The notes under the pieces are model-generated. The model saw nothing but the letters and a program-made list of their open reading frames with translations. It was not told the origin of the DNA and ran no database searches. Positions 1 to 64,000 of a stretch of 64,000 nt of DNA are shown piece by piece (the first letter of the stretch is position 1; the number at the start of each line of letters is the position of its first letter). The stretch spans positions 1 to 64,000 of the forward strand of contig JANQPF010000006.1 in the NCBI GenBank assembly GCA_028285415.1, given 5' to 3'. Source of the stretch: Pseudomonadales bacterium (GTDB lineage Bacteria; Pseudomonadota; Gammaproteobacteria; Pseudomonadales; Azotimanducaceae). Position numbers and translations under genes: made by a program.

Positions 1-57
1 CGCGTCGATCAGCCGCATGGGCGGCTGGTGTGGCAGCAGTTCGGCAATGGTGGTCAT
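1..57 (-). CDS. ApeP/FabZ-like hotdog dehydratase, N-terminal fragment
   Basis: Only the first 19 codons are inside the window; the rest lies beyond the left edge. The start overlaps the stop of the thioesterase gene as ATGA (positions 57-54 read on the minus strand), which indicates translational coupling. The peptide contains LLPHQPPMRLID, the typical opening of small 3-hydroxyacyl-ACP dehydratases in aryl-polyene clusters (ApeP/XanG-like). The role, dehydrating 3-hydroxyacyl-ACP intermediates of the polyene, is inferred from that motif and the context. Confidence 0.6.
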   Translation of the reverse strand, partial: MTTIAELLPHQPPMRLIDA

Positions 58-521
58 TTGTCTTCGCGGATGAGCGCATTGACCTGCGCCTGCACCTGAT
101 CGGGCACCCCAATGATGAGCGCCTCGTCCGGGGCGCTGACCGGTACCTGAACCGTGTACGCTTCGTTGATCCGCCGCTGTTCAGCGTCGTGCACCTCGTA
201 GTAGATGCGCAGACGAAACTCCCATTCGACCAGCTGAGCGGAGACGGAAATGGTAGCGCCGAACGGCACGCTCCGAACGTAGCGTACCCTGGTGTCGACG
301 ATGGGCCAGATCTGCCCGATGGCAGCCATCTGTCGATACCCGAACTCGAGTTTGCGAAGCAGCGCTACCCGTGCCGTATCGTAGTAACGGAAGTAGTTGC
401 CGTGCCAGACCAGGCCGGTGGGGTCGGCATCCTGAAAAGGCACGGTGACGTCAACCGTGCACGCCAGGTTGGCATGATCCGGCCAGGACTTGTCCCAGAG
501 TCTGCCCTTACGTCTGGCCAT
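54..521 (-). CDS. 4-hydroxybenzoyl-CoA-type hotdog thioesterase (ApeK-like)
   Basis: This 155-residue protein is a single hotdog domain. Residues 31-48 carry the 4HBT signature (DADPTGLVWHGNYFRYYD), with the Asp-x-Asp-Pro and Gly-x-Val-x-His positions expected for acyl thioester hydrolysis. Its start overlaps the 3' end of the glycosyltransferase gene by 14 bp, and its stop overlaps the next dehydratase start, so it belongs to the minus-strand unit beginning at 3249. In aryl-polyene clusters such enzymes release or edit acyl-ACP chains; the exact substrate here is inferred. Length and motif fit the family well. Confidence 0.82.
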   Translation of the reverse strand: MARRKGRLWDKSWPDHANLACTVDVTVPFQDADPTGLVWHGNYFRYYDTARVALLRKLEFGYRQMAAIGQIWPIVDTRVRYVRSVPFGATISVSAQLVEWEFRLRIYYEVHDAEQRRINEAYTVQVPVSAPDEALIIGVPDQVQAQVNALIREDK

Positions 522-1272
522 CGATTGCCATCCCTCGGCTGAATCGGCGCCACAGCGTGCGCGGTAAGCGGATCAAACCACCCAGTATGAGGAGCACATG
601 CATGGCAACGAGGCGCACGTTGTCTGCCACCAGGTTGAAATGAGATTGACCGTCCTGCGGATAGGTCACGGCGGTTTCCATCGCACGCACGTCGAGACCC
701 GCCCAGCAGGCGCGAACCAGAATCTCGACGTCGAATTCCATGCGTGTCCTGTATCCGATGGCGTCGCACAGCGGCAACACCCGCGCCAGCGGATACGCGC
801 GGAACCCACACATGGCGTCTCTTACCATCCGCGAGCTGGTGACAAATTGAACCAGGTAGTTGGTCAACATCCGCCCGTAGAGCCGCGAAGCCGGGATGTC
901 GTCGCCAAAGATGGGATAGCCGGTGAAGAGGCTGTCGGGATGCGCCTGCGAACGCTGCAGAAGCTCTGGCACGTCATTTGGATCATGCTGCCCATCAGCG
1001 TCGAGCGAGATGACGTGGCTGTAGCCACGCTCATGAGCTTCGCGTAAGCCGGTCATCATCGCCGCACCTTTGCCACCGTTTTCGACCCGCTGGATCAGAC
1101 TTACCCGCTCGTGTTTTGCGGTCTCAGTTTCCAGCTGTCCGATGATTTCGGCACCGCTTGCATCGTCGATAACCAGAATATCCAGCTCAAAATCGGTCAG
1201 GGTCTTTAACATGTGGATCAACGGCTCGTGGTGCCGATAGTGAGGGATGACGACGCAGTACGAATCAGCCAT
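508..1272 (-). CDS. Family 2 glycosyltransferase of the aryl-polyene cluster
   Basis: A 254-residue GT-A glycosyltransferase. Residues 36-37 (DD in VIDDAS) and 91-93 (DAD in SLDADGQHD) are the nucleotide-sugar and metal-binding acidic motifs of family GT2. A hydrophobic C-terminal stretch (VRLVAMHVLLILGGLIRL) probably contacts the inner membrane. I chose ATG at 1272 rather than the longer reading frame, because the N-terminal extension is not family-like and the chosen start overlaps the stop of the preceding dehydratase by 8 bp. It probably adds a sugar or head group to the polyene acceptor lipid; the donor is unknown. Confidence 0.82.
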   Translation of the reverse strand: MADSYCVVIPHYRHHEPLIHMLKTLTDFELDILVIDDASGAEIIGQLETETAKHERVSLIQRVENGGKGAAMMTGLREAHERGYSHVISLDADGQHDPNDVPELLQRSQAHPDSLFTGYPIFGDDIPASRLYGRMLTNYLVQFVTSSRMVRDAMCGFRAYPLARVLPLCDAIGYRTRMEFDVEILVRACWAGLDVRAMETAVTYPQDGQSHFNLVADNVRLVAMHVLLILGGLIRLPRTLWRRFSRGMAIDGQT

Positions 1273-1618
1273 GGTAGTGCAATCTGCCTTCCGTTCGGAC
1301 GTCACCGTTTTCCCGGTAGCTGAAGCTGACGACGTTGTCGGCATGCGTCAGGCTGAGCTCCAGCCGGGCACCGGGTCGAACCGGCGATTTGAATTTGATG
1401 CGTGACATCCCGCTGAACGCGGTGTCAGGAAATCCGCTGAACGCTTCAGCCGCAGCGGTGATTGCCCAGTCGATTTGCAACACGCCGGGAAGCAACGGAT
1501 TGCCCGGGAAGTGTCCTGCAAACACCGGCAGGCTGTCGTCCAACGCCAGGAGCCCCACAAAGTGCGCTTCGTCCCAGGTACGCTCTAACCATCTGGGTTG
1601 GTTCTCTTCGGCTGCCAT
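1265..1618 (-). CDS. ApeI-like 3-hydroxyacyl-ACP dehydratase
   Basis: A 117-residue hotdog dehydratase. Residues 35-48 read GHFPGNPLLPGVLQ, the FabA/FabZ active-site signature with catalytic His36 and an acidic residue at Asp50. It should convert 3-hydroxyacyl-ACP to the trans-2-enoyl-ACP in each polyene extension cycle. The start at 1618 is internal to a longer open frame whose upstream 61 residues are arginine- and cysteine-rich and look like shadow coding; the chosen start lies 3 bp from the upstream gene stop. A second dehydratase begins at the left window edge, matching the two-dehydratase pattern of these clusters. Confidence 0.84.
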   Translation of the reverse strand: MAAEENQPRWLERTWDEAHFVGLLALDDSLPVFAGHFPGNPLLPGVLQIDWAITAAAEAFSGFPDTAFSGMSRIKFKSPVRPGARLELSLTHADNVVSFSYRENGDVRTEGRLHYHG

Positions 1619-1620
1619 CC

Positions 1621-2172
1621 TCAGCTTTCCCGGTGACGCTTCTGGTACCAAAGGCGCACAGGGTACTCGCCCACGATCAGAAGGACTATCAGTAGATAGC
1701 TTACGAACCCGTTGTACCAGGCCCAGATACTCGTCGAGGTGACGACAGCGGTGTACGCGGCAGCGACAGCGCTCGCGAGAAAAAACAGCATCCAGACCCA
1801 CGTCAGACGCCGGGTGTAGGTCACGGCGGGACCTTCAACTTCGAGTCCCATGTAGCGAGATAGCCGCTCTATGGCAGAAGGTGGGTGCAGGAGCGTGTAG
1901 CCTGCGAATGCTGCGGCGATGAGATTGATCCCCACGGGATACAGTTTGAGGATCGTAAGTTCCCGGTCGGCGAGTGCAGCGATGCAGAAGAGCAGCAGCG
2001 CCGAGAACGCCGCTATGACTGCGGTTTTGGGTAGACCGGGCACCATGGACAGACGCGCGGCGGCAAGCAGACCAAAGATGCCGACAATGTAGACCGGCTC
2101 GACGGTGCCGAGGAGGTTGTAGACGAGAAAGGGATAGCACAGCAGTGCCAGTCCAAGAATGACGCGGACCAC
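1621..2172 (-). CDS. COG4648-like integral membrane protein of the aryl-polyene cluster
   Basis: This 183-residue protein has about six hydrophobic segments, including residues 3-20, 26-44, 50-68, 78-95, 122-145 and 150-170. It starts with GTG at 2172, ten bases beyond the ACP stop and in the same frame, and ends 2 bp before the dehydratase start. Membrane proteins of this size (COG4648, from memory) are regular members of aryl-polyene and xanthomonadin clusters, but their function is not established. No catalytic motif is visible. A role in holding the synthesis complex at the inner membrane would be inference. Confidence 0.72.
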   Translation of the reverse strand: MVRVILGLALLCYPFLVYNLLGTVEPVYIVGIFGLLAAARLSMVPGLPKTAVIAAFSALLLFCIAALADRELTILKLYPVGINLIAAAFAGYTLLHPPSAIERLSRYMGLEVEGPAVTYTRRLTWVWMLFFLASAVAAAYTAVVTSTSIWAWYNGFVSYLLIVLLIVGEYPVRLWYQKRHRES

Positions 2173-2181
2173 CAGCGCGTG

Positions 2182-2409
2182 TCAGACGCCGTCAACCAGA
2201 GCGACGACGTCACCCACCGTGCGCACGTCCTTGAGTGTCTCGGCAGCCAACTCTTTGCCCGTGAGGTCGCGCAGGCGGGAGAGAATGTCCACCGCGTCGA
2301 TGCTGTCGATGTCGAGGTCGTCCATCAAGAGGGCGTCCATGGTGATCAGATCGGGGTCGATCTCGAACTCCTCGATCAGAACGTTGTGCAGTTGGTCCAG
2401 AATGCTCAT
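2182..2409 (-). CDS. Acyl carrier protein (first of two)
   Basis: A 75-residue acidic ACP. Ser36 in DLDIDSIDAVD is the phosphopantetheine attachment site, followed by the expected helix II. It lies 3 bp downstream of the acyltransferase gene and directly upstream of the membrane protein gene. In this pathway one ACP usually carries the growing chain and the other the starter unit; which is which cannot be told from sequence. Length and motif are fully typical. Confidence 0.9.
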   Translation of the reverse strand: MSILDQLHNVLIEEFEIDPDLITMDALLMDDLDIDSIDAVDILSRLRDLTGKELAAETLKDVRTVGDVVALVDGV

Positions 2410-2412
2410 GGC

Positions 2413-3249
2413 TCAATTTTCGGCCGGTTCCCATTCCTGTGCAACCACGCCGGCACGGAGACGCTGATGGAAGTAACGTTGCAGATCGGCCGTAATCTGC
2501 CTTCTGGCCTGCCGCGGACTCTCACCAATTTCGAAACGCGTCGACGGGGAAAAGCCGATCCACCAGTGCACGACCCGGCGTGGGAACTTATACCAGGCGC
2601 GGGATTTACTGAGGTACGAGCCGGTTTTGAAAATGACGACGGGATGCACGCACGCACCGGTTCTTACGACCAGTTCAGCCGCGCCCAGCCTGAACTCCGG
2701 CAGCGCGCGTGGTTCGGTGCGGGTAGCTTCCGGAAAAACAAGCAGCGTCTCACCGTTGCGCAGGCGTTCACTCCCCTCCGCAAGCAGGCGCTCGGGATCG
2801 CTGTTCGACACGTAGTTGAGCTCTGTAACGAGGTAACGGAACAGCCAGGAGTTCTGTAAATCTCCTTTGAGTACGCAACAGGCGTGTGGCTGCGTCGCCA
2901 GAATCCACAGCGCGTCCACCAGGCTCGGGTGATTGGCGACGATGAGCCCGGGTCCGAGCCGGCGCTGGTGCAGAAACGCGATCGATACCACCCCGAGGAA
3001 GCTGTGGTACTCGAGGTACCACCTGCACAGACGGCTGACAAATGCGCGCAGCCTCGTGATACGGGCTGCTGCCTCACTTTCCCGGTATTGCAGCCACGCG
3101 GCGAACGCCATTGTCGCGCAGCAGCCCATCGCAAACAGCACGTACGCCATCGTGAAAACGGGGGGAGAGAGCAGACGCGAACGGAGGGTCTCCCGCGGCT
3201 GATTTATGGCTAGGCAATCCGAATCCGGGCCGGTAGTCTTACCACTCAT
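2413..3249 (-). CDS. PlsC-type acyltransferase (XanB1/ApeD-like)
   Basis: A 278-residue membrane-associated acyltransferase and first gene of the leftward unit. Residues 106-112 carry the catalytic NHxxxxD motif (NHPSLVD) and residues 172-178 carry FPEATRT, equivalent to the PEGTRS block of glycerolipid acyltransferases. A hydrophobic segment at about 33-53 suggests a membrane anchor. It probably transfers an acyl or aryl-polyene chain to a lipid or glycosylated acceptor. The gene is divergent from the ketosynthase gene, with only about 50 bp between the starts. Confidence 0.82.
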   Translation of the reverse strand: MSGKTTGPDSDCLAINQPRETLRSRLLSPPVFTMAYVLFAMGCCATMAFAAWLQYRESEAAARITRLRAFVSRLCRWYLEYHSFLGVVSIAFLHQRRLGPGLIVANHPSLVDALWILATQPHACCVLKGDLQNSWLFRYLVTELNYVSNSDPERLLAEGSERLRNGETLLVFPEATRTEPRALPEFRLGAAELVVRTGACVHPVVIFKTGSYLSKSRAWYKFPRRVVHWWIGFSPSTRFEIGESPRQARRQITADLQRYFHQRLRAGVVAQEWEPAEN

Positions 3250-3301
3250 ACGTCAGAGCGAGTGCTCGAAAAGCTATACACGAAGGAGTCTGACAGCACA
3301 C

Positions 3302-4459
3302 GTGGTTTACGTAAACCAGCACACTTTGACATCCGCCCTGGGGGCTGGACTGGGCCCCATGCAACAGTCCCTCGAGTCCAATCAATCCGGTTTGAGCAAC
3401 GACGCCTGGCCTGCGTGTGACATACCTTGTTATCTGGGCCGAGTCGAAATTCCGGACGATGTGATCGTTCCGGAATCGCGTTGGAGCCGCAACAACCGCC
3501 TGGTGGAATATGCGCTGCGTCAGGACAACTTCGAGCGGCACGTCGGCGCTGCGGTCGAGCGCCACGGTGCGCATCGCGTGGGTGTGGTCATGGGCACCAG
3601 CACGTCGAGCATCGATCGGACGGAAGAGGCCTACCGCGCCATGGACGAAGGTGCAGCTGAGCGGTTTGCCAGCGAGTTCCTGCAGCCGCGCACGCACAAT
3701 CCACATGCCCCCGGCGATTATCTCGCCGAGCGTCTCGGCCTGACGGGCCCCTGCATTACGGTCAGCGCCGCGTGTGCCTCGAGCGCCAAGGTTTTTGCCG
3801 CAGCCGAGCGCTGGCTGCAACAGGGCCTGGTTGACGCGGTGGTTGTGGGTGGTGCCGATACGCTGTGTCTCAGCGTGCTCTACGGTTTCCACTCCCTCCA
3901 GCTCGTTTCCGACGAGCCGTGTCGACCGTTCTCGCCGCAACGCAAAGGCATCAGTCTGGGTGAGGCGGCCGGATTTGCTTTACTGTCAAACGAACCCGCC
4001 GAGCTTTCGGTGACTGGTGTGGGAGAAAGCTGTGATGCCCACCACATGTCGACGGCCCACCCCGAAGGGTTGGGAGCGAGGCTCTCCATGGAGCGGGCGC
4101 TGGCAGCGGCGGGCATCACATTTGCGGATCTCGACTACGTCAACCTGCACGGAACCGGCACGCGAGCCAACGACGAGATTGAAGGGAAGGTCTGCGCGGA
4201 AGTTGCCGCTCCCCACACGCTTTTCAGCGCCACGAAAGGCTGGACGGGGCATGCGCTGGGCGCGGCCGGTATCGTCGAGTCCGTGCTTGCCATGAATGCA
4301 CTCCTCACCGGGCTCGTTCCCGGCACAATGAACACAACCTGTGCGGAGCCGGGGCTGCCCGTATTGCTGGAGTCTGTGCACCGCGAGATAAAAACGGCGC
4401 TGTCCAATTCGTTCGGATTCGGCGGAAACAACTGCTCTGTGGTCTTTGCCCGCGCATGA
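3302..4459 (+). CDS. Beta-ketoacyl-ACP synthase of the aryl-polyene cluster
   Basis: A full-length 385-residue ketosynthase with the Cys-His-His triad: Cys158 in SAACASSAK, His284 in NLHGTGT and His318 in KGWTGHALGAAG. It condenses malonyl-ACP with the growing aryl chain. GTG at 3302 is chosen because an upstream in-frame ATG at 3206 would run into the divergent acyltransferase gene, and the protein from 3302 begins with the usual KS beta strand. An AAGGAG sits at 3283-3288, slightly far from the start (13 nt). The stop overlaps the next start (ATGA at 4456), so it is coupled to the chain-length factor as in ApeO/ApeC pairs. Confidence 0.88.
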   Translation: MVYVNQHTLTSALGAGLGPMQQSLESNQSGLSNDAWPACDIPCYLGRVEIPDDVIVPESRWSRNNRLVEYALRQDNFERHVGAAVERHGAHRVGVVMGTSTSSIDRTEEAYRAMDEGAAERFASEFLQPRTHNPHAPGDYLAERLGLTGPCITVSAACASSAKVFAAAERWLQQGLVDAVVVGGADTLCLSVLYGFHSLQLVSDEPCRPFSPQRKGISLGEAAGFALLSNEPAELSVTGVGESCDAHHMSTAHPEGLGARLSMERALAAAGITFADLDYVNLHGTGTRANDEIEGKVCAEVAAPHTLFSATKGWTGHALGAAGIVESVLAMNALLTGLVPGTMNTTCAEPGLPVLLESVHREIKTALSNSFGFGGNNCSVVFARA

Positions 4460-5283
4460 ACGTCAACGTTGCAGGTCTGGCGGTATGGGGTCGTGGGCTG
4501 ACGAGTTACGACGATCTGCTGCGCGTCATGCAAACGGGTGGACTGCCGGATGGTGCTGAATTCATTGCACCCAAACCGGAGGCCATTCCCTCGCGCGAAC
4601 GCCGCCGAGCGGGACTGATGATCAATCTGGCGGTTACGCTGGCGCACCAGGCGTGTGAGCATGCGGGCGTCGACAAGTCGCTGGTGCCGTCCGTTTTTGC
4701 GTCCGGCATGGGTGACACCGACATCACGGACTATATGTGTCGCAAGCTCGCACAGCCGGACAAAATGTTGTCCCCGACCAAGTTCCACAACTCGGTACAC
4801 AACGCGCCGTCCGGCTACTGGACCATCAGTGCAAACAATCGCGCCCCGAGCACCTTTGTGGGCGGCTACGACTACAGCGTCGGGGCAGGTCTGATTGAAG
4901 CCGCCAGCCAGGCGCTGGCCGCGAACCAACCGGTTTTGCTCGTCGCCTATGACATTGTGAACCGCCCGCCGTTCTCGGAGATCTGTCCGGCCGGCGAGAG
5001 TTTCGGCGCCGCGGTGGTGTTGGCGCCGATAGATTGGCCGGCGGCGGGAGCCGGTTTGAACCTGCGAATGGATCTGGTGCTGGAGTCGGTTGCGGCAGCG
5101 TCCGACACGCAGCCGAGCCCGGGCCTCAAGCAAGTGGCGGCAGGTAACCCGAGTGCTGTGAGTCTTGCGCTGCTCGAGCAGCTTGCCGCGGTGCAGGAAG
5201 GCCAGGACGACCGGGCTGCACTCAAGCTTCGAGCGGCGCCGCAGCTGGAACTCCATCTCGGGATCTGCCCGGCAGCTGGATAG
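4456..5283 (+). CDS. Ketosynthase-like chain-length factor (ApeC-like)
   Basis: A 275-residue protein with a ketosynthase N-terminal-like fold but no active-site cysteine: the expected position reads HNSVHNAPSGYW. It is shorter than a normal KS and directly follows the real KS with a 4-bp overlap. In characterised aryl-polyene systems such a partner forms a heterodimer with the KS and sets chain length, so that role is assigned by family and position. The missing cysteine is normal for this partner and is not a sign of decay. Confidence 0.8.
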   Translation: MNVNVAGLAVWGRGLTSYDDLLRVMQTGGLPDGAEFIAPKPEAIPSRERRRAGLMINLAVTLAHQACEHAGVDKSLVPSVFASGMGDTDITDYMCRKLAQPDKMLSPTKFHNSVHNAPSGYWTISANNRAPSTFVGGYDYSVGAGLIEAASQALAANQPVLLVAYDIVNRPPFSEICPAGESFGAAVVLAPIDWPAAGAGLNLRMDLVLESVAAASDTQPSPGLKQVAAGNPSAVSLALLEQLAAVQEGQDDRAALKLRAAPQLELHLGICPAAG

Positions 5284-5297
5284 CGCAGGTAAGGTTG

Positions 5298-6857
5298 ATG
5301 TCCTCTCTAAACGTAGACGTGTGCATTCTTGGCGCCGGTATGGCCGGACTCACGCTTGCGAGGCAGCTGCAGCGGGCGGCTCCGGATCTACACGTTGCGC
5401 TCGTCGAGCACCGCCGCTACCCGGTACCGGAATCGGCTCACAAGGTCGGCGAGTCCACGGTCGAAATTGCCGCCCACTACCTCGCTGAAGACCTCGGGCT
5501 GAAAGCGCACATGACCGATGCACAGCTCCCCAAGTTCGGTCTGCGTTTGTTTTTGCGTGGGGAGGAACCCATAGCCGACGACCTGGCACGCTACGATGAG
5601 GTTGGTGCAAGTAAGGTTCTACCCATACCGACCTATCAGATTGACCGGGGCCGGCTGGAGAACTACCTGGCTGCCGACGTCGCGGCAAACGGGGCGGATC
5701 TTCTCAGCGGGGCGACGCTGCGCGAGGTGGCGCTCAAACCGGGTGCGCACAGGGTGCGCGTTCGGTCAGAAAATGAAGAGCGGCACGTCCAGGCGCGGTA
5801 TCTGGTGGACACGAGCGGCAGACGCGCCTGGTTGCGGAACCAGCTGGAACTCGGTCGCGATGTGCGCCATACGAACCACGCGGTCTGGTACCGCACGGAT
5901 GCGGAATTCGATCTGGACGGCTGGAGCGGCGACGCCGGCTGGCGGGCGCGCTGCCATGGAGAACCGCGCCGCCTCAGCACCAACCACTTCTCCGGACCCG
6001 GCTACTGGCTCTGGCTGATTCCGTTGGCCTCAGGCTGCACCAGCGTCGGCCTGGTTTTCGACGCCAGGTTGGTCGATGTTAAAACGGTCAACACGCACGA
6101 TAAGCTGCTGAACTGGCTGCATATCGAACATCCGCTCGTAGCTGAACGCCTGCGGGATCATCCACCTCTGGACTTCCACGTCCTGCAGGATTATGCGGTC
6201 AGTTCGAAAGAGGTCTTTTCAGCAGACGGGTGGATGTTGAGCGGTGATGCGGGTGTATTCGCCGACCCGTTCTATTCTCCCGGTGCAGACTTCATCGCTT
6301 TCGCCAACGGCTTTGCCACGGAGCTCATCACTAAGGGTGGTGATGTCGAACGCTGGCAGAAGTATCAGCGGTACTTCCTCACGTTTTTCAGCAACACGAT
6401 GTCGCTATACCGTGGTCAGTATGCGGGATTCGGCAACCGCAATCTCATGGTGTTGAAAACCTTGTGGGACTACACCTACTACTGGGGGCCGTTGGCAAAA
6501 CTGTTTTTTTCCCGTCGCTACCTCGATCTCGAATTCATGCAGAACGCCCAGGACGACCTGCTGCGTGCCTCCGCGCTCAACTCCGGTATGCAGGGCAAAT
6601 TCAGAAAGCTGGCGAAACTGCAGGAGCGGGTCGGCGGTGAAGGGCGCTTCTTTGACCACCATGCGATCCCGCTCTTTCACACCATGAAAGAACAGCTGCT
6701 GGCTGGCGATTCCGTGTGCATGGATACCGAACTGCGCGACTCAGTGGCAACGCTTCAGGCCCTCGCCGAGCTGCTCGATGATCTGTTGCAGCGTACAGCC
6801 GATGGCGAAACGCTGCCGCCGCTCGAGGAGATGGGTCAGCTGCCGGTGTTGGCGTAG
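5298..6857 (+). CDS. Flavin-dependent halogenase-like monooxygenase, first copy
   Basis: A 519-residue FAD protein. GAGMAG at residues 12-17 is the dinucleotide-binding loop, and WLWLIP at residues 237-242 matches the WxWxIP motif of flavin-dependent halogenases; GDAG followed by a DPFYSPG stretch is the second FAD contact. Xanthomonadins are brominated aryl polyenes and their clusters carry such enzymes, so aryl halogenation of the polyene is the best guess. Hydroxylation or reduction by a related flavoprotein is possible. Start is ATG at 5298, behind AGGTAAGG. It overlaps the convergent exporter gene by 22 bp. Confidence 0.78.
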   Translation: MSSLNVDVCILGAGMAGLTLARQLQRAAPDLHVALVEHRRYPVPESAHKVGESTVEIAAHYLAEDLGLKAHMTDAQLPKFGLRLFLRGEEPIADDLARYDEVGASKVLPIPTYQIDRGRLENYLAADVAANGADLLSGATLREVALKPGAHRVRVRSENEERHVQARYLVDTSGRRAWLRNQLELGRDVRHTNHAVWYRTDAEFDLDGWSGDAGWRARCHGEPRRLSTNHFSGPGYWLWLIPLASGCTSVGLVFDARLVDVKTVNTHDKLLNWLHIEHPLVAERLRDHPPLDFHVLQDYAVSSKEVFSADGWMLSGDAGVFADPFYSPGADFIAFANGFATELITKGGDVERWQKYQRYFLTFFSNTMSLYRGQYAGFGNRNLMVLKTLWDYTYYWGPLAKLFFSRRYLDLEFMQNAQDDLLRASALNSGMQGKFRKLAKLQERVGGEGRFFDHHAIPLFHTMKEQLLAGDSVCMDTELRDSVATLQALAELLDDLLQRTADGETLPPLEEMGQLPVLA

Positions 6858-9058
6858 CGCCCGAATCTCGCCAGCAGGTACGCTGCGATGACCCCGGCGG
6901 CGACCGTGGCACCGATACTCCTGAGCACCGGTATTTCAGATAGAGACAGGATGCCGAACACGAGCAGGCTCGAAACGGCACAGATCAACACGGCGCAGGC
7001 CGTGGCGCGATCATCCGTCCGCGGCCGCTCGCGACCGTAGAACAGCACGTAGTCCAGTCCCAGACCGGTGACGAGGATGAGTGCGATGAGGTTGAACAAA
7101 GACAAACCACCCAGCCAGACGACGCTGCAGGCTGCGGCGAAGGCCATCGCGGCGACAGCATTCAACAAGAGCCAGAGCGACTCCCTCAGGCTCAGCCGAA
7201 CGCCCAGCATCAGCGCAATGACAGCCAGCGCAATCAGCAGCAGCGTCACCAGGCGAGAACGGTAGTCTGCCACCAGGTTCTCGGAAGCGAGCTTCAGATC
7301 CAGGAGTGCCGCCTGAGGTACAGACTGAAGCGCTGCCATGACTGCTTCCCTGTCTGTCAGACCGCGTAGAAAAACGAGACTCACCCAGCCGTCGGCATGC
7401 TCAAAAAAAAGGTTGTCGACAGCGCCACGGAGGGCGGGCTCATCGCGTAACGCCGTGAACGTGGCGAAGCCGTCGTTGTCCCGTTCGTCTTCCAGCGCCT
7501 CGATAAACGTCGCGAACGCTGCGGGTTCGAGCGCGGCCGCTGCAGCGCCCGCTTCGAAATCCTCAATCGAAAAGGCGTCAAGCGCCTCGCGCCGGTGCGA
7601 TTGCGTGTCCCGGCTTGGCAGAATTTGCGTGATGCTCTGCACGCCGACCAGCTTGCCGCTTTCCTGCAATGGCCCGAGCGTTGCGACAGCCCGTTCGGAA
7701 GCACGTAGCGCTTCTTCCTGACTGCCCGCTTTCACGCTGACGAGATAGCGGATATCGGCCACCCCGAGCGTGGTGCGCAGCTGCGCATCCGCTTCGAGCA
7801 GATTGGCGTCTACCGGCGTCAGACTCGACAGGTCGTCGTTAAAGACGGGAAAAGCGAAGAGCACCGCAGTGGACACGCCCAGTGCGGTCACTGCCGGCCA
7901 CCACCTCAGCACCTGCTTCACCGGCGGCGTTTCGGGCGAGCGCTCTGTATCTGCAAGATCAACGCTGCGGTGAGTTATCCAGGCTGCAGTCAGCGCTGCG
8001 GCGATGATGCCGACCAGGGCGAAAGCGCCGAGCTGCTGCAAACCCGTGGCACCGCTGAAGATCAACGTGGCGTAGGCGATGCACGTCGACAAGATGCCCA
8101 GACGAAGCACCTTCCAGACATTGCGGTTGCCCGCGCTGGTGCCTTCTTCGGCATGGATAAAGAGGTGCAGCGGGTAGTCGAGCGCCACGCCCAGGAGCGT
8201 AAAACCGAACGCCAGGGTAATCCCGTGGACTTCGTCGAACGCGAAGGTAAGCGCCAGCATGGCGCTCACACCCCCGGCGGCCAGCGGCAGGGCGACGCCA
8301 ATCACGCGCTGGGGGGATCTGAAGCGGAGCACAATGAAAAGCAGGAGGGCAATGCCGGCAATGCTGCTGAAGAGCGTTGCCTCGAAGCGTACCGACTCCT
8401 GCAGGTCCACCGCATAAACCGGGCTACCCAGGAGCTGCGCCCCTCCGGCGCGGCGGGCCAGCGTTGCTCTGATATCGGTAACGAGCCGGGTCTGCGCAGC
8501 GAGCTCGAAGCCCGCAGGTACGGTCTCCAGCATGAGGAGCTGGGTGCTGCCCTGATCGAACGCGGGCGGACTGGCTCCGGCGGCGAAGCGGCTCAGCGCG
8601 TCGATGCTCAACAGCGCCGGGTCCGCTGCGATGAGGGCCAACGTATCGTCGTCCGCAGCAAACATGAGATCGTCCGCGCGCTGGCTGAGCACTTCTGCCC
8701 AGGCGCCGGCGTCGGCTGGTAGATCTCCGAGCAGCAGCCGGCTGTTCCATAGAACGCGCGGCAGGCTGTCCGAGCTCATCGTGAGCTCTTCAGGCAGCAC
8801 GCGGCTGATGAGCGGGTGACTGCGCAGTTCCCCGGCAATGGCGGATGCCTCCGCAGAATTGGAGTCCTCGAGCGCTATGAACACGAGCTGTGCCCCGGCC
8901 CCCTGCCCGAGGCGCTCCGTCAAAAGTGACTGGGCAAGATCTCCGGGTGGCGGCAGGAATGCGCTCAGGTCGTAGCTGATCTCCAGTCGCAGCGCAGCAC
9001 CGGCGGCGACGGCAACGGTAACCAGCAACGCCAGCAGGACGCGATGATTGGCCGTCAC
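6836..9058 (-). CDS. MMPL/RND-family exporter of the aryl-polyene cluster (XanF/ApeM-like)
   Basis: A 740-residue inner-membrane transporter with an N-terminal TM, a large periplasmic loop, a block of about five TMs (residues 225-365), a second periplasmic loop and a C-terminal TM block. This duplicated 1+5 layout is the MMPL/RND plan, shorter than drug RND pumps. It is the last gene of the ACP-ligase-acyltransferase-LolA unit and starts inside the LolA-like gene (ATGA at 9058-9055). It probably moves the lipid-linked polyene across the inner membrane to the LolA-like carrier. Confidence 0.85.
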   Translation of the reverse strand: MTANHRVLLALLVTVAVAAGAALRLEISYDLSAFLPPPGDLAQSLLTERLGQGAGAQLVFIALEDSNSAEASAIAGELRSHPLISRVLPEELTMSSDSLPRVLWNSRLLLGDLPADAGAWAEVLSQRADDLMFAADDDTLALIAADPALLSIDALSRFAAGASPPAFDQGSTQLLMLETVPAGFELAAQTRLVTDIRATLARRAGGAQLLGSPVYAVDLQESVRFEATLFSSIAGIALLLFIVLRFRSPQRVIGVALPLAAGGVSAMLALTFAFDEVHGITLAFGFTLLGVALDYPLHLFIHAEEGTSAGNRNVWKVLRLGILSTCIAYATLIFSGATGLQQLGAFALVGIIAAALTAAWITHRSVDLADTERSPETPPVKQVLRWWPAVTALGVSTAVLFAFPVFNDDLSSLTPVDANLLEADAQLRTTLGVADIRYLVSVKAGSQEEALRASERAVATLGPLQESGKLVGVQSITQILPSRDTQSHRREALDAFSIEDFEAGAAAAALEPAAFATFIEALEDERDNDGFATFTALRDEPALRGAVDNLFFEHADGWVSLVFLRGLTDREAVMAALQSVPQAALLDLKLASENLVADYRSRLVTLLLIALAVIALMLGVRLSLRESLWLLLNAVAAMAFAAACSVVWLGGLSLFNLIALILVTGLGLDYVLFYGRERPRTDDRATACAVLICAVSSLLVFGILSLSEIPVLRSIGATVAAGVIAAYLLARFGRYANTGS

Positions 9059-9720
9059 GGTGCGTCGGCGCGGGTGACGTTGTCGGCCGGCGGATGCATG
9101 GTCAGCTCGACGAAGTGACTGAAACCGCCCTCCCCGTCATCGCGTTCGGAGCGAAACTGCTGCAGCTGGTGGCCGGCGCCACGAAACCAGATTCTCGAAA
9201 GCTGCTCCCGCACCGTATCTGCGATGGGTTCAAGTTGCATCTCCCAGCCGTTTTGCCTGCGTTCGCCGGACACGGAAAAGTGTGTCGTCAGCGACGATGC
9301 GTCACCGTTCAGAACTGCTTCCAGGGTCAGCAATACCAGATGGCTCGGGCGTGCCGGATCCAGCTGCGTTCTGCGTGTGACGTCACGGGTTCCAGGACCG
9401 TGACGATTGCGCTCCCGGCGGGTCAGAGAGACCGCTCCGGCGTTGAGCGTACGCTCCTCGGCGCGCGGATCCGTGATGCGCATGACCAGCCCCTGTTCGG
9501 CAGTCTTGAACATGATCCCCTGCTGTTTCTTGACGCGGCTGAACAGCGGGTTCCGCTGGCTCTGCTCGAACGCAACCTCAACGTCGGCGGGAAATTCGAG
9601 CGCGCCGATCAGCGCGAGGGTGGCATCCCGCGTCAACGCTTCCGTGGCGGGTTCCCCGGCAAAACACTCGGTTACCGCGAGGAGTAGCAGGGTGGCGCTG
9701 ACTGCGGCACGGGCCACCAT
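9055..9720 (-). CDS. LolA-like periplasmic carrier (ApeL-like)
   Basis: A 221-residue exported protein with a signal peptide (hydrophobic residues 5-20, likely cleavage after CFA at about 21). The mature part resembles LolA-type outer-membrane lipoprotein carriers (a beta-rich half barrel, with a strand such as GIMFKTAEQGLVMRITDP). In aryl-polyene clusters it should ferry the lipid product from the MMPL exporter to the outer membrane. It overlaps the exporter gene by 4 bp, and its start follows directly after the LpxL-like gene stop at 9721. Confidence 0.78.
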   Translation of the reverse strand: MVARAAVSATLLLLAVTECFAGEPATEALTRDATLALIGALEFPADVEVAFEQSQRNPLFSRVKKQQGIMFKTAEQGLVMRITDPRAEERTLNAGAVSLTRRERNRHGPGTRDVTRRTQLDPARPSHLVLLTLEAVLNGDASSLTTHFSVSGERRQNGWEMQLEPIADTVREQLSRIWFRGAGHQLQQFRSERDDGEGGFSHFVELTMHPPADNVTRADAP

Positions 9721-10623
9721 TCAGGCCTCCTCCCAGAAATCGAAAAAGTTGAACCAGGCGTAAGGGGATGCACGCACGTGATGTTCGAGGCGAGCCACGT
9801 AGCTTGCGACGAGCGCGTCGATGGCTTCCTGGCGGGTCCTTCTCGGAAAGTCCGTTCGTGCGCTGATCACCTCACAATGCACTTCGTAGCCTTTGTCAGT
9901 CAGGCAACAGAACGCGCCGATAATGGGCGCTTTGAACACGTTGGCAATGATGTAAGGACCCAGCGGGAAGTGCGCGGCCGTGCCGAGAAACTCATGTTCG
10001 GACGTGCGGTCACCTACACGCCGACGATCGGCCAGAAAGCCCACCCAGTCACCTTCACGCAGCGCATCACCGATGTTGAGGCCAAGTGCCACGGATTCCT
10101 GCTCGGAATCGATGATGAGGGCCGCGAGCTCGGGCTCTACCTCTGCCATGATGTCCATGAATCGCTGGTTGAGCGCCTTGTCCAGCACAATTCTGAGCCT
10201 GATGCCGCCGAGGGCAGGTCCCACAACCCGGGCTGCTTCGAAAGAGCCGAAGTGAGCCGCCAGAAAGATTCCCGGCTCCTTGCGCTCGAGCACCTCGGCA
10301 AGGGTGGGATCCACGACAAACCGCACCGGGATGCTGTCCGGATCTGCCAGGAAATAGAATCTGTCTGCAGTGACCTTGGCGAACTGATGAAAATGGGTGA
10401 GCACCTCCGTGAGCCGCGCGGGGCGGCCGAAGACACGCGCAAGGTACTCCTGCGAGGCGCGGCGTTCGGGTCCCCGCACGAGGAGGAAGTAAACGCTGAC
10501 GGGCCACAGCATGGTATGCAGTACGCCACGCCCGAGATGCCGGGCCACCCAGACCAGAAAACGCAGACCGCCGGTGCTGCCGGCTTCGGGCCTCGACTGC
10601 CACTGAGTTTTGCCGTCACTCAT
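9721..10623 (-). CDS. LpxL/HtrB-like acyltransferase of the aryl-polyene cluster
   Basis: A 300-residue protein of the lipid A late acyltransferase family. The catalytic HxxxxE motif is visible as HFGSFE in the stretch AAHFGSFEAAR, and a membrane-binding N-terminal helix is present (GVLHTMLWPVSVYFLL). It does not look like a housekeeping lpxL because it is embedded between the ligase (4-bp overlap at 10620) and LolA genes. It probably acylates the lipid anchor or transfers the polyene chain; the substrate is inferred. Confidence 0.8.
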   Translation of the reverse strand: MSDGKTQWQSRPEAGSTGGLRFLVWVARHLGRGVLHTMLWPVSVYFLLVRGPERRASQEYLARVFGRPARLTEVLTHFHQFAKVTADRFYFLADPDSIPVRFVVDPTLAEVLERKEPGIFLAAHFGSFEAARVVGPALGGIRLRIVLDKALNQRFMDIMAEVEPELAALIIDSEQESVALGLNIGDALREGDWVGFLADRRRVGDRTSEHEFLGTAAHFPLGPYIIANVFKAPIIGAFCCLTDKGYEVHCEVISARTDFPRRTRQEAIDALVASYVARLEHHVRASPYAWFNFFDFWEEA

Positions 10624-11933
10624 GGTGATTCCGATGCAATCATGCTGGCCAGATCGGCCATCCTGAGTTTGCTGGTCCGGTCGCGAGGCAGCGCATCGAC
10701 AAAACGTATGGGCCGGGGCAGGAACGCAACGTCCATTTCCCGCGCAAGCGCTGTGCGTATGTCGCTTGCGTTCAAACCAGGCGCCACGACCAGCGCGGCG
10801 AGCCGACCGCTGTCTGCCAGGCCGTAGCTCGCCGGATCGTACAAGACGCCGTCTTCTACGCCGTCGACGCCCAGGAGAAGGTTATTCAAGCGCGCGAGCG
10901 ATTCGCGCTTACCGCCGACCTTGATGATGTCGGTGTTGCGCCCTTCCAGTTCGTAGCGGGCTGCATCGAGCTGCTTAAACTGGTCGGCAAGCGTTACGGG
11001 CTCTGGCAGCGTCCTGTGGTTGATCGTCACTGCGCCCTCGTCGTAGGCGACGTCGAAGCAGTCGAAAAACTCCCAGGCGATCTCTTGCCCGGGGAAGCGA
11101 CTGGCGAGTGAGCCTACTTCACTGCATCCGTAGATTTCGAATATCTCTGCGCTCAGGGTGTTTTCGATTTCACGGGTAAGCGTATCGTCCAGCGGTGCGG
11201 TGGCAGACAGAACGGTGCTCACGTTGGCTGGCGGGCTCGGCAGCTTACGCATGGCGCGCAGGTGCACCGGGGTCGAAACCAGAACGCTCGGTTTACGAAA
11301 GCTTGTCAGTGCCGTGGCGACGTCCTGCGGGTAGAAATCGGGGCCGCAGTGAAGCGTCAGAGGCGCGACCGTTGGCAAGAGCATGGCCCATTCGAGGCCG
11401 TACATGTGCCACGAAGGAACCGTGGCAACCAGACCGCGTTCCTCCTGGGGCTCGCCGGGGAGGTAACGCCAGTGTACGCGGCGCCATGTGTCCAGCATCT
11501 CCCAGGACTTGGCGTGTGCTTGTGGCTCACCGGTGCTGCCAGACGTAAAGGCCACCGCTGCCAGCGTTTCGCCGGACTGTGCAGGCGCTGTGCTCGAGCC
11601 GTTGCTCCCCGGGTTCAGGTTCAGGCAGACGTCAACGTCGTCGGCCTCCTTGTCGCTGGCTACGCACAGATCCTCGTAGGCGTCGAGGTTCTGCGCGAAC
11701 TCCGGCTCGCGCCGCGAGGGTAGAAGATTGGTTATGCCTCTCGCCAGGGCTGCGAAGAAACAGGCTGTGAAGGTGTATCGTTCCTGACAGAGGTTGACCA
11801 GATAGCGCGTGTCCGGAAGGGTTTCGGCAACTGCGTTGATATCAGCGCAGAACTGACCAACGGTGATGATTCTGTCCCCGGCGCGTGCAAAAGCTGCTTG
11901 TGGCTCGCGCTCGACGAGGGGGATTTGACTCAT
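10620..11933 (-). CDS. AMP-dependent aryl-acyl ligase (XanA2/ApeH-like)
   Basis: A 437-residue adenylate-forming enzyme. The P-loop TSGSTGEP is at 130-137, YGCSE at 268-272, GRNTDIIKVGGK at 331-342, and the C-terminal catalytic lysine is Lys422 in RTSKLRM. It probably activates the hydroxybenzoate made by the chorismatase and loads it on the neighbouring ACP as starter. The length is short for acyl-CoA ligases but usual for this cluster type. It overlaps both neighbours by 4 bp (11930-11933 and 10620-10623), so the unit is tightly coupled. Confidence 0.85.
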   Translation of the reverse strand: MSQIPLVEREPQAAFARAGDRIITVGQFCADINAVAETLPDTRYLVNLCQERYTFTACFFAALARGITNLLPSRREPEFAQNLDAYEDLCVASDKEADDVDVCLNLNPGSNGSSTAPAQSGETLAAVAFTSGSTGEPQAHAKSWEMLDTWRRVHWRYLPGEPQEERGLVATVPSWHMYGLEWAMLLPTVAPLTLHCGPDFYPQDVATALTSFRKPSVLVSTPVHLRAMRKLPSPPANVSTVLSATAPLDDTLTREIENTLSAEIFEIYGCSEVGSLASRFPGQEIAWEFFDCFDVAYDEGAVTINHRTLPEPVTLADQFKQLDAARYELEGRNTDIIKVGGKRESLARLNNLLLGVDGVEDGVLYDPASYGLADSGRLAALVVAPGLNASDIRTALAREMDVAFLPRPIRFVDALPRDRTSKLRMADLASMIASESP

Positions 11934-12214
11934 GACGCGGTTTGACGCGTCTCAGTCTCCTGCATGACGTGGGCGGTCAGATTGGCCAGCGTGGCGAAAA
12001 TTTCCTTCGTGGCTTCGTCCTCGGCCGAGATATGGACGTCGTACTGCTCGGCGATGGCCACCGCAATTTCCAAGGCGTCGATGGAGTCCAGACCCAGACC
12101 GGTTTCATCGAACATGATGGCGTCGGGTTCGATCTCTTCGGGTGCAACATCGTCGATGTTGAGAATATCGATGATCAGCTTTGCCATTTCGAGTTGTTGT
12201 GGGGTCTGTGCCAT
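11930..12214 (-). CDS. Acyl carrier protein (second of two)
   Basis: A 94-residue ACP with the phosphopantetheine serine at Ser44 in LGLDSIDALEI. It heads the ACP-ligase-acyltransferase-LolA-exporter unit, so it may carry the aryl starter made by the ligase. ATG at 12214 gives a normal ACP N-terminus; an in-frame ATG at 12259 adds 15 residues without homology-like pattern, and neither has a clean ribosome site. The start is therefore uncertain. The gene is divergent from the second halogenase-like gene. Confidence 0.86.
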   Translation of the reverse strand: MAQTPQQLEMAKLIIDILNIDDVAPEEIEPDAIMFDETGLGLDSIDALEIAVAIAEQYDVHISAEDEATKEIFATLANLTAHVMQETETRQTAS

Positions 12215-12315
12215 GTTTTTGCAGAACGCGGGTAAAGAGATATTGTCATGGATGGTCATATCCTTTTCAATGCGCGCCTGTCAGATGCGATTGTTGAAGG
12301 AACCTTTCTCAGTAG

Positions 12316-13617
12316 ATGCATAGTGTGGACGTCCTGGTCGTAGGCGGTGGGCCTGCAGGTACCACATCCGCGGCATTGCTGGCGGAAAGAGGTTGGCAGG
12401 TCACCCTGTTCGAGAAGACTCACCATCCCCGGTTTCACATCGGCGAATCGCTCCTGCCAGGAAACCTGCCCATTCTGGATCAGCTGGGCGTGCTGCAGGC
12501 GGTCAAAGACATCGGTGTCTACAAGCCGGGCGCAGATTTCACCGGCCCCGACGGCAGGGTGCTCTCCTTTCCTTTTGCGCGGGCGCTGGGCGACACGCCG
12601 GAACACGCGTTTCAGGTCAAGCGCGCCGAATTCGACCGGGTGTTGTTCGAGAACTGCCGCAGCAAAGGCGCTGACGCCCGCGAAGGCTTCGAAGTGACGA
12701 ACGTTCGCCAGCTTGGCTCCCATAGCGACGTCGACTATCTCGATGCAGACGGCAACGCGTCGACGCTGCGAGCAAGGCTCGTGGTGGACGCCAGCGGTCG
12801 AGATACGCTGATTGCCCGTCAGCGTGGCTGGCAGGTACGCAACCGTCGCCACGCGAGCGCCGCTCTTTTCGGTCACTTCCGCAACGTCACGCGACGCGGT
12901 GACGAGCTGACCGGCAATATCAGCGTGTACTGGTTCGAGCACGGTTGGATCTGGATGATTCCGCTGCCTGACGACGTGATGAGCGTGGGCGCGGTCTGCT
13001 GGCCGAGCTATCTCAAAGAGCGGGAAGTAGATCTCGAGAGTTTCCTGCGCGACACGCTCGCAACCGTGCCCGATGCCGGGGAGCGGATGCGCAACGCGGT
13101 TGCCGTGAGCCCTGTCAGCGCAACAGGCAACTACTCTTATGAGGCCAGGCGCCTCTACGATGACGGCATACTGCTGGTCGGTGACGCCTATGCTTTCATC
13201 GACCCGGTGTTTTCGAGCGGTGTGTACCTCGCCATGAACGCCGGTGTGCAAAGCGTGGTACCTGCGGAAGCGTGGCTGCGCGGCGAGCGCAAAGCGTTCC
13301 GGCAGGCCTGCCGCGGGTACGCCCGTGCGGTACGCAGCAAGATTGGTGCGTTTTCCTGGTTTATCTATCGCTTTACAACGCCGACGATGCGAGACCTGTT
13401 CCGCAATCCAAGAAACGACTGGCAGGTGGAGCAGGCGGTCATATCCATGCTCGCCGGTGACGGCGACGGCAGCGCCGACATTCGTCGGCGACTGCGGATT
13501 TTCAAGATGATTTACTGGGGCTATCGGCTGCGACGACTCCAGGAGTCCTGGCGCAGATGGTGGTCGAGGCGCCGCAATCAGGGTGTGGCGTTCGCGGACG
13601 AGACGATCATGTCCTGA
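12316..13617 (+). CDS. Flavin-dependent halogenase-like monooxygenase, second copy
   Basis: A 433-residue FAD protein with GGGPAG at residues 10-15, the GESLLPG substrate/FAD loop, WIWMIP at 211-216 (WxWxIP halogenase motif) and a GDAYAFIDPVFSSG second FAD motif. It is only distantly similar to the cluster's other FAD enzyme at 5298 and is about 85 residues shorter, so it is not a recent duplicate. Its stop overlaps the chorismatase start (TGATG), which ties it to the aryl starter. Halogenation of the hydroxybenzoate or of the polyene is likely; a reductase or hydroxylase role cannot be excluded. Confidence 0.8.
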   Translation: MHSVDVLVVGGGPAGTTSAALLAERGWQVTLFEKTHHPRFHIGESLLPGNLPILDQLGVLQAVKDIGVYKPGADFTGPDGRVLSFPFARALGDTPEHAFQVKRAEFDRVLFENCRSKGADAREGFEVTNVRQLGSHSDVDYLDADGNASTLRARLVVDASGRDTLIARQRGWQVRNRRHASAALFGHFRNVTRRGDELTGNISVYWFEHGWIWMIPLPDDVMSVGAVCWPSYLKEREVDLESFLRDTLATVPDAGERMRNAVAVSPVSATGNYSYEARRLYDDGILLVGDAYAFIDPVFSSGVYLAMNAGVQSVVPAEAWLRGERKAFRQACRGYARAVRSKIGAFSWFIYRFTTPTMRDLFRNPRNDWQVEQAVISMLAGDGDGSADIRRRLRIFKMIYWGYRLRRLQESWRRWWSRRRNQGVAFADETIMS

Positions 13618-14543
13618 TGGCTGAGCTGTGTTTCAGATTCGGCGCCCCCAATGCGTACGCTCGCGTAGACGAAGGACAGGTGTTGACGCTTGGGCTTTCC
13701 AATGCGCTGCTGGCTGGCCCCGGGGAGGAGCGCTGGCCGCTGCCGGGCCGGGGTGAGATCGAGCGGCACGATGATTTCCTCATCTGGCGGGGCGAGCGCG
13801 GCATGTGTGGCGTGGCCGCAGTCCCGGTCGGTGATCGCAATATCGAAGGGGTTACGGAGCAGCTGTACACGACCATTTTGACGCTGACCGATGGCCTCGT
13901 CCTGCATCGTTTCTGGAACTTCATCCCGCAGATCAATCAGCCTGTCGGTGAGCTTGATCGCTACATGTGCTTCTGCACCGGCCGAGCACGCGCTTTCAGC
14001 AACCCGACAAATCCGTTTACCGGCGAAGAGCTACCGCCGGCCTCGGCGGTGGGTACCCACGGAGACCATCTTTGCGTGGTCTTTGTTGCGGGCCCTGAGA
14101 GTCTCACGCCCGTGGAGAATCCTCTGCAGGTTCCGGCCTATGAATACCCGCCCAAATATGGGCCGCGCTCGCCGAGCTTTGCGCGCGCCGGGGTTATCGA
14201 TGCAACCCGGACACTTTTGATATCCGGCACGGCAAGCATTCGCGGCAGCGAATCTCTGCATCCGGGGGACTTTGAGTCCCAGGCCCGCACGGCGCTGGAA
14301 AACATCCAGGCGGTGAGCGAAGCGGCGGGCTGCCCGGAGTGGCTCGCAGGCGGCGGAACACATCGTTCTACCGTCCGCGTCTACGTAAAAGACGCCGGCG
14401 CGCGCCTGCAGCACGCTGCCTGGTTTGAACGACACTTGCCTGTTGGGATAGAGCAAATTAACTTCATTCAAGCGGACATTTGCCGCGCGGAGCTTCTGTT
14501 GGAGCTGGAAGCCTGCGCGGTGCCGCATGAGCAAGGTGAATAA
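13617..14543 (+). CDS. Chorismatase (XanB2/FkbO/Hyg5-like) supplying hydroxybenzoate
   Basis: A 308-residue chorismatase. The C-terminal half has the RidA-like pattern with GTASIRG, a GDFESQARTALENI helix and conserved Arg/Glu positions, as in the FkbO/Hyg5/XanB2 family, which removes the pyruvyl group from chorismate. XanB2 makes 3- and 4-hydroxybenzoate, the xanthomonadin starter. ATG at 13617 is chosen because it overlaps the stop of the halogenase-like gene and gives a family-length protein; a longer frame from 13557 overlaps real coding sequence. Whether this copy makes 3-HBA, 4-HBA or both is not decidable by eye. Confidence 0.85.
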   Translation: MAELCFRFGAPNAYARVDEGQVLTLGLSNALLAGPGEERWPLPGRGEIERHDDFLIWRGERGMCGVAAVPVGDRNIEGVTEQLYTTILTLTDGLVLHRFWNFIPQINQPVGELDRYMCFCTGRARAFSNPTNPFTGEELPPASAVGTHGDHLCVVFVAGPESLTPVENPLQVPAYEYPPKYGPRSPSFARAGVIDATRTLLISGTASIRGSESLHPGDFESQARTALENIQAVSEAAGCPEWLAGGGTHRSTVRVYVKDAGARLQHAAWFERHLPVGIEQINFIQADICRAELLLELEACAVPHEQGE

Positions 14544-14559
14544 AGCAGGAGACTCATCC

Positions 14560-14958
14560 ATGGTAGGTAGACTATTGAACAACGTGGCGTTGCTGAGCCT
14601 TTTTTCGATGGCGTTGCTGCTGGCCGGCAACGCGCACGCGGCAAAGCCCATAGAAAATGTCGAAGGTTCGTCGATTCCTGCCGGCCTGAGCGACGAGCAG
14701 ATTGCCAAAACCATTCAGCGCGGTGGCGCGGCACGCGGCTGGGTGATCAAAAAAGTCGCCGCGGGTCACCTGGAGGCAACCATATTCGTTCGCTCTCACA
14801 TGGCCAAGGTTGATATCAATTACAGCAATGACAGCTACTCGATCCGCTACAACGACAGCGAAAACCTCGGCTACAAAAACGGCAAAATCCACCGCAACTA
14901 CAACAAGTGGGTCAAAACTCTGAATATGGACATTCAGCGCGAATTTGCGATGTTGTAG
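14560..14958 (+). CDS. Small exported protein of unknown function
   Basis: A 132-residue protein with a clear signal peptide (hydrophobic core VALLSLFSMALLLAG, cleavage after AHA). The mature part is basic, with the conserved-looking tail YSIRYNDSENLGY and KIHRNYNKWVKTLN. I recall similar short periplasmic proteins in other proteobacteria without a function. Start at 14560 has AGGAG 8 nt upstream; an earlier in-frame ATG at 14527 overlaps the chorismatase stop. Being 17 bp behind the chorismatase, it may be co-transcribed with the pigment genes. Confidence 0.72.
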   Translation: MVGRLLNNVALLSLFSMALLLAGNAHAAKPIENVEGSSIPAGLSDEQIAKTIQRGGAARGWVIKKVAAGHLEATIFVRSHMAKVDINYSNDSYSIRYNDSENLGYKNGKIHRNYNKWVKTLNMDIQREFAML

Positions 14959-15118
14959 CGCTCTGACGCGGTTTTTAGCGGATTTGTCGCGTTAAGGCCG
15001 CGTTCATCTAGCCCTTGTTATCTTGTCCCCCAATGATTACGGGGTGATGCAGCCTTCGCTGTATCCCTGAAACGACGAAGTGCCCGTCAGGGCTGTCGGA
15101 TATTGATGAGGAGCAATT

Positions 15119-15658
15119 ATGAACACGTCAATGATCAAAGGTCTGTTAATCGGTGGTGTGGTTGCCGCAGCTGGCGGCGCCGCGGCATACAACATGGTCC
15201 GGGATACCACCCCGCCACTGCCTCAGTTCGCTGAAGTCGTGAGCGCCGTCCCTGCGGTTACACAGATTGCGCAGAACGAAGAAGTTTGCCGTGACGTTGA
15301 AGTGGTTCATCAGGAAACGCCGCGCGATGAGCGTCGCCTGGCGGGCACCGCAACCGGCGTTGCGCTGGGTGGTCTGATTGGTAATCAGATTGGCGGTGGT
15401 AACGGTAAAAAGATTGCAACCGTCGTGGGCGCGGTGGTCGGCGGCATCGCCGGCAACAAAGTGCAGGAGCGGGCGCAGGCTAACGACACCTATACGACCG
15501 TGGAAAGTCAATGTGAGACGGTCGTGAGCTATGTCGACGAAGTCGTCGGCTATGACGTCACCTATCGGATCGGCGAAGAGGAAGGCTCGATCCGGATGGA
15601 CCAGGACCCTGGTGCCACCATTCCCCTCGTGGATGGTCAGCTGCCGCTCGACGCCTGA
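15119..15658 (+). CDS. Glycine-zipper 2TM outer-membrane-type protein
   Basis: A 179-residue envelope protein. Residues 7-24 form a hydrophobic N-terminal segment rich in Gly/Ala, and residues 76-115 (TGVALGGLIGNQIGGG and AVVGGIAGNKVQE) form the glycine zipper seen in 17-kDa surface antigen/SlyB-like proteins. Two cysteines flank the zipper (ECRDVEV-like and SQCETVV contexts). It has a good ribosome site (GAGGAGC) before ATG and its own terminator downstream, so it is a single-gene unit. Function is probably structural in the envelope. Confidence 0.75.
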   Translation: MNTSMIKGLLIGGVVAAAGGAAAYNMVRDTTPPLPQFAEVVSAVPAVTQIAQNEEVCRDVEVVHQETPRDERRLAGTATGVALGGLIGNQIGGGNGKKIATVVGAVVGGIAGNKVQERAQANDTYTTVESQCETVVSYVDEVVGYDVTYRIGEEEGSIRMDQDPGATIPLVDGQLPLDA

Positions 15659-15678
15659 TCCTTCCTCAGCCAACAAAG

Positions 15679-15708
15679 CGGGCGCGACAGTGATGTCGCG
15701 CCCGTTTT
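15679..15708 (+). terminator. Rho-independent terminator after the glycine-zipper gene
   Basis: A 10-bp perfect GC-rich stem (CGGGCGCGAC paired with GTCGCGCCCG) with a six-base loop, followed by TTTT. It lies 20 bp after the stop of the 15119-15658 gene. Confidence 0.85.
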
Positions 15709-15932
15709 CGTATGTATGGTTGGCACGACGCCTGACGCAAAGGACAAGCCAAGGCCATGACGGTTTAGCAACGCAGCTCAGAACATCCGCTGTGGCAGGT
15801 TCCCAGGTGGGATTGATCAGTTCCACAGAGTAGACCCCTACGTCACTCACTCCACCCCCCCCTCCCGAGATAAGTGTTTGAGACATTTGTCAGAATCCTA
15901 CGAAGAGGTGCGTGACAACAATGTAATGTAGT

Positions 15933-15945
15933 GTTGTAATACAAC
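15933..15945. promoter_or_regulatory. Small dyad GTTGTA-A-TACAAC upstream of a hypothetical gene
   Basis: A perfect 6-bp inverted repeat around a single A lies 36 bp before the ATG at 15981. It may be an operator; no partner regulator is identified. Confidence 0.35.
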
Positions 15946-15980
15946 GAATGATCTGTAGGTAGATAAGACGTGGGTTGTGA

Positions 15981-16370
15981 ATGAACAGGAAAGTGATGCA
16001 CCAGATTGAAACAGGCCGAGCAAATCATCTGGCGATCAAAGCCGTCGCGGTGAAAGCGGCAAGCGCTGCGGATCACCCGACTTTCAGGGAAGCAACCAGA
16101 ATTGCTCAAGTGCTGCTGACCGGATATCACCAGGGCCTCCAGGCGAGGCATGAATCCGACGAGTACCGCCCCTGTCCTGATATCGACGTGACTTTCCAGG
16201 ACCTGTTGGTCATTGAAAATATGGAGCCGGTGGAGGTGCTGAAGCACTGTGACGATATCGAAGACATGTCTTATCGAGGCGGGTTTTCGAGATCGGAAGC
16301 GTATGGGCTGATTCAGATCGCAAGGCGTCAATCGATTCTCGAGCTTCCAGGATATTCGGACCTGGCCTGA
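15981..16370 (+). CDS. Hypothetical protein
   Basis: A 129-residue protein of unknown function with no signal peptide or membrane segment. Its composition (charged helices, DIDVTFQDLLVIENMEP) looks protein-like and more plausible than the overlapping minus-strand frame 15843-16379, which is rich in His/Ser and has no family features. The ribosome site is weak. I do not recognise a domain, so the coding call is moderate. Confidence 0.5.
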   Translation: MNRKVMHQIETGRANHLAIKAVAVKAASAADHPTFREATRIAQVLLTGYHQGLQARHESDEYRPCPDIDVTFQDLLVIENMEPVEVLKHCDDIEDMSYRGGFSRSEAYGLIQIARRQSILELPGYSDLA

Positions 16371-16491
16371 GACGAGCACGCAATCCTCATGTGCAGGACT
16401 ACCAGGATCAACTCAATCCCCCTTCTGCGCTGGATTCAGGTGCAAAGAAACGGCCTTCGGACGACCAATGAAAAACCCATGGAGGAATGGA

Positions 16492-17094
16492 ATGAAACGA
16501 CAACTCGCGTTGCTGCTCTTCCTGTTCGCAGCGAACACCCAAGCTGACGAACTGAGCTATAGCTGGATCGACGTCGGGTACTCCTGGAACACGCTTGAGG
16601 AAGGTGATCTCGAATTGGAGACCACACAGATCGACGTCGATATCGCGATCGATCTTGGTAAGAGCGCCAAAGATCTGGAACGCTGGTATCTGCACCTGAG
16701 TTTCGCAGACTCCGAGGCGGACCTCGAGTTCGCCGGCGTCGACCTCGGCTCTGCAGATGGCAACGCCTACGGTCTCCTTATCGGCAGCCGTCTCCCCGTT
16801 GTGAGAAAGACTGTCGATTGGTACTTCGAGGTTGGCGGTTTGCGCATCGATCTTGAAGATCTGGGCGATGAAGCGCTGGTTGCACGAACCGGTATACGAG
16901 GCCTGTTTGGTCCGGTTGAAGTTGCCGGTGCCATTGGATACCGCGATGAGCTGGACTTCGCTGACGACACGGTCATCTATACGGTCACCACGGAATTCCA
17001 CTTCAACGACGCCTTCGGATTAGGCGGTGCGGTGGCCTACGACGATACGATCGAAGAGGAAATCTACCGAGTCTTTCTGAGTTATCACTACTAG
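16492..17094 (+). CDS. Small outer-membrane beta-barrel protein
   Basis: A 200-residue protein with a signal peptide (KRQLALLLFLFAANTQA) and a mature chain of alternating hydrophobic strands (SWIDVGYSW, WYFEVGGLRI, VEVAGAIGY, GLGGAVAYD) ending in SYHY. A C-terminal aromatic residue is the Bam recognition signal. About eight strands fit the length. Start at 16492 has GGAGGA at normal spacing; a frame start at 16468 lacks this. It may be an OmpA-like or OmpW-like small barrel; function is unknown. Confidence 0.7.
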   Translation: MKRQLALLLFLFAANTQADELSYSWIDVGYSWNTLEEGDLELETTQIDVDIAIDLGKSAKDLERWYLHLSFADSEADLEFAGVDLGSADGNAYGLLIGSRLPVVRKTVDWYFEVGGLRIDLEDLGDEALVARTGIRGLFGPVEVAGAIGYRDELDFADDTVIYTVTTEFHFNDAFGLGGAVAYDDTIEEEIYRVFLSYHY

Positions 17095-17105
17095 GGAGGA
17101 ACGAC

Positions 17106-17198
17106 ATGAGCGGTCTGGCTGGCGGAAAAAAGGTGATGCCTCCAGCGGCGATGACACCACGAATCTCGTTCCCTGTCTGGTGTGTTACATGGAAGTAA
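17106..17198 (+). CDS. Candidate 30-residue ORF behind a strong ribosome site
   Basis: Directly after the barrel-protein stop, AGGGAGG at 17093-17099 sits 6 nt before an ATG that opens a 30-codon frame ending in TAA at 17196-17198. The peptide starts MSGLAGGKKVMPPAAMT and has no recognised family. Its 3' end overlaps the left arm of the inverted repeat at 17180-17203. It could be a real coupled small gene or a chance frame behind a strong ribosome site. Confidence 0.3.
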   Translation: MSGLAGGKKVMPPAAMTPRISFPVWCVTWK

Positions 17199-17203
17199 CA
17201 CAC
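17180..17203. promoter_or_regulatory. Nine-bp inverted repeat, probable operator
   Basis: Arms GTGTGTTAC and GTAACACAC are separated by ATGGAA. The repeat lies 2 bp upstream of a plausible -35 element and is not followed by a T run, so an operator fits better than a terminator. The likely binder is the regulator-like protein encoded at 17243. Confidence 0.6.
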
Positions 17204-17205
17204 AG

Positions 17206-17235
17206 TTGCATTGTTTCGAGCAGCGACTGTAGTAT
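17206..17235 (+). promoter_or_regulatory. Sigma70-type promoter of the 17243-18554 unit
   Basis: TTGCAT (17206-17211) and TAGTAT (17230-17235) are separated by 18 bp. The next ATG is only 8 bases after the -10 box, so the transcript would have almost no leader. Confidence 0.5.
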
Positions 17236-17242
17236 CGGCGCC

Positions 17243-17602
17243 ATGGAGCGGACACCTATCTCAACTGTGATCGAACGGCTCGCGGAGCGACACGATCTGA
17301 TCAATCCGAAAACGGGCAAAGTCAACTACACCGCGTTCGGGCTGTTTGCGCAGATCCCCCCGCCGACCATCATGCGATGGCACAAGTCTCCGCCGGAATG
17401 GGACATGGCAGCCAAGCAGGCAGCGCAGCTCGCTAAGGCGTTTGAAATAACGGAGGCTCAAGCGCGGGGGTATGCCCCTCTCGGGAAAAAGTACGGAGAC
17501 GCAATGCGCCGCGTGACGAAAGAAGAGAGTGAACTTCTCGATCAGCTGAGAGCGCTTTCACCCAGGGAAAGGCAAGCGCTGCTCAACTCCCTGAAGGACT
17601 AG
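17243..17602 (+). CDS. Putative small DNA-binding regulator
   Basis: A 119-residue basic/acidic protein without membrane segments. The central part (TAFGLFAQIPPPTIMRWHKSP followed by AAKQAAQLAKAFEITEAQ) resembles a Cro/CI-type helix-turn-helix with a 'do not bind as wild type' split, so a DNA-binding role is a guess. The C-terminus ends LDQLRALSPRERQALLNSL. ATG at 17243 is preferred over an upstream frame start at 17180 that lies inside the inverted repeat. The gene heads a three-gene unit and may control itself through that repeat. Confidence 0.55.
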   Translation: MERTPISTVIERLAERHDLINPKTGKVNYTAFGLFAQIPPPTIMRWHKSPPEWDMAAKQAAQLAKAFEITEAQARGYAPLGKKYGDAMRRVTKEESELLDQLRALSPRERQALLNSLKD

Positions 17603-17605
17603 TCG

Positions 17606-18094
17606 ATGTCAGACGACAACTTCCCACTGGTATCAAAAGAAGCAGTACGAGGAAACATTGCTGTCGCACAACGCGTCTCGGAGCTACTCAGCTACTACGG
17701 CAAGCACGCCGTCTCCATCGTATGGAACGTCAACACGGGCATCGCAACGTCGAGTCTGCGCGGCGACTATGAGATGTTCTCTCTGCATCGCAAATACCTG
17801 ACGGATAGCGTCGACTACATCGAAGCAGGCGAACGGGTCTGGCATGTTGAAGCGACAACCACCCCGGAAGGCGTGGACTTGCTGACGGTATGGTTGATCC
17901 GCCACACGGACGAGAGAGGCGTTTTTGTCGGAGATGGGTTCAGAGTCGCCGATGTGGCAGTCCAGGCCAACATCATCAATATCGTGGCAAAGACAGGTGC
18001 CACGATGTTCAGCTCCTGGGACTACCTGCCGGAGGAGGTCAGGGCGATACCGCTGAAGCTCTCCAGGAAGGAGCGAGAAAACAGTGATCGCTAA
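17606..18094 (+). CDS. Hypothetical protein of the 17243-18554 unit
   Basis: A 162-residue soluble protein that starts 3 bp after the preceding gene. It contains a region TVWLIRHTDERGVFVGDGFRVADVAVQANIINIVAKTGATMFSSW; I recognise no domain. The adjacent gene overlaps its end by 11 bp. The tight spacing says the three products act together or are needed at the same time. Confidence 0.6.
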   Translation: MSDDNFPLVSKEAVRGNIAVAQRVSELLSYYGKHAVSIVWNVNTGIATSSLRGDYEMFSLHRKYLTDSVDYIEAGERVWHVEATTTPEGVDLLTVWLIRHTDERGVFVGDGFRVADVAVQANIINIVAKTGATMFSSWDYLPEEVRAIPLKLSRKERENSDR

Positions 18095-18554
18095 GCTGCT
18101 CAGCAAATTCATAGTCACTGAAGAGAAAGTTCGGGGAGCGGTAGATTCGTACAAGAATCTCGTTCGGCCTCTGATCTATGCCCATGGTCACCACACCTCG
18201 CAAGCCAGAGCGCGAGGCAGGGAGCTTCACTCGGACTTGTTTGGCCTGCAGAAGATAAATTCGCTGACCCTGAGTCTGATGCAAGCGGTTGCCGAACACC
18301 TGGAAGAAGGGGAGATCGTCTGGCTGTACGTGCATGACGAAGGCTGGTCAGAAGTGGTGGTAGCGAAGTGGATCGGCGGTGAAAACTGGGATCTCTACAA
18401 CATCACCGTGTCGGAAGAGCTGGGTCGGGAGCTTCAGATCGAATCCCAGAAGTACGGTAACGACATGCCGGATTTCAGCTGGTTGGAAGGGCCGCCCCCG
18501 CCAACGCTGAATCCGCACAATTCCCACAAGCTGCCCTTTCCCTCTGAAATCTAG
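18084..18554 (+). CDS. Hypothetical protein, last gene of the 17243-18554 unit
   Basis: A 156-residue soluble protein starting with GTG at 18084, with AAGGAG about 10 nt upstream and an 11-bp overlap with the previous gene. It has a WLYVHDEGWSEVVVAKWIGGENWDLYNI segment and a proline-rich tail (EGPPPPTLNPHN). No family is recognised. The gene ends 28 bp from a convergent gene. Confidence 0.6.
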   Translation: MIAKLLSKFIVTEEKVRGAVDSYKNLVRPLIYAHGHHTSQARARGRELHSDLFGLQKINSLTLSLMQAVAEHLEEGEIVWLYVHDEGWSEVVVAKWIGGENWDLYNITVSEELGRELQIESQKYGNDMPDFSWLEGPPPPTLNPHNSHKLPFPSEI

Positions 18555-18582
18555 CTCGCTCCGCGCTCGGCCTGCGGTAGGA

Positions 18583-19743
18583 TCAGCGGGCTGAGACACC
18601 CCGACAGCCAACCAGGCGCGCGGACAGTCCCCAGCCGCCGAACCGATCGGCGACGATCGCGCGGACGTGATTGTCACCTGCTTTCAAAGGCAGGTAGGCA
18701 CGTAACTGATCGGCATACAACACGCCCTGCCGGCGGGGTCCATCGAAGCGAAAAGAATGGTCCTGATAAACCAGCGGCTGGCCGTTGACGATCAGGGACA
18801 GCGTGTCGCTGAAACCGAAGTCAACGGCGCAGCGTTGAGCACTTTCAGCTACCAGCGTCAGATCCGCAGCGACAGCCCAGCTTGGTGCATCTGCTGGAAT
18901 TGGCCGCCACCGCAGAAACTCGATTACGCCGCTGGGTTCAGCGCGCAACCGTTGCCAATCGTCCGGCGGAGTTAGCGCGTCTGGCAGCGAGAGGGTGTCC
19001 TCCGCGGGAACGAATGCGGGTGATACGCGCCATTGGGTCAGCTGACCTTCCGGGAAGGGCTCTGTCTCTTGTGCCGGAGCGCTGGCGTTGGCCGGTTGAA
19101 CGGTCAGATTCGAAAAATAGGCCGCGAACGGCGCTGAGCTGTTGGCGGGTACAAAACCGCGAAACGCCAGCCAGCCGGACGCCGGTTCGCGGCCTAACCT
19201 GGGGATCACCATGACGGGGTTGTCCGACTCACCGATCCAGAACGTCGCCTTTGGGCCCGAGAGTTCGATGCGTACAGGAATCCACTGCCGCGGCGGCAGC
19301 GGCGCGGCTGCGGTTCCAGCAGGACCATGGTAGAGCTGCCACGCTGACCGGCGCTGAAATACGGGCGCGTATTGGAGTGCGTCGGGTAGATCGGATTTGT
19401 GTGGGCGGACGTAGAAATCTTCATAGTCGGAGTCCGTTTGTCCGCGAAAGAGCAGGTAGACGAAGGAACGTTCGCCGCTGAGGTACATATCGAACTCAAT
19501 CGTCCCGTTCTCGAGTGCAATTTCCTCCAGCCGCGCAACCCCGGTTTTGATATAGACGGCATCACGGCCATCGAACTCGACCAGGGCCGTGTCGTCGCCG
19601 TTCATGGTCCATTTGGCATTTTTCAATTCGATGCTTTGTGCCTCTGCGCTCACGCTGAGAAACATCGCGACGGCAGAGACGATCAGTGACGGCACAAGTC
19701 TTACTCTCGATAACATATTTGCAGCTCGAAGGAAGAAGGCCAT
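18583..19743 (-). CDS. Secreted LamG/concanavalin-like domain protein
   Basis: A 386-residue exported protein (signal peptide within residues 1-36, cleavage near AEA). Residues about 45-215 have the jelly-roll pattern of DUF1080/LamG-like lectin domains (NGTIEFDMYL, WIPVRIELSGPKATFWIGE, GWLAFRGF). The C-terminal part (residues 230-380) is a second beta-sandwich with one Cys pair candidate (RCAVDF, LVGCRG). It may bind or process a glycan or lipid surface ligand; no catalytic residues are apparent. It is divergent from the AraC regulator at 19832. Confidence 0.65.
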   Translation of the reverse strand: MAFFLRAANMLSRVRLVPSLIVSAVAMFLSVSAEAQSIELKNAKWTMNGDDTALVEFDGRDAVYIKTGVARLEEIALENGTIEFDMYLSGERSFVYLLFRGQTDSDYEDFYVRPHKSDLPDALQYAPVFQRRSAWQLYHGPAGTAAAPLPPRQWIPVRIELSGPKATFWIGESDNPVMVIPRLGREPASGWLAFRGFVPANSSAPFAAYFSNLTVQPANASAPAQETEPFPEGQLTQWRVSPAFVPAEDTLSLPDALTPPDDWQRLRAEPSGVIEFLRWRPIPADAPSWAVAADLTLVAESAQRCAVDFGFSDTLSLIVNGQPLVYQDHSFRFDGPRRQGVLYADQLRAYLPLKAGDNHVRAIVADRFGGWGLSARLVGCRGVSAR

Positions 19744-19831
19744 TTCAGTTTAGAGCCGTACACAGCGGGCTTACATGGCCCGATGTCGTTCGTTCTGGTA
19801 CTTTTCGATGATTGTGAAATCGGAAGGGAAG

Positions 19832-20710
19832 ATGGACAAGGTTCGTAACGTAACGTTCCAGCGCGACAAATACGGGCCCCAACTTCTGATTGATGTGGCG
19901 TGGATCCACGAGATGCCCCGGTTCGTGAAAACCGATCAGCCGTATCGACTGGATTTCTACGACATCACCTTGATCTCATCGGGCACCGGCCGGTTCTGCC
20001 TCGATCACGCCGACTACGGGGTGGAGGCTGGCACGGTGTTCTTCACCTCCCCGGGTCAGGTCCGCCGCTGGTTGGTCGAAGATCTGGACGGCGTGTGTTT
20101 TTTCTTTCCGGCTGAGTTCATTCTGCAGCACTTCAACGATCCGCTGTTTCTGCATCGTTTGCACTACTTTCATACGGACGTGGGGCCCTTTGAGCTACCG
20201 CTGACACCGGATCAGGTGCAACGCCTCAGCGAGCGATTGGGGACAATGCACGCGGAGATTGCGCATCTTCAAGCGGATAGCCCGCATCTCTTGAGAGCCA
20301 TTGCCTACGAGGTGCTGGTCAACCTGAATCGTTGGTTCGCGGCCCGCTATGGTCAGACGCTCGAACACGCCACGGCGTCGGTACTGTCGCGCTACCGGCA
20401 AGCGGTGGAGCAACACTACCAACAAGTGAATCGCGTCAGCGAATATGCAGATCTACTGGGGATGACGCCGGGACATCTGAACGCGCTTTGCCAGCGCCAT
20501 CTGGGGCGCTCAGCCAGTGACGTTCTGCAGAGTCGTATCCTCGCCGAAGCTCAGCGGCTGCTGGTGCACTCGCAGCTACCGATTGGGCGGGTCGCGGAAC
20601 GGCTGGGTTATGCGGATCCATCGTATTTCAGTCGTGCGTTCAAGCGAGTGCTGGGTGAATCGCCCAGGGCCTACCGTAGACGTGGAAGGCGGGACCTCCT
20701 CGGCACGTGA
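19832..20710 (+). CDS. AraC family transcriptional regulator
   Basis: A 292-residue regulator with an N-terminal cupin-like sensor (LDFYDITLISSGTGRF, GTVFFTSPGQVRRW) and a C-terminal double HTH (EYADLLGMTPGHLNALCQRHLG, IGRVAERLGYADPSYFSRAFKR, the canonical second HTH with SPRAYRRR). The start at 19832 has GGAAGGGAAG just upstream and gives a normal N-terminus; earlier frame starts (19775, 19808) add non-conserved residues. The divergent secreted protein at 18583 is the most obvious target. Confidence 0.85.
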   Translation: MDKVRNVTFQRDKYGPQLLIDVAWIHEMPRFVKTDQPYRLDFYDITLISSGTGRFCLDHADYGVEAGTVFFTSPGQVRRWLVEDLDGVCFFFPAEFILQHFNDPLFLHRLHYFHTDVGPFELPLTPDQVQRLSERLGTMHAEIAHLQADSPHLLRAIAYEVLVNLNRWFAARYGQTLEHATASVLSRYRQAVEQHYQQVNRVSEYADLLGMTPGHLNALCQRHLGRSASDVLQSRILAEAQRLLVHSQLPIGRVAERLGYADPSYFSRAFKRVLGESPRAYRRRGRRDLLGT

Positions 20711-20840
20711 CGCAGTCGCCTCTCTGCGCCCGGTCTCAGGGGGCTCAGCGGCGAGAAGGGAAGTCTTGCCAAGCAGTTCTCGGTTTTCGAGTCGACTGTT
20801 TCCTATGTTAGGTGCATACAGATTTAGGGATGGAATCGCC

Positions 20841-21896
20841 ATGACCCAGCAGTTCGGATCTGGAGTACGTAAACCGGGTGGCATGATCAGCCACGTCACC
20901 AGGATCGTGTCCACAGCCCTTTTCTGTCTCTCGCCGATCCTCGCGTCTGCGGCGACATCAGAAGAGGTTGAACTGTGCAACACGGGTTGGGGTTTTCTGG
21001 AAGCCTCGTCTTCGCTAATGCTCGAAAACGACTTTTCAAAACAAGAAGTCGCAAAACTCTGGACGATTGAAAGAGAAAAGGGCGGCGACGACTTTGCGGG
21101 TGAATCGGGAGACATCTTCGAGGCCGTGGGCCACGCCTCTGTCATCATTGCCTCGACTTACAGCGATCCCACAAGACTCGAAGTGGAATGGACACACCGT
21201 TGTCTTACCGGCGACGGCTCCCCCGGCGAGTTGATGCTGAACTGGGCGGGGGAACTCGTGAGCGCTGTTCAGGCTGATGAAAACTCACTCCGCACGCAAG
21301 GCGATCTTGTCGATCCGCGAGATCATCGAAAGTTGTTGGGAGATCAGTTCGAATCGGGGCTGGTGGGCCTCGACATTCTCACTAGGCGTGAGGCGGGCCA
21401 GATCAGCGCGTGCAGCTTCCAGTTCAGTCACTCTCAGTTTGAAGATCTCTACGCCTCCGGCGGTGTCGTTAAAACCTCTGGCACCATCAATCTCATGGTT
21501 CATCCAACGCTGGTCGTCATGGGGATGCTGAAACTGAAAGGTGAAGATCTGCATCTGCGCACCGATGGGCAGGTGCTGCCGGCGACGTTCAAGATTGGTG
21601 GCACGTACCTCACCAGCAAGGACCAGCCTCTCATCGAGAACGCCGAAACCATGGCGTGTGACGATGATGACTATATCTGCCACGTTAATTCTGACGGTTT
21701 AGCCGTGTTGGAAGCACTCACCGAAAACGAGATCGGGTTTGCCTACAACCGGGCCGGTGGCTCTTCAGACGTGTCGATCTCGATCAACCCGGTCGAATTG
21801 GAAGGCGGCGTCGAAAAGATGGATGAGTTTTACACCTGTCTCGAAGGATTGAACGCAACCATCAGAGCCAGATTTGCTGCGAGTGTGTCCGACTAG
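20841..21896 (+). CDS. Secreted hypothetical protein
   Basis: A 351-residue exported protein. A signal peptide (IVSTALFCLSPILASA, cleavage before ATSEE) lies at about residues 20-37 when ATG 20841 is used; ATG 20883 would shorten it. The remaining frame upstream to 20517 overlaps the AraC gene in another frame and is not coding. The mature part has several cysteines (ELCNTGW, HRCLTG, ISACSF, MACDDDDYICHV, YTCLEG), suggesting disulfides. No family is recognised. Confidence 0.6.
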   Translation: MTQQFGSGVRKPGGMISHVTRIVSTALFCLSPILASAATSEEVELCNTGWGFLEASSSLMLENDFSKQEVAKLWTIEREKGGDDFAGESGDIFEAVGHASVIIASTYSDPTRLEVEWTHRCLTGDGSPGELMLNWAGELVSAVQADENSLRTQGDLVDPRDHRKLLGDQFESGLVGLDILTRREAGQISACSFQFSHSQFEDLYASGGVVKTSGTINLMVHPTLVVMGMLKLKGEDLHLRTDGQVLPATFKIGGTYLTSKDQPLIENAETMACDDDDYICHVNSDGLAVLEALTENEIGFAYNRAGGSSDVSISINPVELEGGVEKMDEFYTCLEGLNATIRARFAASVSD

Positions 21897-21913
21897 GAAC
21901 GACTGAGACAGAT

Positions 21914-22480
21914 TCAGACTAATCCGCGCACGAACCTGAGAAACAACGGTATCGCCTGACGTCTTGCCTGCTGTGAATCGAACGCAGTATTGAGGATGAG
22001 ACCAGACAAAAAGTGGAACAGAACTTCCGCTTTTTCTTCTGCGTCCGCCGCGCCTAGATCGGCTACCTTTTCTGCAAATATGGCTCGCGTTTCGACGTCA
22101 TAGCGTTGTTTGATATGACGCATGCGATCACTTCTCGACGCCAGGCTGTTACCTTCGATGAGCACAATGACCGCTTGCGGCGAACGGCGCTCATTGTCAA
22201 AGAGCATGTGAGCCAATGCTTCGAACCACGCGAAGGCATCATCTGCCTGGATGTTTTCCAATGCGCGTTCAAAACCAGCCACCAGGCGCTCGTACTGATA
22301 TTCCAGAATCGACTCTTTGTTCTTGAAATAGTAGCGAAGGTGAGGCGGTGCGAGCCCGGCGGCATCAGCGATGTCGAGCAGCTTCGTTTGTGCGTAGCCG
22401 TTTCTGGCGATGCAGTTTTCGAACGCTCTGACGATCTTGGTGCGCGTTTCTGAACTCTTCTTGGTCTTCAAATTTTCCAT
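21914..22480 (-). CDS. TetR/AcrR family regulator
   Basis: A 188-residue repressor with an N-terminal TetR HTH (TKLLDIADAAGLAPPHLRYYFKNKESIL, residues 32-60) and an all-helical ligand domain. It starts 3 bp after the stop of the monooxygenase gene, so the two are one transcript. The AT-rich palindrome at 24406-24417 in front of the operon is a candidate site for autoregulation. The inducer is probably related to the ketone substrate. Confidence 0.85.
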   Translation of the reverse strand: MENLKTKKSSETRTKIVRAFENCIARNGYAQTKLLDIADAAGLAPPHLRYYFKNKESILEYQYERLVAGFERALENIQADDAFAWFEALAHMLFDNERRSPQAVIVLIEGNSLASRSDRMRHIKQRYDVETRAIFAEKVADLGAADAEEKAEVLFHFLSGLILNTAFDSQQARRQAIPLFLRFVRGLV

Positions 22481-22483
22481 CGT

Positions 22484-24376
22484 TCAACGGTGCTGGTAGT
22501 GACTCGGGTCAGCTTCGTAGATGAAGTCGTAGAACTCGTGCATGCGCCAGGGCATGTTCACTCCCGACTTTCCATGTTGGTTGAGATAGTAACTTTTACC
22601 GCCTTTCTCTTCTTCCCATAGCAGTGCAGTCATGCCTTCGTCGAGGCGTTTGTTGTAGTCGAGATATACCTCTCGCTTCAGCTCCGTTGAGGTGGCGCCG
22701 TTCTCGATCATTTGCGTAATAGCGCTACAGATGTAACGCGACAGCATTTCCACGGCGGAGTGAAAACTGCCTGCACGCACCCCGGCGTTTGGTCCGTACA
22801 TCATGAAAAAGTTGGGGAAACCCGGCAAGGTCATAGTGACGTAAGCGCGGGCGCCGTCCTCGGACCAGAGTTCCTCGATGGTCCGGCCTTCCCGTCCCAC
22901 GTAAGTTACCGGCCAGAGATAGCGTTCGACTTCGAACCCGGCGGCAAGCACGATCAAGTCGAAATTGCGCTGGATGCCGTCGTCCGATCTGATGCCTGCG
23001 GGAGTGATGCAGTCAATCGGGTCCGAAACAAGTTCGACGTTGTCGCGCAGCAATGTGTCGTAGAAGCCGTTGTCGACCACAATGCGGCGCGAGAGCGGCG
23101 CAAAGTCGGGGATGAGATGTTCGATGTACTCGGGCTTTGCCGCCATTTTGTGTTTGATGCGACCGATGAGCATTTCCCGCAAGTTGTCGTTCTTCTCATT
23201 GATCTTTCCGCCTTTGGCGCGCCACTCTTCGTCCAGATACTGCAGTTCCTGGTTTCGCACGGAGGCTTGGACGAAGGTGTAGCGGTTCCAGTTGGCATAG
23301 CCGGGCAAGTTTGCCAGCAGCCACTTCCTGGGCTCTGGTATGGGTGCGCGGTAACGCCCGACCGGTGTTACCCAGTTAGGTGTACGTTGATATACCGAAA
23401 CGAACTCTGCCTTTTCCGCCACGCGGGGTAAGAGCTGAGAACCCGTTGATCCCGTGCCGATAATGGCGACTCGCTTCCCCGTGTAGTCATAGTCTTGATC
23501 CCACTGGGTGGTGTGGAACATGGCCCCGTTGAAGGTCTCGATACCTTCGATGTCGGGTAGCTTCGCGGTGCTGAAAAGTCCGGCGCAGCTCAACACGATG
23601 TTGGGCTGGATCGTTTCGGGAGTACCGTCAGCGCCCTCGAGATCAACCTGCCAACGAGCAGTCTCTTCTTGCCACTCTGCTCGTGTCACTTTGGTATTGA
23701 ACGTCGTGTGCGTTCTGAGCCCGTACTTTTCCACCAGATGGTCGACGTATTTCAGTAGCTCCTCTCTGGGTGCAAATGCGTGCTGCCAGGGGTAATCCGG
23801 CTCGAATGTGAAGCTGTAGATGAAGTTTGTGATGTCTACGCGTGCATCGGGATAGGCGTTCCAGATCCACGTCCCGCCGAAATCGCCATGCCGCTCGATG
23901 ATGCGGTAGCGAATGCCCAGGCCTTGTAACTGAATGGCGCAAACGATGGCGCTGAAGCCAGCACCGATGATTAGCACTTCAAAGTCGTCAGCGGCGGACG
24001 GCCGTCCGTTTTGCCAGGCGGCAGAACGCTTGTAACCGTCGAACGCCAACTCCTCGTAGGCAAAGCGGGCCACTGAGTCCGTGGCCGGCGTGGAATCGAA
24101 TACGTCAATCAGCTCGCGTACCTCCTCCTGCGACAGGTGAGTGCGCACGGGTGCCTCGGGGTTTGTAAGGTATTCGAACGCGGCTTCCTTGAGAGTGTCG
24201 TGATGTTCCTCCGGAACCGCCAGAATGTCGTAGGGAGTGCCGGGTATGGTTTTGAGCTCGACGCCCATGTCTTTGAATCGCGAATCACGCGTGTGCTGGT
24301 ACAGCGTGACGCGCAAGGCGTTCATATCGGCTTCTTCGATGGCGTCTAGCACCAGCTGCTTGTCGTATTGCTTCAT
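22484..24376 (-). CDS. Type I Baeyer-Villiger monooxygenase (HAPMO-like)
   Basis: A 630-residue NADPH/FAD monooxygenase. It has a 130-residue N-terminal extension, then GAGFSA (138-143, FAD), the BVMO fingerprint FxGxxxHTxxW as FNGAMFHTTQW at 282-292, and GTGSTG (307-312, NADPH). Extension plus length match 4-hydroxyacetophenone monooxygenase. It inserts oxygen next to a ketone to give an ester; the divergent serine esterase could then hydrolyse the ester. The substrate (aryl or cyclic ketone) is not determined by sequence. Confidence 0.88.
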   Translation of the reverse strand: MKQYDKQLVLDAIEEADMNALRVTLYQHTRDSRFKDMGVELKTIPGTPYDILAVPEEHHDTLKEAAFEYLTNPEAPVRTHLSQEEVRELIDVFDSTPATDSVARFAYEELAFDGYKRSAAWQNGRPSAADDFEVLIIGAGFSAIVCAIQLQGLGIRYRIIERHGDFGGTWIWNAYPDARVDITNFIYSFTFEPDYPWQHAFAPREELLKYVDHLVEKYGLRTHTTFNTKVTRAEWQEETARWQVDLEGADGTPETIQPNIVLSCAGLFSTAKLPDIEGIETFNGAMFHTTQWDQDYDYTGKRVAIIGTGSTGSQLLPRVAEKAEFVSVYQRTPNWVTPVGRYRAPIPEPRKWLLANLPGYANWNRYTFVQASVRNQELQYLDEEWRAKGGKINEKNDNLREMLIGRIKHKMAAKPEYIEHLIPDFAPLSRRIVVDNGFYDTLLRDNVELVSDPIDCITPAGIRSDDGIQRNFDLIVLAAGFEVERYLWPVTYVGREGRTIEELWSEDGARAYVTMTLPGFPNFFMMYGPNAGVRAGSFHSAVEMLSRYICSAITQMIENGATSTELKREVYLDYNKRLDEGMTALLWEEEKGGKSYYLNQHGKSGVNMPWRMHEFYDFIYEADPSHYQHR

Positions 24377-24405
24377 ATGTCTACGTTGGTGGGTTCGAAT
24401 ATTTT

Positions 24406-24417
24406 ATTTTATAAAAT
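24406..24417. promoter_or_regulatory. AT-rich palindromic operator/promoter between divergent genes
   Basis: ATTTTATAAAAT is a perfect 12-bp palindrome, and near-symmetric ATATTTT/AAAATAT flanks extend it to about 24399-24425. It lies between the monooxygenase-TetR unit and the esterase gene. A TetR dimer could bind here and control both directions. It also overlaps the ATG at 24416, which argues against that ATG as the esterase start. Confidence 0.5.
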
Positions 24418-24466
24418 GAAAATATATGATAGGGTCGAGCGCATTGATTGTCCAGGGGAGTGGGTT

Positions 24467-25783
24467 GTGCGCAGTCTTGTCGGATTGGGAACCGGATTTG
24501 CCTTCTTGCTGACCATGGTCGTCAGCACCGTCGTTTTCGCGGAAGACCGCGGCCGGCTGCAAGGGGCGGCGCCTGAAAAAGCTGGCATGAACGGCGAGCG
24601 GCTGACGGCTGTAACAGAACGCATGCAGCAGCTGGTCGATGAGGAGCGTCTGGCTGGCATCGTGACCATCGGCGCGCGGCACGGCAAAGTTGTGCACTAC
24701 GAGGCGGTCGGCTATCACGATCTGGCATCCGGAACACCGATCGAGAAAGACGCAATCTTCCGCATTTACTCGATGACCAAGCCGGTCACCGGCGTTGCGC
24801 TCATGATGCTCTACGACGAGGGCAAATTCAGTCTCTCGGACCCGCTGGCCAAGTACCTTCCCGAGTTTGCAGAAATGAGCGTGTATACCGGCGTCGATGA
24901 GGAAGGCAATTTACTCACTGAGCCTGCAGAGCGGATGATCACCATCCGTCACCTCATGACCCACACTGCGGGCCTCGGCTACGGGACGATGATGGGTAAT
25001 CACCCCATAGACGTGGCGTATTCAGAAGCCAACATCTTTGATCCGGACTCCGATCTTGAGACGTTCGTCCGGAAGGTGACCCAGATCCCGTTGAAATTCC
25101 AGCCCGGCAGTGTCTTTAACTATAGCGCGGCGGTTGAGGTACAAGGTCGCCTGGTCGAAGTGCTCAGCGGTGAGCGATTCGGCGACTTTCTCAAGACGCG
25201 CTTGTTCGACCCTCTCGGCATGGTGGACACCGGCTTCTACGTGCCAGCTGAGAAGCTCGACCGTCTAGCCGAGGTCTATCACTACGACGATTCCAATGCG
25301 CTCATCGCTCAGGAGCTGTTTGGCGGCGCGATTCGCTTTGATGAAGACCAACGTTTGCAGGCGGGCGGATGGGGCCTGGTCTCCACGGCGATGGATTATC
25401 TGCGATTTTCGCAGATGCTCTTGAATGGCGGGACCCTCGATGGGGTTCGAATTCTGTCACCGGCCACCGTCAAGCTCATGCACACGAACCATTTACCCGC
25501 CGGGGTCACCGAGATGTCACCGGCGCTCGGCGGTCAACCGGGAAGCAGTTTTGGTCTCGATTTCGCCATCATCGAAGATCCGGTGGAAAACGGTACCGCC
25601 TACACGAAGGGTGAGTACTACTGGGGCGGTGCCGCAGGGACGTGGTTTTGGATCGATCCCGTTGAGGATCTTGTTTTCGTGGGCATGGTCCAGCAGTTCG
25701 CGGGACAGCCTCAGATACCAGACGTGCGCGGCATATCGAAACGTGCATTTTATTCAGCAATCGACGAACTCGTAGAAAACTAA
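24467..25783 (+). CDS. Exported class C beta-lactamase-like serine esterase
   Basis: A 438-residue serine hydrolase of the EstB/beta-lactamase class C family. Ser102-x-x-Lys105 (SMTK) is the catalytic pair and Tyr219 (YSA) is the general-base motif. GTG at 24467 is chosen: GGGGAG lies 6 nt upstream, and the protein then begins with a standard signal peptide (LVGLGTGFAFLLTMVVSTVVFA). A frame start at 24416 would bury this. With the Baeyer-Villiger enzyme and the TonB receptor, an ester-cleaving step outside the cytoplasm is likely; beta-lactam hydrolysis is less likely. Confidence 0.82.
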   Translation: MRSLVGLGTGFAFLLTMVVSTVVFAEDRGRLQGAAPEKAGMNGERLTAVTERMQQLVDEERLAGIVTIGARHGKVVHYEAVGYHDLASGTPIEKDAIFRIYSMTKPVTGVALMMLYDEGKFSLSDPLAKYLPEFAEMSVYTGVDEEGNLLTEPAERMITIRHLMTHTAGLGYGTMMGNHPIDVAYSEANIFDPDSDLETFVRKVTQIPLKFQPGSVFNYSAAVEVQGRLVEVLSGERFGDFLKTRLFDPLGMVDTGFYVPAEKLDRLAEVYHYDDSNALIAQELFGGAIRFDEDQRLQAGGWGLVSTAMDYLRFSQMLLNGGTLDGVRILSPATVKLMHTNHLPAGVTEMSPALGGQPGSSFGLDFAIIEDPVENGTAYTKGEYYWGGAAGTWFWIDPVEDLVFVGMVQQFAGQPQIPDVRGISKRAFYSAIDELVEN

Positions 25784-25800
25784 CGTTTCAGGGGAGAGCA

Positions 25801-28008
25801 ATGTTGAAGTTTTCAATAATGGCGGGATGTGTCCTCGCCGCTACGGTTGTGCCTCAGGGGGTGTTTGCCGAGCAGGCCACAATCGAAGAAGTTGTGGTCA
25901 CGGCGCAGAAGCGCGAACAAAACCTTTCGGATGTTGGCATCAGCATTGCGGTGGTTGGTGAGCAGGAGATACGCGATCAACGGATATTGATGGTTGAGGA
26001 CATCCACCTCTTCACCCCCAATGCGTCGGTAAAGAATGTCATTCCAGGCCTGATGCCGATCATCACGGTGCGCGGTGTAGGCCTGAACGATTTCAACGCG
26101 GCCAACAATCCAGCGATCGGTGTATATGTCGATGAGGTGTCGCTGAGCTCCCTCGCGCTATTGAGCTCCGACCTTTATGACCTCGAGAGAATGGAAGTTT
26201 TGAAAGGTCCGCAAGGTACGCTCTACGGTCGAAATTCCACTGCGGGAGCCCTCAATGTCGTCACCGCCAGACCAGACCTCGAAGGTCGGTCGGGGCGTAT
26301 CAGCGTGGGGGCCGGAGACTACGAGCTGGTCGAAGTTGAGGGTATGTTCAACACGCCGCTTGCTGACAACGTGGCACTCCGTCTCGCAGGCAAAGTCGTC
26401 GACCAGGGCGAAGGTTATTGGGAGAACGACTTTCTTGGCCGCGATGTCGGGGAACGGGACGTCTGGATGGCGCGCGCCAAATTGTTGTGGCGGCCAAGTG
26501 ACCGCACGGATGTGCTGTTCAAGTTGGACGAACAGCAGGGGAGAAGCGAAACCGGTACCGGAAACTTTGCAGGCGCCCTGCCGAGTGCGCTCAGATCCGA
26601 TTGCCCCAATCCCGAGTGCATGAACTTCGTCGGCTACATGGATACCGATGGCGACATCTACCGCGGGAGCTTCTCGGCCGACCCGACCTATGACATGAAT
26701 CAAACCATGGCCACGGTACGCATCGACCACGAGTTTGACATCGGTACGCTAACCGCCATCACGGGGTACATAGACTTTGACAGGGAATACTCGGCCGATG
26801 TCGACGCGAGTCCCCTGGCGATTCTGGACTTCTACAACGCTGACGATGTCAAACAGCTGTCCCAAGAGATTCGTCTTTCGGGCGAAACCGCTAACGCGAT
26901 CTGGCAGATTGGCGCGTTCTATACGAATGATGAAGTCACGACCACCTATTTCGGTGACTTACCCGCCCTCTTGAACACCACCACATTCAGCCTGGGCGAG
27001 ATAGATTCCACGAACCTTTCAGTGTTTGCGAATGTCGAGTGGGCGCTGAACGATACGCTGACCCTCATCACGGGTCTGCGCTACTCGGATGAGGAGCGAG
27101 ACGGCCTGGTTTTCACAGACGATCTCGTTTCGTTGGCCCCCGCGAGTTTCTTGTCCTTCGCGCCGCTGGGTTCGGGTCCCGTCAGGCTTGCCTTTGTGGA
27201 TGACACCGTCAAAGACGACAGCGTCGACTGGAAGGTTGGCTTGAACTGGCAGGTCGCGGAGGAAACGTTGCTATACGCAAGCGTATCCCAGGGCACCAAG
27301 AGCGGTGGGTTTTTTACCGGGGTTGTGACCAGCAACGCGCAGCTCATCCCCTATGATGCAGAACAGCTCATCGCCTATGAGATAGGCATCAAGGGGCAAG
27401 CGGTAGATTCAGGATTGAGCTATGAAGCCGCCGTGTTCTACTACGACTACGAGGATGTACAGACCTTCATCGGCGACAACTCGGGCGCGGTCCCCGTCAA
27501 TCGGCTGGGCAACGTGAGTGGTGCGACGATCTACGGCCTTGATCTCCTTTTCCAGTGGCGCCCGCCGGCCCTGAACGGACTTGCGCTGTATGCGGGATTC
27601 GGGATCCTGGACACTGAACTCGACTCGTTCGTAAGTGGCGCTGTAACGATCCCCAAGGGTAATGAGCAACCGGATGCGCCGGAGTTCTCTACAAACCTGG
27701 CAGCCAGCTATGAATTCAATCTGGCGGACGGTGCGTCAATGCAAATCGCTCTGGATGGGCGGTATCAGGATGAGACTTACCACAATGCGTTGAACGAGGC
27801 TTTTTCCGAATCCGATAACTACTGGGTTCTCAATGCGAGAGTCTCGGTCTACCTGCAGGACGGTTGGGAGTTCACGGCATGGGCAAAGAACATCGACGAC
27901 GATGAGTATATGACTCAATTCTCCAACAACCTGGCATTAGGCAACGGTTCCCGCGTTCACGGTGCGCCACGCACTTACGGGTTTACTGCTACCAAGCATT
28001 TTGACTAG
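25801..28008 (+). CDS. TonB-dependent receptor
   Basis: A 735-residue outer-membrane receptor. A signal peptide (SIMAGCVLAATVVPQGVFA) is followed by the TonB box-like IEEVVVTAQKR, a plug domain (to about residue 150, with GPQGTLYGRNSTAGALNVVT) and a beta-barrel ending in FTATKHFD with a near-terminal aromatic residue. It sits 17 bp after the esterase gene behind GGGGAGA and is probably co-expressed. Family members of this type take up hydrophobic or aromatic compounds in marine proteobacteria; the ligand here may be the ester or ketone used by the neighbours. Confidence 0.88.
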   Translation: MLKFSIMAGCVLAATVVPQGVFAEQATIEEVVVTAQKREQNLSDVGISIAVVGEQEIRDQRILMVEDIHLFTPNASVKNVIPGLMPIITVRGVGLNDFNAANNPAIGVYVDEVSLSSLALLSSDLYDLERMEVLKGPQGTLYGRNSTAGALNVVTARPDLEGRSGRISVGAGDYELVEVEGMFNTPLADNVALRLAGKVVDQGEGYWENDFLGRDVGERDVWMARAKLLWRPSDRTDVLFKLDEQQGRSETGTGNFAGALPSALRSDCPNPECMNFVGYMDTDGDIYRGSFSADPTYDMNQTMATVRIDHEFDIGTLTAITGYIDFDREYSADVDASPLAILDFYNADDVKQLSQEIRLSGETANAIWQIGAFYTNDEVTTTYFGDLPALLNTTTFSLGEIDSTNLSVFANVEWALNDTLTLITGLRYSDEERDGLVFTDDLVSLAPASFLSFAPLGSGPVRLAFVDDTVKDDSVDWKVGLNWQVAEETLLYASVSQGTKSGGFFTGVVTSNAQLIPYDAEQLIAYEIGIKGQAVDSGLSYEAAVFYYDYEDVQTFIGDNSGAVPVNRLGNVSGATIYGLDLLFQWRPPALNGLALYAGFGILDTELDSFVSGAVTIPKGNEQPDAPEFSTNLAASYEFNLADGASMQIALDGRYQDETYHNALNEAFSESDNYWVLNARVSVYLQDGWEFTAWAKNIDDDEYMTQFSNNLALGNGSRVHGAPRTYGFTATKHFD

Positions 28009-28015
28009 ACCAGGT

Positions 28016-28036
28016 TGCCTTGTGCGGGCACAGGCA
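28016..28036 (+). terminator. Possible terminator after the TonB receptor
   Basis: An imperfect hairpin (TGCCTTGTG and CACAGGCA, one bulged T) lies 7 bp after the receptor stop and is followed by CGTTT. The short T run makes it weak. Confidence 0.35.
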
Positions 28037-28151
28037 CGTTTGAGGTGAATGCCGGCTCAATGATCAAAGTGGGCATGTCGAACGAAATCGCCGTTTGGTC
28101 GTGCTGGATTGGGGTGTGATGCCGGTTGCCAGCGCGGCCTGGCGGAAGGCG

Positions 28152-28748
28152 TCAGAGCTTCATAACCCTCTGGTACGCGGGCCGGGCTTTCATTCGCTCC
28201 AGATAGTTTTTGGTGTTGGGATACTTGTTTCCAATAACGGTTTCCAAAAGCGCGATGGAATGCCCCATCATGACGTCTGCAGCACTGAACGCCTCGCCGA
28301 GTAGATAGTCCCGATCCGCAAGCGCCTCCTCGATCACGTCAAAACAGATGTGCGCTTTTTCTACGGCTTCTGCAATGAGTGCTCCAGCATCGTCGTCCTC
28401 AGCTCTGAGTATCCGATGAAGGCCCAAGGGTCGAGTTAGAGTCGCTTCGCCAAACCAGCACCACTGGTGAAAAAGCGCACTCTCATCAGTGCCGGGATTC
28501 GGATGCAAACGGCCTTGTGCGTACCGCTCCAGGATGTAGTTCACCATTGCACCCGATTCGAACATTGTCAGATCACCGTCGATCAGCGCTGGGACTTTGC
28601 GCGCCGGACTGATCGCTCGCCACTCCTTCGAGTTGCGATACTCAGGCGAAAAGTCAACGTGCTCGACTTTCACCGAAAGGTCTAACTCGAAACAGAGCCA
28701 GACAGGCCGGACGGAACGAGTACCAGGAACATGAAAGATTTTTAGCAT
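28152..28748 (-). CDS. Glutathione S-transferase family protein
   Basis: A 198-residue cytosolic GST. The N-terminal thioredoxin-like domain has RSVRPVW near the active site, VPALIDGD (cis-Pro loop) and ESGAMVNYILERY (glutathione-binding Glu-Ser). The helical C-terminal domain includes FSAADVMMGHSI with the N-capping Asp. It is divergent from the ABM/ArsR pair and its promoter region contains two ArsR-type operators, so it is probably induced with them to detoxify an electrophile. Confidence 0.88.
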   Translation of the reverse strand: MLKIFHVPGTRSVRPVWLCFELDLSVKVEHVDFSPEYRNSKEWRAISPARKVPALIDGDLTMFESGAMVNYILERYAQGRLHPNPGTDESALFHQWCWFGEATLTRPLGLHRILRAEDDDAGALIAEAVEKAHICFDVIEEALADRDYLLGEAFSAADVMMGHSIALLETVIGNKYPNTKNYLERMKARPAYQRVMKL

Positions 28749-28793
28749 GAGGGTTATCTTCCGCCGACTTGATAGATGATTTCCAGCCTATAT

Positions 28794-28809
28794 TTAGCAA
28801 TATTGCTAA
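28794..28809. promoter_or_regulatory. ArsR-type operator 1
   Basis: TTAGCAATATTGCTAA is a perfect 16-bp palindrome, 45 bp upstream of the GST start. A second, related site starts 37 bp further on. Confidence 0.7.
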
Positions 28810-28830
28810 TTAAAGAGGATGTATATATAT

Positions 28831-28846
28831 TTAGCAAGTACGCTAA
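28831..28846. promoter_or_regulatory. ArsR-type operator 2
   Basis: TTAGC-N6-GCTAA repeats the arms of operator 1 with a degenerate centre (AAGTAC), and the flanks match too (TATTTAGCAA before, TAATTAAAG after). It lies 34 bp upstream of the ABM-like gene. Confidence 0.65.
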
Positions 28847-28880
28847 TTAAAGCGTCGATAGGTCGATAGAAGGAAAGAAC

Positions 28881-29201
28881 ATGCCGAGCAAAGTCATCTG
28901 CCAATATCGCGTGAAACGAGGAAACGAGCAGGAGTTTGAAAAGCTCCTCAAAAACCACTGGCCGACACTCCACCAGCTGGAGCTGGTTACCGACGAGCCT
29001 TCGCAGCACTTCAAAGGTGAAGAGCAGGATAACGGTGAACCTATTTACTTCGAAATCTTTGACTGGCTGGACGGCGCGGTGGAACGAGCCCATGAGCATC
29101 CGGAGGTCATGGCCGTCTGGGAGCCGATGGATCAGCTGTGCGAAACGCGCGGTGGCAAACCGAACATGGAGTTCCCGCACGTGGCTGCATTGAATGCCTG
29201 A
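28881..29201 (+). CDS. Dimeric alpha-beta barrel (ABM-like) small protein
   Basis: A 106-residue protein with the ferredoxin-like barrel layout of antibiotic-biosynthesis-monooxygenase-like domains (VICQYRVKRGNEQEFEKLLKNHWPTLHQLEL, then IYFEIFDWLDGAVERAHEHPEVMAVWEPM). A heme-degrading or quinol-type monooxygenase role is possible but not shown. GGAAAG precedes its ATG. It overlaps the ArsR gene by 8 bp, so the regulator is produced with it. Confidence 0.7.
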   Translation: MPSKVICQYRVKRGNEQEFEKLLKNHWPTLHQLELVTDEPSQHFKGEEQDNGEPIYFEIFDWLDGAVERAHEHPEVMAVWEPMDQLCETRGGKPNMEFPHVAALNA

Positions 29202-29487
29202 ACCAAAAGGGGTTCTGGACATTGAGACGGCGGATAATGTCTTCTCGGCGCTCGCGCACCCTGCCCGACGGCAAATACTCTTGTCAGTTCACTATCGCGG
29301 TACCTGCAAAGCAGGCGACATCGCTCACCGGTTCGAATGCAGCTGGCCTACGACAAGCAGGCATCTGGCGAAACTTGTCGAAACCGGTTTGCTGAGCGTA
29401 AACAAGCAAGGTCGAGAACGCGTGTATACCGCAAACACGGAGCGACTACGTGATGTGTTGACGAAGTGGGCAGAGTATTTTGACTGA
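29194..29487 (+). CDS. ArsR family winged-helix regulator
   Basis: A 97-residue ArsR/SmtB-type repressor: NVFSALAHPARRQILL at residues 14-29 and the recognition helix in WPTTSRHLAKLVETGLLSVNKQGRERVY. The metal-site cysteine motif ELCVCDL is absent, so it probably senses an organic ligand or dimer contact rather than arsenic. Two matching inverted repeats sit between its operon and the divergent GST gene, so it likely represses both. Confidence 0.86.
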   Translation: MPEPKGVLDIETADNVFSALAHPARRQILLSVHYRGTCKAGDIAHRFECSWPTTSRHLAKLVETGLLSVNKQGRERVYTANTERLRDVLTKWAEYFD

Positions 29488-29621
29488 AGCCCACTACGTA
29501 CCCTGATCTCATCGGACCATTCCTGGTATTTGCGCTCGAATCGGCTCTCACATTGTGGTGGGTTGCAGTCGGCTATCCGCTGACGAAAACCGATATTCTG
29601 GAAGAAGATCGGAACGTCTAG
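29484..29621 (+). pseudogene. Possible 45-codon gene remnant after ArsR
   Basis: An open frame begins with CTG at 29484, overlaps the ArsR stop by 4 bp and ends with TAG at 29619-29621. It encodes one convincing hydrophobic helix (PFLVFALESALTLWWVAV) and a polar tail, ending DILEEDRNV. No ATG/GTG/TTG start is available near the front. A recurrent TGGCCGAA intergenic motif follows 22 bp later, as after other genes here, which hints at a real gene end. It may be the remnant of a small membrane protein. The rest of 29488-29785 shows nothing else. Confidence 0.3.
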
Positions 29622-29785
29622 GCGCTCATGGTTGTGGCTTCTTCTGGCCGAATTGAGGCGTTCGCTGATCGTTAGCTGGCCGCCAGGTATCGTTCCATTA
29701 CAGATCTTCCCTGGGTGTCACCGCCTCTCCACAAACCACAGCTGCTGTTCTTGGATTCAGCTACTTGAACACACGAGGCGGCTCC

Positions 29786-29810
29786 TGACTAATGGTTTGA
29801 CCAATGGTCA
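29786..29810 (+). promoter_or_regulatory. TetR-type tandem operator in front of the RND efflux operon
   Basis: A degenerate copy (TGACTAATGGTT) is followed directly by a near-perfect dyad TGACCAATGGTCA (arms TGACCA and TGGTCA). The dyad overlaps a -35-like TTGACC (29797-29802) 30 bp before the adaptor ATG. The same arrangement is found at 34042-34066 in front of the TetR-fusion gene. Confidence 0.7.
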
Positions 29811-29831
29811 GAACTGTACTAGCCTAACGTC

Positions 29832-30920
29832 ATGACTCATATAGCTAGAAGTTGGTTTGCTGGCGGTAATTTGCTGATCTCGCTCCTTCTTGTGGGTTGT
29901 CAACCAGAGCTGTCACGTGATCGATTCGAAAGTAATCCGAGTATTCCCGTGGAGGTCACAATTCTTAAGCCGCGTTCACTCAAGACAAGCATCGAGCTGC
30001 ATGGCGTCTTGGCATCGTCGGAGAAAGCGGTCATTAAGGTCGAGTTCGCGGCGCCGGTGCTTGCGATTTTGGCTGAAGAAGGCGAGCAGATTTCCAGGGG
30101 GCAGCCGCTGCTGAGGCTGGACACCAGCAAAATGGCGTTGCAGTTCCAGCAGGTTGAGCACTTGCGTGAGCAGTCTCAAGCAGATCTTGAGAGTGCGCGC
30201 CTCAAACTATCCCGGCTGCGGGCTCTGGCCAGCAGCAACGTCATCCCGGCACAACAACTTGATGACGCGCGGCTCAACCATAAATCGACCGCAGCCCGTG
30301 TCAAAGAGCTCGAGAGTCGTCTTCAGATGATCAGACGTGATATCGATAAACAGGTCGTCAAAAGCCCGATGGATGCGATTGTCGGGACTCACCACGTTGA
30401 AGTGGGGGAGTCGACTGTCGCCTACCAAGCCCTGATAACTCTCCACTCTGTGCGGACGATGCAGGTTTCGGTATACGTAAGTGAAGAACAGCTTCCTTTT
30501 GTTCGCGTCGGCAACGCGGCTTGGGTAAAGACGGTGTTAGGCGAGATCGACTCCGCCATCCATTCGATATCTGCTGCCGCTGATCCCCGAACCGGAAACT
30601 ATGAATTGAGGCTGCTCCTCGAGAACAGAGACTCGAGACTTAAGCCAGGCATGACGGCAGAAGTGCTGCTACAAGCGATCCAATTCCAAGATCAGCTGGT
30701 TATTCCGGACACCGCGCTGGTGGCTTGGGAAGGACGCCACGTCGTTTTCATCGCAAACGGGAACACGGCCGAGCGACGAAACGTCGAGCTGTCTATCGCT
30801 TCCGACGATCATCTCATCGTTACCAGTGGCTTGAGTCAGGGCGAGTGGCTCATTACAAAGGGTGCCCGCCAGGTTACAGAAGGCTCTCTGATCGAGCTGT
30901 CTACGGGATCACCGCAGTGA
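29832..30920 (+). CDS. RND efflux periplasmic adaptor lipoprotein
   Basis: A 362-residue membrane-fusion protein. The lipobox LLVGC places the lipidated Cys at residue 23. The hairpin region (residues 75-155, SSEKAVIKVEFAAPVLAILAEEGEQISRGQPLL then coiled coil) and lipoyl/barrel segments (SPMDAIVGTHHVEVGESTV) follow the AcrA/MexA order. The pump gene starts inside its stop codon (GTGA), so they are coupled. The TetR-type operator upstream puts it under control of the fusion regulator encoded at 34089. No outer-membrane channel gene is adjacent. Confidence 0.88.
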   Translation: MTHIARSWFAGGNLLISLLLVGCQPELSRDRFESNPSIPVEVTILKPRSLKTSIELHGVLASSEKAVIKVEFAAPVLAILAEEGEQISRGQPLLRLDTSKMALQFQQVEHLREQSQADLESARLKLSRLRALASSNVIPAQQLDDARLNHKSTAARVKELESRLQMIRRDIDKQVVKSPMDAIVGTHHVEVGESTVAYQALITLHSVRTMQVSVYVSEEQLPFVRVGNAAWVKTVLGEIDSAIHSISAAADPRTGNYELRLLLENRDSRLKPGMTAEVLLQAIQFQDQLVIPDTALVAWEGRHVVFIANGNTAERRNVELSIASDDHLIVTSGLSQGEWLITKGARQVTEGSLIELSTGSPQ

Positions 30921-33900
30921 ATGCGCTCGTCGGCTTTTTCATCAATCGCCTCAATCTCGTAACTCTGATCCTGGTACTGGTTTCACTCCTTGGCCTGGTG
31001 AGTCTGGGCGCATTGCGCTACGAAATCATGCCCAGCATGGAGATGGGTGTAGTCAATGTGACCACAATGAAGGCTGGCGCCGGGCCCGAAGAGATCGAGC
31101 TTTCCATCACGCTGGTGCTGGAAGAAGAACTGTTAAAAGTCGACGGGATAGACAAGATCTTCTCTCAGAGCATGGAAGGTCTATCGCTCATCACGATCAA
31201 CGTCGATCCAGACACCCAAGACCGCATCCAGCTTTTGTCGGATATCCAGAAAGCAATCGATCGAGCACAAAGCCGGTTGCCCGAGGACTTAATCGAGCGA
31301 CCGTTAGTAGAAGAGCTCGGGTCGAAGCAACTGCCCGTCGCAGAACTGCACATCACCGGTGCTGTTGCCGAAGAAGTTCTGCGTCGACAGGCACGCCTGT
31401 GGCAGCAGAAGCTGCGAAACGTGCCGGGCGTGTCAGGTGTCGACAAGGCAGGTTATCGCCGACCGGAAGTCAAAATCCAGCTTGATCAACGCAAGCTTCA
31501 GCAGCTGGGCATGTCGCTGGATGAGATCACGACCGCCATTCTCGAACGAAACGTGCGCGACAGCGGCGGCTCAATAAACACCACGCGTGGCGAGAAAGCG
31601 ACTCTCACCGTAGGCCTGTTTACCGATCCAGCCGATGTCAAAAACGCAATTGTTCGCAGCCATGAGCCTGGCAATGCGGTGTTGCTACGTGATGTGGCTC
31701 AAGTCACTTCCGGATACGAGGACTGGCAGATTCAGAGCCGCACCGATGGGCAGCTGAGCATTGCCCTTCGGATAAACAAGAACGCGAATGCCGACGAGCT
31801 GGCGACCATGGCCGGGTTAAGAGCGGCGATCCAGTCGGAGTCAGCGCAGCTGCCAGAGGGCGTTCAGCTGCTGTTGGTGAATGATGTATCTCGATTCACC
31901 AAAGATATGTTGCAAGCACTTGTCACCAACGCGTGGATGGGGTTTGTTTCCGTCTTTGCGGTGTTGTGGCTCTTTCTTGGGCGTCACGTGGCGTTCTGGG
32001 TCAGCGTTGGCCTGCCTTTTTCTATTCTCGGCACTTTTTTCGCCCTGTTGTTTACGGGTTTTTCAGTTAACGGCATGACGCTGGTAGCTATGATCCTGGT
32101 TCTGGGAATGCTCGTCGATGACGCGATCGTGACCGCCGAGGCAATACAGGCAAGGCGCGAAACCGGATCCTCTTACGTACGAGCTGCCATTGAGGGTACG
32201 CGGGATGTCGCAGCCCCGGTTTCGATCAGCGTGCTGACCACAATTGTGGCCTTTCTGCCGCTCTTCACACTTGGCGGCCTGGAAGGCGAATTCATCAGAG
32301 TGGTTCCTGTCGTAATTTCATTAATGCTGCTGATCTCACTTTTTGAGAGCAAGCTTCTATTGCCCGCACACCTGGCCCACAGCCGTTACAAAGCTCAGCG
32401 GCGCAGCTGGCTCGTCACCGCGCAGCAGCTTTATCTCAGGGCGTTACTATTGCTGCTGAATCATCGACTCAGGGCTAGCCTCGCAATCGCAGCCTTATTC
32501 GCGGTGCTGGCCGTCGGCGCTACTTCTGCCATTCGCTTCCAGCTTTATCCAGAGACTGCGTTGGATACGATCCTCGTCAAGGTCGAACTAGAGAACAGCA
32601 CACCGTTCGAGGAAACCGTCACGCGCATCCATCAGCTTGAAAAGCGCCTCAGGTCGCTGATCCCTGCCGGTGATTTGCTCAATACCACCGCGGAGATCGG
32701 CCACCACGATACCGACGTCTACGGAGGTTCCGATGGCAGGAACCAGGCGTGGGCATTGCTTACGATCTACTTGAAACCGCTGAGGCAGCTCGAAGAGCAC
32801 CCGATGGTCACGCTCTCCCGATTGCGCGAGCACGCCAGACACGAAAAGGATCTCCAGTCGATCAGTGTCGAACCTCTGGAGGATACACCCGTCCTCGGCA
32901 AACCCATCCAGCTCGAGATCCTCTCCGAGGGTGACGAAAAACTAGTAGCTGCCGCCCGCATCAAGGGCTATCTAGCCACTCTGCCGGGCATCATGGACGT
33001 TTGGGACAGCCATACCGAGGGCAAGGATGTCTTGGATCTGGAGTTTAACTATCACAACCTGGCCGCTTACCAGCTGAGCGTTAAGCAGGTCGCCAATGCC
33101 GTTCGAGTAGCGCTTGATGGTTTAATCATCGCCGAACAGCAGCTGGCCGAGGAGCGCACCTACTTCCGACTGACCCTGATTCAGTCCGAACGGAAGCGCT
33201 TACGCACGCTCAATGAGCTCTTCATCGTTAACCGTGAGGGCCGGCCAGTTGCGCTGAGCTCTGTCGCCACTTTCCATCTGCGGCCTGGAGAGGCAGCAAT
33301 CAAACACTTCAATGGTCGCAGGACCCTGACGGTCTACGCTGAAATCGATCGCTCACGCACTGACGTCTACACTGTCAACGACCAGCTGGGCGCCTATCTG
33401 GATCAAGCGGATTGGCGTCGGCAATTTCCAGAAATCGATTTCTACCAGGGCGGCGAGCTCCAGCAACAAGCCCAGTCATTTGGAGGCCTCGGCATCGCCT
33501 TTCTCGCCTCTGTTCTCATGATCCTGTTCCTGCTCATCATGCTCTTTAACTCCTTCAGCCAGGCATTGCTGATCCTTGCCATTCTTCCATTCAGTCTGGT
33601 AGGCGTGCTGCTGGCATTCGCCGTACAGGACCTGCCCTTGAGCTTCGTTGCGCTTACTGGCGTGCTTGGTCTGATTGGAGTGCTCGTAAACGATTCTGTG
33701 GTGATGGTGTACTCACTGAATCTGGAGGCAGGCCCGAAGTGCGCGAAGGCGGTCGCCGAGAAGGCGATGACTCGTTTTCGGCCGATCGTCATCACTTCGG
33801 TGACCACTCTTGCCGGCTTGTTGCCCACAGCATACGGCTGGGGTGGTGCGAATCCCTTTGTTGCCCCGATGGTGATGTCGATGGTTTGGGGCGTGATGTT

Positions 33901-34051
33901 CGGCACGGTGATCTCCCTGTTCCTGCTGCCTTGCCTGTATCTGCTCCTCAGTGATGCGCACACCCGATTGGCTGAGGCCTGGGAGAACAACAGAAAAACC
34001 AATGGTGCTCGCACAAGCCAGGTCTCAGGTATCCGAATTTCTGACCAATGA
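30917..34051 (+). CDS. RND efflux pump inner-membrane transporter
   Basis: A 1044-residue transporter with the duplicated RND plan: TM1 near residue 10-30, a periplasmic domain, TMs 2-6 at about 330-540, a second periplasmic domain, and TMs 8-12 at about 850-1020. Asp401 and Asp402 (GMLVDDAIVTAE) are the proton-relay aspartates. Start is GTG at 30917, overlapping the adaptor stop; the longer frame to 30725 lies inside the adaptor gene. It exports a drug-like or lipophilic compound using a separate outer-membrane channel. Confidence 0.9.
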   Translation: MNALVGFFINRLNLVTLILVLVSLLGLVSLGALRYEIMPSMEMGVVNVTTMKAGAGPEEIELSITLVLEEELLKVDGIDKIFSQSMEGLSLITINVDPDTQDRIQLLSDIQKAIDRAQSRLPEDLIERPLVEELGSKQLPVAELHITGAVAEEVLRRQARLWQQKLRNVPGVSGVDKAGYRRPEVKIQLDQRKLQQLGMSLDEITTAILERNVRDSGGSINTTRGEKATLTVGLFTDPADVKNAIVRSHEPGNAVLLRDVAQVTSGYEDWQIQSRTDGQLSIALRINKNANADELATMAGLRAAIQSESAQLPEGVQLLLVNDVSRFTKDMLQALVTNAWMGFVSVFAVLWLFLGRHVAFWVSVGLPFSILGTFFALLFTGFSVNGMTLVAMILVLGMLVDDAIVTAEAIQARRETGSSYVRAAIEGTRDVAAPVSISVLTTIVAFLPLFTLGGLEGEFIRVVPVVISLMLLISLFESKLLLPAHLAHSRYKAQRRSWLVTAQQLYLRALLLLLNHRLRASLAIAALFAVLAVGATSAIRFQLYPETALDTILVKVELENSTPFEETVTRIHQLEKRLRSLIPAGDLLNTTAEIGHHDTDVYGGSDGRNQAWALLTIYLKPLRQLEEHPMVTLSRLREHARHEKDLQSISVEPLEDTPVLGKPIQLEILSEGDEKLVAAARIKGYLATLPGIMDVWDSHTEGKDVLDLEFNYHNLAAYQLSVKQVANAVRVALDGLIIAEQQLAEERTYFRLTLIQSERKRLRTLNELFIVNREGRPVALSSVATFHLRPGEAAIKHFNGRRTLTVYAEIDRSRTDVYTVNDQLGAYLDQADWRRQFPEIDFYQGGELQQQAQSFGGLGIAFLASVLMILFLLIMLFNSFSQALLILAILPFSLVGVLLAFAVQDLPLSFVALTGVLGLIGVLVNDSVVMVYSLNLEAGPKCAKAVAEKAMTRFRPIVITSVTTLAGLLPTAYGWGGANPFVAPMVMSMVWGVMFGTVISLFLLPCLYLLLSDAHTRLAEAWENNRKTNGARTSQVSGIRISDQ

Positions 34052-34066
34052 TTTGACCAATGGTCA
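34042..34066 (+). promoter_or_regulatory. TetR-type tandem operator in front of the TetR-oxygenase fusion gene
   Basis: TGACCAATGATT is followed at once by the dyad TGACCAATGGTCA. The dyad is identical to the one at 29798-29810 in front of the pump operon. It covers the -35 element of the promoter described separately. Confidence 0.75.
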
Positions 34067-34081
34067 GGAGTTGGGTATAGT
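34053..34081 (+). promoter_or_regulatory. Sigma70 promoter, leaderless transcript predicted
   Basis: TTGACC (34053-34058) and TATAGT (34076-34081) are 17 bp apart. Transcription should begin at about 34088-34089, which is the ATG of the fusion gene, so the mRNA would have no leader and no ribosome site. Confidence 0.65.
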
Positions 34082-34088
34082 CACGCCC

Positions 34089-35483
34089 ATGAACGATGGA
34101 AAACCAGCCTCTGCTGATCGAGGCCAAAGAGAGACGCTGTTAGAAACGGCAACTGCTGAGTTCGCAGCAAACGGGTTCGAATCGACCTCGGTCCAGAGCA
34201 TCGCCACAGCTGCCGGAGTAAGTAAAGCCAAGCTGTTCTACTACTTCGAAGGCAAGGAAGCACTGTATTCGGAAGTCCTGGCGCACAGCCTCGAGCCGCT
34301 CCTTGGCCCACTGGAGTCAATCACCGATGCAGCGTCCGCCGAGGCGTTCTGGGAGTCCCTGGAGTCGGGCCTGCAGTTTGCGTTCGAGTTTGTCGCCCGT
34401 GATCCGCACACCGCCGCCCTCGTTCGTGGACTCTACCGCCGAGGAGGGCACTCGCCTTCGCTGGAACGCCTTCTCGATCGCGCCAGAACTGCGGTATGCA
34501 CCTGGCTGCTTGATGGCCAGCAACTTGGTGCGGTACGAACGGATCTGCCGGTTCAAGTTCTCGCAGAGGCCGCTGTTGGAGCACTCGTGCACATCGATCG
34601 CTGGCTCGCATCGAGCACCGAAACTGGAGCTGCCGCCGAGATGCTGGTACCCGCTTCAGCACTCAGCACGTTCGCCCGCGATGCGCTTCGGCAGCGCATC
34701 GCTGCAGAGTGTGTTGCTGAGGTCGCCTACGCTACTGATGACGCGCCCCTGGAAATTGACGCTTACCTCGATGTAAACAAGACAGTAAACCATGAGGTTC
34801 TGCTGCGTGACGGAAGGGTTACCCAACCCGCGCCGCGATTCGGTGAGGAAGGTTTTGAGCTCATCTCCGCACCCGTTATCTTCGATTTACCACCAACCGA
34901 TGGTGAAGCGAGAGCAGCCTATCACCTGCTCGAGACTACGCTCAAGGACCATCTGGGAGCCGCCTTCGCGAGGGTTTTCGATCACACGATTCGACATACC
35001 GAAAGCACACCGGGACGACGCCCACCCATTCGGGTCACTCACGCGGACTACGGGCGCGATGCGGGTATCCGTCGATTCCAAGAGGTTCTCTCCGGAGACG
35101 AGGCTTCGGCGTGGAAAAATGCACGCATTGTAGTCGCGAACCTCTGGCAGTCGTTAGCTGGGGTAGTGCACTCCACGCCTCTGGGATTCGTAGATTTGAA
35201 TTCCGTGCGCGACGAGGACTTCATCCCGGTAACCGTACATTACCCGGACAGAGACGGTGAGATTGGCTACTACCGGCACAATGATGCACATCGCTGGTTC
35301 TGGTTTCCTTTTCTCCGCCCTACTGAAGCTTTGCTGTTCAAGACCTTCGATGGAGCACCAGACTCCGGTCATTGGTCTTGTCCACACGCCGCGTTCACGG
35401 CACCAAACGCGCCCATTGAGTTGAACGGCCGTCGAACGAGTATTGAGTTTCGCGTCCTTCTTGCGTTCACACCCGATACTTGA
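34089..35483 (+). CDS. TetR repressor fused to a CmcJ/NvfI (AsaB) family oxygenase domain
   Basis: A 464-residue two-part protein. Residues 10-60 are a TetR HTH (SVQSIATAAGVSKAKLFYYFEGKEALY) followed by a helical ligand domain to about 200. Residues about 225-464 match the CmcJ/NvfI/AsaB family: HADYGRDAG at 318-326 (His318-x-Asp320, possible Fe ligands), ARIVVANLWQ, AHRWFWFPFLRPTEALLFK (His401 in AHR), PHAAF (His433) and SIEFRVLLAF. This family includes Fe(II)/2-oxoglutarate enzymes such as NvfI. Both halves are full length with no stop between. Start is chosen from the promoter. It probably represses the pump and its own operon and may chemically modify or bind the inducer. Confidence 0.85.
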   Translation: MNDGKPASADRGQRETLLETATAEFAANGFESTSVQSIATAAGVSKAKLFYYFEGKEALYSEVLAHSLEPLLGPLESITDAASAEAFWESLESGLQFAFEFVARDPHTAALVRGLYRRGGHSPSLERLLDRARTAVCTWLLDGQQLGAVRTDLPVQVLAEAAVGALVHIDRWLASSTETGAAAEMLVPASALSTFARDALRQRIAAECVAEVAYATDDAPLEIDAYLDVNKTVNHEVLLRDGRVTQPAPRFGEEGFELISAPVIFDLPPTDGEARAAYHLLETTLKDHLGAAFARVFDHTIRHTESTPGRRPPIRVTHADYGRDAGIRRFQEVLSGDEASAWKNARIVVANLWQSLAGVVHSTPLGFVDLNSVRDEDFIPVTVHYPDRDGEIGYYRHNDAHRWFWFPFLRPTEALLFKTFDGAPDSGHWSCPHAAFTAPNAPIELNGRRTSIEFRVLLAFTPDT

Positions 35484-35491
35484 GCGCCGAG

Positions 35492-36187
35492 GTGAGTCCG
35501 TTTACATCTTTCGGCAGGGGAATCTGGATTTGCGGCGGTCCTCGGGTGCGTATGTTGACGATCCCGTTTAACACCCGCATGACCGTGATCGCATTAAACG
35601 CGCAAGAGCTTTGGGTTCATTCGCCAGTGGAGCCGACAATCTCGATACGAGAGGCTGTCAGCAAACTAGGGAGCGTCCGCTTCATCATCGCGCCAAACAA
35701 GCTCCATTCGCTTGGCGTTGAGCACTGGAAAGAACACTTCCCTTCGGCAGAGGTCTGGGTCTCCCCCGGTTTCTGTAGTCGACATCCGCAGCTCCCCGCC
35801 GATCACGTCATCGGCGCAGAGGTTCCCGAAGAATGGAAGAGCGAACTGGACACCCTGCTCTTTCGTGGCAGTACCTTTCTCGACGAAGTCGTCTTTTTTC
35901 ACCGACTCTCCCGCACTTTGGTGCTCACGGATCTCATCCAACGCCATGAGGCGAGTAGAGAGCCCTGGTTCTGGCGTGCAGTTAAACGGAGCGTTGGTGT
36001 CCTTGGGCACTCCGGAGGCACCGCGCGGGATCTTCGGTGTACTTTCCGCGACCGTAGTGCAGCGCGCGAAAGCGCAGAGTCTGTACTGCGATGGGACTTT
36101 GACCGTGTAGTGATTGCTCACGGGATGTGCATCGAACAAGACGCCCACCGCGTCGTAGAAGATGCGTTCGGATGGGCACTCAGCTAA
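35492..36187 (+). CDS. DUF4336 protein (metallo-beta-lactamase-like fold)
   Basis: A 231-residue cytosolic protein. The order GIWICGGP, TRMTVIAL, LWVHSPV, FIIAPNKLHSL, VWVSPG and FFHRLSRTLVLTDLI is that of DUF4336, a group related to the metallo-hydrolase fold without the full HxHxDH zinc motif. The start is GTG at 35492 (or TTG at 35480, overlapping the fusion stop); both keep the conserved N-terminus. The function is unknown. Its place behind the fusion gene suggests a role in handling the same compound. Confidence 0.75.
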   Translation: MSPFTSFGRGIWICGGPRVRMLTIPFNTRMTVIALNAQELWVHSPVEPTISIREAVSKLGSVRFIIAPNKLHSLGVEHWKEHFPSAEVWVSPGFCSRHPQLPADHVIGAEVPEEWKSELDTLLFRGSTFLDEVVFFHRLSRTLVLTDLIQRHEASREPWFWRAVKRSVGVLGHSGGTARDLRCTFRDRSAARESAESVLRWDFDRVVIAHGMCIEQDAHRVVEDAFGWALS

Positions 36188-36264
36188 TCAGAATCGGCTG
36201 AAATCAGAAGTGATGTCTGCCTGTCGGGCAGACAGAGCCGCTGGATTGAGGAGCAAAACGCAAC

Positions 36265-36795
36265 GTGGAACATCTGCAAACAATATCTGAAGTATCGATC
36301 ACGCTAAGTGGACTGGCTGGTATCGTAGGTGTGTTGGCTGGCGGGAAGCAGCAATCACCGGAGCTCATGTGGAGAGTCCAGAATCTGATTCTACTCAGCT
36401 TGCTGTCGTTCGTACTCGCGCTCTTGCCCCTGGGTGCCGCAGCCTTTGGCGTAAGTGCCAGCTTGATTTGGCAGATCTCGAGCGGCCTCTTGATCGGAGC
36501 CCACCTGTTCCAGTTCTGGTTCTCATGCAGTTCGGTCCAAGAGAGTTGGCGTCACACCTATTGGCAAACGAATGCTCCATTGCTGGTGTTCTACGCGATT
36601 GGCTCAATCATTATCGTCGCTTTGCAGCTGTGGAATCTCTTTGCCAACGCACCAGCGCCGGGACCTTTCTTCGCCGGCCTAACCTGGTTGCTGATCGTTG
36701 CAAGCGTACATCTCTTCGTTCTAGTGCTCAGGGGCTCATCGCCTACCGCGTGTGCGCGCACAACTCCGGCATCTGGCGTGGAACATCTTCGTTGA
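36265..36795 (+). CDS. Small integral membrane protein of unknown function
   Basis: A 176-residue membrane protein with about four hydrophobic segments (residues 10-26, 40-62, 65-85, 108-125 and 133-152 in rough positions). It starts with GTG at 36265 behind GAGGAGC. No family is recognised. It follows the DUF4336 gene by 77 bp and overlaps the next small gene by 4 bp, so it is likely part of the same detoxification unit. Confidence 0.6.
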   Translation: MEHLQTISEVSITLSGLAGIVGVLAGGKQQSPELMWRVQNLILLSLLSFVLALLPLGAAAFGVSASLIWQISSGLLIGAHLFQFWFSCSSVQESWRHTYWQTNAPLLVFYAIGSIIIVALQLWNLFANAPAPGPFFAGLTWLLIVASVHLFVLVLRGSSPTACARTTPASGVEHLR

Positions 36796-37238
36796 AAACA
36801 CTCGTGAAAGTTGTCCTAGGCCTCATAGGCACCAGCTGCTTAATCATTCTTGCACACATTGCGATCATAGAAGTGGGTCGCGACGTGGTCACCCTTCGCA
36901 CCCTGAACGCAGATGGAACCACTCAGGAAACACGTCTTTGGATCGTGGAACACGATGGTGATCTCTGGCTCCACAGCAAGGGAGATGCCTGGGAGCAACG
37001 ATTTCAGCACAACTCCGCAGTCGAAGTCGTTAGGGCTGGCGTCGCAGGGAGATATTTTGCTCAGCCAGATCGCAGCCAACACCTGGTGGTTGATCAGGCA
37101 TTGCGCCGCAAATACGGACTGGCTGATCGCTGGGTGAGATTTTTAGCGCCCTGTGATGATTCCGTATTGCCGGTTCGGCTTTTCAAACATCCGTCTGCCC
37201 AAAGTCTCCAAATACGGTCAGCCTCAACTAGTTCCTAA
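36792..37238 (+). CDS. Membrane-anchored nitroreductase/F420-like split-barrel protein
   Basis: A 148-residue protein with one N-terminal helix (VVLGLIGTSCLIILAHIAII) and a split-barrel core (VVTLRTLNADGTTQETRLWIVEHDGDLWLHS, then ALRRKYGLADRWVRFL and VLPVRL). The pattern resembles the deazaflavin/FMN nitroreductase-like (DUF385-type) family, so flavin or F420 binding is probable but unproved. TTG at 36792 overlaps the previous stop (TTGA), and GTG at 36804 is an alternative. A longer upstream frame (to 36369) is an antiphase shadow of the membrane protein. Confidence 0.6.
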   Translation: MKTLVKVVLGLIGTSCLIILAHIAIIEVGRDVVTLRTLNADGTTQETRLWIVEHDGDLWLHSKGDAWEQRFQHNSAVEVVRAGVAGRYFAQPDRSQHLVVDQALRRKYGLADRWVRFLAPCDDSVLPVRLFKHPSAQSLQIRSASTSS

Positions 37239-37397
37239 CGCACCTGACTGGAAATTGCTCGAAGCGTTTAGGAGCGACAAACACGTTACTGCTGTCCGAA
37301 ACTCAACAAACGAACTTCGCTCCATGCGGCATCTTCTCGAGTACGCTCCATCCATGGAGCTTCGTCGATTGAAACTGCGGTAGAAGGCGGTTGGGGA

Positions 37398-38771
37398 TTA
37401 AGGCCGATTCAACGATTCCAGCTCTTTGTTCAGATCGGCAATCTGCTGCTCGCACTTGATCCGATGCTGGCGTAACTCTGCCAGCGTGCTGCGATCAGAA
37501 GCGAGAAGATCGGCGTCCACTTTTCGTTGGATGTCCCTCGCTGTAGTGGCATCGTCTGACACCGATTGCTCGCGTGCGGAAATTGACCTCTCCAACTCCG
37601 TGATGTCTTCGTTGAGCCTGAGGCAGCTGTAGCGCACGACCCCAAGCCTTTTAGTTACGTCGTCTCGCTTTTCTTTGCGAGGGTCTGGTGATATTGGAGC
37701 TTGCGACGGTCTCTGGCTGCGGGGCTTAATCATCGGTGACGGGTCGCGTATCGCGTACAAAGGATCCTTCAGGATATCGAAGAACATTTCGACCTGATCG
37801 ACGATCCAGGCGTTACGATCCTGCCCGTCGGCGCGGTCTCCCAGACAACTCGCAATTGAGCCGTTGTTCCAGTAGCCGGGTATACGGGCTACATCTCGCT
37901 GGCTGACACCGGGGCCCGCTTGGACGCGTCTCATTTTCGGTTTCCCAAACGTGAGCGTGTTGCCGAGCCGCGCCTCGATGGCAGTCCGTGAGGCAAGAAA
38001 GCGGTCAATGAACGGTAGCCTTTTGTCGCGGTTCTCGAACCTGATTCGAACGCAATTAGTCAGGCTCAGAGAGAGCACAACCTGATCGTTCAGCCGCCAG
38101 GTCAGCGTGGTCTGGTCCAGGGGTGAGTTACGCTTTGTGTCGACGTTGAGCGAGGAGCCGGAGGCTTCCAGGCTGTCGAGCAGCTTCTCCCAGTCCGCGG
38201 TGTGCTGCGCTTTTTCTACTGCCCGGCGAGCGGCCTCCGCCTCTTTGTATTGCAGGTGCCGGTAGTAGTCTCTCAGTTCCAACACAGCAATACATAAGAC
38301 AACCGTAGCCACCGCGGCCAACGCCAGTCGGCGCGCTTTTGCGCCCTGGAAAACCAGACGGAGGCGCAACCCGACATGGCCAAGCGCGTAGCCGAGGCCA
38401 ATGCCCACGATGCCTCCCCCCAGGGTCACTGGCAGAACGGTTCCACCCAGCATTGTGCTGCGCATCGCAATGGTGAGCTGCATGAAACCCAGCACGACCA
38501 CAGCGACGATGAATCGGCCAGTGGAAAAGCGGAGGTCGCGACCGAACGCGTAAGCGACAGGCGCGATGGAGAGCACGCCGAGCAGAAGTCGCTCGGTAAC
38601 TTTTTGAGTAATACGCTCGGAACCCGCGACCAATGCACCTGCCTCGGCCATCAGATAGAACAGCAGTGGCAGTACGATGACCCCGCCGACCAGGAACACC
38701 GGCACATGGAACCATAGGAGCTTTCCCCACTCGATCGGTGTGCTCTCGTCTTGGCTAGGGTCGTTGTCCAT
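37398..38771 (-). CDS. Membrane protein with long C-terminal coiled coil
   Basis: A 457-residue protein. Residues 17-165 hold four or five hydrophobic segments (FHVPVFLVGGVIVLPLLFYL, LLLGVLSIAPVAYAFG, FIVAVVVLGFMQLTI, GGGIVGIGLGYALGHVGL, LALAAVATVVLCIAVLEL). The middle has RLPFIDRFLASRTAIEARLGNTLTFGKPKMRRV, similar in style to DUF4268 domains. The last 100 residues (SCLRLNEDITELERSISAREQSV... to the end) form a coiled coil. No function can be assigned. Confidence 0.6.
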   Translation of the reverse strand: MDNDPSQDESTPIEWGKLLWFHVPVFLVGGVIVLPLLFYLMAEAGALVAGSERITQKVTERLLLGVLSIAPVAYAFGRDLRFSTGRFIVAVVVLGFMQLTIAMRSTMLGGTVLPVTLGGGIVGIGLGYALGHVGLRLRLVFQGAKARRLALAAVATVVLCIAVLELRDYYRHLQYKEAEAARRAVEKAQHTADWEKLLDSLEASGSSLNVDTKRNSPLDQTTLTWRLNDQVVLSLSLTNCVRIRFENRDKRLPFIDRFLASRTAIEARLGNTLTFGKPKMRRVQAGPGVSQRDVARIPGYWNNGSIASCLGDRADGQDRNAWIVDQVEMFFDILKDPLYAIRDPSPMIKPRSQRPSQAPISPDPRKEKRDDVTKRLGVVRYSCLRLNEDITELERSISAREQSVSDDATTARDIQRKVDADLLASDRSTLAELRQHRIKCEQQIADLNKELESLNRP

Positions 38772-38842
38772 GGTCGAAAGTAAACGCTACCGCAATAGCG
38801 TGATACGTAGAGTTCGAAGGCGAAGCTCTGATCAAAAGCCTC

Positions 38843-39442
38843 TCATTTGGGTTTCTTTTCGAGTCCCTTCATCACGGAACGTGTTGCCTGAAGAAGGGCT
38901 GTGCCTTGAGCGCCTATGTTCATCCCCAGAGCTCCAAGCGGTCCTGCGTTCAGCAGTCCCACTTTCCACTCGTAGTTACCCGTGTTCTTCCACAGCAATT
39001 CGCCTGACGTGCGGTCGAACAGGAAGCCGGTCATCTTGGAGACGGTGCGCGTTTGCAGAGCCGTGTGCGTTTCGAGCTCCAGCAGAGCGAGCAACAACAG
39101 GTAACGTGACCCTTCCGGACCTAGCGTTTGAACACGGTCGGGAGTTGGGTCTTCCAGCCATGCTTGATCTATGTGCTCGACCAAGCTGAGGTCGGTTTCG
39201 CGTTCGATGGGATATCGTCGTTTGCCCACGTGAATGCGAATTGCCCGTTTCATCTCGCGGTGGTCATTCACTTTTTGAGAATCACCTCCGCGCCGTAGGT
39301 CAATCACTGGCAGTACCGTAATCAGACTAATAGTGTCTGGATCAAAATTCTGATTTACCCAGTCTGGCTTGCTCGAGGCTGATACGGTCTGACATAGCGC
39401 CAGAGTGGTGATAACAACCAACGAAATGATTTGGCGCCGCAT
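38843..39442 (-). CDS. Exported hypothetical protein
   Basis: A 199-residue protein with a signal peptide (QIISLVVITTLALCQTVSA). The mature part contains PDTISLITVLPVIDLRRGG, LLLLALLELETHTALQTRTVSKMTGFLFDRTSGELLWKNTG and a glycine/alanine-rich end; the segment resembles GNA1162/DUF799-type putative lipoproteins, without certainty. Start at 39442 has AAGGAG 8 nt upstream; the longer frame to 39538 overlaps the AraC gene region. It is divergent from the AraC regulator at 39533. Confidence 0.6.
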   Translation of the reverse strand: MRRQIISLVVITTLALCQTVSASSKPDWVNQNFDPDTISLITVLPVIDLRRGGDSQKVNDHREMKRAIRIHVGKRRYPIERETDLSLVEHIDQAWLEDPTPDRVQTLGPEGSRYLLLLALLELETHTALQTRTVSKMTGFLFDRTSGELLWKNTGNYEWKVGLLNAGPLGALGMNIGAQGTALLQATRSVMKGLEKKPK

Positions 39443-39532
39443 GCTGTTTACTCCTTTGCCTGCACCTACGGTATAACAGGTGTGCTGACAAATACGGTCA
39501 ATGTACGCACAATTCCGGCCAGGGAGGCAGGC

Positions 39533-40513
39533 ATGCAAGAGGCGAGAGTTCCGCTTAGTTTTCTGAGCAATCTAGTCTCGGTGATGGCGAAAGAAGAAGG
39601 GTTGGATCCAGTTTGTTGCGCCATGGAGACCGGCTTAGCGGAAGCCGAAACTCGTTCCGTAGACGGCACAACCGACTTTCAGACTCAGATCCAGATCTAT
39701 GAGGCTATCGCCGAGCGATCAACGCATCCTGGAATTGGCTTCAGATCTCCGTCGGCTCGTAGCTTTGCGGATCAAGGTCTTCTTGGTGCGCTACTTCTGA
39801 TGGCGCCCGATGTCAGGACTGCGCTGCAGAAGCTGACTGAGTACATCGATGTGGTTGGTGGTCTTGTTGACTACACAGTCGAAACGCACGAAGACCTGCT
39901 GCGCGTTCGTGTTTCCGACAAGGTGCTGCTGTCACCCGAAGCTCATCGATTGGTTTGCGAGGAGAACCTCGCCTGCTGGAAACATCTTGCATTGCCTCTG
40001 AAAGAAATCGAGCAGCACTTGGTGGAGATTACGCTCGACTATCCAGCCCCTGACCATAGACAGGTCTACAGTGAGCTATTTCCTCGGTGTGTGTTCCGTT
40101 TCAATCAGCCGCACATTCAGGCCACGCTCAAGGCGAGTGCACTGACGCTCGAACTCCCAAACAGCAACCCGGAGGTCTTTGCGCATCTGGATGCTGAATG
40201 CGCTCGCATCACCCGCATTGTTCATGAGCCGGTGGCAACTACAGAACGCAGGGTCAATCGTTTCCTTTCCACGCACGAGCCCGCTAGCTGGGCGTCGGGG
40301 CCGATCTCGGCTGCTTTGGGTATGAGCGAACGCACGCTTCGGCGACGCCTCGCTCAGGAAGGCTGCCGATTGTCGGAAATCCTGAGCGAACACAAGCTGG
40401 CTGCTGTAGAGGATTGGACGTCGCGAGGACTTGGGGAGCATGAGATTGCTAATCGACTTGGATACGCATCAATCAGATCGCTGCGACGGGCACTGGCAAG
40501 CTGGATGCAGTGA
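39533..40513 (+). CDS. AraC family regulator with OruR-type sensor domain
   Basis: A 326-residue regulator. The N-terminal ~200 residues match the arabinose-binding-like/OruR sensor domain (DFQTQIQIYEAIAERSTHPGIGFR, DQGLLGALLLMAPDVRTAL, YSELFPRCVFRF), and the C-terminus has one clear HTH (SAALGMSERTLRRRLAQEGCRLSEIL) and a second (EHEIANRLGYASIRSLRRALASW). Start at 39533 has GGGAGG at good spacing. Likely targets are the divergent exported protein or nearby fatty-acid/detox genes. Confidence 0.84.
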   Translation: MQEARVPLSFLSNLVSVMAKEEGLDPVCCAMETGLAEAETRSVDGTTDFQTQIQIYEAIAERSTHPGIGFRSPSARSFADQGLLGALLLMAPDVRTALQKLTEYIDVVGGLVDYTVETHEDLLRVRVSDKVLLSPEAHRLVCEENLACWKHLALPLKEIEQHLVEITLDYPAPDHRQVYSELFPRCVFRFNQPHIQATLKASALTLELPNSNPEVFAHLDAECARITRIVHEPVATTERRVNRFLSTHEPASWASGPISAALGMSERTLRRRLAQEGCRLSEILSEHKLAAVEDWTSRGLGEHEIANRLGYASIRSLRRALASWMQ

Positions 40514-40640
40514 TCTGGTATCTCTCTAACTGGGTCGCCTCACACATAGCCGATCCCAACCACGCGGCTCTATCAAGTTGGCCATCTATTATGCGTTGGC
40601 GGGCATCTCATTTTGGTCAAACCGGGTGTCGGGAGTTTAA

Positions 40641-41390
40641 CTAGCTCGACTGATTCCCATGGACGGCGGTGTGGGTCGACCAAACCACCCATAGGTAGGC
40701 AAGGATGCCCGCGAAGGTAAGCAACGCTCCGAATAGGGCGATTCCCAGGGAAATCTCCCCAAGCATTGATACTACGAGTGGATGGGTAGACGACAAAATG
40801 TAACTGGCAAAAGAGTAAGCCGGCCCCACTCCCAGCAAGATGATTGCAATTCGACTTGGCCATGCGGCGAACAATATGGGTGGAAGCGATCGAGCTAGAG
40901 AGTCACTACCGGGGATTGGGCGATCAAGAAACACCAAATCCAACAATGCACCCGACAGATACATCAAACCAACGCAGAGCCAGACCAAGCGATGTGGAAG
41001 TAGACTCGGCGGGACGTTCCCGCGAAGCTGTGGAGTCACATATGTTATGTACAACATAGCGGCGATACCTGGCAGGCAAAAAGCCACGGCTCGCAACAAG
41101 TCGTGCATTTCAATGCCTTCTTCCAACGGATCGCTGAGGGCCACCAAAACTAACCCCAGAGTTGAGACGACAATGAAAGCTGAAAAGAGGCGTGAGGTGA
41201 CCTGGTTCGGAAAGAAGGCGTAAACAAAGAAGGGCACTGATAGCGGTAGATAGAGGTAGCCGACCCCTTGGATCGTGTAGGCCACAAAATCGCTCAGAGC
41301 GACGCAGGCAATCATCATCCCAAAACCGCCCCAAAGAAGTTTGTGAGGCAGCATGCGTCGGCTGATCTTCGATTCGCAGAATAGGTTCAC
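40641..41390 (-). CDS. Polytopic membrane protein of unknown function
   Basis: A 249-residue protein with about seven hydrophobic segments (LLWGGFGMMIACVALSDFVAY, YLYLPLSVPFFVYAFF, LFSAFIVVSTLGLVLVAL, LLRAVAFCLPGIAAMLYITYV, LVWLCVGLMYLSGALLDLVFL, RIAIILLGVGPAYSFASYIL, EISLGIALFGALLTFAGILAYLWVVW). No sequence family is recognised and there is no close operon partner. The regions 40514-40640 and 41391-41493 show no further genes. Confidence 0.55.
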   Translation of the reverse strand: MNLFCESKISRRMLPHKLLWGGFGMMIACVALSDFVAYTIQGVGYLYLPLSVPFFVYAFFPNQVTSRLFSAFIVVSTLGLVLVALSDPLEEGIEMHDLLRAVAFCLPGIAAMLYITYVTPQLRGNVPPSLLPHRLVWLCVGLMYLSGALLDLVFLDRPIPGSDSLARSLPPILFAAWPSRIAIILLGVGPAYSFASYILSSTHPLVVSMLGEISLGIALFGALLTFAGILAYLWVVWSTHTAVHGNQSS

Positions 41391-41493
41391 GGCAGGAGTC
41401 TACGGCATGAGGTTTAGATTTGCAGATGACCGTCCACCGTTCCGAGATGCCTTGTCTAAGTGACCTTCTCCGCCCCACGGTTTATGAGTAGCT

Positions 41494-41543
41494 TTTCGGT
41501 TCGAGGAACAACGATGCTTGCAATGACCTCGAAGCCACTGCCA
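41494..41543 (+). repeat. Displaced 50-bp copy of part of the hydrolase gene
   Basis: This non-coding segment matches 43274-43324 inside the hydrolase gene with one substitution and one single-base deletion. It covers codons around the catalytic aspartate of that gene. It lies in the gap before the exported protein at 41624. Confidence 0.7.
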
Positions 41544-41623
41544 CTCTAACAGGTTTGATTTGTCGCTAGACGTCCGAACCTCGCCGGCGTAGGCTCGCCA
41601 CAATCTCAAAAGAGATCACCACT

Positions 41624-42451
41624 ATGCGAATCAAGGCTATCTTCCTGATCATGCTCGCAACCGCCGAAGTTTATGCTCAAGAAAATCTTCTCGATTGTGT
41701 GGACACGGACGTCGTTAAGGCGTTCTTGGGTCAGCAGCAAGTGATTTCCCGGAAAGTGCCCAATGAGTATTCGGAGCTGTCAATGCCCACATCATTTGCG
41801 TACGTTGGCAGCGCGGTACGCGAACAATCGTCCTCGATAGCGTACAAAACAGGCTTGGATGCAGCCGCTGCGGAACCGGAGGTCACGACCGCTCTGGAAG
41901 CCGGCGGGTGGAGTCGCGTCGTCGAACCCAAGCGCCGCACAGACCGACGCGGATTTCAAACGACCCCCCGGATGCCGAGAACGCTAACGTTCTGTCGCGG
42001 GAACCGATATATGTCGAGCAGTTTCCGCCAAGACGCGTCGGGGACAGTTGTTGTCATGACGTCTCAACTCATGGGATCGGGCTCCTGCGCGCTTACCCAG
42101 GTGTTGGCTGGCAGACGGGCGTCGGATTTTCTGCCGAAGCTAGATCTACCGCCGAGTGTTCCAACCTCGTCCGGAGGCGGTAGCGGCGGTAGCAACGATT
42201 ATGCATCGTCGCGCATTCGCTTCGCGTGGACTAAGGACTTAAACGCGCTGCTTTCGTTCTTTCACGGACAACTTGTGGAGCAGGGGTGGAAGCACACGAC
42301 AGAATGGAGCACTGCGCGAACAGCGGGCTCTGTCTGGGAGTCCAATCCGGAAGACGGTATTCGAACCAGCGGTACTCTGGAAATCGCGCGCGATCAGAAG
42401 ACACCCGAGACTAGCGTGGTCTTCTGGGTAAACATGTTTGAGGAAAGTTGA
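41624..42451 (+). CDS. Exported hypothetical protein
   Basis: A 275-residue exported protein (signal peptide IKAIFLIMLATAEVYA). The mature part has an N-terminal domain with Cys (LLDCVDTD), a low-complexity linker (SVPTSSGGGSGGSNDY) and a C-terminal domain resembling a repeat of the first (LNALLSFFHGQLVEQGWKHTTEW). Two cysteines (TFCRGN, GSCALT) may bond. I do not recognise a family. It precedes the CIRCE element by 126 bp. Confidence 0.6.
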   Translation: MRIKAIFLIMLATAEVYAQENLLDCVDTDVVKAFLGQQQVISRKVPNEYSELSMPTSFAYVGSAVREQSSSIAYKTGLDAAAAEPEVTTALEAGGWSRVVEPKRRTDRRGFQTTPRMPRTLTFCRGNRYMSSSFRQDASGTVVVMTSQLMGSGSCALTQVLAGRRASDFLPKLDLPPSVPTSSGGGSGGSNDYASSRIRFAWTKDLNALLSFFHGQLVEQGWKHTTEWSTARTAGSVWESNPEDGIRTSGTLEIARDQKTPETSVVFWVNMFEES

Positions 42452-42576
42452 ACGTCGGTTCCTGGCCGAAGGGAGCCAGATTGCGGAGCGAATGAGTAGC
42501 TGCTCTGGAGAAAACCGCCGTTCGACGTTACGAGCCCAGGCGGCCCATTTCGACCCACAGCACTCCTTCTGAGCCG

Positions 42577-42603
42577 TTAGCACTCTCAAGTTGAGAGTGC
42601 TAA
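42577..42603 (+). promoter_or_regulatory. CIRCE (HrcA-binding) element
   Basis: TTAGCACTC and GAGTGCTAA are separated by exactly nine bases (TCAAGTTGA), the full consensus of the CIRCE operator bound by HrcA. It lies 31 bp upstream of the hydrolase ATG at 42634. CIRCE normally precedes groESL or dnaK. Confidence 0.85.
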
Positions 42604-42633
42604 TCTCTGTTCCTCCGATGCTCGGGGTTGACC

Positions 42634-43671
42634 ATGTCGAAGCAAGAGCGCGAAGCACTGGCGCAGTCGATGCTGGCGGCAATTCCACCACTCGCGGAAT
42701 TGCCTAAACCCGAATCTACTGTCGCCTATGGTCAGTCGGGTGAAGTGTTCTTTCAATCCCATTCTCCGTGTGACTTCTATTCCGTTCTTAACTCGCCACA
42801 AGATACGCCAACCACGTGTGTTGGCGAACTCCACCTGCCATCACTAAGTGATCAATCGCCCGCTATCGTCTTCCTACCCGGAAGCGGCGGATATGTGGAG
42901 AGGGACAGGCGTCGTAACTGGGTCAACTGGTTCCTTGAGCATGGACGCGCAGTTTTGTTCGTTGACCACTATCGACCGCGCGGAATCGATCCAGATCAAG
43001 ACTACGGAGCTTCCTTGTTGGCAATTTCGGTCTTTGATCGAATCGCGGATGCTTATGGAGCACTCAATTTCCTGGTTATGCATCCGAACATAATTGATTC
43101 GAACATAGCTTTGATGGGCCTATCGCTTGGAGGAGCGACAACTCGATATGCGATGGATGATCGAATGAGGGCGGCGTATGCACCCGACACACAGGGCTTT
43201 TCCGGTTTTGTCGATTTCTATGGCCCATGTACCGAGGATCTGGGCACGCGAAGCACCAATGGTGCTCCACTTCTTTCGGTTCGAGGGACAAACGATGCTT
43301 GCAATGACCTCGAAGCCACTGCCAATTCCTTAGAGACTTATCGGTTGCTAGGAGTAGCCGTCACGGAGAGATTGTACGATGGGGCTCCTCACGGCTGGGA
43401 TGCGACGCAAGATCCCGTTTTTCTGGAAAACACACCCTACCTTGTAGGGTGTAATACGAGATACGACGCCAACGGTATTCCCCACTATGACGGCACGCCG
43501 TTAAACGTTGCGGGTGAAGGCGCTAGTCGATTGGAGAAGATCCAGGCGAGAATGGAAGTTATGGGGGCCGCAGCTCGCGATCTACGATTTGGCTATCTGA
43601 ATGGTCGTGACAAGACCACAGCCGATTTAGCCGAAGCTGACCTCCAACAATTCCTAAACACCCTAGGTTGA
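42634..43671 (+). CDS. Dienelactone-hydrolase-like alpha/beta hydrolase
   Basis: A 345-residue serine hydrolase. The likely triad is Ser164 (MGLSLGG), Asp221 (GTNDA) and His253 (PHGWD), and the oxyanion region is VFLPGSGGY; this is the dienelactone hydrolase/prolyl-oligopeptidase-like order. No signal peptide is present. The ATG at 42634 is chosen over TTG at 42628. It carries a perfect CIRCE element in its promoter, suggesting heat-shock (HrcA) control, or that the promoter came from a chaperone gene. Confidence 0.78.
   Translation: MSKQEREALAQSMLAAIPPLAELPKPESTVAYGQSGEVFFQSHSPCDFYSVLNSPQDTPTTCVGELHLPSLSDQSPAIVFLPGSGGYVERDRRRNWVNWFLEHGRAVLFVDHYRPRGIDPDQDYGASLLAISVFDRIADAYGALNFLVMHPNIIDSNIALMGLSLGGATTRYAMDDRMRAAYAPDTQGFSGFVDFYGPCTEDLGTRSTNGAPLLSVRGTNDACNDLEATANSLETYRLLGVAVTERLYDGAPHGWDATQDPVFLENTPYLVGCNTRYDANGIPHYDGTPLNVAGEGASRLEKIQARMEVMGAAARDLRFGYLNGRDKTTADLAEADLQQFLNTLG
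43274..43324 (+). repeat. Source segment of the 50-bp duplication inside the hydrolase gene
   Basis: The bases 43274-43324 are repeated at 41494-41543 with one substitution and one deletion. The segment encodes the loop with the catalytic Asp221 and the following residues. Confidence 0.7.
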
Positions 43672-44008
43672 GTGTCTCTTGTTGGCCGAATGCCGCCGGT
43701 TTTTGAGTCATTGCCGTTTCTGGGGATTTCTGCCCAACGCGCACCAAGGTCCCTCGTAAGCCACGATCTATTTGTCATCCATACGGACGCGCGTCCGGGA
43801 TTGCTGGCAGCACAGCCTCTCGCGATTGCCCAGGACGAGAGAATGACTTCGGGAGGCAGCAGAGAGCGGACATTCGGGCCGGTTTCGCAATTGTCGTAGA
43901 TCGACTCTCAGCCCACGTTTGCGTGAGGTAAGCCAATTTGAATTACTAGACTGTTTCTCATAACCTTTTGTCCTTAATGTCTCGGCATGTTTTTTCTGGA
44001 CATGCCAC

Positions 44009-44752
44009 ATGAACGATCGCCGCACTCTTAGTCATTTCGTTTGGCATGATTGCCTGACTCCCGACATCGACAAGGCTCTCAACTACTTTGAGAAGCTTGT
44101 TAACTGGGACGTGCAGGACCAAACGTGGCCGAACATCGGCCGTTACCCAATCATCCAGCGTAACGACAGACCAATTGCAGGTATCTTAGAGCTGCCAAAG
44201 TTCTTGAAAGATTCTGGAGTCCCCTCGTATTGGACTGGCTACGTTGAAACGAGCATTAAAGCCGCTGAAGAATCTATCCCCAAGCTACGTGGTCAGATGT
44301 TCACAATGCCGACCAAATCATCGATGGGAACAAGCTTCGTGTTTACTGATACCGGCGGAGCCGTACTAGCTGCATACGAGCTGTCCGATTCTTTTAACAT
44401 TCCTTCGTCGTCGAGTCTCGACGAGTTTGTATGGCGACGTTTGTATTCGGTGGACAACGAAAGGTCGTATCAGTTTTACAACGCTCTATTCGGCTGGAAG
44501 CAATCAGGTGAGTTTGCAAACGAGCTCATTGATGAGTCCGGTGCGTTGATTGCAGACATGGCTGGGCCGCCATCTTGGCTTGAATCTGATACTTGGGTTT
44601 ACTTTCTAGGCATTGAAGACTTAGCGGCTACCGTTTCAACAATCGAAAAGTACGGTGGGTCTGTTATAGAGGACACGAAAGTCCACAACCGCCGGGCGAT
44701 AGTTTCGAAAGACTCTCAGGGAGCAGTCATTGGCTTCGTGCAATGGGAGTGA
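44009..44752 (+). CDS. VOC/glyoxalase-fold protein with two domains
   Basis: A 247-residue protein made of two vicinal-oxygen-chelate half-domains: residues 5-125 (FVWHDCLTPDIDKALNYFEKLVNWD... FVFTDTGGAVLAAYE) and residues 130-247 (FVWRRLYSVDNERSYQFYNALFGWK... AVIGFVQWE). The first half keeps a His at the metal-ligand position (WHD); the second has WRR, so only one half may bind metal. Function may be detoxification or lyase activity. The 3' tRNA copy starts 11 bp after it. The gap 43672-44008 holds only a recurrent intergenic motif. Confidence 0.75.
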   Translation: MNDRRTLSHFVWHDCLTPDIDKALNYFEKLVNWDVQDQTWPNIGRYPIIQRNDRPIAGILELPKFLKDSGVPSYWTGYVETSIKAAEESIPKLRGQMFTMPTKSSMGTSFVFTDTGGAVLAAYELSDSFNIPSSSSLDEFVWRRLYSVDNERSYQFYNALFGWKQSGEFANELIDESGALIADMAGPPSWLESDTWVYFLGIEDLAATVSTIEKYGGSVIEDTKVHNRRAIVSKDSQGAVIGFVQWE

Positions 44753-44762
44753 CCGTCTTCTT

Positions 44763-44806
44763 GTGGCCAGAGACAGAATCGAACTGTCGACACGGGGATT
44801 TTCAGT
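44763..44806 (-). repeat. 44-bp copy of the 3' part of tRNA-Phe, putative att site
   Basis: This is identical to 50495-50538, the 3' half (anticodon loop, variable loop, T arm, acceptor 3' strand) of tRNA-Phe. The D arm and 5' acceptor strand are absent, so it is not a tRNA gene. Integrases commonly use the 3' end of tRNA genes as att sites, so this may mark the far end of an integrated element. From 44807 to 45182 I see nothing coding. Confidence 0.75.
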
Positions 44807-45182
44807 TCGTATGGATCGCTGTTTCAGCTGATCCGGGAACACTTTGCGACACCTTAAGCCTCACATTCTATGGCGAAACTATGCTGTTAGATGTTCTTAA
44901 GTGATCTCAGATTGGCACTAAGTCGGGCACACAAGGCGGACTGCCGAACCAGCAACGCGAACGTCTCAAGCTGACTCTAACCGGACGGATACCAACTCGA
45001 TTACAATCGCTGAATGAAGCCTGTCGAGCCAGTTCAACTAAGCAACCCGCCGGAACCGCCTCACGTCCGCCGTCACGAGCTTTACAAACCGCATTGCAGA
45101 TCCACGCCACGTATAGCTTGATTGGTCGCTAGCGACCCGAAGAACACGCTCCGGATTGTGGTCGACGGGCCACACTCTAGAT

Positions 45183-45554
45183 TTAGCGTTTGGAGGCGAG
45201 AAGCGCCACCTGCATCTCGAGGCGCTTGATCGCGTGCAGCGTTCGATTGGCCTGAATGGAAGGTAACAAGCCAACCTTGGCAACCACCGTGGCGATGATG
45301 AAGACGGCAGCAATCAAGCCCCACCTGACGACGTCAATCAATTCCGTGACGCTATACGCTTTCCATAGCGCAAAGAGTCCGAATGCGAACCAAATGAAGA
45401 GGCCAAAAATCAGAGTGAGGTTCAGAAAACCCATCTTGCCGCGAAATAAATCGCCGGCCATGTCAAAACCGCTCTGATCCCAGCCAATCTTGTCGAGGAT
45501 TTCGCGATCCTCGTCGTCCAGCGTTTCTCGTATCATTTCATCTAGTCTGTCCAT
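45183..45554 (-). CDS. DUF6768-like membrane protein, ECF sigma partner
   Basis: A 123-residue protein with an acidic N-terminus (MDRLDEMIRETLDDEDREILDKIG), two TMs (LTLIFGLFIWFAFGLFALWKA, WGLIAAVFIIATVVAKVGL) and a basic end (ANRTLHAIKRLEMQVALLASK). The arrangement matches DUF6768. It overlaps the sigma factor gene by 17 bp. It may act like an anti-sigma or signal-transducing partner; that is inference. Confidence 0.7.
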   Translation of the reverse strand: MDRLDEMIRETLDDEDREILDKIGWDQSGFDMAGDLFRGKMGFLNLTLIFGLFIWFAFGLFALWKAYSVTELIDVVRWGLIAAVFIIATVVAKVGLLPSIQANRTLHAIKRLEMQVALLASKR

Positions 45555-46194
45555 CGTTTCTCCTGTCTAACGATTCGCGTAGTTTGGCGCGTGCGTTCAT
45601 GAGGCGGGATTTGACGGTCCCAACCGGTATGTCCAAGACAACTGCAACCTCCGCGACGCTCATCTCTTCCAGATAGAACAGCGCCACCGCCACCCGGTGC
45701 TCTGGAGAGAGGGCTGCAAGTGCCTCACGCAGCGGACCTTGTTCAGCAGCAAGCTCCAGCTGGTCCGTTGCTTCGCCGTTGGGCGCGGGCTCGCTTTCGG
45801 TTCGGTTAATCAACCCCCGCATGTTTTTTTGCTTCGTGATAATCCGCGCGCACCTCCGGGTTACTATGCGGAACGCCCAGGCCTGGAAAGCCAGATCATC
45901 TTTGAGGTTGCTGAGTCCCCGCACTATTTCTAACCAGGCATCCTGCACCGCATCCTCTGCTTGTTCAGCGTCACCAAGCAGCCGGTAGGCGTGGCGCAGA
46001 AATCGTGGCTGGTAGCGGGTAACCAGCTGCGCTCTGGCAGCCTGGCTGCCGAGACGGGCGCTGCTGACGACATAACTCTCAATGATGTGCTTTGCGCTCC
46101 GAGCCAAGACAGGCGCCTTTTTCCAGCTTTCTATAGATAGGTGGGAGGATGTCTGGATCTGGTTCACTTCATAACCCGGAAAAACAACGGGCAA
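45538..46194 (-). CDS. ECF-type RNA polymerase sigma factor
   Basis: An up to 218-residue sigma factor. Region 2 is HAYRLLGDAEQAEDAVQDAWLEIVRGLSNLKDDLAFQAWAFRIVTRRCAR and region 4 is AALSPEHRVAVALFYLEEMSVAEVAVVLDIPVGTVKSRLMNARAKLRE. The start is uncertain: TTG at 46194 or GTG at 46167, neither with a clean ribosome site. Together with the overlapping DUF6768 gene this is a typical two-gene ECF module; its target promoters are not visible. Confidence 0.85.
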   Translation of the reverse strand: MPVVFPGYEVNQIQTSSHLSIESWKKAPVLARSAKHIIESYVVSSARLGSQAARAQLVTRYQPRFLRHAYRLLGDAEQAEDAVQDAWLEIVRGLSNLKDDLAFQAWAFRIVTRRCARIITKQKNMRGLINRTESEPAPNGEATDQLELAAEQGPLREALAALSPEHRVAVALFYLEEMSVAEVAVVLDIPVGTVKSRLMNARAKLRESLDRRNDGQTR

Positions 46195-46398
46195 CTTACG
46201 GAGGAATACTGGATTGTCCAGGCAGCTGACTCTTGTCGACCTATGTAATTCTCTCGCTCACAATTCGGTCGGGTTGTGCTGATGCACTGATCGAGACACT
46301 GCAGAAGTCACGTTGCCGACCACCCGCGGGGTCGACGCAATAGCACCGGCGTGAGACGCTACTGCCACAACTGAAATCAGTACAGAAGGCAGCTGCAA

Positions 46399-46758
46399 AT
46401 GACGGTAAAAGCGGCGTGCCATTGTGGCGCGATCACACTGGAGCTCCCAGAGTGGCCCGACAGGGTTTGCGAGTGCAACTGTTCGATTTGTCGAAGGCTG
46501 GGAGCCTTGTGGGTTTATCATCCCCCAGAACAAGTTTTGATCCTTCATGAGCCAGGGGCAACGGCTACCTATGTCTGGGGCGATAGAACGCTCGAATTTC
46601 GCAGCTGCCGGGTCTGTTCCTGCACAACGCACTGGCTACCACTGGTGGCCGATTACACCGTGATGGGAATCAACGCCCGCATGATCGAGGGTCTTGAACC
46701 CTCCCACGTCGAGGTCATACATGAGGACTTTGGTGGAGCAGGGCGTTTCTGGTGCTAG
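46399..46758 (+). CDS. GFA/CENP-V-family zinc protein
   Basis: A 119-residue protein with the GFA cysteine pattern: CHCG (8-11), CNCSIC (26-31) and CRVCSC (70-75). The family includes glutathione-dependent formaldehyde-activating enzymes and zinc-binding scaffolds; this member is at the short end. It has no operon partner. Between 46195 and 46398 I see nothing else coding. Confidence 0.75.
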   Translation: MTVKAACHCGAITLELPEWPDRVCECNCSICRRLGALWVYHPPEQVLILHEPGATATYVWGDRTLEFRSCRVCSCTTHWLPLVADYTVMGINARMIEGLEPSHVEVIHEDFGGAGRFWC

Positions 46759-46938
46759 CGGAGAGCCTATTTCGTTTACTGATAGCGTCGATGCATGTAT
46801 CCGTGGTTGGGCGTCCGCTGTTGGCTGAATTCGGAAGTTACTGTTTGCAGATTGACCGGCTGTTGACGATCCCAAGCGGCCATTCCGAATATCTCTCCCC
46901 AAGTGTAATCTGATCTTTCGTAGCATCAGGGAGAATGC

Positions 46939-47457
46939 ATGGACTCCAACAAGGTAGGCTATTGGATACAGGTTGGTGCGAACATAGGAATCTTGGGTGG
47001 GCTATTCCTAGTTGGCGTTCAAATCAATCAAAACACCAGTGCCATCAAAGCTCAAATGAATGCCGGCGCTCACGAGTCTTTACTGCAGTTCGAGTACACC
47101 ATGATGGGGGAAAACCCGTCAGCGGTATGGGCAAAATCAATAGAAAACCCAAAAGACCTTACGCTCGCTGAACAAAGATTGATCGACGCGTATTTCTATT
47201 CGTACCTGGAGAGATGGCGCCACTCATACGACCTAGCGGAAAATGGATTCGTTGACGAAGAACAGTGGCGCAGATTTGCACAAAGCGAGGCCGCCTATAT
47301 CTTAGGAAATGCGTATGGCCGTGCTTGGTGGAAGCGATGGAATGACCAATCAGAACTTCTTCCTCCAGAGCTGAAAAGCGTTATAGAAAGTTCTCTTGAA
47401 AGCGCCCCGTACACGACAGAGGGCTATTTCTCTACGATCCAAGAAGGATTGGAATGA
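46939..47457 (+). CDS. Uncharacterised protein with one N-terminal TM
   Basis: A 172-residue protein with a single N-terminal hydrophobic segment (WIQVGANIGILGGLFLVGVQI) and a helical cytosolic part (LIDAYFYSYLERWRHSYDLA, WWKRWNDQSELLPPELKSVI). Similar proteins are common in marine gammaproteobacteria, from memory, without function. AGGGAG precedes the start. A recurrent TGGCCGAA-type motif lies 44 bp after its stop. Confidence 0.6.
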   Translation: MDSNKVGYWIQVGANIGILGGLFLVGVQINQNTSAIKAQMNAGAHESLLQFEYTMMGENPSAVWAKSIENPKDLTLAEQRLIDAYFYSYLERWRHSYDLAENGFVDEEQWRRFAQSEAAYILGNAYGRAWWKRWNDQSELLPPELKSVIESSLESAPYTTEGYFSTIQEGLE

Positions 47458-47662
47458 CGTATCGGCCACGCCCTTCAACAAACAACACGTGTCTCTCATT
47501 GGCCGAAAGCGGACTGTTGGGCGCCCGTCGTCGAGCGTCTTCTAACAACCCTGAACAGACGGTCGATTCCGAGGATTGAACCCCGGCCTAGCAATCGGTC
47601 TATGGAGTCACGCAGGTGTTTGCTATCGCTTCGGGATCACCCTCCGTAGTGCGATACGCAAA

Positions 47663-47690
47663 TTCTTGGGCCGGAGAACCGGCCCAAGAA
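47663..47690 (-). terminator. Long perfect hairpin, probable terminator for the 35-residue peptide gene
   Basis: A 12-bp perfect stem (TTCTTGGGCCGG paired with CCGGCCCAAGAA) closes a four-base loop. Read on the minus strand it follows the small gene by 51 bp and is followed by TTTG. It lies in a gap (47458-47741) that otherwise shows one intergenic motif and nothing coding. Confidence 0.6.
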
Positions 47691-47741
47691 GCGCGGATTT
47701 TGACAAGCGGTGTTTTACCGCGCGATAAACACCTCGAAGCA

Positions 47742-47849
47742 TTACAACACCAGTTGGGCGATCGTTAACAAGATTGCGGCTACCGAAACCACGATCGAGA
47801 TAACACCAACCAAGGTGTTGCGCTTCAACGCTTTACTATCGTCTGCCAT
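47742..47849 (-). CDS. 35-residue single-span membrane peptide
   Basis: A 35-residue frame with a clear ribosome site (GGAGGC at about 47857-47862 on the minus strand, 7 nt before ATG). The product starts MADDSKALKRNTL (short polar/basic head), then one membrane span (LVGVISIVVSVAAILLTIAQLVL). A strong hairpin terminator follows. The combination of SD, TM pattern and terminator supports a real gene. It may be a small membrane regulator or a toxin-like peptide; no antitoxin RNA is evident. Between 47850 and 48092 I see nothing coding. Confidence 0.55.
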   Translation of the reverse strand: MADDSKALKRNTLVGVISIVVSVAAILLTIAQLVL

Positions 47850-48092
47850 TACTGCCTCCATTCGGAGGGGCATGGCTGAAGGCGACTCCACGCGCCCTGA
47901 TCGGCAACGCATCCCTCACCGGATCATTCACGGTTTCGCGGCTTGTCGACTTCACGATACCCCGTTTAAGGGGTGAATGCGCACCCGAACTTTACCATAC
48001 TAATATTGGTCTGCTCTTAGCGGCGGTTGAATGAATTAGGCATGGTAGTTCTTTGGCCAATCGCCGTCCTTGTGGCTTTACTGGTGCATAGG

Positions 48093-48115
48093 AAAAAGGC
48101 CTCTAGTGAGGCCTT
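48093..48115 (-). terminator. Rho-independent terminator after the FrpC-like gene
   Basis: On the minus strand AAGGCCTC pairs with GAGGCCTT around a four-base loop and is followed by a run of Ts, 32 bp after the stop of the 48147-49040 gene. Confidence 0.85.
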
Positions 48116-48146
48116 CTATCGTTCATCTCGTTTCGGGCCTTTTCAC

Positions 48147-49040
48147 TCATTCTGTGTACGGCCCTCTAAAAAAGACATCGACCGTTCGGACCTCACACTT
48201 ATCCGTACCTTCGCAATAGGCCCAATCCCAATATGGAATCCAGTTTCCAGCTGTATCCCAGTAGTCCTTCTTGAATTCGGGATCGATGCCCATTCGAGTA
48301 ATCGGCCACGACGACAGACTAGTAAGTTCAGTCTTTTGCGATAGAGCATCGGCATTTACATCTTGCCAAATCCCAAGCCTTTGCCAAATTGAGTCGCCCG
48401 ATGTGATTGCCCCGTCGCCGTCACCGCCTAGCTTTTCGTCGTCATACTGTGCCAGGGCTTCATATCCATGTTCAGCTGTTTCATTCTCGCTTAACTCCAT
48501 AGGCGTAAAATTCCCAAACATCTCCGCGCCCGTATCGATAACTCCATTGCCGTTTCTATCCAGTACGAGAATCCCTTCGTCCCCACCTCTTGCAACCCAT
48601 TGGAGCAAGTTCTCTCGTCCGTCTCCGGTCATGTCAAACGCGACGAATCGATCTCTAGGACCAAACTCAATCCCATCGTTATCGAGATCAATCACAATAG
48701 GAGAACAACCTGTCGGTATGCAGGAAGGATCAAATGGGTCACCACTCGGCGTCCAGTTGTATCCAGATGTAACTTTGTTTGTTAAGTTGTGGACATGAAT
48801 GAGAATGTTGGGGTTTTGGGTGTAGCGCATGTTTCCCACATCACCCACTTTTGATGCCGGACTCGAGGTGTATGCCTGAACAGCGCTGTCTGCATGAACT
48901 GCGATTAAGGCTTGGTCATCATTCGTAAGTAAGGTCGGGGCCCAATAGTAGTCAATGCTGAAGTTCTTCACTGTCACCGCCCAGACGAATGATGAAACGG
49001 CCAGCGTCACGAGTATCGTTAGAAGTTTCCATCTACTCAC
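48147..49040 (-). CDS. Exported calcium-binding FrpC/RTX-like protein
   Basis: A 297-residue exported protein (signal peptide LLTILVTLAVSSFVWA). The core has FrpC-like repeats: VIDLDNDGIEFGP, FDMTGDGRENLLQWV, GILVLDRNGNGVIDTGAEMFGNFTP, GDGDGAITSGDSIWQRLGIWQDVNADA, then a Leu-rich tail. These Asp/Gly loops bind Ca2+ in iron-regulated Frp and some hemolysin-type proteins. Two Cys pairs (SCIPTGC, YCEGTDKC) are visible. It carries its own terminator. Role in adhesion or toxicity is possible but not shown. It lies within the tRNA-bounded accessory region. Confidence 0.72.
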   Translation of the reverse strand: MSRWKLLTILVTLAVSSFVWAVTVKNFSIDYYWAPTLLTNDDQALIAVHADSAVQAYTSSPASKVGDVGNMRYTQNPNILIHVHNLTNKVTSGYNWTPSGDPFDPSCIPTGCSPIVIDLDNDGIEFGPRDRFVAFDMTGDGRENLLQWVARGGDEGILVLDRNGNGVIDTGAEMFGNFTPMELSENETAEHGYEALAQYDDEKLGGDGDGAITSGDSIWQRLGIWQDVNADALSQKTELTSLSSWPITRMGIDPEFKKDYWDTAGNWIPYWDWAYCEGTDKCEVRTVDVFFRGPYTE

Positions 49041-49101
49041 TATAAATCTCCCTTTCGTTAGTTGACATTCAATCAGTGATCATGGACGTATCTCCTTTAG
49101 A

Positions 49102-50043
49102 TCACAGATTAAATACTGATGATGGGGCCGAAAAATCGTACGGAATTCTTTCACGAGCGATCTTTTTCGCGGTGTCCTCTAAATGGGCGAGGTCTGCTGG
49201 TAGATACTGATTGCGATAATTACGGGTCATCACCTCAATGGAGCAAGCAGGATTTTCATGACAGCTTGCGAGGCGCCAAACTGTGCTAAGTAGATCCGAC
49301 TCTGGATGATCCAACTGAGCGAAATACCTACTTGCGTATAGACCCACGCGATTGTCTTCCGCTGCATATGCTTGATTTAGCTGGGAGGCAATTTGGGTAA
49401 GGTCGGACTCATGAATCGGGCGTTGCAGCGCTAGTTCGATACTTGCAATGGGGTCTTCTTGTATTGCGGCCGCTTTGAACCACCTATTGGCCCATTTGAA
49501 ATCGCTGTCTGATGGCTCGGTTTTCAGTGTCCTGAGGTCGGCGCAATTTTTTCCATATGTGTTGTAGACAAAACTGTGTTGAGCTTCCCAAGCAGGAGGG
49601 AACTGTCCGGATTGATAAGCCGCACTATGAGTGAATTCTTCCCAAGACGAAAATTTGATGAGCGCACAGTTTTGGATCGCAATGGCAACCTCGACCATTG
49701 CACCTGAGTCGCCGGCTTCCGCATCTTCAATATGATCTTGGTATTGCCCATATGGGTCTAGTACTGCATAGCCCGCCGTCATGGGATTTGATTTTTCTTG
49801 CTCCTCGTGCCCGAAGGGAAACCCCCCTCTTTGTTCTGTGGGTTCAGGTTCAAGATGAACGTTTCGAATCGAATTGTCTGCAGCCGAATGCAAGGCTGGG
49901 GAATCGGTTTTGTTTCCTGCCCGATCAGCATCGCTTAAGTTTGGGGAAACAATGAGAAAATAGGTGATCAGCGCCACGGCGGTAAGCAACACCATCACTA
50001 GAACAATGCGCTTCCTTGCTGTGTGCTTCGCCGTTGTTTCCAA
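49102..50043 (-). CDS. Membrane-anchored hypothetical protein
   Basis: A 313-residue protein with one N-terminal TM (VLVMVLLTAVALITYFLIV) and a long periplasmic part of helices with four cysteines (QNCALI, KNCADL, ASCHENPACSIEV). Sel1-like helical spacing (AMVEVAIAIQNC, WFKAAAIQEDPIASIELAL) is suggestive only. No family is recognised. It is 61 bp upstream of the FrpC-like gene on the same strand, perhaps as its partner. The gap 50044-50397 holds no gene; a purine-rich tract lies at about 50197-50249. Confidence 0.55.
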   Translation of the reverse strand: METTAKHTARKRIVLVMVLLTAVALITYFLIVSPNLSDADRAGNKTDSPALHSAADNSIRNVHLEPEPTEQRGGFPFGHEEQEKSNPMTAGYAVLDPYGQYQDHIEDAEAGDSGAMVEVAIAIQNCALIKFSSWEEFTHSAAYQSGQFPPAWEAQHSFVYNTYGKNCADLRTLKTEPSDSDFKWANRWFKAAAIQEDPIASIELALQRPIHESDLTQIASQLNQAYAAEDNRVGLYASRYFAQLDHPESDLLSTVWRLASCHENPACSIEVMTRNYRNQYLPADLAHLEDTAKKIARERIPYDFSAPSSVFNL

Positions 50044-50397
50044 TTGTGCTTACTCGAGGTAGGCCAGGGAAGCCGGCAGGTGGTACCACTGATCCATGTG
50101 ACAAACTCCATCATCCGAGCCCCAACGATTCAACTCTGTTGTTACCGGCAAGTCAAGGGTCTCGCAGCCATATACTGATCATCCGCCTAGATGATGTGAA
50201 AAATCAGAGAAAACGAAGAAGAAAAGTAGAAAGAAAAAAGGAGCGGGACTGGTAGGACTGGTTCGCGATAGATCAATCTAGTTAGAGATATGTTGACGAC
50301 ATGATCACTTAGCACTCGTGGCGTAAACGAATTAGGCACAAATACCGATTCGTGGGACCTTGCAAGGTAGTCAGAATTCGTAAGTCGATGATTGAAT

Positions 50398-50416
50398 TGG
50401 TGGCCAGAGACAGAAT
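50398..50416 (-). repeat. 19-bp fragment of the tRNA-Phe 3' end
   Basis: Bases 50398-50416 match 50493-50511, the CCA end and adjacent acceptor/T-arm bases of tRNA-Phe. The match stops abruptly, and the following bases do not form a tRNA. It may be a degenerate att site from an earlier insertion. Confidence 0.55.
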
Positions 50417-50492
50417 GGAACCGGCAACCGCGTTGTGGCGACACAGTGTCGACAGAGAGGCGTATCTAACCTCGAGAGTCTGATCGGATAAG

Positions 50493-50568
50493 TGGTGGCC
50501 AGAGACAGAATCGAACTGTCGACACGGGGATTTTCAGTCCCCTGCTCTACCAACTGAGCTATCTGGCC
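50493..50568 (-). tRNA. tRNA-Phe (GAA)
   Basis: A complete 76-nt tRNA on the minus strand, starting GGCCAGATAGCTCAG at 50568 and ending in encoded CCA at 50493. The anticodon GAA lies at 50533-50535 in the loop CTGAAAA. D, anticodon, T and acceptor stems all pair. It is the probable integration target for the accessory region to its left, since 3' copies lie at 44763 and 50398. Confidence 0.95.
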
Positions 50569-50669
50569 AGGGTGCCTGGGCGGACGCGCCGGGCAAAAGA
50601 GCGGCGTATTAAAGCCGGGTGATCAGGCGACGTCAACCTCCCGGTGGGGTTGGCGGGTCAGGCCGTTTC

Positions 50670-50957
50670 TCATTCTTGAGCGCCGTCCGCACCCGGCTCG
50701 ATATAGCCTTCCGCGCGGTCGACTTCCTCGTTCGCAAAGTAGCGCCACATCTGCTCGGTGAGGTATTTGCGTGCGTCGGGATCGATGAGTTTCAGGTGCT
50801 TTTCGTTGATCAGCATGGTCTGCAGCGACTGCCACTCCGTCCAGGCCTGTTTGCTCACTTCCTGGAAGATGCGCTCGCCGTTGGGTCCGGGGACGGGCGG
50901 TGCCTCCAACCCTTCCATCTCCTGCTGATATCGGCTGCAGACAACGGTGCGTGCCAT
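50670..50957 (-). CDS. yggX: Fe(2+)-trafficking/oxidative damage protection protein YggX
   Basis: A 95-residue protein starting MARTVVCSRY (conserved Cys7) with EMEGLEAPPVPGPNGERIFQEVSKQAW and WQSLQTMLINEKHLKL, matching YggX over its full length. It protects iron-sulphur enzymes against oxidative damage. In many gammaproteobacteria it directly follows mutY; here an NhaC antiporter gene separates the two. Confidence 0.93.
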   Translation of the reverse strand: MARTVVCSRYQQEMEGLEAPPVPGPNGERIFQEVSKQAWTEWQSLQTMLINEKHLKLIDPDARKYLTEQMWRYFANEEVDRAEGYIEPGADGAQE

Positions 50958-51022
50958 TGTTGGATGCTCCCTGGTTTACATGCTGGTAGGCGCATAGTGT
51001 AGCGACCGCGTAGAATGACTGC

Positions 51023-52531
51023 ATGTCAGAGCTGTCGGTCAATCAGAAACGCTATCTGCAGCTTGCGCTGGTGCTAGCGGTAGGCGTTGCCATCTGGCTG
51101 CTGCGCCCGGGAGCTGCGGATGGTCATTTCGGCTTCTGGTCGCTCCTGCCCGCGCTCATCACCATCAGCGTCTGTTTCGTCACGCGCAACGTCATCGTAG
51201 CGCTCATCCTGGGCATACTGGCCGGCGGGCTCATCATTGGCCGCGTCAACGTGCTGGACGCGTTCATCATCCCTGCCATTGCGACCGAGAACTACGCGCA
51301 GATACTGGTGGTTTACCTCTGGGCGTTGGGTGGATTGTTGGGGATGTGGAATAGAAACGGCGGCGCGCGCTTCCTCGCGCAGAAGCTTGCTGAGAAATTC
51401 GTTTCTTCCCGGGTGAGCGCCAAGATGTTCGCCTGGTCGCTCGGGATCGTCTTTCACCAGGGCGGAACCATCTCAACGGTGCTGGCCGGTACAACGGTGC
51501 GGCCGATATCGGACAAGCACAAGGTGGCGCACGAAGAGCTTGCGTATGTGGTTGATTCCACAGCCTCACCGATCGCGACGCTCATCCCGTTCAACGTCTG
51601 GCCGATCTATGTTGCGGGGCTTCTCCTCATAGAGCCGCTTGCCGGACTCGTCGACACTCCGGAAGACGGCGCGGCGCTCTTTCTGCAGGCGATTCCGTTC
51701 AACTTCTACGCCATCTTTGCGGTGCTCATGACGCTCCTCTTTTCGCTCGATCGGCTGCCGCTGTGGCGCACACCGATGGCCGGCGTGGTTGCACGCGTGC
51801 AGTCGACCGGCGCGCTGGACCGGGATGGGGCAACCCCAATCATGAGTCCGGAGCTCACGGAGGAGAACCTGGCGCCGGGGTATGAGCCCTGGGCGTGGGA
51901 TTTCCTGGCACCAATCACCACGCTCATGGGTCTGTGTATCGTGCCTTGGCTCCTGGGCGGCTCGCCGATGGTGTTTGAAGGCTTCGGGCTTGCGGTCATT
52001 GTCGCCGTGGTGACGAGCCTCATCCGCGGTATGAGCATCGCCGATGCCGTGGAGGCGATGGTTGGCGGCATTAAGGGCGTGACCATCGGCGCCATCATCC
52101 TGGGGCTTGCCGTCACGCTGGCTGCAGTCTCTTCACAGCTAGGAACTTCGGTCTACGTTGTCGATCTCGTCGCGGGCGGGCTCGAGTCCGTGCCCTTCAT
52201 CCTGCCGGCGGTGCTCCTCGTCATCTGTATGGTGGTTGCGTTCTCGATCGGCTCGTCGTGGGGCACCTATGCGGTGGTGTTCCCCATAGCGCTGCCGCTG
52301 GCGTTGTCGCTGTCGGCCGATCCGACCTACCTGCTCCTGAATTTTGGCGCCATTCTCGGCGGGGCGGTGTTTGGCGATCAGTGCTCGCCGATATCCGACA
52401 CGACCATTCTCTCCTCGCTGGCGTGCGGTTCGGACCTCATGGACCACGTCACCACGCAGATGCTGCTGGCGCTGATTGCTGCGGGCATCAGCGCCGTGCT
52501 GTATACGTTGATCAGTTTGTTTGTAGTGTAA
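51023..52531 (+). CDS. NhaC-family Na+/H+ antiporter
   Basis: A 502-residue polytopic transporter (about eleven TMs). GTISTVLAGTTVRPISDKHKVAHEELAYVVDSTASPIATLIPFNVW and FGDQCSPISDTTILSS are signature segments of the NhaC/Na+-H+ antiporter family. It exchanges Na+ for H+ at the inner membrane, in line with a marine or saline habitat. It overlaps convergent mutY by 20 bp and is divergent from yggX. Confidence 0.86.
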   Translation: MSELSVNQKRYLQLALVLAVGVAIWLLRPGAADGHFGFWSLLPALITISVCFVTRNVIVALILGILAGGLIIGRVNVLDAFIIPAIATENYAQILVVYLWALGGLLGMWNRNGGARFLAQKLAEKFVSSRVSAKMFAWSLGIVFHQGGTISTVLAGTTVRPISDKHKVAHEELAYVVDSTASPIATLIPFNVWPIYVAGLLLIEPLAGLVDTPEDGAALFLQAIPFNFYAIFAVLMTLLFSLDRLPLWRTPMAGVVARVQSTGALDRDGATPIMSPELTEENLAPGYEPWAWDFLAPITTLMGLCIVPWLLGGSPMVFEGFGLAVIVAVVTSLIRGMSIADAVEAMVGGIKGVTIGAIILGLAVTLAAVSSQLGTSVYVVDLVAGGLESVPFILPAVLLVICMVVAFSIGSSWGTYAVVFPIALPLALSLSADPTYLLLNFGAILGGAVFGDQCSPISDTTILSSLACGSDLMDHVTTQMLLALIAAGISAVLYTLISLFVV

Positions 52532-53594
52532 AGTCGTCTGCGAGACTTGCGAGTAACCGTACCGCGGGTTTCGACAGTCCCAGCCGCTCATTGCCGCCCT
52601 GCCACTCTTCAGGAACCAGCCAGCGCTGGTGCGCGTCGTCAGCGACGAGACGCGGCTCGCGTGCCAGTTGTATGTAAACCGGCTCGATGTGCAGATGAAA
52701 ATGCGTGAACGTGTGCCGGAAGGCGGGCGCAATGTGCACGCGCGCCACGTCATCGGCTGCCCAGCCCATCTCCGCGATGAACGCCTCGGGTTCGGTGTCC
52801 CCGGCACGCTGCGGAGGGTTCCACAGTCCACCCCACAAGCCGTCCAGCGGTTGCTGTTCGAGGAGCACGGCGCCGCGGGCAAGCGTTGCCACGAAAAAGC
52901 GCGCGTGACGTTCGGGTTTGGTTCTGGCGGGTTTGCGCTCCGGGTAGTTTTCCGTGGTGCCCGCGGCGTAGGCTTCGCATCGTTCCGCCACCGGGCAGAC
53001 GTCGCAGCCGGGACTGCGCCGTGTGCAGACCGTGGCCCCCAGATCCATGATCGCCTGGGTGTAGTCGCCGACGCGCGCCTCGGGCGTATGCGCTTCCGCT
53101 TTCTCCCAGAGCGTGCGAGCGACGCTGGTGGTGCCCGGGTACCCGCTCACCGCATGGAAACGGCAGAGCACCCGTTTGACGTTGCCGTCGAGAATGGCAG
53201 CGCGGCGGCGGTGCGCGATCGCACTGATAGCACCGGCGGTGGAACGGCCGATCCCTGGAAGGTCCTCGAGCGCTTCCAGCGCGAGCGGAAACTCGCCGCC
53301 GTGCTCATCGACAATACGCTGCGCTGCCTTGTGCAGATTGCGGGCCCTGGCGTAGTAGCCGAGCCCGGTCCAGTGATGGAGCACGTCGTCGAGGCCCGCG
53401 CGCGCGAGGCTACCCACGTCAGGGAAGCGGTCCATGAACCGTTGGTAGTAGCCGATCACGGTGGTCACCTGGGTCTGCTGCAACATGATTTCGGACACCC
53501 AGACCCGGTAAGGCGTGATGTCCTGCTGCCAGGGCAGGTCTTTGCGGCCGGCGACATCGAACCAGGACAGGAGCCGTGTTGCAAACCAGTCCAT
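52512..53594 (-). CDS. mutY: A/G-specific adenine glycosylase MutY
   Basis: A 360-residue DNA repair enzyme that removes adenine mispaired with 8-oxoguanine. Glu35 (SEIMLQQTQV) and Asp136 (ILDGNVKRV) are the catalytic pair, LPGIGRSTAG (112-121) is the helix-hairpin-helix, and Cys190, Cys197, Cys200 and Cys206 (C-x6-C-x2-C-x5-C) bind the [4Fe-4S] cluster. A C-terminal NUDIX-like 8-oxoG recognition domain follows (LEQQPLDGLWGGLWNPPQ). It follows asmA by 9 bp on the same strand. Confidence 0.95.
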   Translation of the reverse strand: MDWFATRLLSWFDVAGRKDLPWQQDITPYRVWVSEIMLQQTQVTTVIGYYQRFMDRFPDVGSLARAGLDDVLHHWTGLGYYARARNLHKAAQRIVDEHGGEFPLALEALEDLPGIGRSTAGAISAIAHRRRAAILDGNVKRVLCRFHAVSGYPGTTSVARTLWEKAEAHTPEARVGDYTQAIMDLGATVCTRRSPGCDVCPVAERCEAYAAGTTENYPERKPARTKPERHARFFVATLARGAVLLEQQPLDGLWGGLWNPPQRAGDTEPEAFIAEMGWAADDVARVHIAPAFRHTFTHFHLHIEPVYIQLAREPRLVADDAHQRWLVPEEWQGGNERLGLSKPAVRLLASLADDFTLQTN

Positions 53595-53603
53595 GCAGTC
53601 CGT

Positions 53604-55160
53604 TCAGTCCCTTTCCAGCGAGCGGCCAAGGAGGTCGAGCAGATCGCGAGCCGTTTCGCGGTACTCCTCCGGGACTTCTTCGTCGATCTTGTCTTCGAGC
53701 TTACGCCGCAAGCCGGAATCGTCGTTGCGCTGCAGCGCGCGTGCAACCAGATTGCGGGTTGCGTCCTGATCGAGACGGCAGGTTGGATCGGCGCTCGATC
53801 CCTGGCAGCGAATGGGTATGGGCGTGCCGGCAAGCAGCGGATTGATTTCGAACGGGCTTGTCTCACCCTCGGCGGGTTCGTGGATGGTCACGTTACCCAG
53901 AAGGTCCAGCGTGTCGTCCAGATAGCTGTACTCGCCTTCGGCGTCGACGCTCATGTTGTCGAGGGCAAACGCCAGGTGCTGTTTGGCGCCATCGATCACC
54001 CAGCGCCCGGTGAAGTGCTGGTACTCCCAGAGATCAGGCCAGCTGGCGACGCTGTCGGATTGCCGCGTCAGCTGCGCGATGCTTGCGAGCTGGGTTTTGA
54101 TTTTCTCGATGTTCAGCCGGCCCTGGCCGCCGTCGAATTCGCTGGTGCCGCGGATCGAAGCGGCAAGTTCCGACGGCGTGTTGCCCTGCAGCGTCAGGCT
54201 GCTGTTCGCGCCGATGTGGGCAATCCACTGCAGCCGCTGCTCAGACCAGTCGATGAGCCGCTGGCTATCGACGTTGGTGATCTCGGGCAGCACCGTCCAG
54301 ACGATGGGCTCCTGTCTGGTATCGACGCTCACGTCCGCGCGCGCGGTGCCGTCGAGAAAGTCCCGGACTTCGAGCAGCGTATCGAGCTGGCCCGCGACGT
54401 TGCTGAATTCGAGCAACGCGTCGGTAAACGTTTCCGTGCCTGCGACCAGCCGCGTCATCGCGCACGTGCCGCTGAAGTCGAACTCGTGCAGGGTGGCGAT
54501 GGGCAGAATGTCATCGTCGCCGGCGGGTACCGGCGCGGCGCCGGGGGCTTCCGCGGTGGTCACGTCAGCCTCGCACGTGCCGTCGCCGAGATCCGATGTG
54601 ATCAGGGTTTCAGCCAACGCGATCCGCTCGCGCGTGTCCTCTGTGGGTGGGTGGTACGTGACCAGACCCTCCATCGTGACGTTCAGGGGAGTCGGCGTTT
54701 CCGCGTCAGCCGCATCTTCGCTCTCCGCGGCCGTGTAGCTTGCGTCGAGCGTCAGCAGGGCCGGGGTGCCGGGTTGAAAGTCCTGCAGAGTGAGCGATCG
54801 CAACAGTGTCGAAGATTCAGCGTCGTCGATGCGCGTGTCGGTGAGCGTCAACTGGCTCACCTGCCAGCGCTCGATGTCTTCCCACATGGCCGAAAGATCC
54901 ATCTGTAGATCAATGGCGCTGGCCTCGATGGTGCGTTCGTCATTGCGCGCGGTGAGGTCCTCGATGTGCAGGATGAGCGGCGGAAAAAGTTGCCAGGAGA
55001 TATCCCCGCCAATGGCGACGGCATAGCCACTGTTTTCGCTGAGGAGCGCTTCCAGTTCCGGTTTGAGGCGGTTGGCGTCCTGAATCCAGACGCCCGCAAC
55101 GACGGCCACGGCAATAGCGGTCAGCAGAACAATTCCGAGCAGGCGCACGATCAGACGCAC
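53604..55160 (-). CDS. AsmA family protein
   Basis: A 518-residue envelope protein with one N-terminal TM (LLGIVLLTAIAVAVVAGVWI) followed by a long beta-rich periplasmic part with AsmA N-terminal (GGDISWQLFPPLILHIEDLTARN) and AsmA-2 type segments (IDGAKQHLAFALDNMSVDAEGEYSYLDDTLDLLGNVTI). AsmA-like proteins are lipid-transport bridges in the envelope. It is the first gene of an asmA-mutY unit, the usual gammaproteobacterial order. Confidence 0.85.
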   Translation of the reverse strand: MRLIVRLLGIVLLTAIAVAVVAGVWIQDANRLKPELEALLSENSGYAVAIGGDISWQLFPPLILHIEDLTARNDERTIEASAIDLQMDLSAMWEDIERWQVSQLTLTDTRIDDAESSTLLRSLTLQDFQPGTPALLTLDASYTAAESEDAADAETPTPLNVTMEGLVTYHPPTEDTRERIALAETLITSDLGDGTCEADVTTAEAPGAAPVPAGDDDILPIATLHEFDFSGTCAMTRLVAGTETFTDALLEFSNVAGQLDTLLEVRDFLDGTARADVSVDTRQEPIVWTVLPEITNVDSQRLIDWSEQRLQWIAHIGANSSLTLQGNTPSELAASIRGTSEFDGGQGRLNIEKIKTQLASIAQLTRQSDSVASWPDLWEYQHFTGRWVIDGAKQHLAFALDNMSVDAEGEYSYLDDTLDLLGNVTIHEPAEGETSPFEINPLLAGTPIPIRCQGSSADPTCRLDQDATRNLVARALQRNDDSGLRRKLEDKIDEEVPEEYRETARDLLDLLGRSLERD

Positions 55161-55200
55161 GAGTGTTCTCGAGTGGAAACGTAGCGCGGATTATAAAGTG

Positions 55201-55425
55201 TTATGGATGACGCGTAGCTGAACGGCGGAACAATTTGCTCGTCGGCAGATGCTGGGACCAGATCGTGCGGGGCTTGCCACGGCCCGACCAGGCGCGTACC
55301 TGTTGGGTGAGGGCCTGCTCGGCAGCTTCCAGGGTATCGTAAGGGCCCACGCCGTCGTTGCCGCGGGCACGATAGTACCAGCTGCCGTCGTCGCCGCGAT
55401 AAATGCGCTCATTCAAGATGGTCAC
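55201..55425 (-). CDS. Small DUF6316-like protein
   Basis: A 74-residue protein with RIYRGDDGSWYYRARGNDGVGPYDTLEAAEQAL near the start, the pattern I recall for DUF6316. GTG at 55425 is chosen: AAGGA lies 9 nt upstream, and the longer frame to 55581 has an unlikely Cys-rich start. Function is unknown. It is convergent with nothing and ends 41 bp before asmA's start, reading the same way. Confidence 0.6.
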   Translation of the reverse strand: MTILNERIYRGDDGSWYYRARGNDGVGPYDTLEAAEQALTQQVRAWSGRGKPRTIWSQHLPTSKLFRRSATRHP

Positions 55426-55594
55426 TTCCCCAAATCCTTGATGCTCGGTTGCCTGGCAACCGTGCTGATCCCAACTGCCAAAATCACGTGCATTGCACCA
55501 TAATTCACACAATCGGGTGTATCTCCTTTGTAACGAGCATGATACGCCGAAATCGCACAGAAAAAACAGGAATGTTGTCAATATTTGTTAAATC

Positions 55595-55987
55595 ATGAGT
55601 GTAGATACCTTTGATCCCGGCGCGCTGAATGCGCCAATGGACGCGGTTGCCGTCGACGAGTTGTGCCGCCTGGCGCTCGACTTTGACGGTGAAGCGCTGA
55701 ATCTCTCCGAGCTCGAGCTACGGCGATTTGCGCCGCTCGTGACCCACGCCGGCTGGGCTGAGCGGGCGGATACGCTCAGCGATGCCCAGATTGTCGCCCT
55801 GATCCGCGTCTTCACCGTCGGCGAGCGGGACCACAGCAGCTGGCTTGCGGGCGACAAATCTGCGGTCATCACGCTTGTTCGAGCGCTCAAATCACGCGGG
55901 TCGTTCACGCCGGAGCTCAGCCGCTGGATCAAGGCGCATACCGACAACAAATTCCTGCCGCATGGCAGCCTCATGGATCGGCTCTAG
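55595..55987 (+). CDS. Conserved hypothetical protein upstream of hisB
   Basis: A 130-residue helical protein (VDELCRLALDFDGEAL, LSDAQIVALIRVFTVGERDHSSWLAGDKSAVITLVRALKSRG) without signal peptide or TM. I recognise no characterised domain, though proteins of this look sit near his genes in related bacteria, from memory. It is 93 bp upstream of hisB. Confidence 0.65.
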   Translation: MSVDTFDPGALNAPMDAVAVDELCRLALDFDGEALNLSELELRRFAPLVTHAGWAERADTLSDAQIVALIRVFTVGERDHSSWLAGDKSAVITLVRALKSRGSFTPELSRWIKAHTDNKFLPHGSLMDRL

Positions 55988-56080
55988 CGCTCTATCGCAG
56001 CGCCTGGCGCCGCGTGTACAGCGGCGTGAAAGCCGCTAGAATCCGCACCCTCTCTCGCCGCAAGCAACAAGGCAGGCACA

Positions 56081-56677
56081 ATGACTCAGGCGCGCACGGC
56101 AAGCGTGACACGCAACACCGCGGAAACGCAGATTGAGCTCAGCCTCAATCTCGACGGCAGCGGCGACAGCGAACTGGTGACGGGATTGCCGTTCTTCGAT
56201 CACATGCTGACGCAGATTGCGCGGCATGGCCTCATTGATCTGAACATCAAGGCAGTGGGTGATCTCGAGGTCGATGCGCACCATACGGTGGAAGACGTCG
56301 GGATTGTGCTCGGTCAGGCGTTTGCCGAGGCGCTCGGGGACAAAACCGGTATCTATCGCTACGGGCACGCGTATGTGCCGCTCGATGAGGCGCTGTCGAG
56401 AGTGGTGATCGACCTGTCAGGCCGCCCGGGGCTCTTTTACGACGTCGACTACACCCGCGCGCGCATCGGCGATTTTGACGTGGATCTGCTGCGGGAGTTT
56501 TTTCAGGGGTTCGTCAATCACGCGATGGTCTCTCTGCACCTGGATAATCTCAAAGGTGTCAACGCGCACCACCAGGCGGAAACCCTCTTCAAGGCGTTCG
56601 GCCGGGCGTTGCGCATGGCGGTGGCGCCGGACCCGCGCATGAGCGGCGTGGTGCCCTCGACCAAAGGCAGTCTTTGA
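56081..56677 (+). CDS. hisB: Imidazoleglycerol-phosphate dehydratase HisB
   Basis: A 198-residue monofunctional IGP dehydratase of histidine synthesis. Both metal-binding histidine motifs are present (HHTVEDVGI and [17 protein letters not shown]), as is the [13 protein letters not shown] segment. A ribosome site (AGGCAGG) precedes the ATG. It is followed 3 bp later by hisA; the hisH gene that often sits between them is absent. Confidence 0.95.
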
Positions 56678-56680
56678 ACC

Positions 56681-57418
56681 GTGATTCTGATTCCCGCCAT
56701 CGATCTCAAGGAAGGCAAGTGTGTCCGTCTGCGCCAGGGGCGCATGGATGACGCAACGGTCTTCTCGGATGACCCCGTGGCCATGGCGTCGCACTGGCGG
56801 GCCCAGGGTGCCCGGCGTCTGCACGTCGTGGATCTCGATGGCGCGTTTGCGGGCACACCAAAAAACCGCAACCTGATCGAACGCATGGTAGAAGCGATGG
56901 GTGACGTGCCGGTACAGGTCGGTGGGGGCATCCGGTCGCTGGACATGGTCGACGCATACCTGGGCGCCGGTGTGGATGCGGTGATTGTCGGCACCCGAGC
57001 TGTGGAAGATCCCGAGTTCCTGCGGGCCGTGGCGACCGCGCATCCGAACCGGGTGCTCTTCGGGCTCGATGCGCGGGACGGCAAAGTGGCGACGGACGGG
57101 TGGGACAATACCTCCACTCAGTCCGCCGTTGCGCTGGCGTCTTCCGCAGCTGAGTTGCCGCTTGCGGGCGTCGTTTATACCGACATCGAGCGCGACGGCA
57201 TGATGAGCGGGCTGAACGTCGCAGCCACCCGCGAGCTTGCCGAAAACGCAGGTCTTGCGGTCATTGCGTCAGGGGGTGTGACCAGCCTTGCCGATCTCGA
57301 TGCCTTGAAGACTGCCTTCAGCGATCGTCCGGAACTCCTGCTCGGCGCGATTACCGGCCGGGCGATATATGAGGGGACGCTGGAGTTACCGGCCGGGCAA
57401 GCACTATTGGACGGCTGA
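56681..57418 (+). CDS. hisA: ProFAR isomerase HisA
   Basis: A 245-residue TIM barrel. ILIPAIDLKEGKCVRLRQG at the start, LHVVDLDGAFAG, VQVGGGIRSL and YTDIERDGMMSG are HisA signatures, with the catalytic Asp8 and Asp130-region residues present. Start is GTG at 56681. Its 3' end overlaps the convergent yibQ gene by 68 bp, and hisF does not follow. Confidence 0.95.
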   Translation: MILIPAIDLKEGKCVRLRQGRMDDATVFSDDPVAMASHWRAQGARRLHVVDLDGAFAGTPKNRNLIERMVEAMGDVPVQVGGGIRSLDMVDAYLGAGVDAVIVGTRAVEDPEFLRAVATAHPNRVLFGLDARDGKVATDGWDNTSTQSAVALASSAAELPLAGVVYTDIERDGMMSGLNVAATRELAENAGLAVIASGGVTSLADLDALKTAFSDRPELLLGAITGRAIYEGTLELPAGQALLDG

Positions 57419-58115
57419 ATCGCGTCTGACGCACGGCAAGATCAGCGGCGCGGACGAGCTCAATATCCGCGGGTAATTCCGCCAGCCGGTCGTGCAGGTA
57501 ATCGAGACTCAGATCGTAGGGGTGCCCGATGAGCACGGCGTGGCCCTGCCGGCGTGCGCGTTCCAGTACCTTTTCGAACGCGGCATGCACGGCAGCGGCG
57601 GTCCGCTCGTGATCCAGAAACACATCCCGGCGCAGCGACGGCACGCCGAGTTCCCGGGCCACGTCCAGCGCCACCGTCTCCGCGGTCGTGCGCGAGTCGA
57701 GAAAGAAGAGCCCGCGGCTGGAGAGCGTCCGCATCAGGCGGCGCATCGGGGCATCATGCGCGGTCAGCAGGCTGCCGGTATGGTTGGAAAGGCCAACGTG
57801 CCGCGGCACGGCCGCCAGAGCGGCGTTCAGCGTGGCGTCGAAATCCCGATCCCGCATGGCGAGCTTCAAGGTTCCCGTTTCCTCACGGGCGTGTGGTGAT
57901 GCGTGGGGTTCCATTGGCTGATGGACAATGACGTCTTTGCCAAGGAGGGTGGCGTACTCGACCAGGGAGCCGGTATGCGGGGCGAAGGGCAGTACGGCGA
58001 TCGTCACCGGACCGGGCAGGTTGATGGCACGTTCCCCCCGCGCCTTGTTGTAGCCTACATCATCTATCACCACCGCGAGTTCAGCTGCGTTTGCCAAGCC
58101 GGGCAACACCAGCAC
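57351..58115 (-). CDS. yibQ: Divergent polysaccharide deacetylase YibQ
   Basis: A 254-residue periplasmic protein of the YibQ/DUF610 family: LAVVIDDVGYNKARGERAI, VLPFAPHTGSL, IVHQPMEPH, SNHTGSLLTAH and FLDSRTTAE are family segments, with metal-site His/Asp residues. The only standard start (GTG at 58115) leaves a short signal peptide. Starting at CTG 58151 would give RRLHGCLSLLWVLVLPGLANA, a proper one, before an upstream stop. It completes the gpmI-envC-ctp-yibQ order. Confidence 0.85.
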   Translation of the reverse strand: MLVLPGLANAAELAVVIDDVGYNKARGERAINLPGPVTIAVLPFAPHTGSLVEYATLLGKDVIVHQPMEPHASPHAREETGTLKLAMRDRDFDATLNAALAAVPRHVGLSNHTGSLLTAHDAPMRRLMRTLSSRGLFFLDSRTTAETVALDVARELGVPSLRRDVFLDHERTAAAVHAAFEKVLERARRQGHAVLIGHPYDLSLDYLHDRLAELPADIELVRAADLAVRQTRFSRPIVLARPVTPASPHISPGR

Positions 58116-58265
58116 CCACAGCAGTGAGAGGCATCCATGTAGCCGTCTCAGACTGTGATCCTAACGTTTGCAGATCTGGCGGAGAGTCTAGTGTCTGGCG
58201 ATGTGCAAGTAAACGGTTGCGCGAAGAATTGGCCTCAGGCGACCCAGTTGCAGGAGAATTCGGGC

Positions 58266-59429
58266 TTAGAGGCGCGCCTGCAGGCTGTTGTCTTCAGCCG
58301 TTTTCAGGAGTGACAGCGCTTCGTTCAGGAGCGCGTCGTCTTCGCCATCGAACGGAATGTCGGGCTCAATGCCGGCTTCGTGGATGGAGCGGCCGTTTGG
58401 CGTGAAGTAGTAGGCGGTGGTGATTTTGATCGCCTGGTCCTGATGCAGGGGCAGGATCGACTGCACGGAGCCTTTGCCATAGCTTGTCGAACCCATCAAA
58501 CGCGCGCGGCCATGGTCCTGCAGCGCGCCGGCGACTATCTCCGACGCCGAGGCGGAGCCGGAGTTGATCAGGACAACCATCGGCATCCCGCTCAGGACGT
58601 CGCCGGTGGTCGCGCGGTATTTTGCGTAGCTCGATGCCAGGCGACCTTCCGTGTAGACGATGAGCCCTTCTTCGAGAAAGTGATCAGCCACTTCGACGGA
58701 CGACTGCAGCGTACCGCCGGGATTGTTGCGCAGATCCAGCACGAGTCCCTTGAGCGGTGCCTCGGCTTTTTCACCCAGGTCCATCAGCATCTCCGCCGTG
58801 TCGCGACCCGTGCTGGTTTGAAACTGGGAAATACGCAGGTACGCAAAACCGGGCTCCAGGAGACGCCCGCGCACGCTGGCAATGGCAATCTTGTCGCGGG
58901 TCAGCGCAACGTCGCGCGGCTCACGATCGTCGCGCTTGACCGTGAGCGTCAACGTGCTGCCCGGGGCGCCGCGCAGGGTGTCGATCAGCGCGTCGAGCTT
59001 CAGCCCTTTCACTGACGTGTCGTTGACGCGGGTAATGCGGTCACCTGCCTTGAGGCCGGCCCGGTCAGCGGGCGTGCCGTCGATCGGCGCGATGATCGTG
59101 AAATAGCCGTCGACCAGCCCGAGCTCGATGCCGATACCGCCGAACTCGCCGCTGGTATTCGCCTGCAGGGCTTCGAACGCCCTGGCATCAAGGTAGCCGG
59201 AGTGGTCGTCCAGGCTCTGCATCATGCCTTCGATGGCATAGTTCAGGAGCTCTTCTTCGCTGACCTCTTCGACGTAGTTGTCGCTTACCTGACGCAGCGC
59301 TTCGGACAGCGTTGCGGAGGGATCGGCGGGCGTGGTGTCACGCGTCAGAATGTGCGCCAGTACCCCGAGGGAGATACCGGTAACAATACTGACGATAATG
59401 CCGATCAGTGTGAGAGGTCGAAGGGTCAT
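58266..59429 (-). CDS. S41 family C-terminal processing peptidase
   Basis: A 387-residue periplasmic serine protease. An N-terminal signal/anchor (LIGIIVSIVTGISLGVLA), a PDZ domain (residues 85-165, FGGIGIELG) and the S41 catalytic core follow. Ser294 (GSASASE) and Lys319 (TSYGKG) form the Ser-Lys dyad. It trims C-termini of envelope proteins, often PG hydrolases. It normally follows envC directly; here the FG-GAP gene lies between them. Confidence 0.92.
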   Translation of the reverse strand: MTLRPLTLIGIIVSIVTGISLGVLAHILTRDTTPADPSATLSEALRQVSDNYVEEVSEEELLNYAIEGMMQSLDDHSGYLDARAFEALQANTSGEFGGIGIELGLVDGYFTIIAPIDGTPADRAGLKAGDRITRVNDTSVKGLKLDALIDTLRGAPGSTLTLTVKRDDREPRDVALTRDKIAIASVRGRLLEPGFAYLRISQFQTSTGRDTAEMLMDLGEKAEAPLKGLVLDLRNNPGGTLQSSVEVADHFLEEGLIVYTEGRLASSYAKYRATTGDVLSGMPMVVLINSGSASASEIVAGALQDHGRARLMGSTSYGKGSVQSILPLHQDQAIKITTAYYFTPNGRSIHEAGIEPDIPFDGEDDALLNEALSLLKTAEDNSLQARL

Positions 59430-59505
59430 GGTTCGAGTGTCTCAGGTTACTCTCGAATTTGACAGCAAATGTCGCTGATAGTGTGAAACGCGTACGCCGC
59501 CGGGT

Positions 59506-60918
59506 TTACGGCGGGAGCGGCATCTCCTCGCTGTCGGCGTCACGGGCCGGTATGAAACGCTGTGCGGGCTCGCGGGTGCGCACCTGTTCGAGCCAGATGA
59601 GACCATCGTAGAGTTCGCTGTTACCCCGCGTGCCGAGAAAGTCCAGATCGCCATCGACGTCGAGATCCCGCGCCAGCCATTTATCGTACATGCCGCGTTT
59701 ACGCCGCGAGATATCGTGTTGCTGCCAGGGCTGATTCGCCGCGTCGGCACCGGGATTGGCAAACCACGTGATCCGGCCCAGCGGATCGTTGACGGACACG
59801 TCCGCGCCGTCCGCATCCCGCGGGCCGCGGCTGTAAGCGCCCGCAAATGCGTCCAGATCTCCGTCGCCGTCGATGTCGGCGAGGCGCACGGAAACGATTT
59901 GATCTGGAGGCGTGTAGCCGAGCACGTGGGTAGCCCAGGGTTCGCTCGCCTTCGCCGGTGCGGCAAGCCACAGCAAATAACCGCTCCACGCGGTGCTTAC
60001 GATATCGGTGCGACCGTCACCGTTGAGATCGGCGTAGTCCATGTTGAAGCCGGTGAGCGCGGCGTCCGCGGGTTTGCCAGACGGGACAATTGCGTGTTCA
60101 GCGAAACGGAAACCGCCGAGGTTTTCGAGCCACGCTATGCGACCCTCCCCGCGCGAGCCGATGACCACGTCGAGGTCGCCGTCGCCGTCCAGGTCCACCG
60201 GTTCGGAGTTGATGGGAATCCGTACCTGACTCAGCACCTGCTCCGTCCACTGCGCGCCCGCCAGCGGATTCTCGGGTAGGTGATAGAGCGATATGTTCAG
60301 CGGTGCCGGCGTGTCGAGCTCAGGGTTTTGCGCACCCTTGTTGGGCGCAATGACCTCGACGCGCCCGTCCCCGTTGAAGTCGGCGAAAAACACGCGGATG
60401 TAGGAACCCCTTTCAGTCGTGACGGGTGGAATGGTGCGCGCCCAATTCGTGGTGCGTGGATCTTTGCCCGGGTTCTGAAAATAGATGAGATGGGCAAGCT
60501 CCGCGGCGACCACAACGTCGGGATGACCGTCGCCATTGGCGTCGGCAATCGCCACATCCTCCGCCGCGGCCGCTTCGGCACCGGAGGCGAGGGTTGTCAG
60601 CGTCCACTGGTCGGGATCAGCGCTGCCCCAGGCGATACGCACGTGACCAATGGGTTTGCCGTCGTATGTGGTATCCGATTCGTGCACCGACACCACGTCT
60701 TCGAAGCCGTCGCCGTCAAGGTCGGCCATCGCCAGCCCGTCACTGCCGGAAAGGTCGAGATTGCCGAGCTCACTGTCGTCGATTCGGTGTTCGTGCCAGC
60801 TGATATGGGTGCCGTCGGCGCTCTTCGCGGAGGTGAGCGTATGCGCCACGGGTGCTTCCGCGTTTGCAGGAAAAGGGATCGCAGCGAGCGGCGCGATACA
60901 GACGAGTATGGTAAGCAC
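59506..60918 (-). CDS. Exported FG-GAP/VCBS beta-propeller protein
   Basis: A 470-residue exported protein (signal peptide ILVCIAPLAAIPFPANA) with at least seven Asp-rich FG-GAP/VCBS repeats, for example DLDGDGFEDV, DANGDGHPDV, DFNGDGRVEV, DLDGDGDLDV, DLNGDGRTDI and DIDGDGDLDA. These form a calcium-binding seven-bladed propeller, as in integrin-like and surface proteins. Ligand unknown. It sits between envC (14 bp away) and ctp. Confidence 0.83.
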   Translation of the reverse strand: MLTILVCIAPLAAIPFPANAEAPVAHTLTSAKSADGTHISWHEHRIDDSELGNLDLSGSDGLAMADLDGDGFEDVVSVHESDTTYDGKPIGHVRIAWGSADPDQWTLTTLASGAEAAAAEDVAIADANGDGHPDVVVAAELAHLIYFQNPGKDPRTTNWARTIPPVTTERGSYIRVFFADFNGDGRVEVIAPNKGAQNPELDTPAPLNISLYHLPENPLAGAQWTEQVLSQVRIPINSEPVDLDGDGDLDVVIGSRGEGRIAWLENLGGFRFAEHAIVPSGKPADAALTGFNMDYADLNGDGRTDIVSTAWSGYLLWLAAPAKASEPWATHVLGYTPPDQIVSVRLADIDGDGDLDAFAGAYSRGPRDADGADVSVNDPLGRITWFANPGADAANQPWQQHDISRRKRGMYDKWLARDLDVDGDLDFLGTRGNSELYDGLIWLEQVRTREPAQRFIPARDADSEEMPLPP

Positions 60919-60932
60919 TGGTTCCCCCGGGA

Positions 60933-62072
60933 TTAACGATCAACCCAGGAGATGGGGTCCTTCGGCTGGCCTTCGTGGCGTACCTCGAAATAAACGCCGG
61001 TTTCCTTTTTACCGCCGCTGTTGCCGGCGGCGGCAATGACCTCACCGCTTTCCACCCAATCTCCCACCTGTTTGTACAACACATCGGCGTGACCGTACAA
61101 CGTCATATACTCGCTGCCATGATCGAGAATGGTGAGCAGGCCAAAGCCGCGCAGCCAGTCGGCAAAGATCACGCGGCCGCGGAAGACTGCCGTTACTGGC
61201 GTGCCTTCGGTCGCGGCGATGTCGATGCCATGCCAGCGCAGCCGCCCGTCTGCGCGGCCGCTGCCGAAGGCGTGGCGGATGCGTCCTTCAGCTGGCATGG
61301 GCAGGCTGCCTTTGGCCGCGGCAAACGCGGTGCCGTCGAGCTCGGTCGCGCGGCGGCGGAGCTCTGCCAGGAGCTCTTCCAGACGCACCCGGTCTTTCTC
61401 CAGCCGTTCGAATTCGGCGGTTTTGGTTTCGGTTTCGGCGTCGAGCTGATCGATTAACGTGGCGCGGGACTGGCGATCCCCGGCAAGTGCCTGCTGTTCG
61501 GCCACGAGCTCGCTCTGCTGTTCCTGTTGTCTTTCCTGCTGCACCGCAAGCGCCTGGCGGTTGTCTTCGAGCGCCGCAAGCGTTGCCTGATAATCGGCTA
61601 ATGCCGCCAGCCGCGACTCGCTGAAATAGCGGTGATAGCGGATCATGCGGGCGAACTCGTCGGGGGATTCCTGGTTGAGCAGCTGTTTCAGGAAGTCCTG
61701 ACCGGTCAGGCGATAGGCCGCGGCGACGTGCTCGGCGATGAGTTCCGCCTGAACCTTGCGCTGTGCGTTGAGGGTCTCCTCGCGCTCGCGCAGCGACGAC
61801 ATCTCATCGTCGGTTGCCTGCACTCTGGCGCGCACGTCCGTTACCGCCTGATTCAGGCGGGCAATGTCGCGATCCTGTCGCTGCAGATCCACAAGCCAGA
61901 TGGAGCGGCGCTTTTCAGCTTCCGTAAACCACTCCGACAGCGCGTTCAGACGCTCGAGCGTGGCTTTCAGCTGGGCAGCGGTTTCGTCAGCGTCGGGGGT
62001 GGCTGCGGCGGCCGACAGACCGAGCGCGCCGAGGACACATAAACACAGTGCCGCACGCAGCCCTGCGGTCAA
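60933..62072 (-). CDS. envC: Murein hydrolase activator EnvC
   Basis: A 379-residue periplasmic protein: signal peptide (AALCLCVLGALGLSAAAA), a long coiled coil (residues 30-245) and a C-terminal LytM/M23 domain. The M23 zinc site is degenerate: the expected HxGxD histidine is replaced (RWHGIDIAA, compare LRWKGMVI in E. coli EnvC), which is normal for EnvC, an activator of amidases rather than an enzyme. It acts with FtsEX and AmiA/B in septal peptidoglycan splitting. It is directly downstream of gpmI. Confidence 0.9.
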   Translation of the reverse strand: MTAGLRAALCLCVLGALGLSAAAATPDADETAAQLKATLERLNALSEWFTEAEKRRSIWLVDLQRQDRDIARLNQAVTDVRARVQATDDEMSSLREREETLNAQRKVQAELIAEHVAAAYRLTGQDFLKQLLNQESPDEFARMIRYHRYFSESRLAALADYQATLAALEDNRQALAVQQERQQEQQSELVAEQQALAGDRQSRATLIDQLDAETETKTAEFERLEKDRVRLEELLAELRRRATELDGTAFAAAKGSLPMPAEGRIRHAFGSGRADGRLRWHGIDIAATEGTPVTAVFRGRVIFADWLRGFGLLTILDHGSEYMTLYGHADVLYKQVGDWVESGEVIAAAGNSGGKKETGVYFEVRHEGQPKDPISWVDR

Positions 62073-63626
62073 CTAAGCGCTCTGCCGTGTATCGATAGTA
62101 ACGAGCGAGCGGCCGGTCATTTCTCCGGGAATTTCCATGTGCATCAGATCCAGGAGCGTCGGCGCAACGTCAGACAGGGTGCCGTGCTCGGCAAAGACCA
62201 CTTCCTGCGGTCCTATGTAAACAAGCGGCACCACGTTACTTGTATGAGCGGTGTGTTCCTGGTCGTTCGCCACGTCGCGCATCTGCTCGACGTTGCCGTG
62301 GTCTGCCGTGATGAGCATCTGCCCGCCGGTTTCTTCGATCGTTTGCGCCAGGCGCGCGAGGCAGGCGTCTAGGGTGCCAACCGCGCTGATGGCGGCGTCC
62401 ATTTTTCCGGTGTGCCCGACCATATCGCCGTTCGCGTAGTTGCAAACAATCACGTCGTACTCACCGGAACGGAGCGCCTCTTCGAGCTTGTCCGTGACCT
62501 CAGGGGCGCTCATCTCGGGCTGCAGGTCATAGGTGGCAACCTTCGGCGACGGGATCAGCAGGCGGTCTTCGCCGGGATACGGCTGCTCGACGCCGCCCGA
62601 GAAGAAGAACGTCACGTGGGCGTACTTCTCGGTTTCCGCAATGCGCAGCTGGCGTTTACCCTGCGCGGCAAGGTATTCGCCCAGCGTATTGGTGAAGCGC
62701 TGCTGATCGAAAGCACAGGGTGCGGCGATGTCGTCGGCATAGCGCGTCAGCGTGACAAAATCGGTGAGCGGTACGAAGCTGCGTCGCTCGAATCCGTCGA
62801 ACTCCGGCTCCGTCATGGCGCGGGAAAGCTGCCGAGCGCGGTCGGCTCGGAAGTTCATGAATACCACCGCATCCTCGGGATGCAGTGACACGGGTATGTC
62901 GTTGCTGCCGTGGATCGCGGTTGGCTGCACGAACTCGTCGTTTTCGTCGCGCTTGTAAGCCTGTTTGAGCGCATCGACGGCGCTCGCGGCGTGGAACGGC
63001 GCTTCACCGCGGACAATCAGATTATACGCGCGCTCCTGCCTGTCCCATCGCTGGTCACGGTCCATTGCGTAGTAGCGGCCGACGATGCTCGCAATCTGGC
63101 CGCGGCCGAGATCTGCAAACAGGTCCTGTGCCGCGCGCAGCGAGGCTTCAGCGCTGCGCGGTGGGGTATCACGGCCATCGAGAAAGGCGTGCAGGTAGAT
63201 TTTCTCCAGGCCGCGTTCAGCAGCGCCTTTGAGAAGCTCGAAGATCTGATCTTCGTGACTGTGTACGCCACCCGGCGACAGCAGACCTAAGACATGCAGC
63301 GCCCCGCCGGATTTCTCCAGCTTCTTGAAGGTTGCGTTCAGCGTGCGGTTTTTGAGGAACTCACCCTGCTCGATGGCACGGTTGATGCGCGTGAAATCCT
63401 GGTAGATGACCCGACCGGCGCCGAGGTTCATGTGCCCGACCTCGGAGTTTCCCATCTGCCCGTCCGGCAGCCCGACGTCCTCGCCGGAGCCGGATATGAG
63501 CGTGTGAGGCTGCTGCGCCCAGAGCCGATCCCACGTGGGCGTATCAGCCTGTGCAATCGCGTTGTGATCGGCGCTCTCGTTGTAGCCGAATCCGTCGAGT
63601 ACCACCAACAAATTGACTTGACGCAT
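62073..63626 (-). CDS. gpmI: Cofactor-independent phosphoglycerate mutase GpmI
   Basis: A 517-residue Mn-dependent enzyme that interconverts 3- and 2-phosphoglycerate. Asp11 (LDGFG) is a metal ligand and Ser61 ([10 protein letters not shown]) is the phosphorylated serine; the second metal cluster is in [13 protein letters not shown] at 63626 gives the family length; the frame extending to 63923 is the antisense shadow of the rhodanese gene. The following envC gene starts within one base of its stop. Confidence 0.95.
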
Positions 63627-63688
63627 AGCTGGATATAGGTCCTTCAGAAGCCGGCGAATTCTAGCAAAAAAAGCCGTGCAGCCGTGTG

Positions 63689-63694
63689 TATAAT
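63689..63694 (+). promoter_or_regulatory. -10 box of the rhodanese gene
   Basis: TATAAT lies 31 bp before the ATG at 63726. No good -35 box is visible at the right distance. Confidence 0.45.
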
Positions 63695-63725
63695 CGCCGG
63701 CGTTTTTGTAACCGCTTCGTCCGTC

Positions 63726-64000
63726 ATGGAACAACTCTTTACATTCATCGGCAACCACCCTCTGCTCGTCGGCGCTTTTGTGGTGCTGTTGATCCTGTTC
63801 ATTCGCAACGAAACCAATCGCGGCGGCTCGACCGTCAGCGCCCAGGAAGTCGTCAACCTGGTCAATAACCAGGATGCCGTGGTCCTCGATGTCCGCGACA
63901 AGTCGGAATTCGAACAGGGACACATCGTCGATGCCATCAACGTTCCCTATGCAAGCCTCGAATCGCGGCTCGGGGAACTCGAAAAATACAAAGACAAGCC
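63726..64000 (+). CDS. Rhodanese-like domain protein (YibN-like), partial
   Basis: The first 91 codons of a rhodanese protein, cut by the window end. An N-terminal TM ([17 protein letters not shown]) is followed by [22 protein letters not shown], the conserved rhodanese start; the active-site cysteine would lie beyond the window. It is divergent from gpmI, the usual arrangement for yibN (often next to grxC and secB). Confidence 0.85.

Follow-up and report, generated by a model that had tools for sequence, protein, structure and literature searches.

Can one protein be both a TetR-family repressor and an oxygenase? The question is raised by an open reading frame in the 64,000-nucleotide stretch of Pseudomonadales DNA analysed here (the window), which a sequence-only reading had described as a TetR repressor continuing, without a stop, into a CmcJ/NvfI-type oxygenase. 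The known CmcJ/NvfI oxygenases come from secondary metabolism, and their defined substrates are few; TetR regulators abound, and few of their inducers are known. A fusion of the two that comes with a defined predicted operator would offer a testable way into both, as any compound that releases the operator would become a candidate substrate for the oxygenase, and vice versa. The features discussed below are listed in Table 1.

Table 1. Coordinates of the fusion gene, its domains and neighbouring features in the window
Feature	Position	Strand	Basis or remark
RND periplasmic adaptor	29832..30920	+	TIGR01730, 202.7 bits
RND permease	30908..34051	+	ACR_tran, 519.7 bits; start codon approximate
Predicted operator at pump genes	29785..29811		25/27 identical to fusion-gene operator
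Candidate pump promoter, TTGACC-17-TAGCCT	29797..29825	+	6 nt to ATG; weak -10; missed by promoter scan
Predicted operator at fusion gene	34041..34067		27 bp; holds palindrome TGACCAATGGTCA
Sigma-70-like promoter of fusion, TTGACC-17-TATAGT	34053..34081	+	10/12 matches; overlaps operator
TetR-CmcJ/NvfI fusion gene	34089..35483	+	464 aa, no internal stop
TetR half, residues 1 to ~205	34089..34703	+	border with oxygenase approximate
HTH of TetR half, residues 17-63	34137..34277	+	Pfam TetR_N
Inferred linker, residues 206-228	34704..34772	+	
CmcJ/NvfI-type iron/2-oxoglutarate oxygenase domain, residues 229-460	34773..35468	+	NF041278, NvfI 7de2
Iron ligands H318-x-D320	35040..35048	+	aligned to NvfI H135/D137; 89/89 relatives
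Iron ligand H433	35385..35387	+	aligned to NvfI H250; 83/83 rows with a letter, 6 gapped
R449...R455, candidate 2-oxoglutarate-binding arginines	35433..35453	+	conservation; 2-oxoglutarate role putative
DUF4336 protein	35480..36187	+	PF14234, 72.3 bits; putative TTG start

The fusion gene and its junction

Translation of ORF 34089–35483 gives one open frame of 464 aa with 0 stops. Searches with the two family models, which the sequence-only reading had proposed as a check, placed both halves above the respective cut-offs: Pfam TetR_N matches residues 17–63 with 51 bits (cut-off 24), and NCBIfam NF041278 (CmcJ_NvfI_EfuI) matches residues 229–460 with 193.9 bits (cut-off 80; 195.4 bits in another run), so that the C-terminal domain does belong to the oxygenase family claimed for it. 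The TetR-oxygenase fusion is real, and its coordinates and architecture are confirmed. A DNA-binding domain and an enzyme domain thus lie within one chain, as in the trigger enzyme or enzyme-sensor class.

Both halves had also been called full-length. This holds for the TetR half, of which residues 8–176 align by phmmer with the TetR structure SCO3833 (2iai), and which is 33% identical over 190 aa to a stand-alone 208-aa TetR of Sulfitobacter dubius, its best match among plasmids (32.6% in the plasmid search). The alignments to 2iai and to the 208-aa protein support a full-length ligand and dimer domain, as far as sequence comparison can tell. The oxygenase half is nearly full-length, leaving positions 1–28 of the NF041278 profile unmatched.

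At the junction, codons 186 to 359 contain no in-frame ATG, GTG or TTG, so the oxygenase could not be produced alone from an ordinary start; a separate gene would need an unusual start codon or the ATG at codon 185, which still lies inside the TetR half. Codon scores across this region rank frame 1 first of the three forward frames, with values of 4.9, 6.5 and 7.8 for scoring windows beginning at residues 181, 201 and 221. One antisense frame scores 7.0 at residue 201, level with frame 1. Farther from the junction, a few windows, such as those at 101 and 401, give frame 1 a weak score or do not rank it first. A stop, a frameshift or a two-gene reading was rejected on the strength of three observations: the uninterrupted frame, the codon signal among the forward frames and the missing internal start codons. 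They bear also on the broader notion of a neutral or artefactual fusion, in which a TetR gene and a CmcJ gene were joined with no added function, whether by merging recently or through an error of assembly or base calling. We regard this as highly improbable: it fits an arrangement seen in one genome only, among those searched, and in the assembly of one strain, but the best forward coding frame stays the same across the junction, a separate oxygenase gene would have no ordinary start codon, and every key residue of the oxygenase half has been kept despite its divergence.

The iron site of the oxygenase half

The oxygenase half has no Pfam match at E ≤ 0.001; a phmmer search of the PDB aligned it with NvfI (7de2, E 2.4e-7; 7emz) and a 2-oxoglutarate dioxygenase (7eus). 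A possible His318-x-Asp320...His433 iron site had been suggested from the sequence, and the alignment bears this out: H318, D320 and H433 correspond to H135, D137 and H250 of NvfI, numbers which were counted by hand on the phmmer alignment with a 20-residue chain offset. NvfI is described in PMC8292354 as a double-stranded beta-helix that holds iron and 2-oxoglutarate. The active-site section of that paper prints the triad as His135-His137-Asp250, whereas in the NvfI chain sequence position 137 is Asp and position 250 is His; as the sequence contradicts the print at both positions, we take the printed triad to be a slip.

Conservation was measured on 89 aligned relatives. A phmmer search with the oxygenase half had given 93 different ORFs (E ≤ 1e-4), of which the window's own and any with fewer than 150 matched residues were taken out; such a selection by similarity in itself favours conserved residues. 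H318 and D320 are invariant in all 89 relatives. The same is true of H433 in the 83 rows that have a letter at this position (6 gapped), of R449 in 83 of 83 (6 gapped) and of R455 in 82 of 82 (7 gapped). Judged from these alignments, the iron site is intact. With its HxD...H triad, its conserved C-terminal arginines and a score well above the cut-off, the domain resembles the other CmcJ/NvfI/EfuI oxygenases of NF041278, and differs from them in being joined to a TetR domain, found in frame at none of 128 loci other than the window's own gene.

Two properties point the other way. The unmatched profile start corresponds to a region where NvfI carries extra strands, according to PMC8292354. Stand-alone CmcJ members of the genus often begin at profile positions 25–32 as well, and four stand-alone matches, among the matches listed by tblastn, align with the fusion from residues 183–187 on. 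The domain is also very divergent, with an end branch of 2.15 changes per column and an ambiguous placement in the tree, so its substrate cannot be guessed from its kin. Divergence, the long branch and the missing N-terminal profile positions would suit a domain that has lost catalysis and serves the repressor as a sensor of iron, oxygen or 2-oxoglutarate. Retention of all three triad residues and both arginines argues against such a loss, and the adjoining pump and DUF4336 gene suggest that a compound is handled; we therefore consider a non-catalytic sensor improbable.

Occurrence of the two domains in other genomes

NF041278 was searched in five overlapping genome sets, each including the window's own genome, and matched 39 of 40 genomes at the level of the genus, 153 of 206 for the family, 46 of 390 for the order, 18 of 369 for the class and 25 of 398 for the phylum. 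We also searched the whole 464-aa protein in 58 genomes and in 206 family genomes, own genome included, scoring at most 8 candidates per genome in the latter set. Among the matches listed, none outside its own genome covered both halves; the 45 other matches listed for the 206 genomes all start at fusion residue 183 or later. A second TetR-CmcJ fusion was not found among the matches listed, and the fusion is seen in one genome.

The loci around CmcJ matches gave the same picture. An iterated TetR profile was run on every ORF of 90 aa or more in 128 CmcJ loci (107 different C-termini), and the window's own gene alone has a TetR domain in the CmcJ frame. TetR was found in 12 of the 128 loci, five of them copies of the window's own gene (L001, L031, L036, L131 and L152) and seven from other genomes. 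At the latter, which come from five genomes, a separate TetR gene lies beside the CmcJ gene, a frequency (7/128) whose excess over chance is not established. In two of these genomes, G186 and G309, the genes are close together on the same strand, an adjacency that recalls the fusion; they differ from it in being two genes, in opposite orders in the two genomes, with a cupin-like gene nearby and no RND pump in the stretches examined (both by eye). The claim that TetR repressors and CmcJ/NvfI oxygenases otherwise occur as separate proteins is thus borne out among the loci examined.

Long frames containing CmcJ domains were considered as further fusions. Twelve such loci (L121–L124, L129, L181–L187) were rejected, as none has a TetR domain, and the iterated profile found none in L034, L005, L104 or L105. 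By eye, most long frames behind CmcJ matches look like chance extensions. Outside the set that was read lie G349:C1:61616 (493 aa), G517:C179 (453 aa), G1213:C140 (750 aa, one stop), G1237:C121 (509 aa, one stop) and most frames of about 410–460 aa of the L034 kind. CmcJ matches also occur in 22 plasmid records, all below 60% identity; of five regions opened, three are annotated, all with stand-alone CmcJ genes, and two list no genes. A search for related loci gave only two weak TetR matches in genome contigs and none in viral contigs. Among the matches listed from the open-licence literature, no title or abstract start names a TetR-CmcJ fusion.

Several other architectures were encountered. 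A 718-aa frame at L182 (G1252:C338, 1044–3197) has its CmcJ domain at 462–718 (261.9 bits), preceded by about 400 residues which by eye resemble a phytanoyl-CoA-type dioxygenase and have no Pfam match at E ≤ 0.001; the frame may be a fusion of two oxygenases in tandem. In one CmcJ subfamily, present in over 20 genomes of the genus as well as in other genera, the match begins at profile position ~36–51 within frames of about 410–490 aa; its copy in the window's own genome (L034) has about 175 residues ahead of the match, without a domain recognised here. At L126 (G003:C46, 2236–3732), a 499-aa frame appears by eye to hold two tandem TetR repressors.

Among characterised proteins, AcrR and MtrR are TetR/AcrR-family repressors of RND pumps, and the known repressors of this kind are about 200 aa long and lack an enzyme domain. 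The fusion shares with them a TetR_N domain, an adjoining pump and a palindromic operator, in its case a predicted one, over the promoter, but it has some 240 more residues, which carry the oxygenase. The AcrR and MtrR models themselves match it far under their cut-offs. One-component regulators or trigger enzymes with enzyme companion domains, such as BirA, named in PMC5882156, resemble the fusion in combining a DNA-binding and an enzyme domain in one chain; that paper counts 70 types of companion domain for TetR/AcrR, and a term search of its main text found no 'dioxygenase'. The fusion is a new domain combination, in one genome, within this known kind of regulator.

Predicted twin operators and a proposed regulatory circuit

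The RND adaptor and permease that precede the fusion (29832–34051) are ordinary by domain content. An operator common to the pump and the fusion had been claimed, and the two sites, 29785–29811 and 34041–34067, indeed agree at 25 of 27 bases and stand at nearly equal spacing to the two ATGs. Each contains the 14-mer core TTGACCAATGGTCA, which occurs exactly only twice in the 5,972,477-base genome, both times at these operators (0.04 expected under equal base use). The 13-bp palindrome TGACCAATGGTCA, which overlaps TTGACC, has 12/13 self-matches, as against 6/13 for the poorly palindromic flanks. Looser matching of the core picks out nothing special in the window (5 matches at ≤3 mismatches vs 4.3 expected); in the genome, ≤2 mismatches gave 24 matches vs 13 for a reversed control. 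The sequence TGACCNNTGGTCA gave 90 genome matches at ≤1 mismatch vs 44 for the reversed control, and occurs without mismatch at only three places: the two operators and a site upstream of another TetR gene on contig C12.

That third site (C12:265958–265970; L178 1459–1471) reads TGACCGATGGTCA, lies directly ahead of the TetR gene and is a predicted sister operator of the same type; by eye, a second related site, TGACTGGCGGTCA, adjoins it. Two further candidates were not taken as regulatory, C12:66310, which falls in a coding frame, and C13:194754, which was judged from its sequence alone. Around the Sulfitobacter dubius plasmid TetR gene (L149), a 14.5-kb locus has 9 core matches at ≤3 mismatches vs 3.4 expected, a number reached by 1 of 200 shuffles; none lies in the stretch preceding the TetR gene, 6780–6960. 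For the two genes downstream, Pfam gave no match at E ≤ 0.1, and two BLASTP comparisons showed no meaningful similarity.

The fusion-gene operator overlaps the -35 element of a sigma-70-like promoter whose -10 ends 7 nt short of the ATG. As a scan of the region found 3 sigma-70-like sites vs 2.7 expected, which is chance level, weight rests on the operator common to both promoters. Given the short distances from -10 to ATG (7 nt for the fusion, 6 nt for the pump), both transcripts are probably leaderless or nearly so. Downstream, the first possible start of the DUF4336 gene, TTG 35480, overlaps the stop of the fusion (TTGA).

Read from the sequence, the fusion, its intact iron site, the common operators and the gene layout most likely represent a tethered, autorepressed regulator-enzyme in control of an oxidation and export module. 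We infer that the TetR half, as a dimer, would bind the TGACCAATGGTCA operator over the -35 elements of its own and the pump promoters and repress both, until an inducer entering the TetR pocket releases it. Levels of the pump, of the coupled DUF4336 protein and of the oxygenase, which is built into the repressor, would then rise together, and the compound would be oxidised and then exported, in a putative detoxification role. As enzyme and repressor are one molecule, the level of the enzyme would be tied to autoregulation of the repressor. We hold this circuit to be probable, with clear room for doubt. In its favour are the domain matches, the conserved triad and arginines, the lack of a start for a free oxygenase, the twin operators with their exact core confined to these two places, the third TGACCNNTGGTCA site ahead of another TetR gene, the TTGA overlap and the TetR/CmcJ neighbours elsewhere; against it stand the single genome, the unmatched profile positions 1–28, the divergent oxygenase half, the lack of TetR and CmcJ frames in the stretches examined from the closest pump kin, the poor operator flanks, the weak pump -10 and the chance-level promoter scan. 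Sensing, chemistry and export of some compound appear to be wired together.

A tighter coupling is conceivable, in which the inducer, or the repressor itself, is the substrate of the oxygenase and turnover directly sets DNA binding, giving a self-limiting switch. The oxygenase half would convert the compound that the TetR half answers to, or read an oxygen, 2-oxoglutarate or iron signal, and pump and enzyme would be switched off at the very moment the substrate runs out, a one-molecule detoxification switch. We know of no TetR that destroys or changes its own inducer in the same molecule. An intact active site in the same chain as a full-length TetR half, and the operator common to its own gene and the pump, are compatible with such an enzyme-sensor, but nothing in the sequence shows coupling, and at its length the TetR half could sense a ligand without help from the oxygenase. 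Single-sequence structure models of the whole chain (mean pLDDT 33.7) and of the oxygenase half (32.1) are too poor to judge a metal pocket or the domain interface. We rate a self-clearing switch as unlikely, though it deserves some weight; if turnover does feed back on DNA binding, the protein would offer a compact design for self-resetting sensors.

The pump was also followed into related genomes. Homologues were sought in 150 family genomes, and for the two closest (47%, G1184 and G1221) the stretches examined contain neither a TetR nor a CmcJ frame, so that the combination of pump, operator and fusion seems special to this genome among those searched. Just ahead of the pump, positions 28152–29487 of the window encode a GST, a small protein without a Pfam match and an ArsR-type regulator, a group that possibly belongs to the same detoxification neighbourhood.
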